Shown one piece after another: positions 1 to 44,392 of a stretch of 44,392 bases of DNA. Position numbers and translations under genes: made by a program. Source of the stretch: Fidelibacterota bacterium (GTDB lineage: Bacteria; Fidelibacterota; Marinisomatia; SCGC-AAA003-L08; TS1B11); assembly GCA_020354025.1 (NCBI GenBank), contig CP070638.1:2071150-2115541 (forward strand). The letters are read 5' to 3'. Under the pieces are notes generated by a model, which saw nothing but the letters and a program-made list of their open reading frames with translations, was not told where the DNA came from and searched no databases. Position 1 is the first letter of the stretch; every line of letters starts with the position of its first letter.

Positions 1-150
1 CAGACCACCGACGCGAGCCACAGGATACCGGTGACGCTTGCGGCCGCCCGGAGGGTCCATGGCACGCATTCGCGGCCCATAGCGCTGGAACACAGGGGCG
101 AGGATCAATGCAGAAATCAGGGCTAGCAGCCCGGCGACAATGCTATTCAA
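1..150 (-). CDS. WecA/TagO/MraY-family glycosyl-1-phosphate transferase, N-terminal part (runs off window)
   Basis: Reading the minus strand from a TTG at 150 gives about 50 residues: a hydrophobic segment (VAGLLALISALILAPVF) followed by DPPGGRKRHRYPVARVGGL. That second part matches the start of the polyprenyl-phosphate N-acetylhexosamine-1-phosphate transferase family (consensus D-x-P-x-x-R-K-x-H-x-x-P-x-P-x-x-G-G). In this family the enzyme transfers a sugar-1-phosphate to undecaprenyl phosphate at the inner membrane, starting O-antigen, teichoic-acid or exopolysaccharide synthesis. An in-frame TAG lies ten codons before the TTG and no ATG lies between, so TTG is the likeliest start. The rest lies outside the window, so the subfamily cannot be named. 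Confidence 0.6.
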   Translation of the reverse strand, partial: MNSIVAGLLALISALILAPVFQRYGPRMRAMDPPGGRKRHRYPVARVGGL

Positions 151-900
151 AACGAGATTATCTCGATGGTGATGGAACTATTAGTATTTGATTGGCCGGT
201 CAATCGTTGAGTGATATTGCCAGCCATGTGCTCAATAAATTCCGGTATTGTTTCAATAATAGTCGACTTTAGTCTGGATATAAATAACATGATCTGATAT
301 ATCAGCGATTATTTGTTCAATATAAAGGTTGGAGAGGGTGAATTGCAAGTATACGACTTCTTTCAAATAGAGGAAACAGTCGAGTGCTTTTACGCCGATT
401 CATCACACTAGAGGAGGTGGCAAATGATAAGTAAGCATATCAAACCGGGCCTCGATTTTGGCCTTGTCCTGGTTCTGTTCTTAGGCGAGTGTGGGCCGGG
501 TTCCGAGTAGTGAGAGCTTATCGGCGTATCCCGCGAGGGCTAGCGCTTCTGACCAGAGACCCATACTTTTCAGGAAGTCGCGACGCTTCATATTCTCTCC
601 TCGTCATTTCCGAGACATTAATTCCATCCTATTGCTGTTTGGATCATTGACAGGTCAAGACACATTGGTCGTTATCCATAGGACATGTTAAATCGGTGCT
701 AAAACTAAAAGCTGCATCTGGCTCCTCCAAGGTCTTCTTAACGCCCTGTCCAAGGTGTTCTATGCTTGGTTGTGTTCCGTTGACAAAGAGAGAATCTCTC
801 GGATGAGGCAAAAACAGGTTCTTGGAATTGCCGAATACACCTTTAAATTATATCATAAAGACAATATTATACTGAGCATAACGAACAGGAGAACAAGGTA
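151..900. other. Intergenic stretch, mostly without recognisable genes
   Basis: Apart from the Tat-signal remnant at 481-591 I see no convincing gene here. A strong Shine-Dalgarno-like GAGGAGG precedes an ATG at 424, but that frame closes after 28 codons. A small inverted repeat GAGAG-AAT-CTCTC lies near 788-800, and the sequence just before 901 is AT-rich, fitting a promoter for the next gene. Confidence 0.4.
481..591 (-). pseudogene. Remnant of a Tat-exported protein (signal peptide only)
   Basis: The minus strand from ATG 591 encodes 36 residues beginning MKRRDFLKSMGLWSEALALA, a textbook twin-arginine signal (RRDFLK), preceded by a good AGGAG Shine-Dalgarno. The frame stops at a TAA at 481, right after the hydrophobic part, and I could not find a recognisable mature domain in any frame beyond. 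In this group such signals usually precede secreted oxidoreductases, sulfatases or DUF1501-like proteins. I infer a truncated gene whose body has been lost. A genuine 36-residue product is possible but less likely. Confidence 0.4.
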
Positions 901-1689
901 ATGATTGCCATCTTCACTCTTCTGCTGATTGTCACGCTATCCATCACAATAATGCGCATAGCCACGATAGCCCTGGTCCATACCGGTCTTTCATCAGAAT
1001 CGGCTCGGTTCCAGGCAAGGTCGGCTTTCACCGGTTCGGGTTTTACTACTAGTGAGTCCGAGCAGGTAGTCAATCACCCCGTCCGCAGGCGGATTGTGAT
1101 GACCCTGATGTTGCTCGGCAACGCAGGGATCGTAACGGTTATATCATCCCTGATCCTTACCTTTGTGGCTCCTGGAGGTACTCAATCTGCACTGGTAAAG
1201 GCAATTATTCTAATCCTGGGACTGATTATGCTATGGTTTGCCTCCCGGAGCCGCTGGATATACCGGCGACTGTCCAGACTGATTGATAGACTGCTCACTC
1301 GCTACACCCACCTCGACACCAGGGACTATGCCAGCCTTATGCACCTGGCGGGAGATTACAGCCTGGTTGAGATGGAAGTGGAAATCGGGGATTGGATTGA
1401 AGCGAAAACGCTCGAAGAGTCTGAGGTAGGGGATGAGGGGATCATCGTCCTGGGGATAAAACGGGCCGATGGTACCTATCTTGGGGCTCCGCGTGGTTCC
1501 ACAAAGGTCTGTGCCGGAGACATTCTGATGATATATGGACGGGTTGGGCCAATTGAATTGCTGGATCAACGCAGAAAAGACAGGCGTGGCGATCGGGAAC
1601 ACCTGCAGGCCATTCAGGAACAGAAGCAGGTTGTTGAGGAGGAAATGATGGAAGATCCGGAAACGAAAACTAATACTCGAGAAAGCTAG
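901..1689 (+). CDS. Membrane protein with TrkA-C (RCK_C) ligand-binding domain
   Basis: 262 residues. Hydrophobic segments near residues 1-25, 68-90 and 95-113 are followed by a soluble region. Residues about 150-225 (from YSLVEMEVEIGDWIEAKTL to GDILMIYGRVGPIELL) look like a TrkA-C/RCK_C domain, a small alpha/beta module that binds nucleotides or ions and gates K+ channels and transporters. The segment FTGSGFTTSESE recalls the GFTT loops of K+ transporters but lies outside a full TrkH fold. The C-terminus is acidic and probably disordered. The start is supported by AGGAG upstream of ATG 901. It may regulate ion flux or act as a minimal RCK-coupled membrane protein; no partner transporter is adjacent. 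The domain call is fairly firm, the function is open. Confidence 0.75.
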   Translation: MIAIFTLLLIVTLSITIMRIATIALVHTGLSSESARFQARSAFTGSGFTTSESEQVVNHPVRRRIVMTLMLLGNAGIVTVISSLILTFVAPGGTQSALVKAIILILGLIMLWFASRSRWIYRRLSRLIDRLLTRYTHLDTRDYASLMHLAGDYSLVEMEVEIGDWIEAKTLEESEVGDEGIIVLGIKRADGTYLGAPRGSTKVCAGDILMIYGRVGPIELLDQRRKDRRGDREHLQAIQEQKQVVEEEMMEDPETKTNTRES

Positions 1690-1900
1690 AACACGTGCAT
1701 ATCGGGAAATCGTCCCTTGAGATAAAAGAGAACCTTGGATTTGCCCAACACGCATTTAAATTTCAATACTGTTAATCTTGAATATATGGCATACATTTTA
1801 GGCTCACGCAAGAAAGCCAGCGAGTAGTGCCGATTCTCCGAATAGCCGGCACAGCGTATGACGCAGCAGGTAGTGAAAAACAATATACTAGGATCACGAT

Positions 1901-3559
1901 ATGACCTTCCAGATTTCGGGTGTTGATTGGACCATTCTAGGACTCTACTTCGCCTTCATCCTGGGCATCGGGATTTATCTTAGAAAATTCACCGCGACCG
2001 GTGAGGACTTTTTCCTGGCCGGCAGGAGAAACAGCTCCTGGGTAGCTGGCCTGGCCTTCCTCAGCGCCAACATGGGAGCCCTTGAACTGATGGGAATGAC
2101 GGGCAATACCTACCAGTACGGTATTTACGTTGCCCACTTCTACTGGATCGGCGCTATTCCGGCTATGCTGTTCCTGGCTATCTATATGATGCCCTTCTAC
2201 TACAGCAGTCGGATCCATTCTATTCCCGGTTACCTCAGGCTGCGGTTTGACGAGAAGACGCGGGTGCTGAATGCCATCGCATTTGCCATCATGACTCTCC
2301 TGGTATCCGGTATAAACCTATACGCCATGGCTCTCGTGTTGCGCACTTTCCTGGGCTGGAACTGGGACCTGAGTATGTGGACGGCGGCCGGTACGGTAGC
2401 CGTGTACGTAGCTCTGGGCGGGCTCCTGTCGGCGATCTTTACCGAGATCATACAGTTTTTCCTGATCTGGTTCGGCCTACTACTAATACCGATCCTGGGT
2501 CTAGTCGAAATCGGGGGCTGGAGTGAGATAGTCACTCGCCTCCCTGAGTCAATGGGTGCTTTGTGGTCCACCTCGGGCAATGCTGCCGACAACGGTATGC
2601 GCGTCACCTGGGCCGGGATTGTCCTGGGTCTAGGATTCGTGCTCTCATTCGGGTACTGGACCACCGACTTCCTGGTGGTCCAGCGGGCCTTCTCTTCCAG
2701 GGATCTGCGCTCCGCGCGGATGACGCCTATCATAGCCTCATTTTTCAAAATGGCTCTGCCTTTCATCGTAATCCTGGCTGGTCTCATCGCCTGGGTGCTG
2801 GCCCAAGATCCCACCAGTGGTTTTGCCCTACTAACCGAGGGCGGCCAGGAACGCTATGATTCCGCCCTGCCGTTGCTGATTGCCCGCTATTACCCTCAAG
2901 GCCTGATAGGGCTGGGAGTAACCGCCCTGCTGGCGGGATTCATGGCCGGACAGGCAGGGAATATCAGCGCATTCAACACAGTATGGACCTACGACATCTA
3001 CCGCTCCGTGATCAACAAGAAGGCTTCGGATGCCCATTATCTGTGGATGGGCCGGGCTGCAACCGTTGGGGGCATTTTCATCAGCGTGATGACGGCCTAT
3101 TGGGCCAAGTCGTTTCCCAGTATCATGGATTATATGCAGGCGATATTCTCATGGGTGAACGCGCCCCTATTCGCCACGATGCTGTTGGGAATGTTCGTGG
3201 TCTGGATTACCCCCCACGCTGCTTTCTGGGGATTGGTAGTTGGCATGCTCTCCTCCTTTGGGATGTTCCTGGCTGTTAAGTTCGATTGGATGCCGGCGCA
3301 TCTCATCACGCTCTCCGATACCGCCAGCGCCATGGCGGCCAACTTCTGGCGCGCCTGGTGGGCCTGGCTCATTACCTTCGTGCTGACTATCGTCATCAGT
3401 ATCTTCACAAAGCCCAAGGCGAGAGAAAAGCTGGTCGGGTTGGTGAAGGGGCTGACCGAGGTCCCCGGATCAGGGCATCTCCCCCTGTACCGCCGACCGG
3501 CCTTCATGGCGATAGTCTCATTGGCGATCGCAGTGTTTCTGAACATCCTTTTCTGGTAA
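1901..3559 (+). CDS. Sodium/solute symporter of the SSS (SGLT) family, probable galactose transporter
   Basis: 552 residues with about 13-14 membrane segments, the usual SSS length and layout. Typical features are the N-terminal VDWTILGLYFAFILGIGIYL, the FFLAGR motif near residue 43 (GEDFFLAGRRNSSW), and the GLGVTALLAGFMAGQAGNISAFNT segment near residue 340 that contains the family's Na+-site helix. Members import sugars, amino acids or carboxylates with Na+. Its position directly before a galactokinase gene, with a small membrane protein between, suggests galactose or a related hexose as substrate; that is inference from context. Only 41 bases separate it from the next gene, so co-transcription is likely. 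Confidence 0.9.
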   Translation: MTFQISGVDWTILGLYFAFILGIGIYLRKFTATGEDFFLAGRRNSSWVAGLAFLSANMGALELMGMTGNTYQYGIYVAHFYWIGAIPAMLFLAIYMMPFYYSSRIHSIPGYLRLRFDEKTRVLNAIAFAIMTLLVSGINLYAMALVLRTFLGWNWDLSMWTAAGTVAVYVALGGLLSAIFTEIIQFFLIWFGLLLIPILGLVEIGGWSEIVTRLPESMGALWSTSGNAADNGMRVTWAGIVLGLGFVLSFGYWTTDFLVVQRAFSSRDLRSARMTPIIASFFKMALPFIVILAGLIAWVLAQDPTSGFALLTEGGQERYDSALPLLIARYYPQGLIGLGVTALLAGFMAGQAGNISAFNTVWTYDIYRSVINKKASDAHYLWMGRAATVGGIFISVMTAYWAKSFPSIMDYMQAIFSWVNAPLFATMLLGMFVVWITPHAAFWGLVVGMLSSFGMFLAVKFDWMPAHLITLSDTASAMAANFWRAWWAWLITFVLTIVISIFTKPKAREKLVGLVKGLTEVPGSGHLPLYRRPAFMAIVSLAIAVFLNILFW

Positions 3560-3600
3560 TGACCGGAATTCAGCAAAGGCATTAATAGAGGTATTCCATC

Positions 3601-3852
3601 ATGTCTGAGCGAAAAATGCTTTCCATCTGGTTCTTTGTCGGTATCATGCTCACGATTCTGGGGGCACTCGTTGCGGCCACCGGTTTGAATTATATCTTCC
3701 ATCCGCAGGACCGGACAGTCCTGGCACACCTGAACACCAACCTGTGGTGGGGGCTGGTAATGCTGCTCAGCGGCCTGGCGTTCCTGATTCCCGCCATCAT
3801 CCATCGCAGGTCCGACCGGGCAGAAGATGAAATCGAGACCGGCAGCGGTTGA
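3601..3852 (+). CDS. Small two-helix membrane protein in the galactose cassette
   Basis: 83 residues with two hydrophobic segments (near residues 9-30 and 50-66) joined by a polar loop (HPQDRTVLAHLNTN), then a charged tail (HRRSDRAEDEIETGSG). It has a Shine-Dalgarno (GAGGT) before ATG 3601. Its 3' end overlaps the galactokinase start by 26 bases, which suggests translational coupling. I do not recognise a named family. A role as accessory subunit of the symporter is possible from position alone. Confidence 0.7.
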   Translation: MSERKMLSIWFFVGIMLTILGALVAATGLNYIFHPQDRTVLAHLNTNLWWGLVMLLSGLAFLIPAIIHRRSDRAEDEIETGSG

Positions 3853-4987
3853 AATAACCTCGATCTTTCAGGCTCGTTTCCCGGGAGAACCCCGGGCTTT
3901 CCGCGCACCCGGCCGGGTGAACATCATCGGTGAGCACACGGACAACTATGACGGCTACGTATTCCCTATTGCCGTAAGCATGGCGACGACCGCCGCTGCG
4001 GCGCCGCGCCGGGATCGAACCATCCGCGTCTGGTCGGAGAACATGCAGGAGCTGGCGACCCTGCCGCTGGATCGCCTGGAGCGCCGGGAGCATTGGAGCG
4101 ATTATGTCGCCGGTGTGGCGGCTATGCTGGAGGCCGAGGGCATCAGGCTCCCCGGGGCGGACGTGTGTATCGTAAGCGATGTTCCCATTGGCGGCGGGCT
4201 GAGTTCGTCGGCTGCCCTGGAAGTCTCCACAGCCATGGCCTTCCTGAGCCTGGCGGATCATTCGCTGGACGGGGTGGCGCTGGCCAAGCTGGGGCGCAGG
4301 GCCGAGAACGAGTTCGTGGGGATGAACTGCGGCATCATGGACCAGTTCGTCGCCGTTCACGCCGAGCGGGGCAAGGGTCTGCTGCTGGACTGCCGCACCC
4401 TGGACTACGAGTTGGTGCCGCTGCCCGCGGAGGAGGCGGCCATTGTCGTGTGCAATACCATGGTGAAGCACGAACTGGGGGCCTCGGAGTATAACGCACG
4501 CCGGGCCGATACCCTGGCGGGCACCGACCTGCTCAAGGCCATATACCCGGAGGTCCGGGCGCTGCGGGACGTCTCGTATGAGATGTTTGAAGCGGCGGCC
4601 AGCCAGCTGCCGGAACCCATCCGCCAGCGCTGCCGGCACGTGATTACCGAGAACCAGCGCGTCCTCAATGGCATAACGGCGCTGAAGGAGGGACGTCTGG
4701 AAGTTTTCGGCGACCTGATGAACGCCTCCCACGAGAGCCTGCGCAGCGACTACGAGGTGAGCTGCGAGGAGCTGGATATCATGGTGGAGGCCGCCCGCGG
4801 ACTGCCGGGCGTATTGGGGGCCAGAATGACCGGCGGAGGCTTCGGTGGGTGCACCGTGAACCTGGTGCGTCCCGGCCAGGTGCCAGTCTTCCAGGAGGAA
4901 ATCGCCCGCCGCTACCATAAGGCCACCGGCCTGAAGCCCGATGTCCATATCACCGAGCCCATGGATGGCGCCCGGGAGATAACGTAA
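3827..4987 (+). CDS. galK: Galactokinase
   Basis: 386 residues, the standard galactokinase length. All three GHMP-kinase motifs are present: the galactokinase signature GRVNIIGEHTDNYDG (residues 29-43, with the sugar-contacting E36, H37 and D39), the ATP-binding loop PIGGGLSSSAALE (about 120-132), and MTGGGFGGC near 334-342. The enzyme phosphorylates galactose at C1 in the cytoplasm, the first committed step of the Leloir pathway. The start ATG lies inside the end of the preceding small membrane gene; no strong Shine-Dalgarno is visible, which fits coupling. galT and galE are not in this window. Confidence 0.95.
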   Translation: MKSRPAAVEITSIFQARFPGEPRAFRAPGRVNIIGEHTDNYDGYVFPIAVSMATTAAAAPRRDRTIRVWSENMQELATLPLDRLERREHWSDYVAGVAAMLEAEGIRLPGADVCIVSDVPIGGGLSSSAALEVSTAMAFLSLADHSLDGVALAKLGRRAENEFVGMNCGIMDQFVAVHAERGKGLLLDCRTLDYELVPLPAEEAAIVVCNTMVKHELGASEYNARRADTLAGTDLLKAIYPEVRALRDVSYEMFEAAASQLPEPIRQRCRHVITENQRVLNGITALKEGRLEVFGDLMNASHESLRSDYEVSCEELDIMVEAARGLPGVLGARMTGGGFGGCTVNLVRPGQVPVFQEEIARRYHKATGLKPDVHITEPMDGAREIT

Positions 4988-5130
4988 CGGGGCTTGCCGC
5001 TTAAGACAGGCCGAGGAATGCGGGTTTGGCACCCCGGTGATAGTTAATGACGAAAATACACCCATTTCCTGCCTAAACTTCCGGTACTATCCTATATGAC
5101 TATCATTGTTATAAGACCGCGGAATTCTCC

Positions 5131-5136
5131 AGGAGG
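5131..5136 (+). promoter_or_regulatory. Ribosome binding site fixing a TTG start
   Basis: AGGAGG lies nine bases before the TTG at 5146. No ATG occurs in frame upstream of the conserved N-terminus of the ABC ATPase, so this site decides the TTG start. Confidence 0.7.
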
Positions 5137-5145
5137 TCTGCCGCT

Positions 5146-6069
5146 TTGACCGTCATCGTCGAGTGCGAGCATGTCGTCAAGCGATACGGAGACGTCATCG
5201 CCGTCAACGACGTAAGCTTGAGTATTGAGGAGGGCGAGGTATTCGGTCTGGTGGGGCCGAACGGGGCCGGTAAGACAACGCTCATCGAGATGATCGAAAG
5301 CCTGAGAATACCGGACAACGGCTCGATAGGCGTGCTTGGTTTGAACCCGGTCAAAGAGGCTGATGAGCTGCGGGAGAAAATAGGCGTCCAACTCCAGACC
5401 ACCTCCATCCAACCGAATATCAAGGTTAAAGAAGGGATTAAACTTTTCGCCGGTCTGTACCGACAGCCCCTAGCAAATCCCGAGGAGCTGCTCAAGACGC
5501 TCTCCCTGGAAGACAAGGCGGACAGCCGCTTCAGGAAGCTTTCCGGAGGACAGAAACAAAGGGTGGCAATCGCATTAGCGCTGGTAAACGATCCGGCGGT
5601 GCTTTTCTTCGATGAGCTGACCACCGGATTGGACCCCCGGGCGCGGAAGAACACGTGGGAACTGGTGAAAGACATCAAGCGCCAGGGCAAAACCATCTTC
5701 CTCACCACGCACTACATGGAGGAAGCCGAAGAGCTGTGCGACCGAGTGGCAGTCATCGATTTCGGTAAAATCATCGCCCTGGACACTCCCGAAAACCTTA
5801 TCAGGGATCTGGGTGCCGAGTCCAAGGTGCTCTTCAGGGTGGAGGGCGGGGACGAAGCGGCAGCCGAATTCGAGGGCCTGGCTGCGGTCAGCCGGGTGGA
5901 GAAGATCCAGGACGAGGTTATACTGTATACCACTGACGGCAGCGCCACGCTCCAGGAACTGGTAAGGTTCGCCGACAAGCAGGGACTCAGGTTAGGCGAT
6001 ATCCGTACCGAATTTCCCGACCTGGACGACGTTTTCCTCACCCTTACCGGAAGGGAGCTGCGGGAATGA
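5146..6069 (+). CDS. ABC transporter ATP-binding protein (ABC-2 exporter, first copy)
   Basis: 307 residues starting at TTG. Walker A GPNGAGKTT begins at residue 37, the signature LSGGQKQR at 132, Walker B VLFFDE at 152-157, and the H-loop sits in LTTHYMEEAEE. The extra C-terminal part of about 90 residues ends in DDVFLTLTGRELRE, as in DrrA/CcmA-type drug and antibiotic exporter ATPases. It powers the permease encoded next, whose ATG overlaps this stop by four bases (ATGA), so the pair is one transcription unit. Substrate unknown; candidates are lipids, drugs or small secondary products. Confidence 0.9.
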   Translation: MTVIVECEHVVKRYGDVIAVNDVSLSIEEGEVFGLVGPNGAGKTTLIEMIESLRIPDNGSIGVLGLNPVKEADELREKIGVQLQTTSIQPNIKVKEGIKLFAGLYRQPLANPEELLKTLSLEDKADSRFRKLSGGQKQRVAIALALVNDPAVLFFDELTTGLDPRARKNTWELVKDIKRQGKTIFLTTHYMEEAEELCDRVAVIDFGKIIALDTPENLIRDLGAESKVLFRVEGGDEAAAEFEGLAAVSRVEKIQDEVILYTTDGSATLQELVRFADKQGLRLGDIRTEFPDLDDVFLTLTGRELRE

Positions 6070-6809
6070 GAGGCTTGTGGCCGCTGGCCTGGAGCGAGTT
6101 CCGGCTGAACCTGAGGGACCCGATGATGGTCTTCTGGTCGCTGGCCTTCCCGGCGCTCTGGCTGGTGTTCAACGCGGTAATCTTCAGCGAGCCGATTCCC
6201 GGTTCCGGCTATGAGGGTCTTAACCATGCCAGTTTCCTCCTGCCAGGAGGCATCAGCCTGGTCATCCTGTGTGCGTCTTTCATCGGTGTGCCCATAACGC
6301 TGACCAACTACCGGGAGAAAGCCGTGCTCAAAAGACTGCGGGTGACACCGGTAAAGACCGCGACCCTGGCATTGAGCTTCTCCATCAGCAACGTGGTCTT
6401 CACTGTGGTGGGAATACTGGTCCTGCTGATAATCGGAAGAATCTTCTTCGATATCCAGGTCTTAGGCTCGTGGGTGGCGTTTATCGGCGTGATCTTTCTC
6501 GGCATGGTAACCTTCCTCGCCATAGGCAGCGCCATCGGCAGCATCGCTCCATCTTTCAGGGCGGCCAACATCATCATCTGGACCATATTCACGCCGATGA
6601 TCATGCTCTCGGAGCTGTTCCTCCCCATAGCAATACTGCCGGCCTGGATCCAGCCGATAGCCAGAGCCTTCCCGCTTACGCCGATCAATACCATCCTCAG
6701 AGACATCGTATATGGCGTCCCGCTCGATGACCTATGGCGGCTGGGAGTGCTGGCCGGCTGGATCGTCATAGCGGGCATCATCACGGTGCGCTTCTTCCGG
6801 TGGGAATAG
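6066..6809 (+). CDS. ABC-2 type permease (partner of the preceding ATPase)
   Basis: 247 residues with six predicted membrane segments, the usual ABC-2 permease topology. The start (MRGLWPLAWSEFRLNLRDPMM) shows the amphipathic lead helix, and LRVTPVKTATLALSF is the typical intracellular loop. It overlaps the ATPase gene by four bases and uses its translational context. The short size and absence of a large periplasmic domain place it with DrrB-like exporters, unlike the second ABC-2 permease at 19892, which has a large external loop. Confidence 0.88.
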   Translation: MRGLWPLAWSEFRLNLRDPMMVFWSLAFPALWLVFNAVIFSEPIPGSGYEGLNHASFLLPGGISLVILCASFIGVPITLTNYREKAVLKRLRVTPVKTATLALSFSISNVVFTVVGILVLLIIGRIFFDIQVLGSWVAFIGVIFLGMVTFLAIGSAIGSIAPSFRAANIIIWTIFTPMIMLSELFLPIAILPAWIQPIARAFPLTPINTILRDIVYGVPLDDLWRLGVLAGWIVIAGIITVRFFRWE

Positions 6810-6866
6810 GCCACCGAGCAATCGCAAGAAACTGACCTTTCGCCCGAGGCGGGCGCGCGGGGAGAG

Positions 6867-6904
6867 CACGACAGTGGCACGATAGTGGCACGATAGTGGC
6901 ACGA
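6867..6904 (+). repeat. Short tandem repeat, 11-base unit
   Basis: The unit CACGATAGTGG occurs three to four times in a row just after the exporter genes. It lies in an 860-base gap (6810-7669) that otherwise holds the dispersed repeat at 7000 and the direct repeat at 7582; I see no credible gene in that gap. Confidence 0.8.
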
Positions 6905-6999
6905 TCTCCGAGAGAGAGCGTGGTACCGGGGCAGGGGGTGGGAGGGCCCACGGCCGACCCATTCCGGGCCACACAAAACGGTAACGCGGTCCCCGGCGC

Positions 7000-7262
7000 A
7001 AAATTCCGCAAAACCCCACCAAAATTCTGCACTTTGAAGTTTTTTCCTGACGAGAGGCGGTTTCCGGCCGCTGAAAATTGAAAAATGAAAAATGCAAAAT
7101 ACAAAATGCAGATAAGGCCATGAGCGGTGCCCATGCCATGAGCGATGCTCAGGGGGCGATATGGCGACGGCGTCAGCATAACGTCCGAATGTAAGCAGTC
7201 AGGGGCGGTTTGTCGTTCGCCTGGTGCGCCTGGTGCGCCTGGTGCGCGAGGTGCGCGAAAAA
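7000..7262 (+). repeat. Dispersed intergenic repeat, copy 1 (second copy at 42728)
   Basis: This stretch aligns over most of its length with 42728-42945 in the same orientation. Shared blocks include AATTCCGCAAAACCCCACCA, an A-rich stretch made of AAAATGCAAAA-like units, GGCGACNGNGTCAGCATAACG, and a terminal GTCGTTCGCCTGGTGCGCC block in which TGGTGCGCC is repeated in tandem. A partial inverted copy of the terminal block lies at 44189-44241. No protein-coding pattern is shared. Confidence 0.85.
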
Positions 7263-7581
7263 AAGTTTCCAATTTCGAGTTTCGAGCTCTCGGTTGTCAG
7301 TTGTCAGCCGTTCGTTGTTTGTTGACGGGTGCGGGGCAATGGCTTAGAAGAACTACTTGCAGAGGCGGGTATACTTGCCTGGATGCAATGAGAGTGCAAT
7401 ATACTTTACAAATAATCGCCACCGGTCTCAATGCTGGGCCTTTTCGCCCGCAGGCAGGCAACACAGGATCATAACAAGTATGCAGACTGTGGCAATCTCA
7501 GGGAAAAATTCGGGATCTTCAATGGACATAAGTCCAGTGCTAACCGTTGAAAATAGATCCTCCTCGAAAGGATTGAAATCC

Positions 7582-7633
7582 CACTGGATCCTAAATTCAG
7601 AATGTCGCGAGAAGGGTCTTGGGAAATGTGCAG
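7582..7633 (+). repeat. Left 52-base imperfect direct repeat flanking the amidohydrolase
   Basis: Aligned without gaps it matches 8870-8921 at 41 of 52 positions by hand count, beginning with the shared CACTGGATCCTAAAT and ending AAATGTGCAG. Just to its left, GATTGAAATCCCAC resembles the T-arm complement seen in the tRNA-Leu fragment near the right copy. The two copies bracket 7670-8548. Confidence 0.7.
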
Positions 7634-7669
7634 GAATTGTGCAAATTCCGACTATAAAGGTTATTAATC

Positions 7670-8548
7670 ATGAAAACTCGAATTATTCTTATTGTTCATT
7701 TTCTTATCTTAACATTTCTGACATTAAATGCTCAGGATAAAAAATATAATGGATATATAAATGATACTCATGTTCATCTGAGATATGAAAGCGAAAGTCC
7801 GTACAGGGATGGACGAACAGCTTTGCCGAAAGATTTGATTAGAAATTATAATCAATCAAAATATAAGCGTGTCGGTGTTATAGTAATGGCGCCAACAAAT
7901 AATATTGAAAAAACAAAAGCGCAAAATGATAGTGTAATTGCATTCTGTAAAAGACATTCAAAGTTTTATCCTATTTGTTCAGTTCATCCTAATGACGAAA
8001 AACTTGCGCTCGATGAAATAGAGAGACTGGCAAAACTGGGAGTGAAATTTTTAAAACTACATTCAATCACGCAGGATTTTGATGTGGCATCATCCAATGT
8101 GTCATCGATTGTTCAGAAATGTACAGAAAATAAAATGATCATTCTGTTTGATGGCTTAAATCCTTTTGATCCAGCTCAAAATGGTAAGTTTTTAATGCTA
8201 GCGCTACAAAACCCCGAATCCCGTATGATCATCGCACATATGGGGGGAGCAGATTTTCATGATTTTGCTATTTTGATTGCCTTGAATAAATTGAAGTGGT
8301 TTCCTCAGAATATTTGGTTTGATCTTTCCGGTATTTCCGATATATATGCTGATAGTCCATATGAGGATCAAATCGTTTGGACATGTAGAAAAATAGGGAT
8401 AGAGCATATTTTATACGGTTCTGATTTTCCATATACAACTCCTGAGGATGCAATTACTGATACACAAAATTTAGGTTTCACAGACGATGAATTAAGCAAA
8501 ATCTTTTATGAAAATTCTGAGAAATTATTTAATTCATTTAAAAAATAA
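7670..8548 (+). CDS. Secreted amidohydrolase family protein (probable horizontal acquisition)
   Basis: 292 residues. Residues 1-21 (MKTRIILIVHFLILTFLTLNA) form a signal peptide. The mature part has an amidohydrolase-2 style TIM barrel: NDTHVHLR (metal-binding HxH), a lysine-centred GVKFLKLHS near the expected strand, IIAHMGG (barrel His), and YGSDFP near the end (catalytic Asp). The family hydrolyses or decarboxylates small cyclic and aromatic substrates; the actual substrate is unknown. The gene is strikingly AT-rich with A/T-ending codons (AAA, AAT, ATT), unlike the GC-rich genes around it. It stands alone between imperfect direct repeats, one carrying a tRNA-Leu fragment, so recent transfer, perhaps from a Bacteroidetes-like donor, is a reasonable inference. 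Confidence 0.85.
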   Translation: MKTRIILIVHFLILTFLTLNAQDKKYNGYINDTHVHLRYESESPYRDGRTALPKDLIRNYNQSKYKRVGVIVMAPTNNIEKTKAQNDSVIAFCKRHSKFYPICSVHPNDEKLALDEIERLAKLGVKFLKLHSITQDFDVASSNVSSIVQKCTENKMIILFDGLNPFDPAQNGKFLMLALQNPESRMIIAHMGGADFHDFAILIALNKLKWFPQNIWFDLSGISDIYADSPYEDQIVWTCRKIGIEHILYGSDFPYTTPEDAITDTQNLGFTDDELSKIFYENSEKLFNSFKK

Positions 8549-8697
8549 ATAAGTAAATATAAAAATCGTCACACTAAATTATAAGGGCCAGGATTTCTCC
8601 TAAACCCTTGTTATTTAATGGTACCCCGGGCGAGACTTGCCGACGTTAGCACCACTCGGTCGGGATAAATTTCTCGTCCTATCTGATGTGTGTGCCG

Positions 8698-8790
8698 TGG
8701 ATAGCCCCGCCTACTGCGGGGTCCGACTTCCCGCCTACGGCGGGATAAAGCCCGCTAAAGGCGGGATAAATCCCGCCAAAGGCGGGGCGA
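8698..8790. repeat. Cluster of CCCGCC/GGCGGG palindromes
   Basis: Four successive short hairpins of the type CCCGCC-N3-GGCGGG (one is CCCCGCC-TACT-GCGGGG), separated by ATAAA-like spacers. The same palindrome family occurs near 15884, 26100, 42960 and 44250. Together with the tRNA fragment this is what the 520-base gap 8549-9070 contains. Confidence 0.8.
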
Positions 8791-8830
8791 ACCTACAAGC
8801 TGCCTTTCGCTTAGGAATACAAACCTCAGG

Positions 8831-8890
8831 TGTGCCGCAGGGAGATTCGAACTCCCACGTCCAAAGGGACACTGGATCCTAAATCCAGCG
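8831..8890 (-). tRNA. Truncated tRNA-Leu (UAG anticodon), 3' part only
   Basis: Read on the minus strand: anticodon arm CTGGA-TTTAGGA-TCCAG (anticodon TAG, leucine CUA), a class II variable arm GTCC-CTTT-GGAC, a T-arm GGGAG-TTCGAAT-CTCCC, then an acceptor strand near TGCGGCAC. The acceptor 5' strand and D-arm are missing upstream of the anticodon arm: the sequence there does not pair with the 3' acceptor strand. The 3' end also does not read as a clean discriminator plus CCA. This looks like a 3' tRNA fragment of the kind left at an integration site. Confidence 0.65.
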
Positions 8891-8921
8891 GCTCACGAGG
8901 AGGAATTTGGAAAATGTGCAG
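8870..8921 (+). repeat. Right 52-base imperfect direct repeat, overlapping the tRNA-Leu fragment
   Basis: Gapless partner of 7582-7633 (41/52 by hand count). Its left half covers the anticodon arm of the tRNA-Leu fragment. A pair of direct repeats of this kind, one inside a tRNA, is the layout expected for attL/attR, though no integrase is present in the interval. Confidence 0.6.
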
Positions 8922-9070
8922 TATTATTTGAGGAGCTTGTCTTTCATCAATCCCAAATTAGCACTTGGGCCAGTTTCTGGGGGGCAGGTCATTGGAACGC
9001 CTGACAAAGATTGATAGGTATCACTTTCCTAGCAGTTTAAACAACTTGTTTGACTCTATCTCTAAACTTT

Positions 9071-10255
9071 TTACCAATCCGCTTCTATGTATTTCATTTC
9101 GGTGCTTTCCGATTGGATGAATGCAGCCTGGTTCTGTTCGTCAAGAATATAGTGCTGGAGTACGGTAGCGTTTTCAAACTCCACACGATAGCGATAGCTG
9201 CGTCCCTCGTCCTCACCCTTACGATCAACGAGGATCAACGATATCAAGTCGCCGAAACGCTCCAATTCGGTCTGAATTTCCTCTTGCAGTGGAGATATTT
9301 CCCTCCACAGTTCTGAGGTGTAGTGGTCGGGATTCATAGTGCCTGCACAGGCATCCTGAATCATCGCACGGATTTGGATTTTTATTTCAGGCTCATCATC
9401 AGGTATCGGTTTGTACTGATCTAAAAGGAAGCGCTCCATATTGTAAAGAAGTGGAATTGGTTGTTGGGATAGCTGCTGATGAATTTGGGGAACGTCGTAG
9501 TAGTGCTCTCCTTGTTCGAGTTCTAGCGTCAGATTGAGCTTCGCCTCTTCGGTCCATTCCGCGAATCTGAAGAGATATATTTCACCGGTTTTCAGGTCGA
9601 ATACGTAGGAATACTTGGTCGCATTAAGGCCCTCTTGCAAACATGCGCGCAAGATGTTAAAACCGTTAGCCACTGTGGGTTCGGGTCTCTTATTCAGCAT
9701 CTTCCCAAGCGTTCGAGCTCCATAACCGAAACCCCGAGATTGGTCGGCCACTTCTACCTGTAACTCGCCATCCTTCGCCCCTATAATAACAGATGCTCCG
9801 CTTTTATCAGCCACCAGGATCTTGGCACGATAGAAACCAGGTTCCCAGTGCTCACGATAAAAGGTGATAGCATCATCAATCGTGGTACAGGTTTCGAGCA
9901 TACGTTCACTCGGATTCCCGCGAACCCTCTTCATTACCTCTGAAGATTCCCATTCTTCCATGTATCCGGCTACCCAGTCAAATGCAAGCCCTTCCGTGTT
10001 CAATCCACCTTGTGCCCAACCATCATCAAATCCGATATAAACGCATCCATAAAAACCGTCTCCGGCAGGAACGAACCAGATTCGAGTTACGGGATTGGAA
10101 TAATCCTCGTTATTACAGAAAAGGATTTGATCGGCATCTGTTAATACGAAAATAGTACAAGCATGAATTGGCAAGGGAATGGATGTAATTAATGCCACAG
10201 TGAGGCCAAATATCATCAATAGGATTCGCTTAGAAAGATGTACGTGTTGTTTCAT
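9071..10255 (-). CDS. Secreted Ntn-type acyl/choloylglycine-hydrolase-like protein
   Basis: 394 residues from ATG 10255; an in-frame GTG further upstream is possible, but only the ATG gives a clean signal peptide. Residues 1-32 end in IPLPIHA, so cleavage would expose Cys33 (CTIFVLTD). Motifs NNEDYSN and the later GLNTEGLAFDWVAGY fit N-terminal-nucleophile amide hydrolases of the penicillin V acylase / C45 group, where the exposed Cys is the nucleophile. Members cleave linear amides such as bile-salt, lactone or penicillin side chains. The substrate here cannot be told. The gene stands alone on the minus strand between repeat-rich gaps. Confidence 0.75.
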   Translation of the reverse strand: MKQHVHLSKRILLMIFGLTVALITSIPLPIHACTIFVLTDADQILFCNNEDYSNPVTRIWFVPAGDGFYGCVYIGFDDGWAQGGLNTEGLAFDWVAGYMEEWESSEVMKRVRGNPSERMLETCTTIDDAITFYREHWEPGFYRAKILVADKSGASVIIGAKDGELQVEVADQSRGFGYGARTLGKMLNKRPEPTVANGFNILRACLQEGLNATKYSYVFDLKTGEIYLFRFAEWTEEAKLNLTLELEQGEHYYDVPQIHQQLSQQPIPLLYNMERFLLDQYKPIPDDEPEIKIQIRAMIQDACAGTMNPDHYTSELWREISPLQEEIQTELERFGDLISLILVDRKGEDEGRSYRYRVEFENATVLQHYILDEQNQAAFIQSESTEMKYIEADW

Positions 10256-10359
10256 AATAGCACAATATCCCCCCCACACTTTCTTATCAATTCTCTGAAT
10301 TGAATAGGCGTGATTTGCATTACCATTGTTGAGGTGATAAGCATCTAACTTGTAGTATT

Positions 10360-10486
10360 ATTCACCACAGAACACGCGTTATGCAGCGAATATACAGCTA
10401 ATTCGGTAGGTTTTATGCTGAATAGCTCAGGAAATGCGGCAAACTACATGCGAGATTAGAAGTTAGGAGCTAAAGAGCAACTTAAT
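10360..10486 (+). repeat. 127-base dispersed element, copy 1 (second copy at 18459)
   Basis: Aligned without a single gap to 18459-18585, with about 93 of 127 positions identical by hand count and many differences being transitions. Perfect blocks include TATACAGCTA and GATTAGA. No reading frame is open through both copies on the plus strand. It fills part of the gap 10280-10731. Confidence 0.8.
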
Positions 10487-10621
10487 CCCGGCTCAGGATA
10501 GGGTTGGCGGTTAGTTTTTGACAGTCTAAAGCCTCAAGCCTCAAATCCCTGGCCGGTCCGGATTCACGGCCGGTGGGGGAGGAAGGCTTCAGGAGGGTGC
10601 GGTCATCAGCCGGGGCAATGG

Positions 10622-10660
10622 AAGTGCATCAAGATGGTGCTACTGAAGCGGGGGGCGAGC
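10622..10660 (+). repeat. Sorting-domain tail repeat (no hairpin)
   Basis: The plus strand reads K-C-I-K-M-V-L-L-K in frame, closely matching the KSIKMLLLK end of the intact sorting-domain protein encoded at 16289-17773, followed by the G-rich GCGGGGGGCGAG shared with other copies. No upstream domain is present. Confidence 0.7.
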
Positions 10661-10882
10661 CAATCCCCACCTGTGCAATTAATTGCAGCTTCCCGCGATT
10701 TTCTAATGTGTCAAAGCAACCAGCTGCGTCCTCAGGGATTCTCTTTAATCAGGCCGGGTGTTCCGGGGCGCATGCGCTGGATTACGGGGTTGGTGGGATT
10801 AAGTGTCTCACGGAACGGTCCGGGGCCGGGGATGTGGAGGAAGAGGTGGCCGCGGCGGTCGCTCTCACCGCAGAAGACGGTG
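10622..10882. repeat. Segmental duplication, acceptor copy
   Basis: This stretch of about 260 bases is nearly the same as 12568-12831. It carries the sorting-tail repeat, the CCCACCTGTGCAAT block and the last 50 codons (minus strand) of the neighbouring propeller gene. Its right boundary falls inside a shared GACGGTGCCGTCG, where similarity to the donor ends. Confidence 0.85.
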
Positions 10883-11097
10883 CCGTCGAGGCCGACTTTC
10901 CCTATTGAGCCTACTCCATCATTCTGCAAAGGATTGCCATCAACATTAGATAAATATAAAAACTGGCCTCCAGGTTCGAAGACAACGGCTTCAGGGAATT
11001 TTAGTACTGCGTCGGTTCGCCAGATCTCAACCAGAGAATGCTATGCATACAAATTCGCATTTAAGATTATGGCTGCAGTTAATAACAGCCTTTTCAT
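10732..11097 (-). pseudogene. Chimeric pseudogene: SMP-30/gluconolactonase-like start joined to propeller 3' end, with internal stop
   Basis: From ATG 11097 (good GGGGAGGG Shine-Dalgarno) the frame reads a signal peptide MKRLLLTAAIILNANLYA, then a TAG, then HSLVEIWRTDAVLKFPEAVVF and YLSNVDGNPLQNDGVGSIGK, typical of SMP-30/NHL-type secreted propellers. At VGLDGT it switches, still in frame, to the C-terminal 50 residues of the 12677-14050 protein (VFCGESDRRGHLFLHIPGPG to the end). The stop sits where Q (CAG) often follows the signal peptidase site, so one C-to-T change explains it. The original body, probably about 250 residues, is gone. It lies 67 bases after the PQQ-like gene in the same direction. 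Confidence 0.8.
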
Positions 11098-11164
11098 GAT
11101 GAACCCTCCCCTATAACTATTTTTATTTTATAGATCATGAATCCATATCAGTTGGTAACAAGTG

Positions 11165-12463
11165 TCAGTTAGCGACTTTAACACACATCATCCGTCTTTG
11201 ATCCCGGATCAGAAGCTTGCCGTCGGCAAGTGCTATCGGCGCCCAGTTTTGACCCCTTTCAAGCAACTCTGATGATGCAATCGACTTGAATTCAGATGGA
11301 TCAGGTTCAATCAGATACAAAGTCGTAGCTCCATCGGTAGCCAGAATCAGGTTCCCGACCAGGATCATGCTGCCTTTATCAAAAGAAGGTGAACGCATTG
11401 TTTTCCACATTACCTCTCCATCCATATTCATACATACCAAGCCATCGCGGCGGTTATTGGTCGAGAATTGACCATAGAAATAACCGTTATATAATATCGG
11501 AGGTTTCGTGTGTTCTCCGAAATTGTTGTGCTTAAAAAGTTCTGTAACTCCGTAACTCCCGTCAGATTTCTTATCAACCTTTATCATTACCACGCCAAGA
11601 TCATAGCCCCCTGCGACAATAATTCTTCCATCGCCGACATCAAAAGCCGGGGCTATCTGAATCACATTCTGCCAGTTATTGTATTCCCAGAGAATTTCCC
11701 CTGTTTTTGGTAAAAGCCCGATTATCCTGCCAGGGGATGCATTAATATCCCTGTGCATAAAGGTATTCGTGGATGAAAATGCCATTACAATATGATCCTC
11801 TCCTGCAATCTTTGCAACAGACGGGCTGGCATAAGTTTCATTTCCGAAAGCTTCTGTCTCCCATATGATGTCTCCAGTCAGTTTGTTATAGGCAACCAGT
11901 CCGGCGTAGGGATCCTTTGAATAAGATACGATAAGCAAGTCGCCGTATATAAGCGGACATTGGGATATCGCCCATACAGGTATTCTGGTTCCACCGAAAT
12001 CTTTCATGATGTTCTTGTTCCAGATGGGTTTGTGTGTGTTGATGTCAATGCAGTACAGGTCTCCGTAGGGGCCGCAAGAATAAACATAATCACCATCGAC
12101 AGTCGGTACACTTCGCGAGCCGGGATATTGAACAGACCCGGGAGCGTCATAATCAAAATTCCAGAGTTCTTCACCGTTGGATAAATCAAAACACCGCAGG
12201 TTGTCGCCAACCTCGTCATCCCTGTCCAGCAGATAAATCTTGCCGTCTTTGACAACCGGTCCGCCAAAACCATTGTTAACGGAGACAGTCCATAACACTT
12301 CCGGACCACCTTCAGGCCAGCTGCGCAGAAGCCCAGTTTGCGGGGAGGTACCGTCCCGGTTGGGGCCCAGATACTGCGGCCAGTCCTGAGCGAATATGGA
12401 TACGGTGCAGAAGATTAAAATGCCCATCATGAGCAATCTGTTAAAATTATTTCTGTTTTTCAT
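11165..12463 (-). CDS. Secreted PQQ-like beta-propeller protein
   Basis: 432 residues; signal peptide 1-25 ending SIFAQ. The mature start DWPQYLGPNRDGTSPQTGLL is the usual opening of secreted outer-membrane-type PQQ-like propellers. Repeats with GEELWNF, KPIWNK, DIIWETEA, GEILWEY and GEVMWKT mark about five to seven blades, the W-containing docking motifs of BamB/PQQ-like folds. No clear PQQ-binding or dehydrogenase active-site residues are evident, so an enzyme role is not supported; a scaffold or binding role is as likely. GGAAGG precedes ATG 12463. It lies downstream of two further propeller genes on the same strand and may be co-transcribed. Confidence 0.8.
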   Translation of the reverse strand: MKNRNNFNRLLMMGILIFCTVSIFAQDWPQYLGPNRDGTSPQTGLLRSWPEGGPEVLWTVSVNNGFGGPVVKDGKIYLLDRDDEVGDNLRCFDLSNGEELWNFDYDAPGSVQYPGSRSVPTVDGDYVYSCGPYGDLYCIDINTHKPIWNKNIMKDFGGTRIPVWAISQCPLIYGDLLIVSYSKDPYAGLVAYNKLTGDIIWETEAFGNETYASPSVAKIAGEDHIVMAFSSTNTFMHRDINASPGRIIGLLPKTGEILWEYNNWQNVIQIAPAFDVGDGRIIVAGGYDLGVVMIKVDKKSDGSYGVTELFKHNNFGEHTKPPILYNGYFYGQFSTNNRRDGLVCMNMDGEVMWKTMRSPSFDKGSMILVGNLILATDGATTLYLIEPDPSEFKSIASSELLERGQNWAPIALADGKLLIRDQRRMMCVKVAN

Positions 12464-12567
12464 TTGACCTTCCGATCCTTATTAAGTATTGTGAAAGTTA
12501 GAATCTTGACTATTAGTAAGTCCATCCCTGCATCCATATTGCACCACTTGTGACTCTATGGTATACA

Positions 12568-12600
12568 GAGTCCATCAAGATTATGCTTCTGAAGTAGGGG
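12568..12600 (+). repeat. Sorting-domain tail repeat with intact stop
   Basis: The plus strand reads E-S-I-K-I-M-L-L-K-stop in frame, an exact-looking sorting-domain C-terminus with no domain before it. It lies between two minus-strand genes, so it is not the end of any gene here. Confidence 0.7.
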
Positions 12601-12831
12601 CGAGCTAATCCCTACCTGTGCAATAAAGTGCAGCTTCTAGCGATTATTGAATATGTCCAAGCAACCAGCTGCGCCCTCAGGGATTCTCTTTAATCAGGCC
12701 GGGTGTTCCGGGGCGCATGCGCTGGATTACGGGGTTGGTGGGGTTAAGTGTCTCACGGAACGGCCCGGGGCCGGGGATGTGGAGGAATAGGTGGCCGCGG
12801 CGGTCGCTCTCACCGCAGAAGACGGTGCCGT
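12568..12831. repeat. Segmental duplication, donor copy
   Basis: Matches 10622-10882. It spans the sorting-tail repeat, the CCTACCTGTGCAAT block and the 3' end of the propeller gene (12677 upward). The intact gene lies on this side, so this is the likely donor. Confidence 0.8.
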
Positions 12832-14050
12832 CGGGGCCGATGGCCATGGCGTCGAACTGATAGGCGCGCCAGGAGTAATACGGGCTACGGTCGACGGCGA
12901 AGGGGCCGAGTTCCTGGAAGCCTTCCCGGCCGGTCAGATCGTAAGTGTGGAGCTTGCAGATACGTTCGAACTCACCGGTGATCATATAGATCTTCTGGTC
13001 CTTGCCAACTTTCATCGCGCGCATGCGGCGCATTACGCGCGGTTTGCCAATGACAACGGTCTGTTCGTTCTCGAGGTCGAGGCGGACCAGGTAGCCGTCG
13101 CTGGTGCCGGCGTATAGGCTGCCGCTGGCGTCGGTGTCGAAGCACTCGACTACCGGGTAGTCGAAGGCCTTGGTGCCTTCCCAGTATTCGCCAGGGAGAT
13201 GCATCCAGGTCAGTTCGAATTTCTTAGCGCCGGGACGCCAGCGGATGATGATGCCCTGATCGCCGGAGGTGTAGACGGCACCGGTCCCGGGATCGCAATA
13301 GAGGGCACGGGGGACCGCACGCCAGTGGCGCTCGGGGCCGCTGTATACCTTGTGGGTGAGGATCTCACCGAGGTCGGTCGTCCGGCGGGTCCTAAGGTCG
13401 AAGATGAAGAAATGGGCGTCAGGGTAGGTCAGGCCGTAGATCTTCGTTCTGTCAGGATTGAAGGTAATGGCGTAGACCGTATTGTTGGGGACGGGAATAC
13501 CGAGATCCTTAAGCGGAGAGGGGTCATCGGGGGTGTAGCGCCGGGTGTCGCCGGTTTCAGGGTCGTAGCGGTAGATGTGGCCGCCGGGGTAGTCTTCATA
13601 AGGCTTTTTAATGTCCTGCCAGAGCTGCCTGCTGGCACCTTCGTACTCAATCGGGAAGTCGCGGGTCAGCTTAAGCGGGGCGAGCATGTTGCTGCCGGTG
13701 CCGATGTAAATGGCGCCGTCGTTGCCTTCGAGGAGACAGTGATAGACGCCGGTGGCGCTGGCAATCCTGCCGAGCGGGCGGACCTTGTTGATGTACCGGT
13801 TATAGAAGAAGAGGTACGACTGGGTCTTACCGCTGGTAGCGCCGTAGATGAAGCCGTTGGAATGGGCGAGCAGGGCAGTAATACGGCTGTTGTCGGCGGG
13901 AATGAGGTTCTGGTCAGGGTAGCCCAGGTCGCGGTAATCCAGGCGGTGGGTATCGAAGTGCGGATTGACCCACTGCTGGGCATACGGGCGGTCAATCAAT
14001 ATGACGGAGAGAATGAAGAAGGCAAACAGAACAGGATTCCTTTTCATCAT
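12677..14050 (-). CDS. Secreted beta-propeller protein (NHL/kelch-like), copy A
   Basis: 457 residues; signal peptide 1-24 (MMKRNPVLFAFFILSVILIDRPYA). The mature protein is a series of short blades with GHIYRYDPETGDTRRYTP, HFFIFDLRTRRTTDLG, IIIRWRPGAKKF and YLVRLDLENEQTVVIG, as in secreted YncE/NHL-like propellers. No catalytic motif is recognised. The start is set by GGAGG four bases before ATG 14050. It is 42 bases downstream of the related 468-residue gene and upstream of the PQQ-like gene, so a three-gene operon is likely. Its last 50 codons were copied into the pseudogene at 10732. Confidence 0.75.
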   Translation of the reverse strand: MMKRNPVLFAFFILSVILIDRPYAQQWVNPHFDTHRLDYRDLGYPDQNLIPADNSRITALLAHSNGFIYGATSGKTQSYLFFYNRYINKVRPLGRIASATGVYHCLLEGNDGAIYIGTGSNMLAPLKLTRDFPIEYEGASRQLWQDIKKPYEDYPGGHIYRYDPETGDTRRYTPDDPSPLKDLGIPVPNNTVYAITFNPDRTKIYGLTYPDAHFFIFDLRTRRTTDLGEILTHKVYSGPERHWRAVPRALYCDPGTGAVYTSGDQGIIIRWRPGAKKFELTWMHLPGEYWEGTKAFDYPVVECFDTDASGSLYAGTSDGYLVRLDLENEQTVVIGKPRVMRRMRAMKVGKDQKIYMITGEFERICKLHTYDLTGREGFQELGPFAVDRSPYYSWRAYQFDAMAIGPDGTVFCGESDRRGHLFLHIPGPGPFRETLNPTNPVIQRMRPGTPGLIKENP

Positions 14051-14092
14051 CGGACCTCCAGAAAGTGTTCAAGATCAAGCATAAAAATATTA

Positions 14093-15499
14093 TCATTTAG
14101 CAGGGTCATAACAACCGAGGCCCATGCTGTAGGGGAACTTATTCCGGATCTTACGGGCGACATAGCCGGGATCGGATTCTTCAAAGGCGCCGACGAACCA
14201 GATACGGCCCTGACGGTCAGTTTCGGCACCGCCCATGCCGTAGGCCCAGCGCCCATCGTCGGCGCGCAACAGACCGATGTCCCGGCGCTCGCCGGTCTCC
14301 AGGTCGTAGCTGATCATGAAGGACAGGGGTGGCATTTGATCGCCGGAAAGGGCGCTGCCCCGGGCCTTCTTTGGTGAAACCCTGCCGAAGTCGGGATTGA
14401 CAGCAGCGTAATCGAAGTCGCCGGAGATGACGGGGATGTAATAGATCTTGCGTTCGGTCTGGGAGATGGTCATAGCCAGCGTGGCGTGGGGGACCTCAGA
14501 GGGATCGCCGCCGCGATACATTGGTGCGGACACCTGTGTGAGCACGTCGATGTTACCAGTATGGCTGTCGTGGACGTCGTAGCGAAAGAGCATGTTGCTG
14601 CCGCCGACGATGCCATAGGCGCAGCGAGTGACGGGGTCCCACTCAATGATGCGCCACTGAGACCGGCGGTCGAGCATGGGATTGGTAGCGTTGCGTGAGC
14701 CAAGAGCGACGGGCAGGCGCAGGAGTTTTAGGTCGAAGATGCGATCCTGTTCGGGGTTGTAGCGCCAGAGGCGGCCTGGTGGGTAGCTGCCATGAACGCG
14801 GCCCAGGTCGTCGAGGAAGATGGTGCGGCAGATATCCCAGTCATCGACGCGGCCCAGGTCTTCGGTCCAATCTTCATCGATATAATATTTATATAAATGA
14901 CCATCCTCAGCGAGACCGTAAATCAGACGGCGTTGCTTATCCATGCACTGGCCGAGCAGTCCCCAGAAGCTGTTGATCCGGCTGAGGGGGGTGACCTCAC
15001 CGGTTTCCATGCTGATGCGGAACCACCAGGGGCCCCGGTAGCTGGAGGCGTCAATGCGGGGTGGGCCGTTGTCCTCGCACAAGGAGCCGAAATAGATATA
15101 GCCGTCAAGCTCCTGCATCTGGACGTGGATCTTGCCATTGGTCCAGATGCCCTTGCCGCGCTCACCGAGGAGGACGGTGAGGTTAGCCAGGTGGCGCATC
15201 TGTTCTTTCTCAATATCAAACTCGTATACATTAGCGGCGTCGCCGTGGGTGCAAAGGCCGATATAAATCCTGTTGTTGGAGGCGATATACATGCCACTCC
15301 ACATCTGGGCGTCCTTGTCGACATTGCTGAAGTTCCAGTGGCGGATGGGAACGGTTTTAAGCTGGATACGGTCGATCTGTCCTGCGGCAACGGTGGGGGC
15401 GACCAGCCCCCAGAGTGCCAGAAAGAGCACCAGCTTAAATAGCCAAGATATTTCCGAGGAATTGGATTGTTTATCCAAGAAATCGAATCGGTTTTTCAT
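14093..15499 (-). CDS. Secreted beta-propeller protein, copy B (first gene of the operon)
   Basis: 468 residues with an N-terminal membrane/signal segment around residues 17-38 (SWLFKLVLFLALWGLVAPTV) and blades such as ANVYEFDIEKEQMRHLANL, GHLYKYYIDEDWTEDLG, GRLWRYNPEQDRIFDL and MISYDLETGERRDIG. The overall design resembles copy A, so I regard them as distant paralogues. The unusually long polar N-terminus before the signal segment could mean a membrane-anchored form. GAGGAAG precedes ATG 15499. Function unknown; the repeated 'state from data' style blades suggest ligand or polysaccharide binding, without direct proof. Confidence 0.72.
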   Translation of the reverse strand: MKNRFDFLDKQSNSSEISWLFKLVLFLALWGLVAPTVAAGQIDRIQLKTVPIRHWNFSNVDKDAQMWSGMYIASNNRIYIGLCTHGDAANVYEFDIEKEQMRHLANLTVLLGERGKGIWTNGKIHVQMQELDGYIYFGSLCEDNGPPRIDASSYRGPWWFRISMETGEVTPLSRINSFWGLLGQCMDKQRRLIYGLAEDGHLYKYYIDEDWTEDLGRVDDWDICRTIFLDDLGRVHGSYPPGRLWRYNPEQDRIFDLKLLRLPVALGSRNATNPMLDRRSQWRIIEWDPVTRCAYGIVGGSNMLFRYDVHDSHTGNIDVLTQVSAPMYRGGDPSEVPHATLAMTISQTERKIYYIPVISGDFDYAAVNPDFGRVSPKKARGSALSGDQMPPLSFMISYDLETGERRDIGLLRADDGRWAYGMGGAETDRQGRIWFVGAFEESDPGYVARKIRNKFPYSMGLGCYDPAK

Positions 15500-15857
15500 A
15501 ATATGTTCTTCCTCACCAGCTTATTACGGTCTTCTTTACGGAGGTCTGTACAATACTATTCAGACGGCACATACTGCCCGTCATAGTTGCGTCAGGGTAG
15601 TTCTGGACCTCTTACAGGATTCCCAGCAGCATGTAAGTCTTCAGAGCCATATAGACACCTGGGGCATAAAACTATGAGAGACATTCCGCGTTTCCAAGGT
15701 TTAATTCACGCCTCGTCTGAAGAGTCTTCTACTGGATTATTTCACACCGATCCAAGACCTGCTGACCTCGTCCTTCACATATATCCACCGGCTTCAGGTC
15801 CTTCAACGATTCAGGGGATAGTACGCGGTTCGAGTGCACCTCGAACCTGTGTTTTCC

Positions 15858-15925
15858 CCCGGGCATATACATTGCCCGGCTGGTGATCCCGCCACTGGCC
15901 CCGCCGATGACGGGACTTAGGACGG
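15858..15925 (+). repeat. Degraded sorting-domain fragment joined to GC-rich palindromes
   Basis: The plus strand reads P-G-I-Y-I-A-R-L-V-I-P-P, matching the SGVYIARLVTP segment of the intact sorting domain at 17690-17735. Where the KSIKMLLLK tail should follow, it runs into CCCGCC/GGCGGG-type palindromes. Confidence 0.65.
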
Positions 15926-16023
15926 GACTTTAGGCGGGACAAAGAGCCACCGCCGTGTGCGGAGCTGGTTGCGGGATTCAATTTGCCTAATGATGGCCAC
16001 TCCTGACGCGTTTCCTCGAGAAA

Positions 16024-16056
16024 AATCCCCACCTGTGCAATTAAGTGTAGCTTCAT
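16024..16056 (+). repeat. CCCACCTGTGCAATTAAGTG block, third copy
   Basis: Shared with 10661-10692 and 12606-12635, where it follows the sorting-tail repeat. Here it stands alone, so it is a separable module of the intergenic mosaic. Confidence 0.7.
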
Positions 16057-16085
16057 GAGACTTTACCTAATAAGCTTGCAGCTTT

Positions 16086-16104
16086 ACAAAGTGTAATGTA
16101 CTTT
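16086..16104. promoter_or_regulatory. Inverted repeat CAAAGT-N7-ACTTTG
   Basis: A perfect six-base inverted repeat with a seven-base spacer, seven bases before the larger palindrome at 16111 and about 190 bases upstream of the beta-helix gene. It could be an operator; no regulator can be assigned. Confidence 0.35.
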
Positions 16105-16110
16105 GCGCTG

Positions 16111-16132
16111 GAAGCCTTCACGTGAAGGCTTC
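16111..16132. promoter_or_regulatory. Perfect 22-base palindrome GAAGCCTTCAC-GTGAAGGCTTC
   Basis: Both halves are exact reverse complements with no spacer. It could be a dimeric repressor site or form a hairpin in RNA. It has no T-run, so a terminator is less likely. Confidence 0.45.
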
Positions 16133-16288
16133 AGAGCTTATTGATAGATTGCAGTGCCACCGAGACACTGGTCATAGTCCTACCTGAGTAATCCAGCTTC
16201 GCATCTGCAATTATCTGGACTTCCTGACAAGTGCCGGGGGTAGTAGTAGGCACTTCTACCAGGGCAGAGATTACGGGGGGACAATATA

Positions 16289-17773
16289 ATGAGATACAAG
16301 GCTGGCCTCACTTGGATGCTTGCTATTTCAAGCACAAGCGCTACCATCATAGACGTACCTGCTGATTCCTCTACAATTCAGGCTGGCATTAACGGTGCCT
16401 CAAATGGCGACACCATCCTCGTCCAACCCGGCACATATTACGAAAACATCGTCTGGCCGGATATGAATGGGATCAAGCTGATCAGCGCGGGGGACACGAG
16501 TAATACGATTATCGACGGTACCGGCAACGGCAGCGTGATACACATGGATCCTTCGACCGTCACGATAGATAGTACCACGGAGATCCAGGGATTCAAGATC
16601 ACGAACGGGGACTACGTTTACAAAGGTGGTGGCATGTTTGTCAGCAATGCCAGCCCGGTGCTCACCCGGCTATGGATTACCGGCAACACGGCTGGTAGCA
16701 TCGGCGGCGGGTTTTACATCTCGGGTGGCAGTCCCACGCTGACGGAGGTGACCGTGACTGGTAACACCGCCACTGAATACGGCGGCGGGCTTTACATCCA
16801 CTGGTACAGCAGTCCTACGCTGACGGACGTGACCGTGAGCGGCAACACGGCCCGTTCCAGCGGCGGGCTTTACATCCACTGGTACAGCAGTCCCACGCTG
16901 ACGGACGTGACCGTGAGCGACAACACGGCCAGTGGTGCCTACGGCAATGGCGGCGGGCTTAGCATCTTCAGAAGCAGTCCCACGCTGACGGGCGTGACCG
17001 TGACCGGCAACACGGCCACTAATGGCGGCGGGCTTTTCATCTCCTGGGACAGCAGTCCCACGCTGACGGGCGTGACCGTGACCGGCAACACGGCCACTAA
17101 TGGCGGCGGGATTTATTGCGGTAGTTCTAGCCCTATTTTGGTGAATGCGATTCTATGGAACGATTCGCCTAAGGAAATTTATTTCAACCAGGATGGAAAC
17201 CCAAGTTCCATTACAATTGCCCATTCTGATGTGCAGGGAGGGGTAGGTAGTATGGTAACCAACAACAATGGCACGGCAAACTGGCTGGAAGGAAATATTA
17301 ACACCGATCCTCTATTTGTGGACCCTGAAAACGGTGACTTCCATCTGCTGGAAGGATCCCCCTGCATTGACGCAGGCACGTCATTCTTCGTCTGGGATGG
17401 TGATACGTTAGTCAATCTGAATCCTGAAGAATATGTTGGCATTGCCCCGGATATGGGAGCATTTGAGTATGGCGCACTCTCAATTCGAGAAGAGATCGCG
17501 TCACTCCCTACTGAATTCACTCTGTATCAGAACTACCCCAATCCCTTCAACCCGGTGTCCATTATCCGGTATGAACTGCCTCAAGTGAGTATTGTCTCTC
17601 TGATCGTCTACGATATCCTGGGCCGGGAAGTCGCCAGGCTGGTTGATAGCTACATGGAGCCGGGTGACCATCAAGTCCAATGGAACGCCCCTGAACTCCC
17701 CTCCGGTGTCTATATCGCCCGGTTGGTGACACCAGAGTATGGAAAATCAATAAAGATGCTGCTGCTGAAGTAA
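16289..17773 (+). CDS. Secreted parallel beta-helix protein with C-terminal sorting domain
   Basis: 494 residues. After a short signal (1-19), IDVPADSSTIQAGINGASNGDTILVQPGTYYENI is the usual entry of right-handed beta-helix (PbH1/pectate-lyase-like) proteins. Residues about 110-280 hold five to six repeats of the form SSPTLTDVTVSGNTA...GGGLYI. The C-terminal 83 residues (from YQNYPNPFNPVSIIRYELP through the GREVARLV segment to KSIKMLLLK) form a sorting domain of the FCB secretion type that sends proteins to the outer surface. Such proteins bind or cleave polysaccharides; no lyase active site is evident. The signal peptide is shorter than usual, so an upstream start is possible. Confidence 0.88.
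   Translation: MRYKAGLTWMLAISSTSATIIDVPADSSTIQAGINGASNGDTILVQPGTYYENIVWPDMNGIKLISAGDTSNTIIDGTGNGSVIHMDPSTVTIDSTTEIQGFKITNGDYVYKGGGMFVSNASPVLTRLWITGNTAGSIGGGFYISGGSPTLTEVTVTGNTATEYGGGLYIHWYSSPTLTDVTVSGNTARSSGGLYIHWYSSPTLTDVTVSDNTASGAYGNGGGLSIFRSSPTLTGVTVTGNTATNGGGLFISWDSSPTLTGVTVTGNTATNGGGIYCGSSSPILVNAILWNDSPKEIYFNQDGNPSSITIAHSDVQGGVGSMVTNNNGTANWLEGNINTDPLFVDPENGDFHLLEGSPCIDAGTSFFVWDGDTLVNLNPEEYVGIAPDMGAFEYGALSIREEIASLPTEFTLYQNYPNPFNPVSIIRYELPQVSIVSLIVYDILGREVARLVDSYMEPGDHQVQWNAPELPSGVYIARLVTPEYGKSIKMLLLK
16736..17115 (+). repeat. In-frame DNA tandem repeats inside the beta-helix gene
   Basis: The block CCCACGCTGACGG-CGTGACCGTGA recurs about every 75-90 bases. The last two units (from 16979 and 17057) are almost identical over 78 bases. 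Near-identity at the DNA level means recent duplication, so the repeat number probably varies between strains. Confidence 0.85.
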
Positions 17774-17785
17774 ATATAAGAGAAG

Positions 17786-17822
17786 TCCCGCAGGATGCGG
17801 GGGTGCAGCTGAGGCAGGGGGA
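17786..17822 (+). repeat. GC-rich hairpin repeat after the sorting-domain gene
   Basis: CCCGCAGGATGCGGG followed by GGTGCAGCTGAGGCAGGGGG begins 13 bases after the stop codon. The same hairpin plus G-rich tail occurs in at least five other gaps, usually inside or next to a copy of the sorting-domain tail. Confidence 0.75.
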
Positions 17823-17855
17823 GGCAGCTGCCGGCAGGCAGGCCATATCGGGCAG

Positions 17856-18272
17856 CTACTCACGGCCGGAGGGAGCCAATATTTTAATCTGAAGGGGAGA
17901 AGAAACGATGACCTGAGGAATCCCATCCTCTTCTTCAATCAACCCGGTCACGCAGATCGTTTTGTTGATAAACCTATTCTCAGGCGGTATGCCAAACTTC
18001 TGTCTATCAGTACCCCAGATCACAACGGTAAGTATCTGCTTCGGGTGGGATTTGTCCAGTTTGATATAAGTAGGCTGTCCCCTGAACCACCAATAGTACA
18101 CTGCTCTGACAACCTCGCCGCAGACCATTTTTGTTTCACCGATACAATTTACCGCGTCCGAAGCCGTGATAGCTTCTGCCGGGAGGTCGTATTTCTGCTC
18201 TGGTGTTTTCTGCTGACAGGCAGCAATTAATATCAGCGATAAAAATAAGTGATATCCCGCTCTGATCTTCAT
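17856..18272 (-). CDS. OB-fold lipoprotein
   Basis: About 138 residues from ATG 18272, which has GAGG nearby; the upstream TTG is less likely. A lipobox LIAAC at about residues 15-19 marks a lipoprotein. The mature part (AVNCIGETKMVCGEVV, TYIKLDKSHPKQILTVVIWG, NKTICVTGLIEEEDGIPQVIV) has the pattern of a small OB-fold domain similar to those next to nucleases and in putative nucleic-acid-binding lipoproteins. It is probably anchored to a membrane facing the periplasm. Ligand unknown. Confidence 0.7.
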   Translation of the reverse strand: MKIRAGYHLFLSLILIAACQQKTPEQKYDLPAEAITASDAVNCIGETKMVCGEVVRAVYYWWFRGQPTYIKLDKSHPKQILTVVIWGTDRQKFGIPPENRFINKTICVTGLIEEEDGIPQVIVSSPLQIKILAPSGRE

Positions 18273-18458
18273 GAGCAAACCTCGCTATTATCTCCGAGCA
18301 ATGACTGCCACCTACGTATGCACGATATCCTATTCAAAGATGGCGGGAGCCATGGCCGGTAGGCTGCTGGGACAAGGCATGGTGTGCGGCGGCAACGAAC
18401 ACAAAGCATTTATCAGCTATACGGAGCACTCCTAACAGTTCTCGCGCAAATTAAGACT

Positions 18459-18585
18459 ATTCACCATAGAATATGCCTTATGTAGTCAATATACAGCTAA
18501 ACCGGCAGGATTGGCGTAATATAGCTCACAAAATGTGGCAAATTACAGGTTAGATTAGAAGAAAGGGGCTAACGCATTCCTTAAT
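18459..18585 (+). repeat. 127-base dispersed element, copy 2
   Basis: Gapless partner of 10360-10486. Like that copy it lies upstream, on the plus strand, of a sorting-tail repeat (here 18642). It is the main content of the gap 18273-18938 together with that tail. Confidence 0.8.
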
Positions 18586-18641
18586 ACTGCTTCCCGAGGG
18601 TATCATATGGACCTTGGCCTCACCAGATACCGGAGCTCACA

Positions 18642-18696
18642 AAATCCATCAAGATACCCTTGTGTCGCAGAATGCGGGGGTGATGCTGAAGCAGGT
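18642..18696 (+). repeat. Sorting-tail repeat interrupted by the hairpin
   Basis: AAATCCATCAAGATACC (K-S-I-K-I-P), then CGCAGAATGCGGGGG hairpin sequence, then GTGATGCTGAAGCAGG, which corresponds to the last L-L-K codons. The hairpin therefore splits the tail. Confidence 0.7.
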
Positions 18697-18938
18697 GATT
18701 GCCGTGCCACATCATTCCGGCCGCTCTCAGAAAGGAGAACGACCTCACTCACGATCAATGAAAACGGGTGCTGATAACCCGTATCCAGATATATATTAAG
18801 GCATCGGGATCGGGAATAGGGTTATATTCCAGCCAATGCCGACCACAATGCAAACCTCCTCGTCTGCGTTTATTACGAGCAGTCAAGACGCAGCATTCAG
18901 AGTAACTGGAATAGTCCCGGTACGGAAGGAACAGGCTG

Positions 18939-19895
18939 ATGCCAACGGCGAATTCTAGTACCATTCTCAGTGTAGCGGGTCTCAGCAAATCCTACGGAGA
19001 CCTGGTCGCGGTCGATAATCTATCGCTAAGCATAGTACGGGGAGAGATATTCGGTTTTCTGGGTCCCAACGGCGCCGGCAAGACCACGACCATCAGTATG
19101 ATATGCGGCCTGCTGAAGTGTGATGCTGGTGAGATCACGATTGACGGCCTATCATTAAAGAACAATTACCGGAAATGCAAGCGGATGATGGGTCTTTGCC
19201 CCCAGAACCTGGTGATCTGGGAATCGTTGACCTGCCTGGAGCAGCTGGAGTTTATGGGTCGGCAGTATGATATCGGCCGGCGCTCAGCCAGGGAAAAAGG
19301 CCGGGAGCTGCTGGAGATGCTGGGACTTGCTGATAGAAGGCACAAGCTGGCCAAGACGCTGTCGGGTGGCATGAAGCGCCGACTCAACATTGCCCTCGCC
19401 CTGGTCCACGATCCGGAGATATTGATCCTGGACGAGCCGCAAGCCGGACTCGACCCGCAGAGCCGGATACTGGTAAGGGAGTATATCCGGTCGCTCACCG
19501 GAAAGATAACCGTGATCCTGACTACCCACGAAATGGATGAAGCTGATCGTCTCGCAGACCGGATCGCTATCATTGACCATGGTCAGCTGCTGGTCCTCGA
19601 TACCTCAGAGGGGCTGAAAAACCAGATAGGAGCGGGAGATATTCTGGAGATTAAAATCCCGGAAGGTCAGGAAGAAAAACTGGAACGCCTGCAGCAGGCC
19701 CTTCCCGCCAACTTGCGCAATCTGGCCTACCAGCAGGAGACCCTGCGACTCGTGGGTGGTGACATCCTGGATGTGCTACCGTCTCTGTTGGAGACCATCC
19801 GTAGTGCCGACATACAGGTCCAGGATATAACCCTTCGACAGAAGACGCTGGAAGATGTATTCATCGCCCTGACCGGCAGGAGGTTGAGGGAATGA
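18939..19895 (+). CDS. ABC transporter ATP-binding protein (second ABC-2 exporter)
   Basis: 318 residues. Walker A GPNGAGKTT starts near residue 42, the Q-loop is in GLCPQNLV, the signature is LSGGMKRR, Walker B is ILILDEPQAGLDP, and the switch His is in LTTHEMDEAD. A C-terminal extension ends in LEDVFIALTGRRLRE, much like the first copy at 5146, so these are paralogues of the DrrA/NatA type. The stop overlaps the permease ATG by four bases. It energises the next gene's product. Confidence 0.92.
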   Translation: MPTANSSTILSVAGLSKSYGDLVAVDNLSLSIVRGEIFGFLGPNGAGKTTTISMICGLLKCDAGEITIDGLSLKNNYRKCKRMMGLCPQNLVIWESLTCLEQLEFMGRQYDIGRRSAREKGRELLEMLGLADRRHKLAKTLSGGMKRRLNIALALVHDPEILILDEPQAGLDPQSRILVREYIRSLTGKITVILTTHEMDEADRLADRIAIIDHGQLLVLDTSEGLKNQIGAGDILEIKIPEGQEEKLERLQQALPANLRNLAYQQETLRLVGGDILDVLPSLLETIRSADIQVQDITLRQKTLEDVFIALTGRRLRE

Positions 19896-21064
19896 GACTG
19901 GCCAGCCTGTTTAAAAAGACCATGATCGAGAACTTCCGGGACTGGAAGATCATCATTTTGACGCTTACCTTCGCACCCTTCTTCGTCGTGCTCATGTATT
20001 TCTATTTCGGGGAGACCACCGAAAAACCGTACCAGATTATCGTCGTCAATCACGATCTGGGAGCAGAAGCCGGGGACAACGACCATTTCAATGCCGGAGA
20101 GGCGCTGATCTCCGCGATGATGGATGCCCGGCATTCCGAAGGTACGAAGATCCTGGAAATCCGGCAGGAAGACAATGTCGAAGCGGCCCGTGAACGGCTG
20201 ATGAACAAAGCCGCCGATCTGGTCGTGGAAATCCCGGCCCGTTTTACGAGCACACTTCTGGATTACGCCGAAGGGCAGCAGCTGTCACCTGTAGTGGTCA
20301 AGACCTATGGCGATCCGGCCAACGTCCGGTACATCATGGCGGCTGTCTGGAGCGATATGATCACCTACGAGTACGCCACGACCTTGGCCGGTCTAGACAG
20401 TCCCCTGGAACTCCAGGCGGAGTCGGTCAGCGGCCTGAAATCCCCGAATGACTTCGATCTGTACGTGCCCGGACTGTTGGCGTTAGCCCTAATCATGTTG
20501 ATGTTCACCGCCGCAGCCTCCCTGATAAAGGAGAAGGACAAGGGTACCATCGTACGGCTGCGCATTTCCAGCATGACAAACACCGAGTGGCTGACGGCCG
20601 TCAGTCTGTCGCAGATCATCATCGGCCTGCTGGCCCTGATACTCACGTTGCTGACCTGTGTTGCGGTGGGGTACCACACCTCCGGCTCGTGGTTGGCTAT
20701 GCTGGTTGTTGGCCTACTGTCGTGCCTGTCAATCATGGCCATCAGTGTGGTGGTCAGTGCTTTCCTGCGCACCATATTCGACCTGATGACCATCGGCTGT
20801 TTTCCCTTTTTCATCCTGATGTTCTTCTCTGGCGGCATGTTTCCCCTGCCGCCCCTGCGCCTGTTCACTGTGGGTGGTCGGGCGATCAGCATAAACGACA
20901 TTCTGCCCACCACCCACTCGATAAGTGCGCTCAATAAGATACTGAACTTCGATGCAGGATTAGGCGATGTCGTTTTTGAGCTAGCCGCGATTGCCATACT
21001 TACCACCTTGATCTTTATTCAGGGGACTTTGATGTTTATCCGGCGGCACATGCGGCCATGCTGA
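19892..21064 (+). CDS. ABC-2 type permease with large external domain (YhhJ/YbhR-like)
   Basis: 390 residues: one N-terminal membrane segment (residues about 18-36), a periplasmic domain of about 140 residues (YQIIVVNHDLGAEAGDNDHFN... to QAESVSGLKSP), then five membrane segments from residue 190. This is the ABC2_membrane_3 layout found in YbhF/S/R-type exporters and NatB. It differs clearly from the compact six-helix permease at 6066. With the preceding ATPase it forms a homodimeric exporter of unknown substrate. Confidence 0.88.
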   Translation: MRLASLFKKTMIENFRDWKIIILTLTFAPFFVVLMYFYFGETTEKPYQIIVVNHDLGAEAGDNDHFNAGEALISAMMDARHSEGTKILEIRQEDNVEAARERLMNKAADLVVEIPARFTSTLLDYAEGQQLSPVVVKTYGDPANVRYIMAAVWSDMITYEYATTLAGLDSPLELQAESVSGLKSPNDFDLYVPGLLALALIMLMFTAAASLIKEKDKGTIVRLRISSMTNTEWLTAVSLSQIIIGLLALILTLLTCVAVGYHTSGSWLAMLVVGLLSCLSIMAISVVVSAFLRTIFDLMTIGCFPFFILMFFSGGMFPLPPLRLFTVGGRAISINDILPTTHSISALNKILNFDAGLGDVVFELAAIAILTTLIFIQGTLMFIRRHMRPC

Positions 21065-21152
21065 CGGAATGTGACGGTTAAACCATGGAGAAGCAGAATG
21101 TGTCTCTCAAGATATGGTTCATCTTGGTCCACATTGCTCTGATCCAAAACAC

Positions 21153-21181
21153 TTGACACCCATTGCGATTTACAGTAGACT
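21153..21181 (+). promoter_or_regulatory. Sigma-70-like promoter before the nuclease-like gene
   Basis: TTGACA (21153-21158), a 17-base spacer, and TAGACT (21176-21181). The -35 is perfect, the -10 matches four of six. The gene start is 77 bases downstream. Confidence 0.5.
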
Positions 21182-21257
21182 CTCCGGCAAAGGTATCTAT
21201 GGCCGTGGGCAGCATTTCATCATCGCCAAGTGAACCTTCCATTAAAGAGGGTTGACC

Positions 21258-21755
21258 ATGAAATCACTTTTACAGTGTCGCAGGGAAGGGAAGTATTGGG
21301 AGGACTGCGAATATACCATTAAAGCCCTTAGCAGACTGGACCTGACCAGAACGGAAATGACTGAGAAGGAATTCGAAGACCGCGTTGCCCGGTTCCTGGG
21401 AGAACAGCTGTTCCCCGGCGGAGAGAAGTTTATAGATCATCGGAAATATCATGATGCCGCCAGTGCGACTGCTTTCTTCAGTTCTGACCATCGCCCGGAT
21501 ATGTCTATCGGCAAGGACGGCACCGCCATCGAGGTAAAAGCCGCCGATCACGGCAATAAGGTCAAACAAGCCATCTCACAAGCCTTGTTCTATCGCATCG
21601 GCTACCGATTTGTGATCGTACTGTTGGTGGATATCACCGACCAGGGCGATATTTATGCCAGTCTGAGAGAGCACGGCAACACCCGGGAAGTACGGTTCGT
21701 TGATGATCTTGAAGAGTACATGAATATATTTGTGATCCCACGCCTTGGATGGTGA
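21258..21755 (+). CDS. PD-(D/E)XK nuclease-like protein
   Basis: 165 residues from ATG 21258 with a GAGGG Shine-Dalgarno; an in-frame TTG two codons upstream is less likely. The core reads P80-D81, then ten residues, then E92-V-K94 (RPDMSIGKDGTAIEVK), the exact spacing of the PD-(D/E)XK restriction-endonuclease-like active site, with helix residues around E38 before it and QALFYRIGYRFVIVLLVDI after it. It could be a restriction-like DNA endonuclease or a DNA-repair nuclease; there is no methyltransferase next to it. Function beyond the fold is unknown. Confidence 0.7.
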   Translation: MKSLLQCRREGKYWEDCEYTIKALSRLDLTRTEMTEKEFEDRVARFLGEQLFPGGEKFIDHRKYHDAASATAFFSSDHRPDMSIGKDGTAIEVKAADHGNKVKQAISQALFYRIGYRFVIVLLVDITDQGDIYASLREHGNTREVRFVDDLEEYMNIFVIPRLGW

Positions 21756-21767
21756 TATGGTCTTGAA

Positions 21768-21905
21768 TATCCCGTTGGCATGGACCCCGGCGGGGCATCT
21801 GCATCACCCGGTTGGTGGGGTCCGCATACGTCAAGTCCATGAAGCTGGTGTTGCTTAAATAGAGTCCGGAAAGGCTCGCAGAATGCGGGAGTGATGCTAA
21901 AACAG
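21768..21905 (+). pseudogene. Decayed sorting-domain end followed by the hairpin repeat
   Basis: The plus strand encodes ICITRLVGSAYVKSMKLVLLK and a stop at 21856-21858, equivalent to VYIARLVTPEYGKSIKMLLLK in the intact gene. The more upstream part (GTTGGCATGGACCCCGGCGGG) keeps the W-x-P-x-G pattern but in another frame. It begins just after the nuclease gene, and 20 bases past its stop lies CGCAGAATGCGGGAG with the usual tail. No larger protein is attached. Confidence 0.7.
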
Positions 21906-22070
21906 GGGGCGCTGCTGATCAGGCGCAAACAGTGTCTTGGATCGGTAGCTTTTCTCTTATAGCTTCCAATCGTGAATTGACTGCAAGGATCAGAAGAAAT
22001 ACGCGCTGAGCAGCATAAGAAAGCCGGAGTAGTGGGGATCGGCTGAAACACCAAAAGGCAGGAGAATAGC

Positions 22071-22514
22071 ATGACACTTATTCGCGACCTTCTTAAAACA
22101 AAAGGCCAGAGGTTCTGGTCAACAGCGCCGGATTCTACCGTATTAGACGCTTTAAAAATACTAGCTGAAAAAAACATCGGGGCTTTACTGGTACTTGATA
22201 ACGGGAAAGTAGTAGGGGTTTTCTCTGAAAGGGACTACGTCAGAAAGATCGCCAGCGAAGAGAGTGTTCCCAATAGCACACAGGTAAGGGAATTGATGAG
22301 TCCCGAGGTACTCTATCTTACTCCCGCGCAATCCCTTGATGAATGCATGGCATTTATGACCAGTAACGATATTCGTCACCTGCCGGTACTTGATAATAAT
22401 AAGCTAGCAGGGATCATCTCGATCGGGGACGTGGTCAATGCCAGCATAGCCAACAAGAATGTGGAGATAACCCAGCTAGAGAACTTTATCACCGGGCTAT
22501 TGCATGTAGGCTAG
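22071..22514 (+). CDS. CBS-pair domain protein
   Basis: 147 residues made of two CBS motifs: residues about 10-60 (TVLDALKILAEKNIGALLVLDNGKVVGVFSERDY) and about 75-130 (SLDECMAFMTSNDIRHLPVLDNNKLAGIISIGDVV). A CBS pair binds adenosyl ligands (AMP, ATP, SAM) and acts as an energy sensor, alone or by docking on other enzymes. This stand-alone two-CBS form is common. AGGAG precedes ATG 22071. No partner can be deduced from its neighbours. Confidence 0.92.
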   Translation: MTLIRDLLKTKGQRFWSTAPDSTVLDALKILAEKNIGALLVLDNGKVVGVFSERDYVRKIASEESVPNSTQVRELMSPEVLYLTPAQSLDECMAFMTSNDIRHLPVLDNNKLAGIISIGDVVNASIANKNVEITQLENFITGLLHVG

Positions 22515-22542
22515 GGTATCATTATGCTCTGAATGCCTACAC

Positions 22543-22572
22543 TTGACAAGAGCCAGTAGCATTGTGTATACT
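22543..22572 (+). promoter_or_regulatory. Strong sigma-70-type promoter
   Basis: TTGACA (22543-22548), 18-base spacer, TATACT (22567-22572). The predicted start point near 22580 coincides with the palindrome described next. Confidence 0.65.
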
Positions 22573-22579
22573 TGACACT

Positions 22580-22594
22580 CGTGGATATTCCACG
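22580..22594. promoter_or_regulatory. Operator-like palindrome CGTGGA-TAT-TCCACG
   Basis: A perfect six-base inverted repeat with a three-base centre, placed at the expected transcription start of the promoter at 22543. A repressor bound here would block initiation. The regulator is unknown. Confidence 0.5.
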
Positions 22595-22627
22595 TTGTCG
22601 TCAGGTATCCGAGTTTCGGGAGGAGTT

Positions 22628-22798
22628 ATGGGCCAAAAAATCTCCTTGATCCCACCGAGCCGTTTCGCCGCCAGAAGTGATTCAATGGTATCACACCTGA
22701 GCAATCCTGTCCCCATCACCATCCAATACGAGCAGGCAAGAAAGCCGACTTTATCCGGCCGAGTCGAATCGATCGGCATATACCTCACAGTATTCTGA
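22628..22798 (+). CDS. Small protein of unknown function (56 residues)
   Basis: ATG 22628 is preceded by GGGAGGAG and by a good promoter and operator-like palindrome. The product begins MGQKISLIPPSRFAARSDS and is rich in polar residues, with no signal peptide and no membrane segment. I recognise no family. The controlled promoter argues for a real gene; the very short ribosome-site spacing argues for caution. The next gene is a TonB receptor 73 bases downstream, so this could also be part of its leader. Confidence 0.45.
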   Translation: MGQKISLIPPSRFAARSDSMVSHLSNPVPITIQYEQARKPTLSGRVESIGIYLTVF

Positions 22799-22870
22799 TG
22801 AGTAGCTTACATCTCATTCATCACTCATACCTGGTGCTATCAGCTGGCGTTTTATTAATTGAGGTGAATA

Positions 22871-25765
22871 ATGAAAAGTAAAACCTGTTTTATCGCATTC
22901 GGGCTGATCCTTTTCGGGCACAGCGGCACCCTTGTCGCCGCGACGGGTGGAGTTTCCGGTACGGTCAGGGATGCCGACACCGATAAGCCGCTGCCGGGAG
23001 CGAATGTGACCCTGGAAGGCACCGCTTTTGGTGCCGCCGCCAACCAGGACGGGGTATACTTCCTCAGCCGGATTCCGACCGGCGATTATACCCTTATCGT
23101 TTCGTATATCGGCTACCGGAGAATATCGATTCCGGTTACGGTTGAAGCGGGCAGAACCACCCAGCAGGACGTTGCCCTTGTCTTTGAGGTAGTCGAGGGA
23201 AGAGAAGTGGTTGTGACGGCCCAGTTGGAGGGGCAGGCCCGGGCCATCAACCTGCAGCTCACTTCCAACACGATCACCAATGTGGTGTCCGCTGAGCGCA
23301 TTCAGGAACTGCCTGATGCAAACGCGGCCGAATCGGTGGGTCGCCTGCCGGGGATATCCATCAAACGCAGCGGGGGAGAGGGCAATAAGATCGTCATCCG
23401 CGGTCTGGCCCCCACCTACAATGTGATCACCGTTGGTGGCGAGAAAGTCCCCGCGACGGACCTGGATGACCGCAGTGTCGATCTGGCCATGATCTCCCCG
23501 GAAATTCTGGCCGGCATTGAAGTCACCAAAGCGCTCACCCCGGACAAGGACGCCGATTCCTTTGGTGGAATAGTGAACTTTCAACTTGCGGATGCGCCTG
23601 AAGGGTTCCGGTCCAACATCCGTGTTCAGAGTGGCTATAATGCGCTGCGCCAGGAGCCGGGTCAATATAAGGGCAGCGTGACGTTGAGCAACCGCTACTG
23701 GAATGATCGCTTGGGAATCATGGCCACCGGCAATATAGACCGCAAACAGCGAGGGACGGACAAGTTCAGAGCGAGTTACGGTTACGATAATTTCTGGGAA
23801 AAGCTTTCAGTCTCGGGCGCTACGCTTGAACACGTCATGGAGGTCCGTAAGCGCAAGGGTGGCAGTCTGTTGATGGACTATCAATTGACCCACGGGAAGC
23901 TGCTGTTCAGCAACTTCATGAGCCGGTTGGACCGGAACGAGGTTATCAGATATAATCAGTTCAGCGAAAGCAGCAACTGGCATGAGCGTAGATTCCGTGA
24001 GCGCAACCGGCAAATCGATATCCTGTCGAATTCACTGACCGGGGAACATGACCTGCTGTTTGGCAAGATAGACTGGCGCCTATCGCGTACGGCTTCCCTG
24101 ACCCGGCATCCGTATGATAGCTACATTCGGACCAAAGAACGGGGCGGGTTTGACGCGGCCCAATTCGGTGGTCCGCACGGGCCGGATGTGTTGATCGATG
24201 CGGCCTACAATGATATGGAAGAGACCCATCTCTACGCGGGTATATTTTACTCTGAATTACAAGAGGAAACCGATCTGAGCTCCCAGTTCAATGTCATAAT
24301 TCCTTATACGCTGACCCGCAAGCTGGCCGGATATGTGAAATTCGGTGGCAAGTACCTCAATAAATCCAAGGTACGAGACAGCGGTTATTCCACCCGTCGC
24401 CTTGATTACTATAGCCCGAAATCTAATCTTATCAGGCACCATACTCACTATGATAATCCCGATTATCCTGATTTTGAGTATCAAACTGTTCCAACAGGAG
24501 CATATCCATCGATATACAATTACCTTGATACTGATTTTGATGCGGGCTCATTTCTGGGAGGCGACTATGATTTTGGCCCCGGACTTGATCGAAACGAATT
24601 GAATCATCTGGTGAGGACGTTTTTATTGGATTCGGCCTATTCTGTTAACTCGAATGCTGATTTCGACGATTTCGAGACCATCGAAGAGGTTTCGGCCGGA
24701 TATATTATGACCGAAATCAATTTAGGGCGTTTCTTAATGTTTCTGCCCGGTGTGCGCTATGAATATACCCTTGCGCATATGACCGGGAGGGAAGGGGTTG
24801 TCCCATCCGGGGAAGTTGAACCTGAGATAGATGAACCCTTTATTACGGATACGACCGCCACCGCTTCCTGGGGCCGCTGGTTTCCGATGTATCACCTGCG
24901 CATCCGGCCCACTAACTGGTTTGATATCCGGCTGGCATATACCCGGACGCTTTCCCGTCCCCGGCTCAGTTGGATGCTGCCGAACAAGAAAGTCCGTGGG
25001 GAGGCTATGGTTGTTGAATATGGCCGGCCCGACCTGCAACCCCAGATCTCGACGAACTACGATGTGTTCCTGTCATTTTACAGCAACAGGATCGGTCTGC
25101 TTACCATCGGCGGTTTCTACAAGGAGATCGACAGTCTGATCTTTGAGCGCGAAGGTCACAAGATCTTAGATTGGGAAAAGGAGGGTTTTCCCAAGGAGCT
25201 GCAGGGATATTGGCTTGACCGCCCGGAAAACAGTCCCTTCAAGACCGAAGTCATCGGGTATGAAGTGGAATGGCAGACCAATTTTCATTGGCTGCCGAGC
25301 CCCTTTGACGGGCTGGTGCTGAATGTCAACTATGCTCACGTCCGGTCGGAGACCAGATTTCCGCGCTCGTTTGTCCAGACTGAACCAATCCCGATGTTTC
25401 CGTTCATTAAGACGGCAGTCGTTGATAGCTTCCGGGTGGGCGATATGCCGGATCAGGCGGACGATATTGCTAATTTGGCTATCGGCTATGACAAGGGACC
25501 TTTCTCGGCGCGGCTGTCCATGCTCTATCAGGGCTCGACGCTGTCCTCTGTGGCTGAGCGTCCGGAGATGGACGGCTTCACGGCCGATCTGGTCCGCTGG
25601 GACCTGTCGGTCAAGTATAGATTGACGGACCATATCGGTCTTTTCTATAACTTGAACAACTTTACTAACCGGCCGGATGAATCCTTTCGGTACAAGACGC
25701 GGTATCCTACCAGGCGGGAGTACTATGGCTGGACAACGGATTTGGGGATCGGTTTTACATTTTAA
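22871..25765 (+). CDS. TonB-dependent receptor with carboxypeptidase-regulatory-like N-terminus
   Basis: 964 residues. Signal peptide 1-24; CarboxypepD_reg-like beta-sandwich about 27-105 (GGVSGTVRDADTDKPLPGAN); plug about 125-245 with AESVGRLPGISIKRSGGEG and NKIVIRGLAPTYNVITVGGE; then a 22-strand barrel ending in WTTDLGIGFTF with the terminal Phe typical of outer-membrane barrels. The plug wording (ELPDANAAESVGRLPGI) is that of the large TonB-Xanth-Caul-type receptors for oligosaccharides and other complex organics. A Shine-Dalgarno GAGGTG precedes ATG 22871. No SusD or DUF4249 partner is adjacent, so it may work alone. Confidence 0.93.
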   Translation: MKSKTCFIAFGLILFGHSGTLVAATGGVSGTVRDADTDKPLPGANVTLEGTAFGAAANQDGVYFLSRIPTGDYTLIVSYIGYRRISIPVTVEAGRTTQQDVALVFEVVEGREVVVTAQLEGQARAINLQLTSNTITNVVSAERIQELPDANAAESVGRLPGISIKRSGGEGNKIVIRGLAPTYNVITVGGEKVPATDLDDRSVDLAMISPEILAGIEVTKALTPDKDADSFGGIVNFQLADAPEGFRSNIRVQSGYNALRQEPGQYKGSVTLSNRYWNDRLGIMATGNIDRKQRGTDKFRASYGYDNFWEKLSVSGATLEHVMEVRKRKGGSLLMDYQLTHGKLLFSNFMSRLDRNEVIRYNQFSESSNWHERRFRERNRQIDILSNSLTGEHDLLFGKIDWRLSRTASLTRHPYDSYIRTKERGGFDAAQFGGPHGPDVLIDAAYNDMEETHLYAGIFYSELQEETDLSSQFNVIIPYTLTRKLAGYVKFGGKYLNKSKVRDSGYSTRRLDYYSPKSNLIRHHTHYDNPDYPDFEYQTVPTGAYPSIYNYLDTDFDAGSFLGGDYDFGPGLDRNELNHLVRTFLLDSAYSVNSNADFDDFETIEEVSAGYIMTEINLGRFLMFLPGVRYEYTLAHMTGREGVVPSGEVEPEIDEPFITDTTATASWGRWFPMYHLRIRPTNWFDIRLAYTRTLSRPRLSWMLPNKKVRGEAMVVEYGRPDLQPQISTNYDVFLSFYSNRIGLLTIGGFYKEIDSLIFEREGHKILDWEKEGFPKELQGYWLDRPENSPFKTEVIGYEVEWQTNFHWLPSPFDGLVLNVNYAHVRSETRFPRSFVQTEPIPMFPFIKTAVVDSFRVGDMPDQADDIANLAIGYDKGPFSARLSMLYQGSTLSSVAERPEMDGFTADLVRWDLSVKYRLTDHIGLFYNLNNFTNRPDESFRYKTRYPTRREYYGWTTDLGIGFTF

Positions 25766-25803
25766 CTCCTTTCCATGATTTATGCACGTATTTATGAAAG
25801 GAG
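25766..25803 (+). terminator. Hairpin just after the TonB receptor gene
   Basis: CTCCTTTCCAT and ATGAAAGGAG pair over ten base pairs with one bulged C and a loop of about 17 bases, starting at the stop codon. There is no T-run after it, so it may stabilise the mRNA 3' end rather than terminate by itself. Confidence 0.45.
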
Positions 25804-26323
25804 GTGATGCAGGCGACAATAACTAAGTACCATTTTAGGCCAAATCTTGGATGAAACTTCTGCTAAGTTGAACACGAAGCGAAGGAGTCGTATGGATGGT
25901 AGTGACTTTCCTCCATTTTCAGGACTAATCTTAAATCCAGGATTTTAAAGCCCTACCTGATGATGTCAGAGTGCAGCAAGTCCATTGAGATAGGGCTGCT
26001 GAAGTGGTTTCAATACTTGATGCTAGATGCTGGATGAAGATGAGAATCCCGGATGACCGGGGTTTTTCTCAGGTGGCTTCCCGACGTTCGCTGGGTTCAG
26101 TCGGGATAAACTCCTCGCCGCTATTCGCGTGGATCGGGACTCCACCTATGGCCTCGCTGATGGCGGGATAAAGAGCGGGATTCAATTCGCCCTACGATGA
26201 CCAGTTGGAGAAGCGACAGTTTTTTATGCCTTATAAAGCCCAAACGTCTAACTTTGGTGCAGACCTATGAATGGGATTCGGATGGAAAGACCAAGTCCTT
26301 AAACCGTGAGAGGGGAAATTGCC
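25804..26323. other. Repeat-bearing gap
   Basis: Contains a tail copy (25977-26008) and a palindromic stretch (26085-26200) that shares CGACGTT...GTCGGGATAAA with 8637-8668 and GCGGGATTCAATT with 15970-15985. I see no gene. Confidence 0.6.
25977..26008 (+). repeat. Sorting-tail repeat
   Basis: Reads K-S-I-E-I-G-L-L-K-W on the plus strand, without hairpin and without any upstream sorting domain. Confidence 0.6.
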
Positions 26324-27556
26324 ATGACAGTCTATCGTTACCTGTTCCATGCAACGCTGCTGATGACCATTCTGACCTGTGCCGGCTATACCAGTGGACT
26401 CTCGTCAACGAGCTCCTTTCCAGGGGGATATATTCAGGTGGACGGCGGACGCCTGTACTACGAGGCGGCAGGGGAGGGAGAGGCCATCGTGCTAATCCAT
26501 GATGGTCTGCTCCACCGTGAGACCTGGAACCTCGAGTTCGACCAGCTTGCACGTGACTATCGGGTAATCCGCTATGACCGGAGGGGCTACGGCAGATCGA
26601 CTCCACCGGAGCAACCATTTTCCAATGTCGAAGACCTGCATGAGATTTTCCGTGCTCTGAGCGTGGAGCGCGCGATGTTGATCGGTATGTCGGCAGGCGG
26701 CAGGCTGGCGGTGGACTATACCCTGGCCTATCCCGAACAGGTGACCTCGCTAGTCCTGGTGGGGCCGGTCGTCAGCGGGATGGGATTTACCAATCACTTC
26801 TTCGATCGGAGCGGGCGGCTTACGCAAGATATAATGGCCAACCGGGAGAGATGGGGACGTTTCTATGTCGCGGAAGATCCTTACAGCATCGCCCCTCAGA
26901 ACCAGGCTGCCCGGGAGCTGGCGACGCGACTGCTGGAGGCCAATCCCCACAACTTTGACGCCGTGAACACTCAGCTGGCGCAACCGCCGGAAAGACCTGC
27001 GATCGAACGGCTTTCGGCAATCGCTGTGCCTACCCTGATCGCGGTGGGGGAGTATGATATCGCGGACGTGCACGCTCATGCCGGCGCACTGGAGGCGGGC
27101 ATACCCGGATCGCAGCGGGTGATCGTTAGAGGGGCTGCTCACTTTGTGCCCATGGAGCAGCCGGAAACACTCCTGTCCCTGGTGCAGTCTTTCCGGATCT
27201 CGGGCAGATTCAATTTTATCCTGCGTACCCAAAGCGTGGCGGAAGCGATAGACTACTTCCATTCCCTCAGGGAGGAGGACCCCAACGTAGTGCCATTCGA
27301 AGAAAACGCCATGAACCAGGAAGCATATAGTTACCTTTTCCAGGGACAGGTTGAGGAAGCTACAGCCCTGTTCAAGCTGATTGTAGCAGTGTACCCCGAT
27401 TCCTGGAACGCTTACGACAGTCTGGGAGAGGCTCTGCTGACGGCCGGTGACCGGTCCGGCGCCGAGGCGAACTACCGCAAGTCACTGGAACTGAATCCCG
27501 GCAATTCCAATGCGGTCCGGGTGCTGGAGTCCATGGGTGTGAAGATCGGAGACTGA
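26324..27556 (+). CDS. Exported alpha/beta-hydrolase fused to TPR repeats
   Basis: 410 residues from ATG 26324, chosen over an upstream GTG because GAGAGGGG lies at the right distance. A signal or anchor segment sits at 8-22. Residues about 36-290 are an alpha/beta-hydrolase with IHDGLLHRETW (oxyanion region), nucleophile elbow GMSAGG, acid candidate in GEYDIAD, and catalytic His in GAAHFVPME. Residues about 330-405 are TPR units (AYSYLFQGQVEEATALFKLIV and WNAYDSLGEALLTAGDRSGAEANY). The TPR part probably binds a partner. Substrate unknown; esterase or peptidase activity is plausible. Confidence 0.88.
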   Translation: MTVYRYLFHATLLMTILTCAGYTSGLSSTSSFPGGYIQVDGGRLYYEAAGEGEAIVLIHDGLLHRETWNLEFDQLARDYRVIRYDRRGYGRSTPPEQPFSNVEDLHEIFRALSVERAMLIGMSAGGRLAVDYTLAYPEQVTSLVLVGPVVSGMGFTNHFFDRSGRLTQDIMANRERWGRFYVAEDPYSIAPQNQAARELATRLLEANPHNFDAVNTQLAQPPERPAIERLSAIAVPTLIAVGEYDIADVHAHAGALEAGIPGSQRVIVRGAAHFVPMEQPETLLSLVQSFRISGRFNFILRTQSVAEAIDYFHSLREEDPNVVPFEENAMNQEAYSYLFQGQVEEATALFKLIVAVYPDSWNAYDSLGEALLTAGDRSGAEANYRKSLELNPGNSNAVRVLESMGVKIGD

Positions 27557-27639
27557 GATACTATCGGGGATCAAAGGGGGTCCTGCATGCTGCTGTGGTT
27601 TAAGGATAGGCAGAAGTCACCTGGACCGTGATCTTCACT

Positions 27640-27706
27640 TGAGGATCAACATTGCCCACCCGGTGATCCCGCCGCAGGCGGGGGTGCAGCTGAAGCGGGG
27701 GGAGAA
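27640..27706 (+). repeat. Sorting-domain fragment joined to hairpin
   Basis: Reads INIAHPVIPP (compare VYIARLVTP), then hairpin CCCGCC-GCA-GGCGGG, then GTGCAGCTGAAGCGGGGGG. The KSIKM stretch is missing; the hairpin stands in its place. Confidence 0.65.
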
Positions 27707-27834
27707 ACAGGGGTGCAGTATGCCGAGGCCTCAGGCTGCGCCGGTCCATTGGCCTGGCACCGGATATCCCTGTTGATCTGCCAGTACTCACGCATGCCAC
27801 TGGCCCAATCATACCCGAGAGAGCAACGACCTCG

Positions 27835-28674
27835 ATGACGTATATAAAACCGAGACCGACCATTCATTTCGCCAGGTCCACCGGCAGTTACATTATCCTG
27901 ATGCTGGAGATTCTGCTGATCGCCTGCGGGAGCGAGACCCGGAGCATAGGGCTCTATTCACACGGCGGGATCATCAGGGGCGACACTACCAAGCAGGAAA
28001 CGGCCCTGATCTTTACCGGCGGTGACTTTTCTGACGGTGGTGAACACATCGCAGAGGTATTGAAGGCTTATGACCTGAAAGCCGGGTTCTTCTTCACCGG
28101 TGATTTTTACCGCTCCAAGCCAAATAAGGGATTGATCCGGCGCCTGATCGCCGACGGGCACTACATGGGGCCACACTCCGACCGGCACCTGCTCTACTGC
28201 TCCTGGGAGGACCGGGACTCGCTGCTGGTGAGCAGGCAGCAGTTTGTAGATGATATGCGAGCGAACTACCGCGAGATGGAGAAGTTCGGCATCCCGCCGG
28301 AAGCGGCCCCCTACTTCATTCCACCCTACGAGTGGTATAACGAGTCAATCTCCGCCTGGGCACGCGACAAGGGCTGGGTATTGTTCAATAATACGTCGGG
28401 GACGCTGTCCCAGGCTGACTATACCGTTCCCTCGATGCCGAATTATCGCAGCTCCGACCAGATATGGGACAGTATCATCAAGTACGAACGACAGGCTGAA
28501 CACGGCCTGAATGGTTTTATCCTATTGATCCACATCGGCAGCAGCCCAGAACGGACCGACAAGTTTTACAGGCGGTTGGAACCGTTGATCCAGTATCTGC
28601 AGAAAGCCGGGTACAACCTAGTCCGTATTGATCAAATGCTGCAGGGATTGAGGCTGGGCAGCAATGAGGAGTGA
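27835..28674 (+). CDS. NodB-like polysaccharide deacetylase lipoprotein
   Basis: 279 residues. LLIAC at about residues 27-31 is a lipobox, so the protein is probably lipid-anchored; the N-terminal region before it is longer than usual and a later start is possible. The NodB core is divergent: ALIFTGGDFSDGGEHIAEVLKAYDLKAGFFFTGDFYR (motif 1, usually TFDDG), MGPHSDRHLLY (motif 2, H-x3-H metal site kept), and YFIPPYEWYN (motif 3). This subgroup of extracellular deacetylase-like proteins occurs in FCB bacteria. It could remove acetyl groups from polysaccharides, but changed motif 1 makes activity uncertain. Confidence 0.8.
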   Translation: MTYIKPRPTIHFARSTGSYIILMLEILLIACGSETRSIGLYSHGGIIRGDTTKQETALIFTGGDFSDGGEHIAEVLKAYDLKAGFFFTGDFYRSKPNKGLIRRLIADGHYMGPHSDRHLLYCSWEDRDSLLVSRQQFVDDMRANYREMEKFGIPPEAAPYFIPPYEWYNESISAWARDKGWVLFNNTSGTLSQADYTVPSMPNYRSSDQIWDSIIKYERQAEHGLNGFILLIHIGSSPERTDKFYRRLEPLIQYLQKAGYNLVRIDQMLQGLRLGSNEE

Positions 28675-28747
28675 TCCATGCCTAAGGTCAACCTGCCTGG
28701 TAGAAGTGGATCCCAGCACCGAGACCGTCATGTTTCGGGCTTCCGGT

Positions 28748-28794
28748 TCCGTTAAGATGGTTTTGTTCCGCAGAATGCGGGGGTGCTTCTGAGG
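28748..28794 (+). repeat. Sorting-tail repeat interrupted by hairpin, abutting an esterase gene
   Basis: GTTAAGATGGTTTTG, then CCGCAGAATGCGGGGG, then GTGCTTCTGAGG. It ends exactly at the stop codon of the minus-strand esterase gene (28795). Confidence 0.7.
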
Positions 28795-29850
28795 TTACTC
28801 CGTCATTACCCGGTCCATGAACCGGATCATCCGTTCGAGAGCAGGGATGGCGTCTCTCTCGAACTCGGTGCCAAGAAATTCATTCCGCCCGCCGTCCAGA
28901 AAGGCGTGGGGTCTGCCGTCGTGTTCCCAGTATTCGGCCTGGTGGCCGTTCTCGGTTAGCAGGTTGACGAATCCCTGAACCGATGGTGGCGTAATCAGAT
29001 TATCCTCTGAACCCACAGTACATAAATGTGGAGGTAACCGCCGTTCCGAACTGTCGGGCAAATTAAAAATAGGAGATACCGCCTGATAGTATTCCGGGTG
29101 TTCCTGAACGTTGATGCTATCGCCGAACAATCCGCGAGCCTTGGATTGGGTGAAAGACCAGAAGACGTTACCTTCGTCTTCGAATCCACCCATAGCCGCC
29201 GCGTGAATATCAAACGCCGCATAGCTCAGGATCGCGGCCTGGAGGTCCATCCCACCAGAGGCGGCAACCTGTTCAGCCGTTTGTCCTTCGGGTAGATAAG
29301 TAGGCTTGAAGCCAAGCGTAGGCCCGGAGAAGCCGTCGGATTCAAGTTTGCGGCCGCAGAGAACCACCATCGAAGCGAGGTGTCCGCCGGCGCTGTCGCC
29401 AGTGACCATGACCCTGGAGGGATCACCCTTGTAGGCGGCGATATGGTCCTTTACCCACAAAACGGCCCCCATGGCATCCTCGATGATCTGATCCATCGTC
29501 ACTGAATTACCCTGGTCCACCAGAAGGCGATAATTCACATTACAGATCACGTATTCCGAATGCCGGGCGATATACTCAGACATACTAGTCATGGGCGATT
29601 TGTCATTGATAAGCCACCCGCCACCGTGAAAAATCACCAGCACAGGATATTTATCTTTTCCCGTTTTGGGTGTATAGATATCCATCGTGAGGCTATGCCC
29701 TTCAGGTCGAGCCCACTCGATATCCGGAGTCAGCTCGAATCCATGGGTATCCGGGAGTGCTTCGGTGATCGTGGCCGGAGCACAGCCCGAGATTCCGGCG
29801 AGGCTCACGAGGATCAGAAGTGCAACCGTCGGTTTGAATAGTCTGTTCAT
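28795..29850 (-). CDS. Lipoprotein alpha/beta-hydrolase (HSL/carboxylesterase type)
   Basis: 351 residues; lipobox LAGISGC near residues 17-23. HGGGW at about residue 75 is the oxyanion-hole motif of the hormone-sensitive-lipase family, GDSAGGHLA is the nucleophile elbow, and the end HDGRPHAFLDGG carries the catalytic His. It probably hydrolyses short-chain esters, perhaps side groups of polysaccharides, at the cell surface or in the periplasm. GAGGAA precedes ATG 29850. It stands alone; the plus-strand gene before it converges on it. Confidence 0.9.
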   Translation of the reverse strand: MNRLFKPTVALLILVSLAGISGCAPATITEALPDTHGFELTPDIEWARPEGHSLTMDIYTPKTGKDKYPVLVIFHGGGWLINDKSPMTSMSEYIARHSEYVICNVNYRLLVDQGNSVTMDQIIEDAMGAVLWVKDHIAAYKGDPSRVMVTGDSAGGHLASMVVLCGRKLESDGFSGPTLGFKPTYLPEGQTAEQVAASGGMDLQAAILSYAAFDIHAAAMGGFEDEGNVFWSFTQSKARGLFGDSINVQEHPEYYQAVSPIFNLPDSSERRLPPHLCTVGSEDNLITPPSVQGFVNLLTENGHQAEYWEHDGRPHAFLDGGRNEFLGTEFERDAIPALERMIRFMDRVMTE

Positions 29851-29978
29851 ATTATGTATTCCTCATTTCGATAGTAATTATTTTGGATCTATTTTTTTAA
29901 AAATCCAGTGCCGAAGATATCCCTGAATAACAGCCAATCAAAATTACAGGAGTAATATTCACGGAGTGAACTTGAAAG

Positions 29979-29997
29979 TGGGGCAAGGGATGCCCCA
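29979..29997 (-). terminator. Hairpin downstream of the receptor/DUF4249 operon
   Basis: Seven-base perfect stem TGGGGCA/TGCCCCA with a five-base loop, about 50 bases beyond the end of the minus-strand operon. The following bases are only weakly T-rich, so termination is likely but not certain. Confidence 0.4.
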
Positions 29998-30044
29998 GTA
30001 GTATAGCTCCCGAGTAGGCAGACAGTGGGAGCTACCGGGGAAGC

Positions 30045-31124
30045 TTACAGGGGGAGAATCCGGACGTACTGGGTGGTGGCGGCAGCAGAGCCGGCAATAC
30101 CCAGGACGACGTTGCCATCCTGATCGCGGAAGTTGGAGACCTGTTCGTCCCGGAGGGGGAGTTGGGAGTAGACGTAGGCGCCGTATGCGCGGCTGGGGAC
30201 GCTGATAGTCCAGCGGTATAGGCCGGGGAAGTAGAGGCTGAGGATATCGCGGCTCACCCAAGTGCCATCTTCGCGCTGATCTACAGGTGCGGAGGGATGG
30301 CTGGTGACAGTCTCGACGGTATCAGGGCCGAGGATCTCTTCCACGAGAACCCAGTGCACGGTTGCTTCGGGGACGGTGGTCCAGTCGAACCACTGGAGGC
30401 CGCCAGCGACGATCTGGAGGGTGTCGTCCACCAGTATGTGGTCCTCCAGCTCGAATACGGCCGGTGGCAGGGGGTATACCCTGGCGCTGATGCGGCGGCC
30501 ATTGTCAGTAAGGACAAATTCGTATTCGTGGTTGAAAGCAACCGAGTCATCAAAGGCCACGGGCTTGTAGGCGCCATAGGTGATCATCTCGATGAGCTGT
30601 CCCTCTCCGTTAACTTCCACCAGGTCTTCCTGAACATCGGTGGTGACAGTGAAGGAATCGGCGAGGGTATGCCACGTGAAATCGTAAGTGCGGCCGGTGG
30701 TGAGATCTTTTAGGACTACGGTCAGGGTAGAATCGTGGATCTGGGGTAGGATCTCGTCGAGCTCATCCACATGGGGTTCGCCGGGATCGGGGAGGCCGTT
30801 GTCCTCGCCTTCATCAGGCTCGAGGAACTCGTCATCGGCTTTCATGCCGTCCTCACCCACATCGTCGTAGCGGACGTCCCAGTCGCCGTCATCATCGCGG
30901 CCGTTGAAGATGGTGGTATCGGTGACTACAATGGAGCGGTCCACCCGGACGACGCTGCTCATAGGGTCCACCACATCAAGGATGGCCTCGATGCGCAGCT
31001 CCGACTGATACTCCCCGTACTCGTCGGCGAACTCGGCGATGTTCAGATCCTCCTGGCAGCCGAGGAACACGGCGGTCAGCGCAATAGCAGAGTGCAGGAG
31101 AAAAGGGTGCCGCTTAATTTTCAT
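30045..31124 (-). CDS. DUF4249-like lipoprotein, partner of a TonB receptor
   Basis: 359 residues; lipobox LTAVFLGC near residues 16-23. ELRIEAILDVVDPMSSVVRVDRS, the beta-rich middle and SNFRDQDGNVVLGIAGSA near the C-terminus resemble DUF4249 proteins, which in FCB bacteria sit directly after a TonB receptor and probably form its surface lid or ligand-binding partner. It starts seven bases after the receptor stop, so both are translated from one message. Residues about 75-130 form a very acidic insert (RDDDGDWDVRYDDVGEDG, EPDEGEDNGLPDPGEP) with DxDxD-like spacing that suggests calcium binding. Confidence 0.8.
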   Translation of the reverse strand: MKIKRHPFLLHSAIALTAVFLGCQEDLNIAEFADEYGEYQSELRIEAILDVVDPMSSVVRVDRSIVVTDTTIFNGRDDDGDWDVRYDDVGEDGMKADDEFLEPDEGEDNGLPDPGEPHVDELDEILPQIHDSTLTVVLKDLTTGRTYDFTWHTLADSFTVTTDVQEDLVEVNGEGQLIEMITYGAYKPVAFDDSVAFNHEYEFVLTDNGRRISARVYPLPPAVFELEDHILVDDTLQIVAGGLQWFDWTTVPEATVHWVLVEEILGPDTVETVTSHPSAPVDQREDGTWVSRDILSLYFPGLYRWTISVPSRAYGAYVYSQLPLRDEQVSNFRDQDGNVVLGIAGSAAATTQYVRILPL

Positions 31125-31131
31125 AGCAAAT

Positions 31132-33513
31132 CTACAACTTGAATTCCACGCCGAAGGTGGGGAGGATGGGGAACATGCTCACGGCGGTTACGCCGGAGGG
31201 CGATTCGGAGTGATCCCAGGTGTACAAGAGCACGTTGAAGTGGTTGGTGAAGTTGATCACCTGGAACTTAAACTTGCCGGCCAGACGGAATAGGCGAATG
31301 TCGCGGGACCAGCTGATATCGCTGCGGAAATAGGTGGGCAGGCGGGCGGAGTTTTTCCGCCCCGGGAGGGTGATGAGGTTGTCATAGGGATGGGTATAAC
31401 TGCCAAAAGAGCTCTGGGAGTAGACCTTGCCCCAGACCGGGGTGTAGGGCTGGCCGCTGCTGAGTGAGACGGTCAAACCGAGGGAGCTTTTCTTACCCAG
31501 TTGGTAGTTGAGTACGGCGTTGAGCGTGTGGGGGCGGTCGTACTTGGGATAGTAGACCTCTCCGGCATCCGGGTCGATGGTCTCATCGCTGTTGAAATCA
31601 ACACGCTTCTCAAGACGGGCGTAGGTGTAGCCCAGCCAGCCGGTGAGTCTACCCAGGGATTTCTTCGCCAGGAACTCGATGCCCCAGGCCGTGCCGGTCC
31701 CTTCGATGAAGTCATCTTCTTCGATGCTGGGATCACCGTGGGGATTGACGTCCAGGAGGGTGCTATAGGGCTTGTAATAGGCCACGAGGCTGGTGAAAAA
31801 GCGTTCGCCGATCCACTGCTCCAGGCCCAGGATGAAGTGCTGGGCGGACTGGGCATGGTTCTCTCGAGGTACCGGGAGCCAGAAATCGACGATGCTGAGG
31901 AACTGGTCGTCGCTGGAACTGGTGAACAGGAACTGGTTGAAGATACCCCAGCTGCCCTTCAGGGCCAGGTCATCGGTGAGAAAATATTTGAAGCCCAAGC
32001 GCGGTTCGAGGTAGAGCTCGGGGTGGAGTTCGAAGCTGGTCAGGCGGAGACCAGCCTGGAGGCTGAAGCGGGGGTACGGCTTCCACCGGTCCTGGGCATA
32101 CAGGGCTAGGATATAGGGATTCTGCTCGCGGCTGAAAATCGTTAGATCCCCGATGGACTGGCGCAAATGCATGCCCAGGGTTTTGATCTCAAAGCCGGCG
32201 GTTGCCGTATGTTCGGTATTGACGAACCACTCCAGCTGTTCCTTGAGGGTCCAGTCGTTCAGGCCGACGGATTGTTCAATACTGGTGCCTACTGTTCCGA
32301 CGCTTGAATCGGTCTGGGTGACGCCGGCGAAGAAGTCCCAATCGTAGCGGGTGTTGGCTACCGAGAGCCAGGAGATGAAGCGCGAATTGGGGACGTGGCG
32401 CCACTGGACACTATTGGTAGTATTGCCCCAGTTGAGGTCAACCTCGAGGGCATCGCCTTCCGCTTCGACCCCGAGCCGTGCGAAATCGCGGCCATTGTAG
32501 GTGGCAAAGACAAGGCGATCGGTTGGTGAGAGGTTGTAGATCATCTTACCGTGGAGGTCGCGGAAATAGTAGCCGCCGAGCGGTTCATCATCCCGGAACA
32601 GGTAGTACAGGTCTATCAGCCGGTCGTAGTAGGTGCGGCGCCAGGCGAACATCCAGGAGCCGTTTCGGATGGGTCCCTCGGCCAGGAATTTGCTGCTCAG
32701 CAGGCTGATCTCGCCCTGGAGCTGGCTCAGATTCCAGTACTCCCCGATGCGGCGGTCCTTGAACAGTCGCGCCCCCTTGGAATTGCCCTCCCTGGAGGTA
32801 ATCTCCAGTACGGACGAGTTGCGATTGCCGTACTGGCTGGGGAAGCCTCCGGGTATGAATTCCGCGTTGGACAGGGCGTCGGCATTGAAGGTGGAGAAGA
32901 TGCCGCCCAGGTGGTATGGATTGTATACCTCGATACCGTCCAGCAGGATGAGGTTCTCGTCGGGGCTACCGCCGCGGACGACCAAGGCGGAGCTGAAATC
33001 GCTAGTAGATTGAACGCCGGGCATCATCTGCAAGGTGCGAAACAGGTCCGCCTCCACAAAGGCGGGGGCGCTTTTAATCTCCCGCATAGTGAGATTGATC
33101 CGGCTGGTTTCCACCATTTCTTCGAACCGGATCCGGTCGGCGGTAATGATGACCGTCTCCCCGGCCATCACCTCGACACTCAATTCCATGTCCACCCGCA
33201 AATCTCCACCGGGGTTGAGGGCAACATCCTGCTCCCCCGATGTGTAGCCCATCATCATCACCTTGAGACGGTACATCCCCGGGGGAATGCCGATAATCAC
33301 ATAAAATCCGTGCACATTTGAGGCCGCACCCCGCTCGGTGCCCTGAAGGACCACATTGGCGTATTTCAGGGGCTCGCCGGTGTCCGCGTCACGGAGGTAG
33401 CCCGAGATACGGCCCGCGCTCTGGGCTTGCAGCAGGTACGGGTGACCTACCGTAAGCAGGAGCACCAGGGCTATCAAACCCGCACTAATGGGATGGGACT
33501 GTTTCGGTTGCAT
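31132..33513 (-). CDS. TonB-dependent receptor (operon with DUF4249-like lipoprotein)
   Basis: 793 residues. Signal peptide 1-31; CarboxypepD_reg-like domain about 34-115 (GRISGYLRDADTGEPLKYAN); plug about 120-230 with MMPGVQSTSDFSSALVVRGG and NLILLDGIEVYNPYHLGG; barrel to a C-terminal FGVEFKL. It imports or helps to import a large ligand across the outer membrane with TonB energy. The lack of an N-terminal STN domain means it probably does not signal to a sigma factor. No strong ribosome site is visible before ATG 33513, but the signal peptide fits this start. Confidence 0.93.
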   Translation of the reverse strand: MQPKQSHPISAGLIALVLLLTVGHPYLLQAQSAGRISGYLRDADTGEPLKYANVVLQGTERGAASNVHGFYVIIGIPPGMYRLKVMMMGYTSGEQDVALNPGGDLRVDMELSVEVMAGETVIITADRIRFEEMVETSRINLTMREIKSAPAFVEADLFRTLQMMPGVQSTSDFSSALVVRGGSPDENLILLDGIEVYNPYHLGGIFSTFNADALSNAEFIPGGFPSQYGNRNSSVLEITSREGNSKGARLFKDRRIGEYWNLSQLQGEISLLSSKFLAEGPIRNGSWMFAWRRTYYDRLIDLYYLFRDDEPLGGYYFRDLHGKMIYNLSPTDRLVFATYNGRDFARLGVEAEGDALEVDLNWGNTTNSVQWRHVPNSRFISWLSVANTRYDWDFFAGVTQTDSSVGTVGTSIEQSVGLNDWTLKEQLEWFVNTEHTATAGFEIKTLGMHLRQSIGDLTIFSREQNPYILALYAQDRWKPYPRFSLQAGLRLTSFELHPELYLEPRLGFKYFLTDDLALKGSWGIFNQFLFTSSSDDQFLSIVDFWLPVPRENHAQSAQHFILGLEQWIGERFFTSLVAYYKPYSTLLDVNPHGDPSIEEDDFIEGTGTAWGIEFLAKKSLGRLTGWLGYTYARLEKRVDFNSDETIDPDAGEVYYPKYDRPHTLNAVLNYQLGKKSSLGLTVSLSSGQPYTPVWGKVYSQSSFGSYTHPYDNLITLPGRKNSARLPTYFRSDISWSRDIRLFRLAGKFKFQVINFTNHFNVLLYTWDHSESPSGVTAVSMFPILPTFGVEFKL

Positions 33514-33660
33514 CGCTAAGTTGTCAGCAATTTGATCGGCAGCACCCCCAAAGGGTTGCCAAGTATTTCATGCAGGGATCGAATATTTACCAGTCCTCGT
33601 TTTTTGCTCGCTCATAAAGTTAGGATTTATGCGCACAGGTCGCCAGGCTTGCATTCCACC

Positions 33661-33720
33661 AAATCAATCAAGATGCTTTTGTTCCGCAGAACGCGGTAGT
33701 GCTACTGAAGCAGGGGGGGA
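33661..33720 (+). repeat. Sorting-tail repeat interrupted by hairpin
   Basis: AAATCAATCAAGATGCTTTTG (K-S-I-K-M-L-L), then CCGCAGAACGCGG, then GTGCTACTGAAGCAGGGGGG. It is the clearest example of a sorting tail split by the hairpin. The rest of the gap 33514-33891 shows no gene. Confidence 0.75.
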
Positions 33721-33891
33721 TATGAGTATCAAGCAGAGGACGCTTCAGGTGAGGGATCAGCGAAACCTTGGAAATGCAGAATGTGTCTCTTAGTTTTCAG
33801 CCCTATCACAACGTATTGACGATGAACAATGACCGGATGTCAGTTGGATGGAAGCTGCTGACAAAGCGGCCATATGTCAGAGGAGATTACA

Positions 33892-34839
33892 ATGAAGGGA
33901 TTAGCATTATTCGCATTGGTGTTCGGCTTCTCTATTATAACACTCAGTGGGGTGGACAAACAGAAAATCATTTTTGATTGCGACCTGGGCGGGGATATCG
34001 ATGATGCTTTTGCAGTTTCTCTGGTGCTAACCAGTCCCGAATTTGAGGTGCTGGGTATTGTTCTGGATCAAGGGAATACGCCCAAACGAGCCCAGGTGGC
34101 CTGTAAGATGCTGTATGAGACGGGGAGGGATGATATCCCCGTCGTGGTTGGCCGAAAAACGGATGACTATATTTCCCATCAATTCAAATGGGCCGAAGGC
34201 TTCACAAAGCTGAAGCCCGTCAGGAAGCCGGCGGCGGACTTCATTATCGAAAATCTGAAGAAGTATCCGAACGAGGTGATCCTATTCACTGTCGGACCGG
34301 TGCCGAACATTAAGGATGTCATCGAAAAAGATCCCGATGTCCTCAAGCTGGCAAAACACGTCTATTCCATGTTCGGTTCGTTCTATCTGGGTTACGACAG
34401 CAACCCGGTACCGAGCGCCGAGTGGAATGTCCGCGCGGACGTATCGGCATCCAAGGCTTTTACATCGTCCGGAGCGCCGGTTACGTATGCAGGTCTCGAT
34501 ATCACTACTTTTGTCAAGCTCGGAGAGGAGCTGCGCCAGCAGCTCTGGCAATACGATTCACCGCTGACGAATGCTCTCGAGGATCTCTACGGCCTGTGGC
34601 GTAATGAGTGGTATGCCAGACCAGATCCCACTCTATTCGATGTCGTCGCGGTGGGGATGGTTCTCTGGCCGGAGCTTTTTGAAACTCGCAAGGCCTTTGT
34701 GAAAGTAATCGACCCGGGATACACCATCATCGATGAGAGCAGGGAGCCGAACTGCGAGATCGGCATGTCGATCCAGAAGGACGAATTCCTGCGGCGGGTG
34801 GTGGACCGTTATCTGAAGCAAAATCTACACAGGAAATAG
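33892..34839 (+). CDS. Exported inosine/uridine-preferring nucleoside hydrolase family protein
   Basis: 315 residues from ATG 33892, selected because GAGGAG lies eight bases upstream and it starts a signal peptide (MKGLALFALVFGFSIITLSG). IIFDCDLGGDIDDAFA is the metal-binding DxDxGxDD fingerprint of the family; a later DPTLFDVVAVGMVLWPELF fits the C-terminal Asp motif. The family splits ribonucleosides into base and ribose using Ca2+. Export suggests scavenging of nucleosides outside the cytoplasm, or another glycoside substrate. Confidence 0.88.
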   Translation: MKGLALFALVFGFSIITLSGVDKQKIIFDCDLGGDIDDAFAVSLVLTSPEFEVLGIVLDQGNTPKRAQVACKMLYETGRDDIPVVVGRKTDDYISHQFKWAEGFTKLKPVRKPAADFIIENLKKYPNEVILFTVGPVPNIKDVIEKDPDVLKLAKHVYSMFGSFYLGYDSNPVPSAEWNVRADVSASKAFTSSGAPVTYAGLDITTFVKLGEELRQQLWQYDSPLTNALEDLYGLWRNEWYARPDPTLFDVVAVGMVLWPELFETRKAFVKVIDPGYTIIDESREPNCEIGMSIQKDEFLRRVVDRYLKQNLHRK

Positions 34840-34901
34840 CTGCGAATCCCCAATAGGCAATCGAGAGAATCTCAACTAATTATGATCGGGGAGATCGACT
34901 T

Positions 34902-35417
34902 ATGATACAAATCAGCATCTTCATCTTATGCTCGATCCTGCTACTAGTTTTCACGCTGAGCAGACCCCATCGACATCGATTTCCCCGTTACTTTGCATTT
35001 ATAAGCATAATTGGGCTGGTGCTCCTCAATGCTGACAACTGGTTTTGGGAACCCCTGTCGCTCCGTCAAATAATTTCGTGGATACTGCTGACCAGTTCGC
35101 TCATACTGGTGATTCACGGTTTCAGGCTGCTGCGGATTGTTGGCTCACCCGGGAATGATATCGAGGACACTACACAACTAGTTACGACTGGTGCCTATCG
35201 ATATATTCGCCACCCGATTTACTGTTCTTTACTATCGGGGGGGGCGGGAGTCTTTTTAAAGGAAATTTCGCTGCCGAGTATCCTGCTCTTGCTTGTTTCC
35301 TTTATCTTCGTGTTCATTACGGCCAAGGCAGAAGAGAGTGACAATCTGGAAAAGTTCGGAGAGGAATACCGAGCCTATATGAACACCACGAAGATGTTCA
35401 TCCCATATCTGATCTAG
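34902..35417 (+). CDS. Isoprenylcysteine carboxyl methyltransferase-like membrane protein
   Basis: 171 residues with four to five membrane segments. The C-terminal half LVTTGAYRYIRHPIYCSLL followed by EESDNLEKFGEEYRAYMNTTKMFIP is the ICMT/PEMT family signature (GxYRYxRHPxY...E-x-x-L-x-x-F-G-x-x-Y). Members methylate lipids or small molecules with S-adenosylmethionine at the membrane; bacterial members rarely have known substrates. GGGGAG precedes ATG 34902, 62 bases after the nucleoside hydrolase, so the two may share a message. Confidence 0.85.
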   Translation: MIQISIFILCSILLLVFTLSRPHRHRFPRYFAFISIIGLVLLNADNWFWEPLSLRQIISWILLTSSLILVIHGFRLLRIVGSPGNDIEDTTQLVTTGAYRYIRHPIYCSLLSGGAGVFLKEISLPSILLLLVSFIFVFITAKAEESDNLEKFGEEYRAYMNTTKMFIPYLI

Positions 35418-35468
35418 GCTGGGATATGTTTCGCTCCTGTTGTCTTACTATCAATGCCGGGAGGATGG

Positions 35469-35503
35469 CAGATCAATCAAGAAGGTGCTGGTGAAGCAGG
35501 GTG
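35469..35503 (+). repeat. Sorting-tail repeat without hairpin
   Basis: Reads R-S-I-K-K-V-L-V-K-Q on the plus strand in a 318-base gap (35418-35735) that has no other recognisable content. Confidence 0.6.
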
Positions 35504-35735
35504 CTCGGACCGGCTGCATCAGTTTCATGATGCTGCCACCAAACCAACCAGTTGGCGGACCAGAGCGGAAACGCGGTAGATTCCCGAATCCTAGCGTGGC
35601 GTGGTTTTGTGGACATTGGGCCAGCTTTGTATAGCTTTCAGTTCACGGGATTACCCCGCTCTGAGGATTTACAATTTGGGATTGCGCATGGGGAGACGTA
35701 CTTTTGTTCAACAGTCAAAGAGCTGACTATAAAAA

Positions 35736-36323
35736 ATGAAGACCCCTAGTAAGTCTCAAGGCCGGAAAAAACAAGCCGCATTGGAACAAGACTGGGTACG
35801 AGACATCCGGGAGGGCAATTCGCGGGCTTTTGAGCGACTGTTCCGCACCTATTGCGGTCCGTTAGTGAATTTTGCTCGGCGTTTTGGTCTAGACCTTCCG
35901 GTGGCGGAGAATATTGTGCAGGATGTATTCCTGAGCGTCTGGACCCGCCGAACGCAGCTTGATCCCGTCGCTGCAATCAGGGCCTATTTATATACTGCTG
36001 TCAGGAATCAAGCGCTCAAGCAGCTGCGCCATGAAAAAGTCGAACAACGCAGCCGAGAGGCAATGTCCACGTCCAGATTGGCAGAAGACACGCCAGAGAA
36101 AAACTGGAGCCAGCAGGAGCTGGCCGGAGAGATTCGATCGGCAGTAGATCAGCTGCCACAACGATGCCGCACAATATTTACCATGAGCCGCTACGATAAC
36201 CTGACATATGGCGAGATAGCCCAAATTCTGGGAATATCCGTCAAGACGGTGGAGACCCAGATGGGTCGAGCCCTCAAGTCCCTTCGCAGCAGTCTATCCC
36301 ATATCCTTGATTCCCTCTCCTGA
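35736..36323 (+). CDS. ECF-type RNA polymerase sigma factor
   Basis: 195 residues. Region 2 about 22-90 (DWVRDIREGNSRAFERLFRTYCGPLVNFA, then VAENIVQDVFLSVWTRR) and region 4 about 135-190 (VDQLPQRCRTIFTMSRYDNLTYGEIAQILGISVKTVETQM) are both complete. It directs RNA polymerase to target promoters once freed by its anti-sigma factor, encoded 148 bases downstream. The ATG lies just after TATAAAAA and has no Shine-Dalgarno, so a leaderless or weakly translated message is possible. Likely targets are the FecR and STN-receptor genes after it. Confidence 0.93.
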   Translation: MKTPSKSQGRKKQAALEQDWVRDIREGNSRAFERLFRTYCGPLVNFARRFGLDLPVAENIVQDVFLSVWTRRTQLDPVAAIRAYLYTAVRNQALKQLRHEKVEQRSREAMSTSRLAEDTPEKNWSQQELAGEIRSAVDQLPQRCRTIFTMSRYDNLTYGEIAQILGISVKTVETQMGRALKSLRSSLSHILDSLS

Positions 36324-36390
36324 ACCTGGCCCCGGTTCCTCGCCGGACTGATCAGAATCCCCAGCAGCCGATCCAGCGCGGAGGGAAAAA

Positions 36391-36435
36391 AACTTGTAGG
36401 GGTATCCTCGATCTGGGGGGTATCAAGGGTATAAT
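36391..36435 (+). promoter_or_regulatory. Candidate promoter region before the FecR gene
   Basis: AAAAAAACTTGTAGGGGTATC is followed by a second GGGGGTATC and by a TATAAT (36430-36435) 37 bases before the GTG start. I recall AGGGGTAT-type elements upstream of fecR genes in Bacteroidetes sigma/FecR loci, so a self-regulated promoter is plausible; this is from memory and unverified. Confidence 0.4.
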
Positions 36436-36471
36436 GAAGGATTCGATTTCAAGTTTAGGGAGAACACAACT

Positions 36472-37569
36472 GTGAGCGAACCATCTGATTGGACAATGTT
36501 AGCGCGTTACCTGGCGGGGGAATGTACCGCTCCCGAGAAAACGCAAGTGGAGGCCTGGATGGACTCCGATCCTGAAAACAGACTGCTATTTGAACAGATG
36601 CAGGTTGTCTGGGAAACCCAGGAACAGGTCCAGGAGGACATCGATGTGCGTCAGTTATGGTTGCAGGTTGCCGTCCGGGCTGGTCTGCACGAAGAATCCC
36701 GACTCAAGAGGATTGCCGACCGGCTAAGGGATCTATTAGGCAAGGTGACCGATGAGTGGTGGTTAGTACCATCAGCCACTCCGGCATTACGATATGCCAC
36801 GATTGGTGTACTGGTTGTGGTTATGGCGCTGCTGGTGACACGGTGGACCGGCTGGTTTCCCTGGGACAGCGGCACGCCCCAGCTGACAAGCATCGAGATC
36901 CCTCAAGGGGAGCGGAGTCAAATAGCTTTCAGCGATGGCTCCACTGTCGTTCTGGACGCTGGCACAATTCTGCGATACCCGCAGAAGTTTGCACGCGATA
37001 CACGGGAGGTGTTCCTGGATGGTGAGGGTTTCTTTGAAGTCGCAGCCGATAGCCGCAAGCCTTTCATCGTCCATGCCTCCGATGCCCTCGTCCAAGTGTT
37101 AGGAACCAAGTTCAATGTGCGGGCCTGGGAGCCTGACCAGCGTGTACAGGTAGCGGTATCGGAAGGCCAGGTATCATTGCGCCCGATGTCATCTTCCAGC
37201 GCCAAAGGTGTGATAATCAACAAGGGCGAGGGCAGCATAATGCCGGTGAATGGCCAGCCTACGGAACCGGTGGAAGTCGACATTGATGAAAAGCTGGGTT
37301 GGATGCAAAACGAGGCAGTCTTCAGGGATGTGACCCTGCGAGAGGTGCTCTTTCAGATAGAGCGTTGGTATAACCTGAAATTCGAACTCGCAGTACCATC
37401 CATAGCTGAGGAACGCGTCACACTGCACCTCCGCAGTCACTCAGTGGATGACGTGCTGGAGCTGATCTCCGTACTCGCGGGATTACCTCACAGGCGCGAC
37501 GGCCGGATTGTCCGGCTTGGTCCACAAGACCTGTCACCGGGAGAGACCGAGGAGCAATTAATTGAATGA
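36472..37569 (+). CDS. fecR: FecR-family anti-sigma factor
   Basis: 365 residues from GTG. Residues 1-80 form the cytoplasmic anti-sigma part (LARYLAGECTAPEKTQVEAWMDSDPENRLLFEQM); one membrane helix at about 106-122 (YATIGVLVVVMALLV); FecR domain about 138-240 (GERSQIAFSDGSTVVLDAGTILRYP, GTKFNVRAW); and a C-terminal DUF4974-like secretin-type domain about 278-345 (FRDVTLREVLFQIERWYNLKFELA). It holds the sigma factor inactive and relays the ligand-bound state of the STN receptor encoded next. Confidence 0.93.
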   Translation: MSEPSDWTMLARYLAGECTAPEKTQVEAWMDSDPENRLLFEQMQVVWETQEQVQEDIDVRQLWLQVAVRAGLHEESRLKRIADRLRDLLGKVTDEWWLVPSATPALRYATIGVLVVVMALLVTRWTGWFPWDSGTPQLTSIEIPQGERSQIAFSDGSTVVLDAGTILRYPQKFARDTREVFLDGEGFFEVAADSRKPFIVHASDALVQVLGTKFNVRAWEPDQRVQVAVSEGQVSLRPMSSSSAKGVIINKGEGSIMPVNGQPTEPVEVDIDEKLGWMQNEAVFRDVTLREVLFQIERWYNLKFELAVPSIAEERVTLHLRSHSVDDVLELISVLAGLPHRRDGRIVRLGPQDLSPGETEEQLIE

Positions 37570-37633
37570 CTTGCCGGTCTCAAGCAAGCGGAGTTGGATG
37601 TCAGATGGGTTGCAGTAACACCAAGAGGCATTT

Positions 37634-40276
37634 ATGTACATGCATATTAAAACTCTATCTCTAACCTCGATTCTTCTAGTATACCTGTCGGGCATCAACC
37701 TGACGGGCCAATCGAATCACAATTCCCGGCACCTGAGCCATTCGGACCTGCGATGGGTGCCAGCCTCCCTTATGGCGACCATCACCATAGACTTTGATGA
37801 CACGCCACTAGATCAGGCCTTACACATGCTCGCCATGAAGGGGGATTTAAAGCTGAGCTATAACCGGGATCAGCTACCCCTGGACAAGAGGATCTCGCTA
37901 CAGCTGGAAAGTGTATCGGCAATGGAAGCTCTGCTGCGAGTGGCCGAGCTGACCGGTACAGAGGTGGTAATGACTAACGGGCAACATCTGGCTATAGTCC
38001 CAGCAATCCCGCGGCCCGGATCGGTGAGAGGACTAGTGATTGACATGGAGACAGGTGAGCCGCTTAAGGGCGCCAATGTGCTACTAGTCGGTACCTACCG
38101 GGGTGCGGCAGCGGATCAGGCGGGGCGCTTTGATATCAGGCACGTCCAGCCGGGAACATATACGGTACAAGCCATGATGATGGGCTACAAACCGCGGCAA
38201 ATAACAGAGGTAGAGTATGATGGCTATTCCCCAGTGGACGTCACATTTGCACTGGAACCGACCGTTATTTCACTAAGTGAGATTGTCATCACTCCCGGGC
38301 ATTTCTCCCTGATGGAGGATATCCCCACTACCAAGCATGCTCTCCGTGCGGAGGACATCCGCAGTTTCCCCCAGTTGGGTGAGGATATCTACCGGGCTGT
38401 GAACCGCTTGCCGGGGCTGGCCAATAACGACTTCGCCGCGGGTTTTTACATCCGCGGCGGGCGGCAAAACGAGGTCCTGGTACTGCTGGACGGCATGGAG
38501 CTGTACAATCCCTTCCATCTCAAGGTACAGGATGGATTCATGAGCTTCATTGACGTGGAGGCGATACGCGGGATCGAAATGATGACCGGCGCTTTCCCAG
38601 CTGAGTATGGTAACCGGCTCAGCGGAGTGTTTAATCTGAAAACGATCTCGCCGCAGCCAAATTCCCGGCGAACCTCATTGGCCATCAGCTTCCTGAACGC
38701 CCGTTTACTGACCGAAAACAGCTTTGCCAAAGGACGCGGCCGTTGGATGCTCCTGGCCCGGCGGGGCTATGTCGATCTGCTCCTCAAAGCGGCGGGTCAG
38801 GAAGTTGAGCCTCCTTTCTATTACGATATCCTCAGCAAAATCCAGTTCAACGTGAGCCCCCGACACAGCCTGTCAGCGCACATACTGATTGCTCATGACC
38901 GCTGGGAGGGGACAATGGATGCCTTGGTCGTCAATAACCGTAACGGCAACGGCTACGGCTGGTTGACGTGGTACAGTCAGTGGAGCAGTAGTCTGGACTC
39001 ACGCACATTGATATCCTACGGAGGTTATGATGATCTGCTTGCCATGAACAGTGTTGCGGAAGATGAGTACGAGCCATCCCTGATTATTAATGATAGGAGG
39101 TATCTGCATTTCGTTGGCCTGAAGCAGGATTGGGCCTGGGAGTTATCGGATAACTACCTGTTGAAGTGGGGCTTCAATACCCGGAGGTTCGGCTCACATA
39201 TCAACTATTATCATCGTGATTGGATTATTCTAGGCCAAATAGATACCTATTTTACCAGCGGTTATAATCTCGCCTCCAGGTATCGATTCAAGGATGGCAC
39301 AGAACTCAATGGGTATCTTTCGCAACGAATTCGTCCGCTTGAATCCGTGGCGATCGAGATGGGCCTACGCTACGATAGCAATACCTGGACCCACGATAAT
39401 CACTTAAGCCCCAGGATAAATCTGGCCTATAGCCTTTCTGATAATACAGAGATTCGCGTTGGCTGGGGCCATTATTACCAGACTCAGAGTCTCACCGAGG
39501 GTCTTGGTCTATACAGTGATCCCGAATTCTACGCGGCAGAGAGGGCAGAACATCGCGTTATCGGTATCGAGCATAACTTCCCCGGTGGCCTCCAGCTGCG
39601 GATGGAAGCGTATCAGAAAGTGCTGACCTCGCTGCGACCCCACTATATTACCTGGCAGGAGAGCACCCTCCGGCCCATCGCGATGGTGGATATTGATCGT
39701 CTCAAACTGGAGCCCGAAGGCGGTGAAGCCGTAGGCCTCGAGTTCTATATATGTCGTGAAACAGGCCATCACTTGAGCTACTGGTTGAGCTACAGTCTCT
39801 CCAGGGTACGTGAGAAGGTGGACGGACGCTGGATACCGCGGTACTACGATCAACGGCACACATTCTATGGCGACCTGTCCTGGAAGCCGAACCACAAGTG
39901 GCGTCTGAACGTGGCCTGGCAATATCATACCGGTTGGCCCTACACCGAGGCACAGATCGTGGATCTTCATGAAACATCACCAGGTTTCTGGAGCTGGCAG
40001 TGGAGCCCCGGTCCACTTTATGCCAAGCGGTTTCCCGATTATACACGCTTCGATTTCCGTGTTAATCGGATCTTCTATACCAAGTACGGAAAGGTAACCG
40101 GATTCCTTGAATTCAGGAACCTGCTGGATCAGTACAATCCGCGGAAATATTTGTACTATGGTAGCCCGACCCCTAAAGGTGATGGATCAGACGAAGTAGA
40201 GGTCGGAGTAACACAATATAAATCAGAAGAATGGCTGGGTTTGATGCCCTCCTTTGGGATTATCTGGGACTTTTAG
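37634..40276 (+). CDS. TonB-dependent transducer receptor with STN domain
   Basis: 880 residues. Signal peptide 1-25; STN (secretin/TonB N-terminal) domain about 48-118 (ITIDFDDTPLDQALHMLAMKGDLKLSYN); CarboxypepD_reg-like domain about 128-210; plug about 222-345 (VNRLPGLANNDFAAGFYIRGG, ELYNPFHLKVQDGF, FPAEYGNRLSGVFN); barrel ending MPSFGIIWDF. The STN domain contacts FecR in the periplasm, so this receptor senses its ligand and signals through FecR to the ECF sigma factor. AAGAGG precedes ATG 37634. The ligand is unknown. Confidence 0.94.
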   Translation: MYMHIKTLSLTSILLVYLSGINLTGQSNHNSRHLSHSDLRWVPASLMATITIDFDDTPLDQALHMLAMKGDLKLSYNRDQLPLDKRISLQLESVSAMEALLRVAELTGTEVVMTNGQHLAIVPAIPRPGSVRGLVIDMETGEPLKGANVLLVGTYRGAAADQAGRFDIRHVQPGTYTVQAMMMGYKPRQITEVEYDGYSPVDVTFALEPTVISLSEIVITPGHFSLMEDIPTTKHALRAEDIRSFPQLGEDIYRAVNRLPGLANNDFAAGFYIRGGRQNEVLVLLDGMELYNPFHLKVQDGFMSFIDVEAIRGIEMMTGAFPAEYGNRLSGVFNLKTISPQPNSRRTSLAISFLNARLLTENSFAKGRGRWMLLARRGYVDLLLKAAGQEVEPPFYYDILSKIQFNVSPRHSLSAHILIAHDRWEGTMDALVVNNRNGNGYGWLTWYSQWSSSLDSRTLISYGGYDDLLAMNSVAEDEYEPSLIINDRRYLHFVGLKQDWAWELSDNYLLKWGFNTRRFGSHINYYHRDWIILGQIDTYFTSGYNLASRYRFKDGTELNGYLSQRIRPLESVAIEMGLRYDSNTWTHDNHLSPRINLAYSLSDNTEIRVGWGHYYQTQSLTEGLGLYSDPEFYAAERAEHRVIGIEHNFPGGLQLRMEAYQKVLTSLRPHYITWQESTLRPIAMVDIDRLKLEPEGGEAVGLEFYICRETGHHLSYWLSYSLSRVREKVDGRWIPRYYDQRHTFYGDLSWKPNHKWRLNVAWQYHTGWPYTEAQIVDLHETSPGFWSWQWSPGPLYAKRFPDYTRFDFRVNRIFYTKYGKVTGFLEFRNLLDQYNPRKYLYYGSPTPKGDGSDEVEVGVTQYKSEEWLGLMPSFGIIWDF

Positions 40277-40295
40277 AGATAATGGCGAGAAGACA

Positions 40296-40727
40296 ATGAA
40301 CGAGGGAAGCCGGGGTGATGGCAACTTGAATAGTCTGATCCTACTAATCTGTTCCTCCCTGGCCATTTTCCCCTGGCTTTCCCTCTCGCCGGGTCAGGCG
40401 GATAGTACTCTGATCCGGCTGGAACAACTCGGAGGACAGCAAGCCCCTGCAGCTTTGCTGAACAAGATCTTCCTAGAATCTGGAGCCATCACCTTTGGAG
40501 AAGCCCTGAGGCTGATCTCCAAGCATGGCAAGGTGGGGCTGAGCTACAATCACGACCACCTGCCATTGGAGGAGCTGGTATCATTGCCGCTGTCTGAAGT
40601 ATCAGTGCTAGAAGCTCTGCTCCACGTCCTGGATCAGGGCGGGGCAGAGCTGATAATCACTGATAGAGGCGAGATGGTGGTCGTACCCCAGAGACAACCC
40701 AGGGGAGATAACCCAGGGGTGCATTAA
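40296..40727 (+). CDS. Orphan STN-domain exported protein
   Basis: 143 residues from ATG 40296, 19 bases after the receptor stop. After an export signal (NLNSLILLICSSLAIFPWL, about residues 11-29) it carries a single STN-like domain at about 65-135: EALRLISKHGKVGLSYNHDH and LPLSEVSVLEALLHVLDQGG parallel the receptor's QALHMLAMKGDLKLSYNRDQ and LQLESVSAMEALLRVAELTG. It stops where a receptor would continue to its carboxypeptidase-like and plug domains. It may be a truncated receptor copy or a free STN module that binds FecR. The start is uncertain because no strong ribosome site is visible. Confidence 0.72.
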   Translation: MNEGSRGDGNLNSLILLICSSLAIFPWLSLSPGQADSTLIRLEQLGGQQAPAALLNKIFLESGAITFGEALRLISKHGKVGLSYNHDHLPLEELVSLPLSEVSVLEALLHVLDQGGAELIITDRGEMVVVPQRQPRGDNPGVH

Positions 40728-40769
40728 CCTCTGTAATAATAGTAATCGTGTAATCATGGATTATTGAAT

Positions 40770-41867
40770 ATGTATAAACAAATAATATACGCCGCCATAG
40801 CGGGATTCGTCACCGGGCTGCTATTGACAGGCTGTTCACCCGAGGTGCTCGACAGCGAATATCAGTCGGACTACCCGTTGGCGGAAGAGGAAGGCTTAAA
40901 CGGGAAAGCGCTGGAGTGGCTGGTTAAGGATATTGAAACAGGCAAGTACGGGGAAGTACGAAGCCTGGTGGTCCGGCGTAATGAACGGACCGTGCTGGAG
41001 GAATACTTCAGGGGATACTCACAGGACGATCTGCAACCGCTCCATTCCATCACGAAAAGTGTATTGTCCGCCCTGTTCGGTATCGCCGTTGATCAGGGTT
41101 ATATCGATTCTCTGGACAAGCCGATTCTGGATTATTTCGGGGAGTATGAAACCATCCAGAACGGGGACAGCTGGAAAGAGTCGATCACCCTCCGGCATCT
41201 GCTCAGTATGTCAGCAGGGCTCGAGTGGAACGAGCTGGCGGTGCCCTACAGCGACTACCGCAACGTGTTCAATTCCTGGCGCCGGGCGGATGATGAGATC
41301 AAGTTTGTGCTTGACCGGCCAGTGATCAGCGAGCCCGGCACGGCAGTGAACTACAATTCCGGTCTCAGTCAATTACTTTCCGTGATCTTTACCAAAGAAA
41401 CCGGGCAATCCGCCAGCGATTTTGCCGCCACAAACCTGTTCAATCATCTGGGCATTACGGAATGGACCTGGTCGGCCTCGAACGATTCCATAAGCGACGG
41501 CTACACCGGCCTTCGTCTGCGATCAGCGGACCTGGCCAAATTCGGCCAGCTCTACCTGCAGCAGGGGTCCTGGGATGGAGTGCAAGTGATCCCCGAGGAG
41601 TGGGTGACCGTTTCCACCGACAGTCTAGGGATAATGAGTATCTGGACAAATTACGGCTATCAATGGTGGTGCTACTCCAGCAGAATGGCGGAGTCCGGCA
41701 TGCTGGACAGTACGGGCATTTACTTTGGTGCCGGTTATGGCGGTCAGATTCTGTGGATTATCCCGTATTATGGCATGACAGCTCTGGTCACCGCCGCGAA
41801 CAGCGATGATTTCACTCTGAGCGAAGCCATATTGTGGGAATATCTGCTGCGTATGATCCAGGAATAA
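40770..41867 (+). CDS. Beta-lactamase-like serine hydrolase lipoprotein
   Basis: 365 residues from ATG 40770. Lipobox LLLTGC near residues 16-21. The class-C/DD-peptidase fold motifs are SITK at about residue 92 (catalytic Ser and Lys), YNS near 194 (the YxN motif), and GAGYGGQILW near 323 (in place of KTG). Such proteins act as esterases, peptidases or penicillin-binding-like hydrolases; antibiotic resistance is not implied. The neighbouring orphan STN gene and sigma cassette may make it part of the same regulon. Confidence 0.9.
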   Translation: MYKQIIYAAIAGFVTGLLLTGCSPEVLDSEYQSDYPLAEEEGLNGKALEWLVKDIETGKYGEVRSLVVRRNERTVLEEYFRGYSQDDLQPLHSITKSVLSALFGIAVDQGYIDSLDKPILDYFGEYETIQNGDSWKESITLRHLLSMSAGLEWNELAVPYSDYRNVFNSWRRADDEIKFVLDRPVISEPGTAVNYNSGLSQLLSVIFTKETGQSASDFAATNLFNHLGITEWTWSASNDSISDGYTGLRLRSADLAKFGQLYLQQGSWDGVQVIPEEWVTVSTDSLGIMSIWTNYGYQWWCYSSRMAESGMLDSTGIYFGAGYGGQILWIIPYYGMTALVTAANSDDFTLSEAILWEYLLRMIQE

Positions 41868-41897
41868 GTCTACAGCTACGTTACCCCTGGCGTACAG

Positions 41898-41958
41898 CAA
41901 ATCAATCCATCAAGATGCCTTTGTCCCGCAGAATGCGGGAGTGCAGCTGAAGCTGGGG
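41898..41958 (+). repeat. Sorting-tail repeat interrupted by hairpin
   Basis: TCCATCAAGATGCC, then TTTG, then TCCCGCAGAATGCGGGA hairpin, then GTGCAGCTGAAGCTGGGG. Read through in frame it would end SRRMRECS and a stop. Confidence 0.75.
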
Positions 41959-41986
41959 TTCAGCGCACCCGGCGCATCAACCTGGT

Positions 41987-42613
41987 CTATTCCTCAAGGC
42001 GGAAGGGTGGATACTCGTCGGTCATGAGGGCGACATAGGCCAAGACACGAAAAGCCCAACGGTTGATGCCCACGACCAGCTTGAATATGTCCTTCAGGTA
42101 TTTCCCGGCAAAGAGCAGTACAACCGCCACGATCAGCACCAGAATCCAGAGGAGACCGCTGTGTTGATGGTCGGTGTATCCCCCAGTATGAGATTCCCAT
42201 CCGAGCATGAAAGCCAAGATAAGGTAATGGGGCAGGGCCAAGAGCCACTTCACCAGCACCATCCAGGGTGCGAGCCGCTCGGGATAGGCCACCTCCAGGG
42301 TTGCCGGATAGTCCTGTTCTTCCAGGCTGAAGGGCGGATACTGATCCGTTGCCAGCGCGCCATAGCCGTAGAACGACACTCGCCAAGTCCAGCGCATCAC
42401 GCCCACATTGAACCTGAATAGCGACTCGGGATACCTGGCCGTGAAGATGATCGCCCAGAAAGCGATAAAAGTCACAAATATGAAAGCGATCCAGAGGAAG
42501 ATGAGGACGATGAAGTGGGGGATCAGGAGCAGCCATTTCACCAACCAGAGGAGTCGGGAGGGCGTTTCCCGCAGTTCTCCCTTCAAGACCAGCGGGTAGG
42601 TTTTTTCTGCCAT
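41987..42613 (-). CDS. DUF4389 membrane protein (duplicated domain)
   Basis: 208 residues with four membrane segments arranged as two similar halves. Each half has LVKWLLxxPHxxxL..., then [33 protein letters not shown] (first) and [30 protein letters not shown] (second), the DUF4389 signature of unknown function. A perfect AGGAGG lies before ATG 42613. Context gives no role. Confidence 0.9.
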   Translation of the reverse strand: [208 protein letters not shown]

Positions 42614-42727
42614 TTCAGCCTCCTATTCGAAGATGTTCCGGCTTTTCGTAGACGACCTATTCTACACACGATATCTGGACAAGATCAACAACATTAAGGG
42701 GAGATTCAGGATCGAGGTAAGCCACCC

Positions 42728-42945
42728 TAAAATTCCGCAAAACCCCACCAAAATTCCGCATTATACAGTTTTTTCCAGAAGAGGGGCCGGATAAAAAATG
42801 CAAAAGGCAAAGTGCAAAGTGCAAAAGGCAGATACGGTCCTGAGCAGTGCTGCCGGGATTATGTGGCGACAGTGTCAGCATAACGCCTGAATATAAGCAG
42901 GTAGAGGAGGCTTGTCGTTCGCCTGGTGCGCCTGGTGCGCGAGAT
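42728..42945 (+). repeat. Dispersed intergenic repeat, copy 2
   Basis: Same-orientation partner of 7000-7262, with the same first block (AATTCCGCAAAACCCCACCA) and the same end (GTCGTTCGCCTGGTGCGCC). It is the main content of the gap 42614-43259 together with the palindromes after it. Confidence 0.85.
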
Positions 42946-42947
42946 TA

Positions 42948-43100
42948 CCCCTCACCCTGGCCCTCCCCCCGCCTACTGCCCCACCACGCCCCGCTTACTG
43001 CGGGATTTCACTTTCTGCGGGATTAAGACTTTCAGCGGGACTTTCGGCCCCGCCTCTGGCGGGACTGTAGGCGGGACATGCCCTCGGGGAGAGGGAGAAC
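42948..43100. repeat. Palindrome cluster inside a CCCTCACCC/GGGAGAGGG inverted repeat
   Basis: CCCCTCACCCTGGCCCTCCC at the left and CTCGGGGAGAGGGAG at the right form an outer inverted repeat. Between them lie several CCCGC/GCGGG hairpin units. The nesting suggests insertion of one palindrome family into another. Confidence 0.65.
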
Positions 43101-43259
43101 GGCAGGCCACTGCCTATAGCGGGGTACAAATTTGACCAGTGGCGGCCAATGTTGGCCAATGATGAAGGAATCCAGCCTTCGAATCCCGATACCCCCACTT
43201 AAGATCTGATACAGCTTTTGGAAGGTGGGTCATATGTGATATCTGATTTACAGGAAAAG

Positions 43260-44030
43260 TCAATCACCCTCGGCAGTTGCCACCTTGGTCGAAGCGTAGA
43301 ACATTTCCCCGATTTTCACAAATCCTAGCTTAAGAGACAGGCTTTTAGATGCAAGATTGGAGTGATCGCAGCCCCATGTGGGTGTCCTGTCGGTTCTCAG
43401 TATATAGTCGATCAACGCCAGGGAGCAGGCATATGAGATTCCCTGCCTGCGTTTTTCCTTAGCAGTCCAGACGCCAATGTCCGCAAACCGACCGGTTTGC
43501 GCTACGATCATGGCGAAAGCGTCCACGTCCCCTTGGCTCATGTGACCGTAGATCATTGTATCGGCAACCATCTCATCGATCTCCTTCCAGAACATGAAGA
43601 ATTCCATGGCTTCATCCGGAAGTCTGGCCAGAGAAGGGATATCGTCAGAAATCAAGCGCCGGATGGGCAGGGGAGGAATCTTGGGAGATTTCCATCCTAC
43701 CGGCAATCGATGGAAATCCCCTTTCTCTATCAGCTCAACGTTCAGGTTGGCCCTTACCAGCGGTTCCAGATGAGGTTTAGCGAAGAAATGCGCTGGTTGG
43801 TCATAGTCGCGTAGCCAGGCAGCAAGAGCGGCACTGTCAGGAATGCCGTCTATCCAGATTTCAGGGGGGCTGCCGTAGCTGCTGACCGCCAGCTGCAGCT
43901 CACCAGCTTCCATGGCGGAGTAGGCGCTACAACGGCCCGATTCCAGTAACCACAATGGATATACATTCTCCGGTATGTGTGGTATCCGGCGCAGTATGTC
44001 CCAATAATCAGCTGGATCAACTAAGCGCAA
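43260..44030 (-). CDS. GNAT-family N-acetyltransferase
   Basis: 256 residues starting at TTG 44030; an in-frame TGA lies four codons upstream and the first ATG is 40 codons in. The C-terminal half carries the GNAT acetyl-CoA core: AFAMIVAQTGRFADIGVWTAKEKRRQGISYACSLALIDYIL (motif A, with the R/Q-x-x-G-x-G/A-like RRQGIS) and WGCDHSNLASKSLSLKLGFVKIGEM (motif B with N-x-x-S). The N-terminal half resembles the extra domain of the larger PF12746-like acetyltransferases. Substrate unknown. Confidence 0.82.
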   Translation of the reverse strand: MRLVDPADYWDILRRIPHIPENVYPLWLLESGRCSAYSAMEAGELQLAVSSYGSPPEIWIDGIPDSAALAAWLRDYDQPAHFFAKPHLEPLVRANLNVELIEKGDFHRLPVGWKSPKIPPLPIRRLISDDIPSLARLPDEAMEFFMFWKEIDEMVADTMIYGHMSQGDVDAFAMIVAQTGRFADIGVWTAKEKRRQGISYACSLALIDYILRTDRTPTWGCDHSNLASKSLSLKLGFVKIGEMFYASTKVATAEGD

Positions 44031-44188
44031 TCGAGATAGTCAATTCGAGGATTCCGTTACTTCGTCTACAGCTCATCCCTGCAGTCCTCCATACCCTGCT
44101 GGACTAAACCGTCCCTAATTTAATAGAGATCTCAGCAAGTCATAAGGTGTTTCCCAGCTAATTGCTACTCGCTAACGGCAATCGCCTA

Positions 44189-44241
44189 TTTCGCGCACCT
44201 CGCGCATCAGGCGAACCAGGCGCACCAAGGCGAACGACAAG
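44189..44241 (-). repeat. Inverted partial copy of the dispersed repeat end
   Basis: On the minus strand it carries the TTGTCGTTCGCC...GGTGCGCCTGG...GCGCGAGGTGCGCGAAA block that ends the 7000-7262 copy. It has only the terminal part. CCCCGCCTCCGGCGGGG palindromes follow at 44241-44280. The final 110 bases of the window show nothing I can identify. Confidence 0.75.
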
Positions 44242-44392
44242 GCCCCGCCTCCGGCGGGGTTCCCCCGCCTCCGGCGGGATACAATTAGACCGATGGTAAC
44301 CTATCCTGACCAGTTTCACCCTCCAGCCTAGGCCACTTCCATGCATACCATACCGGTCACTATGTACAACGATAGTGAGGTCTGCCACAGGG

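Follow-up and report, generated by a model that had tools for sequence, protein, structure and literature searches.

Organization of the cassette

The window, a stretch of 44,392 nucleotides, contains a sigma factor gene, a fecR gene, a receptor gene, a short open reading frame for a free-standing STN protein, and a lipoprotein gene, all on the same strand. The features considered here are:

35736..36323, + strand: ECF sigma factor (TIGR02985, 171.8 bits against a cut-off of 126.4; Sigma70_r2 and r4_2; orthologues in the three relatives G001, G002, and G008)
36394..36425, + strand: candidate sigma-dependent promoter, TTGTAGGGGTAT-N14-GTATCA, upstream of fecR, in a block conserved in four genomes
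36472..37569, + strand: FecR-type regulator (PF04773, E 5.7e-18; PF16344, E 8e-12; weak STN match at residues 315-352)
about 37318-37509, + strand: STN-like FecR_C domain of FecR (Pfam)
37634..40276, + strand: TonB-dependent transducer with N-terminal STN signaling domain (SD), CarboxypepD_reg, plug, and barrel (Pfam; the STN match is weak)
about 37772-38005, + strand: N-terminal STN SD of the receptor (Pfam)
40296..40727, + strand: short free-standing STN protein, 143 aa (paralogy, fold, orthologues, selection, clade)
40296..40403, + strand: residues 1-36 of the short STN protein, a probable export signal (each of the four orthologues has a hydrophobic core here)
40464..40688, + strand: predicted STN fold core of the short STN protein, residues 57-131 (AF2 secondary structure and pLDDT)
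40770..41867, + strand: serine-hydrolase-type lipoprotein, the next gene (PF00144, E 5.1e-26; lipobox LTGC by eye)

The original prediction placed the short gene next to a sigma/FecR/STN-receptor cassette, which is borne out by the matches to TIGR02985, to PF04773 and PF16344, and to the Pfam receptor domains. The short reading frame runs from ATG 40296 to the stop at 40727; its start codon lies 19 nt past the receptor stop codon (40274-40276), and 42 nt separate it from the hydrolase gene. The hydrolase reading frame is listed from TTG 40764, with ATG 40770 as the likelier start.

A free-standing STN domain

The short protein had been described as carrying one STN-like domain, paralogous to that of the upstream receptor, and no plug or barrel; each of these points holds. 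BLASTP aligns it with receptor residues 9-123 at 30% identity (E 3e-16), and by this similarity it is a paralogue of the SD of the adjacent TonB-dependent transducer. The Pfam STN model (PF07660) has no match in the window copy and matches the three orthologues below its gathering score (27.7, 23.0, and 21.9 bits versus 28.4), and an NCBIfam search returned no match for the short protein; as it lies under the Pfam cut-off, it would probably go unnoticed in automated annotation. A profile search of PDB sequences gave weak PilQ matches only, so that a fold comparison was needed. The AF2 model, built on 11 aligned sequences, reaches pLDDT block means of 87-94 between residues 51 and 130 (about 90 for the core) and shows the beta-alpha-beta order of STN. 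The best domain-sized Foldseek match is the SD of PupB in complex with PupR (6ovm_B; TMt 0.81, rmsd 2.0 Å), and the SDs of FecA (1zzv; TMt 0.76) and FpvA were also matched; the DotD chains that head the Foldseek list align over longer stretches at an rmsd of 15-20 Å and are poor superpositions. The model has the two beta-alpha-beta repeats, superposable on solved SDs, that define STN structurally, and the short protein is predicted to carry the STN fold.

Neither a plug, a barrel, a TonB C-terminal domain, nor a lipobox was found in the short protein. At 143 aa it ends directly after the STN domain, in contrast to the SD, plug, and beta-barrel of a TonB-dependent transducer, and only 12 residues remain after the last STN strand of the AF2 model, with no TolA/TonB-like domain at the C-terminus.

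An export signal had also been predicted, and this stands in part. Judged by hydropathy only, each of the four orthologues has a hydrophobic N-terminus, with a core of KD 2.85 in the window copy; the n-region of that copy is not ideal, having a net charge of -1 if translation starts at ATG 40296. The n-regions of the G001 and G008 copies are positive, and the G002 copy has an arginine at position 3. Because G001 and G002 lack an ATG at the corresponding position, the true start may lie downstream of ATG 40296. Export is likely rather than certain, since the n-region of the window copy is slightly acidic.

Orthologues, selection, and origin

The short STN gene is intact, with no stop codons, in three relatives: G001 and G002 of the same genus (56% identity) and G008 of another genus (41-45%). 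In all three the hydrolase gene follows directly (66-76% identical), and in G002 it overlaps the short STN stop codon. The gene order sigma-fecR-receptor(s)-short STN-PF00144 lipoprotein is common to these genomes, one assembly being split: the block is contiguous in G002 and G008 and lies in two places of the gapped G001 assembly (sigma, fecR, and the receptor N-terminus in L018; the receptor C-terminus, short STN, and hydrolase in L014). The receptor reading frames of L014 and L018 (849 and 1193 aa) look chimeric and stand beside N gaps, so contiguity cannot be claimed for G001, where the split is probably a MAG misassembly. The G002 locus (bin809, L017:6948-12369) has two tandem STN receptors with one common FecR and one short STN gene.

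Within the genus, dN/dS for the short STN gene is 0.33-0.44 (NG86; dS about 0.9-1.0), with no bootstrap replicate in which dN>=dS, and the frame stays open in 0.4% of neutral simulations at this divergence (indels not counted); pairs with G008 are synonymously saturated and were left out of the selection argument. These values rank above those of fecR (0.13-0.17) and the hydrolase gene (0.09-0.18) and somewhat above those of the receptor SD (0.20-0.24, compared with 0.33-0.39 for the short STN gene). In a tree of short forms and SDs (108 columns, moderate support), the four short forms make up one clade apart from all receptor SDs (support 88/92; 92% of bootstrap trees); this favors a single origin that would predate the genus split.

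Conservation of the short form and selection on it were the checks proposed with the original prediction, which had named a truncated receptor as its alternative. The short gene would then be a decaying receptor copy, a reading suggested by its paralogy to the neighboring receptor and by the tandem receptors of G002, which indicate that receptor duplication happens at this locus. Decay would lead one to expect relaxed selection and interrupted or variable lengths among relatives; instead four genomes from two genera carry an intact short form between receptor and hydrolase, the place where a full receptor in relatives would have refuted the original prediction, its dN/dS is well below 1, and it belongs to a clade of its own. 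Nor is there room for the remains of a receptor ahead of the hydrolase gene, which lies 42 nt away in the window and overlaps the short STN gene in G002. Current receptor decay is refuted by the conserved short form, the selection, and the clade, and as an explanation of the gene it is highly improbable; ancient truncation of a receptor, later put to use, is a likely origin. The short STN gene is under selection and is co-inherited with the sigma, fecR, receptor, and hydrolase genes as one unit; in the preferred reading it is functional, and its product, made of the SD alone, is probably periplasmic.

Distribution of free-standing STN proteins

A profile search of 245 genomes of the phylum recovered the short STN protein in the same four genomes only, the other matches being receptors of these genomes or marginal. 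Within the family (11 genomes), the cognate FecR is present in the four genomes with the short STN gene and absent from the other seven, among them the 96%-complete genome G003, which belongs to the same genus; as the two coincide, the short STN gene comes and goes with the cassette. A second FecR/receptor system, more distant and lacking a short STN gene, is present in G001 and G002 (L015, L019). The receptor of this second system in G002 (L019:4567-7296) is broken by a TAA codon into 688 and 203 aa, through either a recent mutation or a sequencing error.

FecR_C is found in 58 of the 245 genomes. Twenty other FecR_C cassettes of the phylum were inspected; all have fecR and an STN receptor and none has a short STN gene, and the seemingly free-standing reading frames of 280-300 aa within them are none other than the FecR proteins with their STN-like C-termini. 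Since cassettes without the short STN gene are the rule, it is dispensable for this kind of signaling. PF07660 is too insensitive as a detector in the genome of the window and in the phylum, where secretin-sized reading frames dominate and the shortest among the matches listed is 252 aa.

The co-occurrence with FecR bears on whether the short protein acts on FecR at all. It might instead be a soluble partner of another envelope component, such as the receptor SD, the hydrolase, or an unrelated complex; STN folds pair with each other in other systems (PMC11637429), Foldseek finds the fold in secretin N0 domains and DotD as well, and the short protein has diverged strongly from the receptor SD. 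The position of the gene in a sigma/fecR operon, and its occurrence only where the cognate FecR is found, make such a role unlikely.

Outside the phylum, free-standing STN proteins in Bacteroidota were sampled through plasmids only, and tblastn of plasmids with the short STN protein gave no match even at E 5. Hymenobacter volaticus plasmid NZ_CP095062.1 (L149:5471-9893) carries genes for a sigma factor, a head-GIN protein (DUF2807), FecR, a free-standing STN/FecR_C protein, and a protein of 387 aa. No TonB receptor is annotated there, and this is possibly a receptor-less cell-surface signaling cassette. On plasmid NZ_CP141187.1 of Hymenobacter sp. GOD-10R (L157:7209-8645), fecR is followed by the gene for a 478-aa protein whose N-terminal region is STN-like and in which Pfam matches neither a plug nor a barrel. 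From these two plasmid cassettes, free-standing STN proteins beside FecR exist elsewhere; one alongside a full STN receptor was seen, among the cassettes inspected, only in the four genomes with the short STN gene.

A candidate promoter upstream of fecR

The motif at 36394-36425 lies inside a block that is conserved in all four genomes, the flanks of which are not conserved. The pattern TTGTAGGGGTAT-N14..17-GTATYA occurs once in each of the four genomes, always before fecR, and the reversed control gives no match; a looser pattern yields one extra, unrelated match in G008, which is the control level. The motif may be an autogenous sigma-dependent promoter with the short-STN operon as its regulon, and the sigma factor has an apparent regulon of one operon. 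Unlike the region upstream of fecR, that upstream of the sigma gene has no conserved block in the alignment. A scan with promoter and terminator consensus sequences gave matches no more numerous than in shuffles, and no RNA structure was detected upstream of fecR (z 0.37).

A putative brake on FecR

A TonB-dependent transducer contacts its regulator through the SD, which binds the STN-bearing C-terminal domain of the latter; in the PupB:PupR crystal structure the interface is formed by alpha1 and beta2 of the SD, and the Kd is 0.69 µM (PMC7186176). An excess of FecA SD in the periplasm competes for FecR and thereby inhibits induction (reviewed in PMC9249621). Overproduced Fox, Fiu, Iut, and Hxu SDs inhibit signaling completely, and with the SDs of FoxA and IutA the proteolysis of FoxR and IutY is blocked (PMC11637429).

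By analogy to these systems, the short STN protein may be a periplasmic SD-only protein that binds FecR and competes with the receptor SD as a brake or negative feedback, to which we assign a probability of about 0.5. Transcription by the sigma factor would start from the 36394-36425 site and cover fecR and the genes that follow; the short STN protein would accumulate in the periplasm, bind FecR at its STN-like C-terminal domain with the same face as receptor SDs, and keep FecR resting and protease-protected in competition with the receptor SD; and the resulting brake would set the threshold and shut-off of the response. Because the short protein has no TonB box, plug, or barrel, ligand and TonB could not pull it off FecR, and since it cannot respond to ligand, a brake on FecR release is the economical reading. 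For this scheme we infer that the gene is expressed and co-transcribed, that its product is exported and binds FecR, and that the effect is an inhibitory one. A more specific form, in which the short protein is a dedicated, inherited decoy SD, a TonB-uncoupled copy beside the full transducer that locks FecR as built-in negative feedback, is plausible at slightly less than even odds; of the mechanisms considered, the decoy is best supported by the published experiments with overproduced SDs (PMC11637429, PMC9249621).

In favor of a brake are the paralogy of the short protein to the receptor SD, its structural neighbors, which are regulator-binding SDs, its conservation and selection, single clade, close operon spacing, and co-occurrence with FecR, the unique motif before fecR, and the published effects of free SDs. 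Against it stand the atypical n-region of the window copy, the dispensability of the gene, and the invariant residues, which are scattered across the fold with no concentration on alpha1/beta2, so that conservation lends no specific support to that interface. Being only 30% identical to the receptor SD and faster evolving, the short protein might also have a different partner.

A positive role, as an adapter or co-inducer in the manner of VreA, is a weaker candidate: the short protein would relay to FecR a second signal, such as one received from the lipoprotein hydrolase or some other protein of the envelope, and aid sigma release, or would be a chaperone that FecR needs. The hydrolase gene follows in four of four genomes, with the overlap in G002; VreA is itself a barrel-less receptor-like component of a sigma/regulator system (PMC2729926); the PupR periplasmic domain is unstable without an SD partner (PMC7186176); and the Hymenobacter cassette with a free-standing STN and no annotated receptor suggests that STN-only input may exist. 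Unlike VreA, however, the short protein lacks a second signal-receiving domain and is accompanied by a full receptor, and overproduced SDs were inhibitory in every system tested in PMC11637429. Action as a brake remains the preferred reading.

Comparison with known systems

The closest described protein is VreA (PA0674) of the PUMA3/Vre system of P. aeruginosa (PMC2729926), which is exported, as the short STN protein probably is, and like it has an STN domain resembling transducer SDs, has no barrel, and is encoded beside genes for an ECF sigma factor and a FecR-type regulator. VreA stands in place of the receptor and ends in a TolA/TonB-like domain, whereas the short STN protein consists of the STN domain and a short tail and is added to a complete transducer. 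It has one of three VreA-type features (a barrel-less STN with a probable export signal beside a sigma/regulator pair) and lacks the second domain and the role of sole receptor; it is not a VreA-type receptor. The original claim that such a function had not been described needs narrowing, as VreA is a known, mostly soluble STN protein and the only case of a free-standing STN of this kind met in the open-licence literature; an extra free-standing STN beside a full STN receptor in one operon was not found there.

The overproduced or proteolytically released SDs of FecA, FoxA, FiuA, IutA, and HxuA (PMC9249621, PMC11637429) are free periplasmic SDs, as the short STN protein probably is, with neither plug nor barrel; they are plasmid constructs or receptor cleavage products, whereas the short STN protein is the product of a separate, conserved gene with its own lineage. 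FecIRA-, Pup-, and Fox-type cassettes share with the window the sigma-fecR-receptor arrangement and the N-terminal STN of the receptor, and the 20 others in the phylum do so without a short STN gene. The free-standing STN/FecR_C protein of Hymenobacter volaticus (L149:8089-8673) is also short and exported-looking and is encoded directly after fecR; it has 194 aa and a Pro/Gln/Arg-rich tail, in a cassette with no annotated receptor.

What is new here is a barrel-less SD that stands as a fourth component next to a complete transducer; it probably works like a free SD. According to the recently revised view of how receptor SDs hold and release FecR-type regulators, the SD already sits on the anti-sigma factor and shields it before any signal arrives, and signaling is blocked by free SD; this view is based on overproduced or cleaved domains, and the brake or tuner effect has so far been seen with artificial SD overproduction in E. 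coli and Pseudomonas. The host considered here is a bacterium of the candidate phylum Neomarinimicrobiota. If the proposed role is correct, a natural free SD under selection beside a full receptor would independently parallel the overproduction experiments in a natural setting, and the short STN protein would be an unrecognized fourth component of cell-surface signaling systems.
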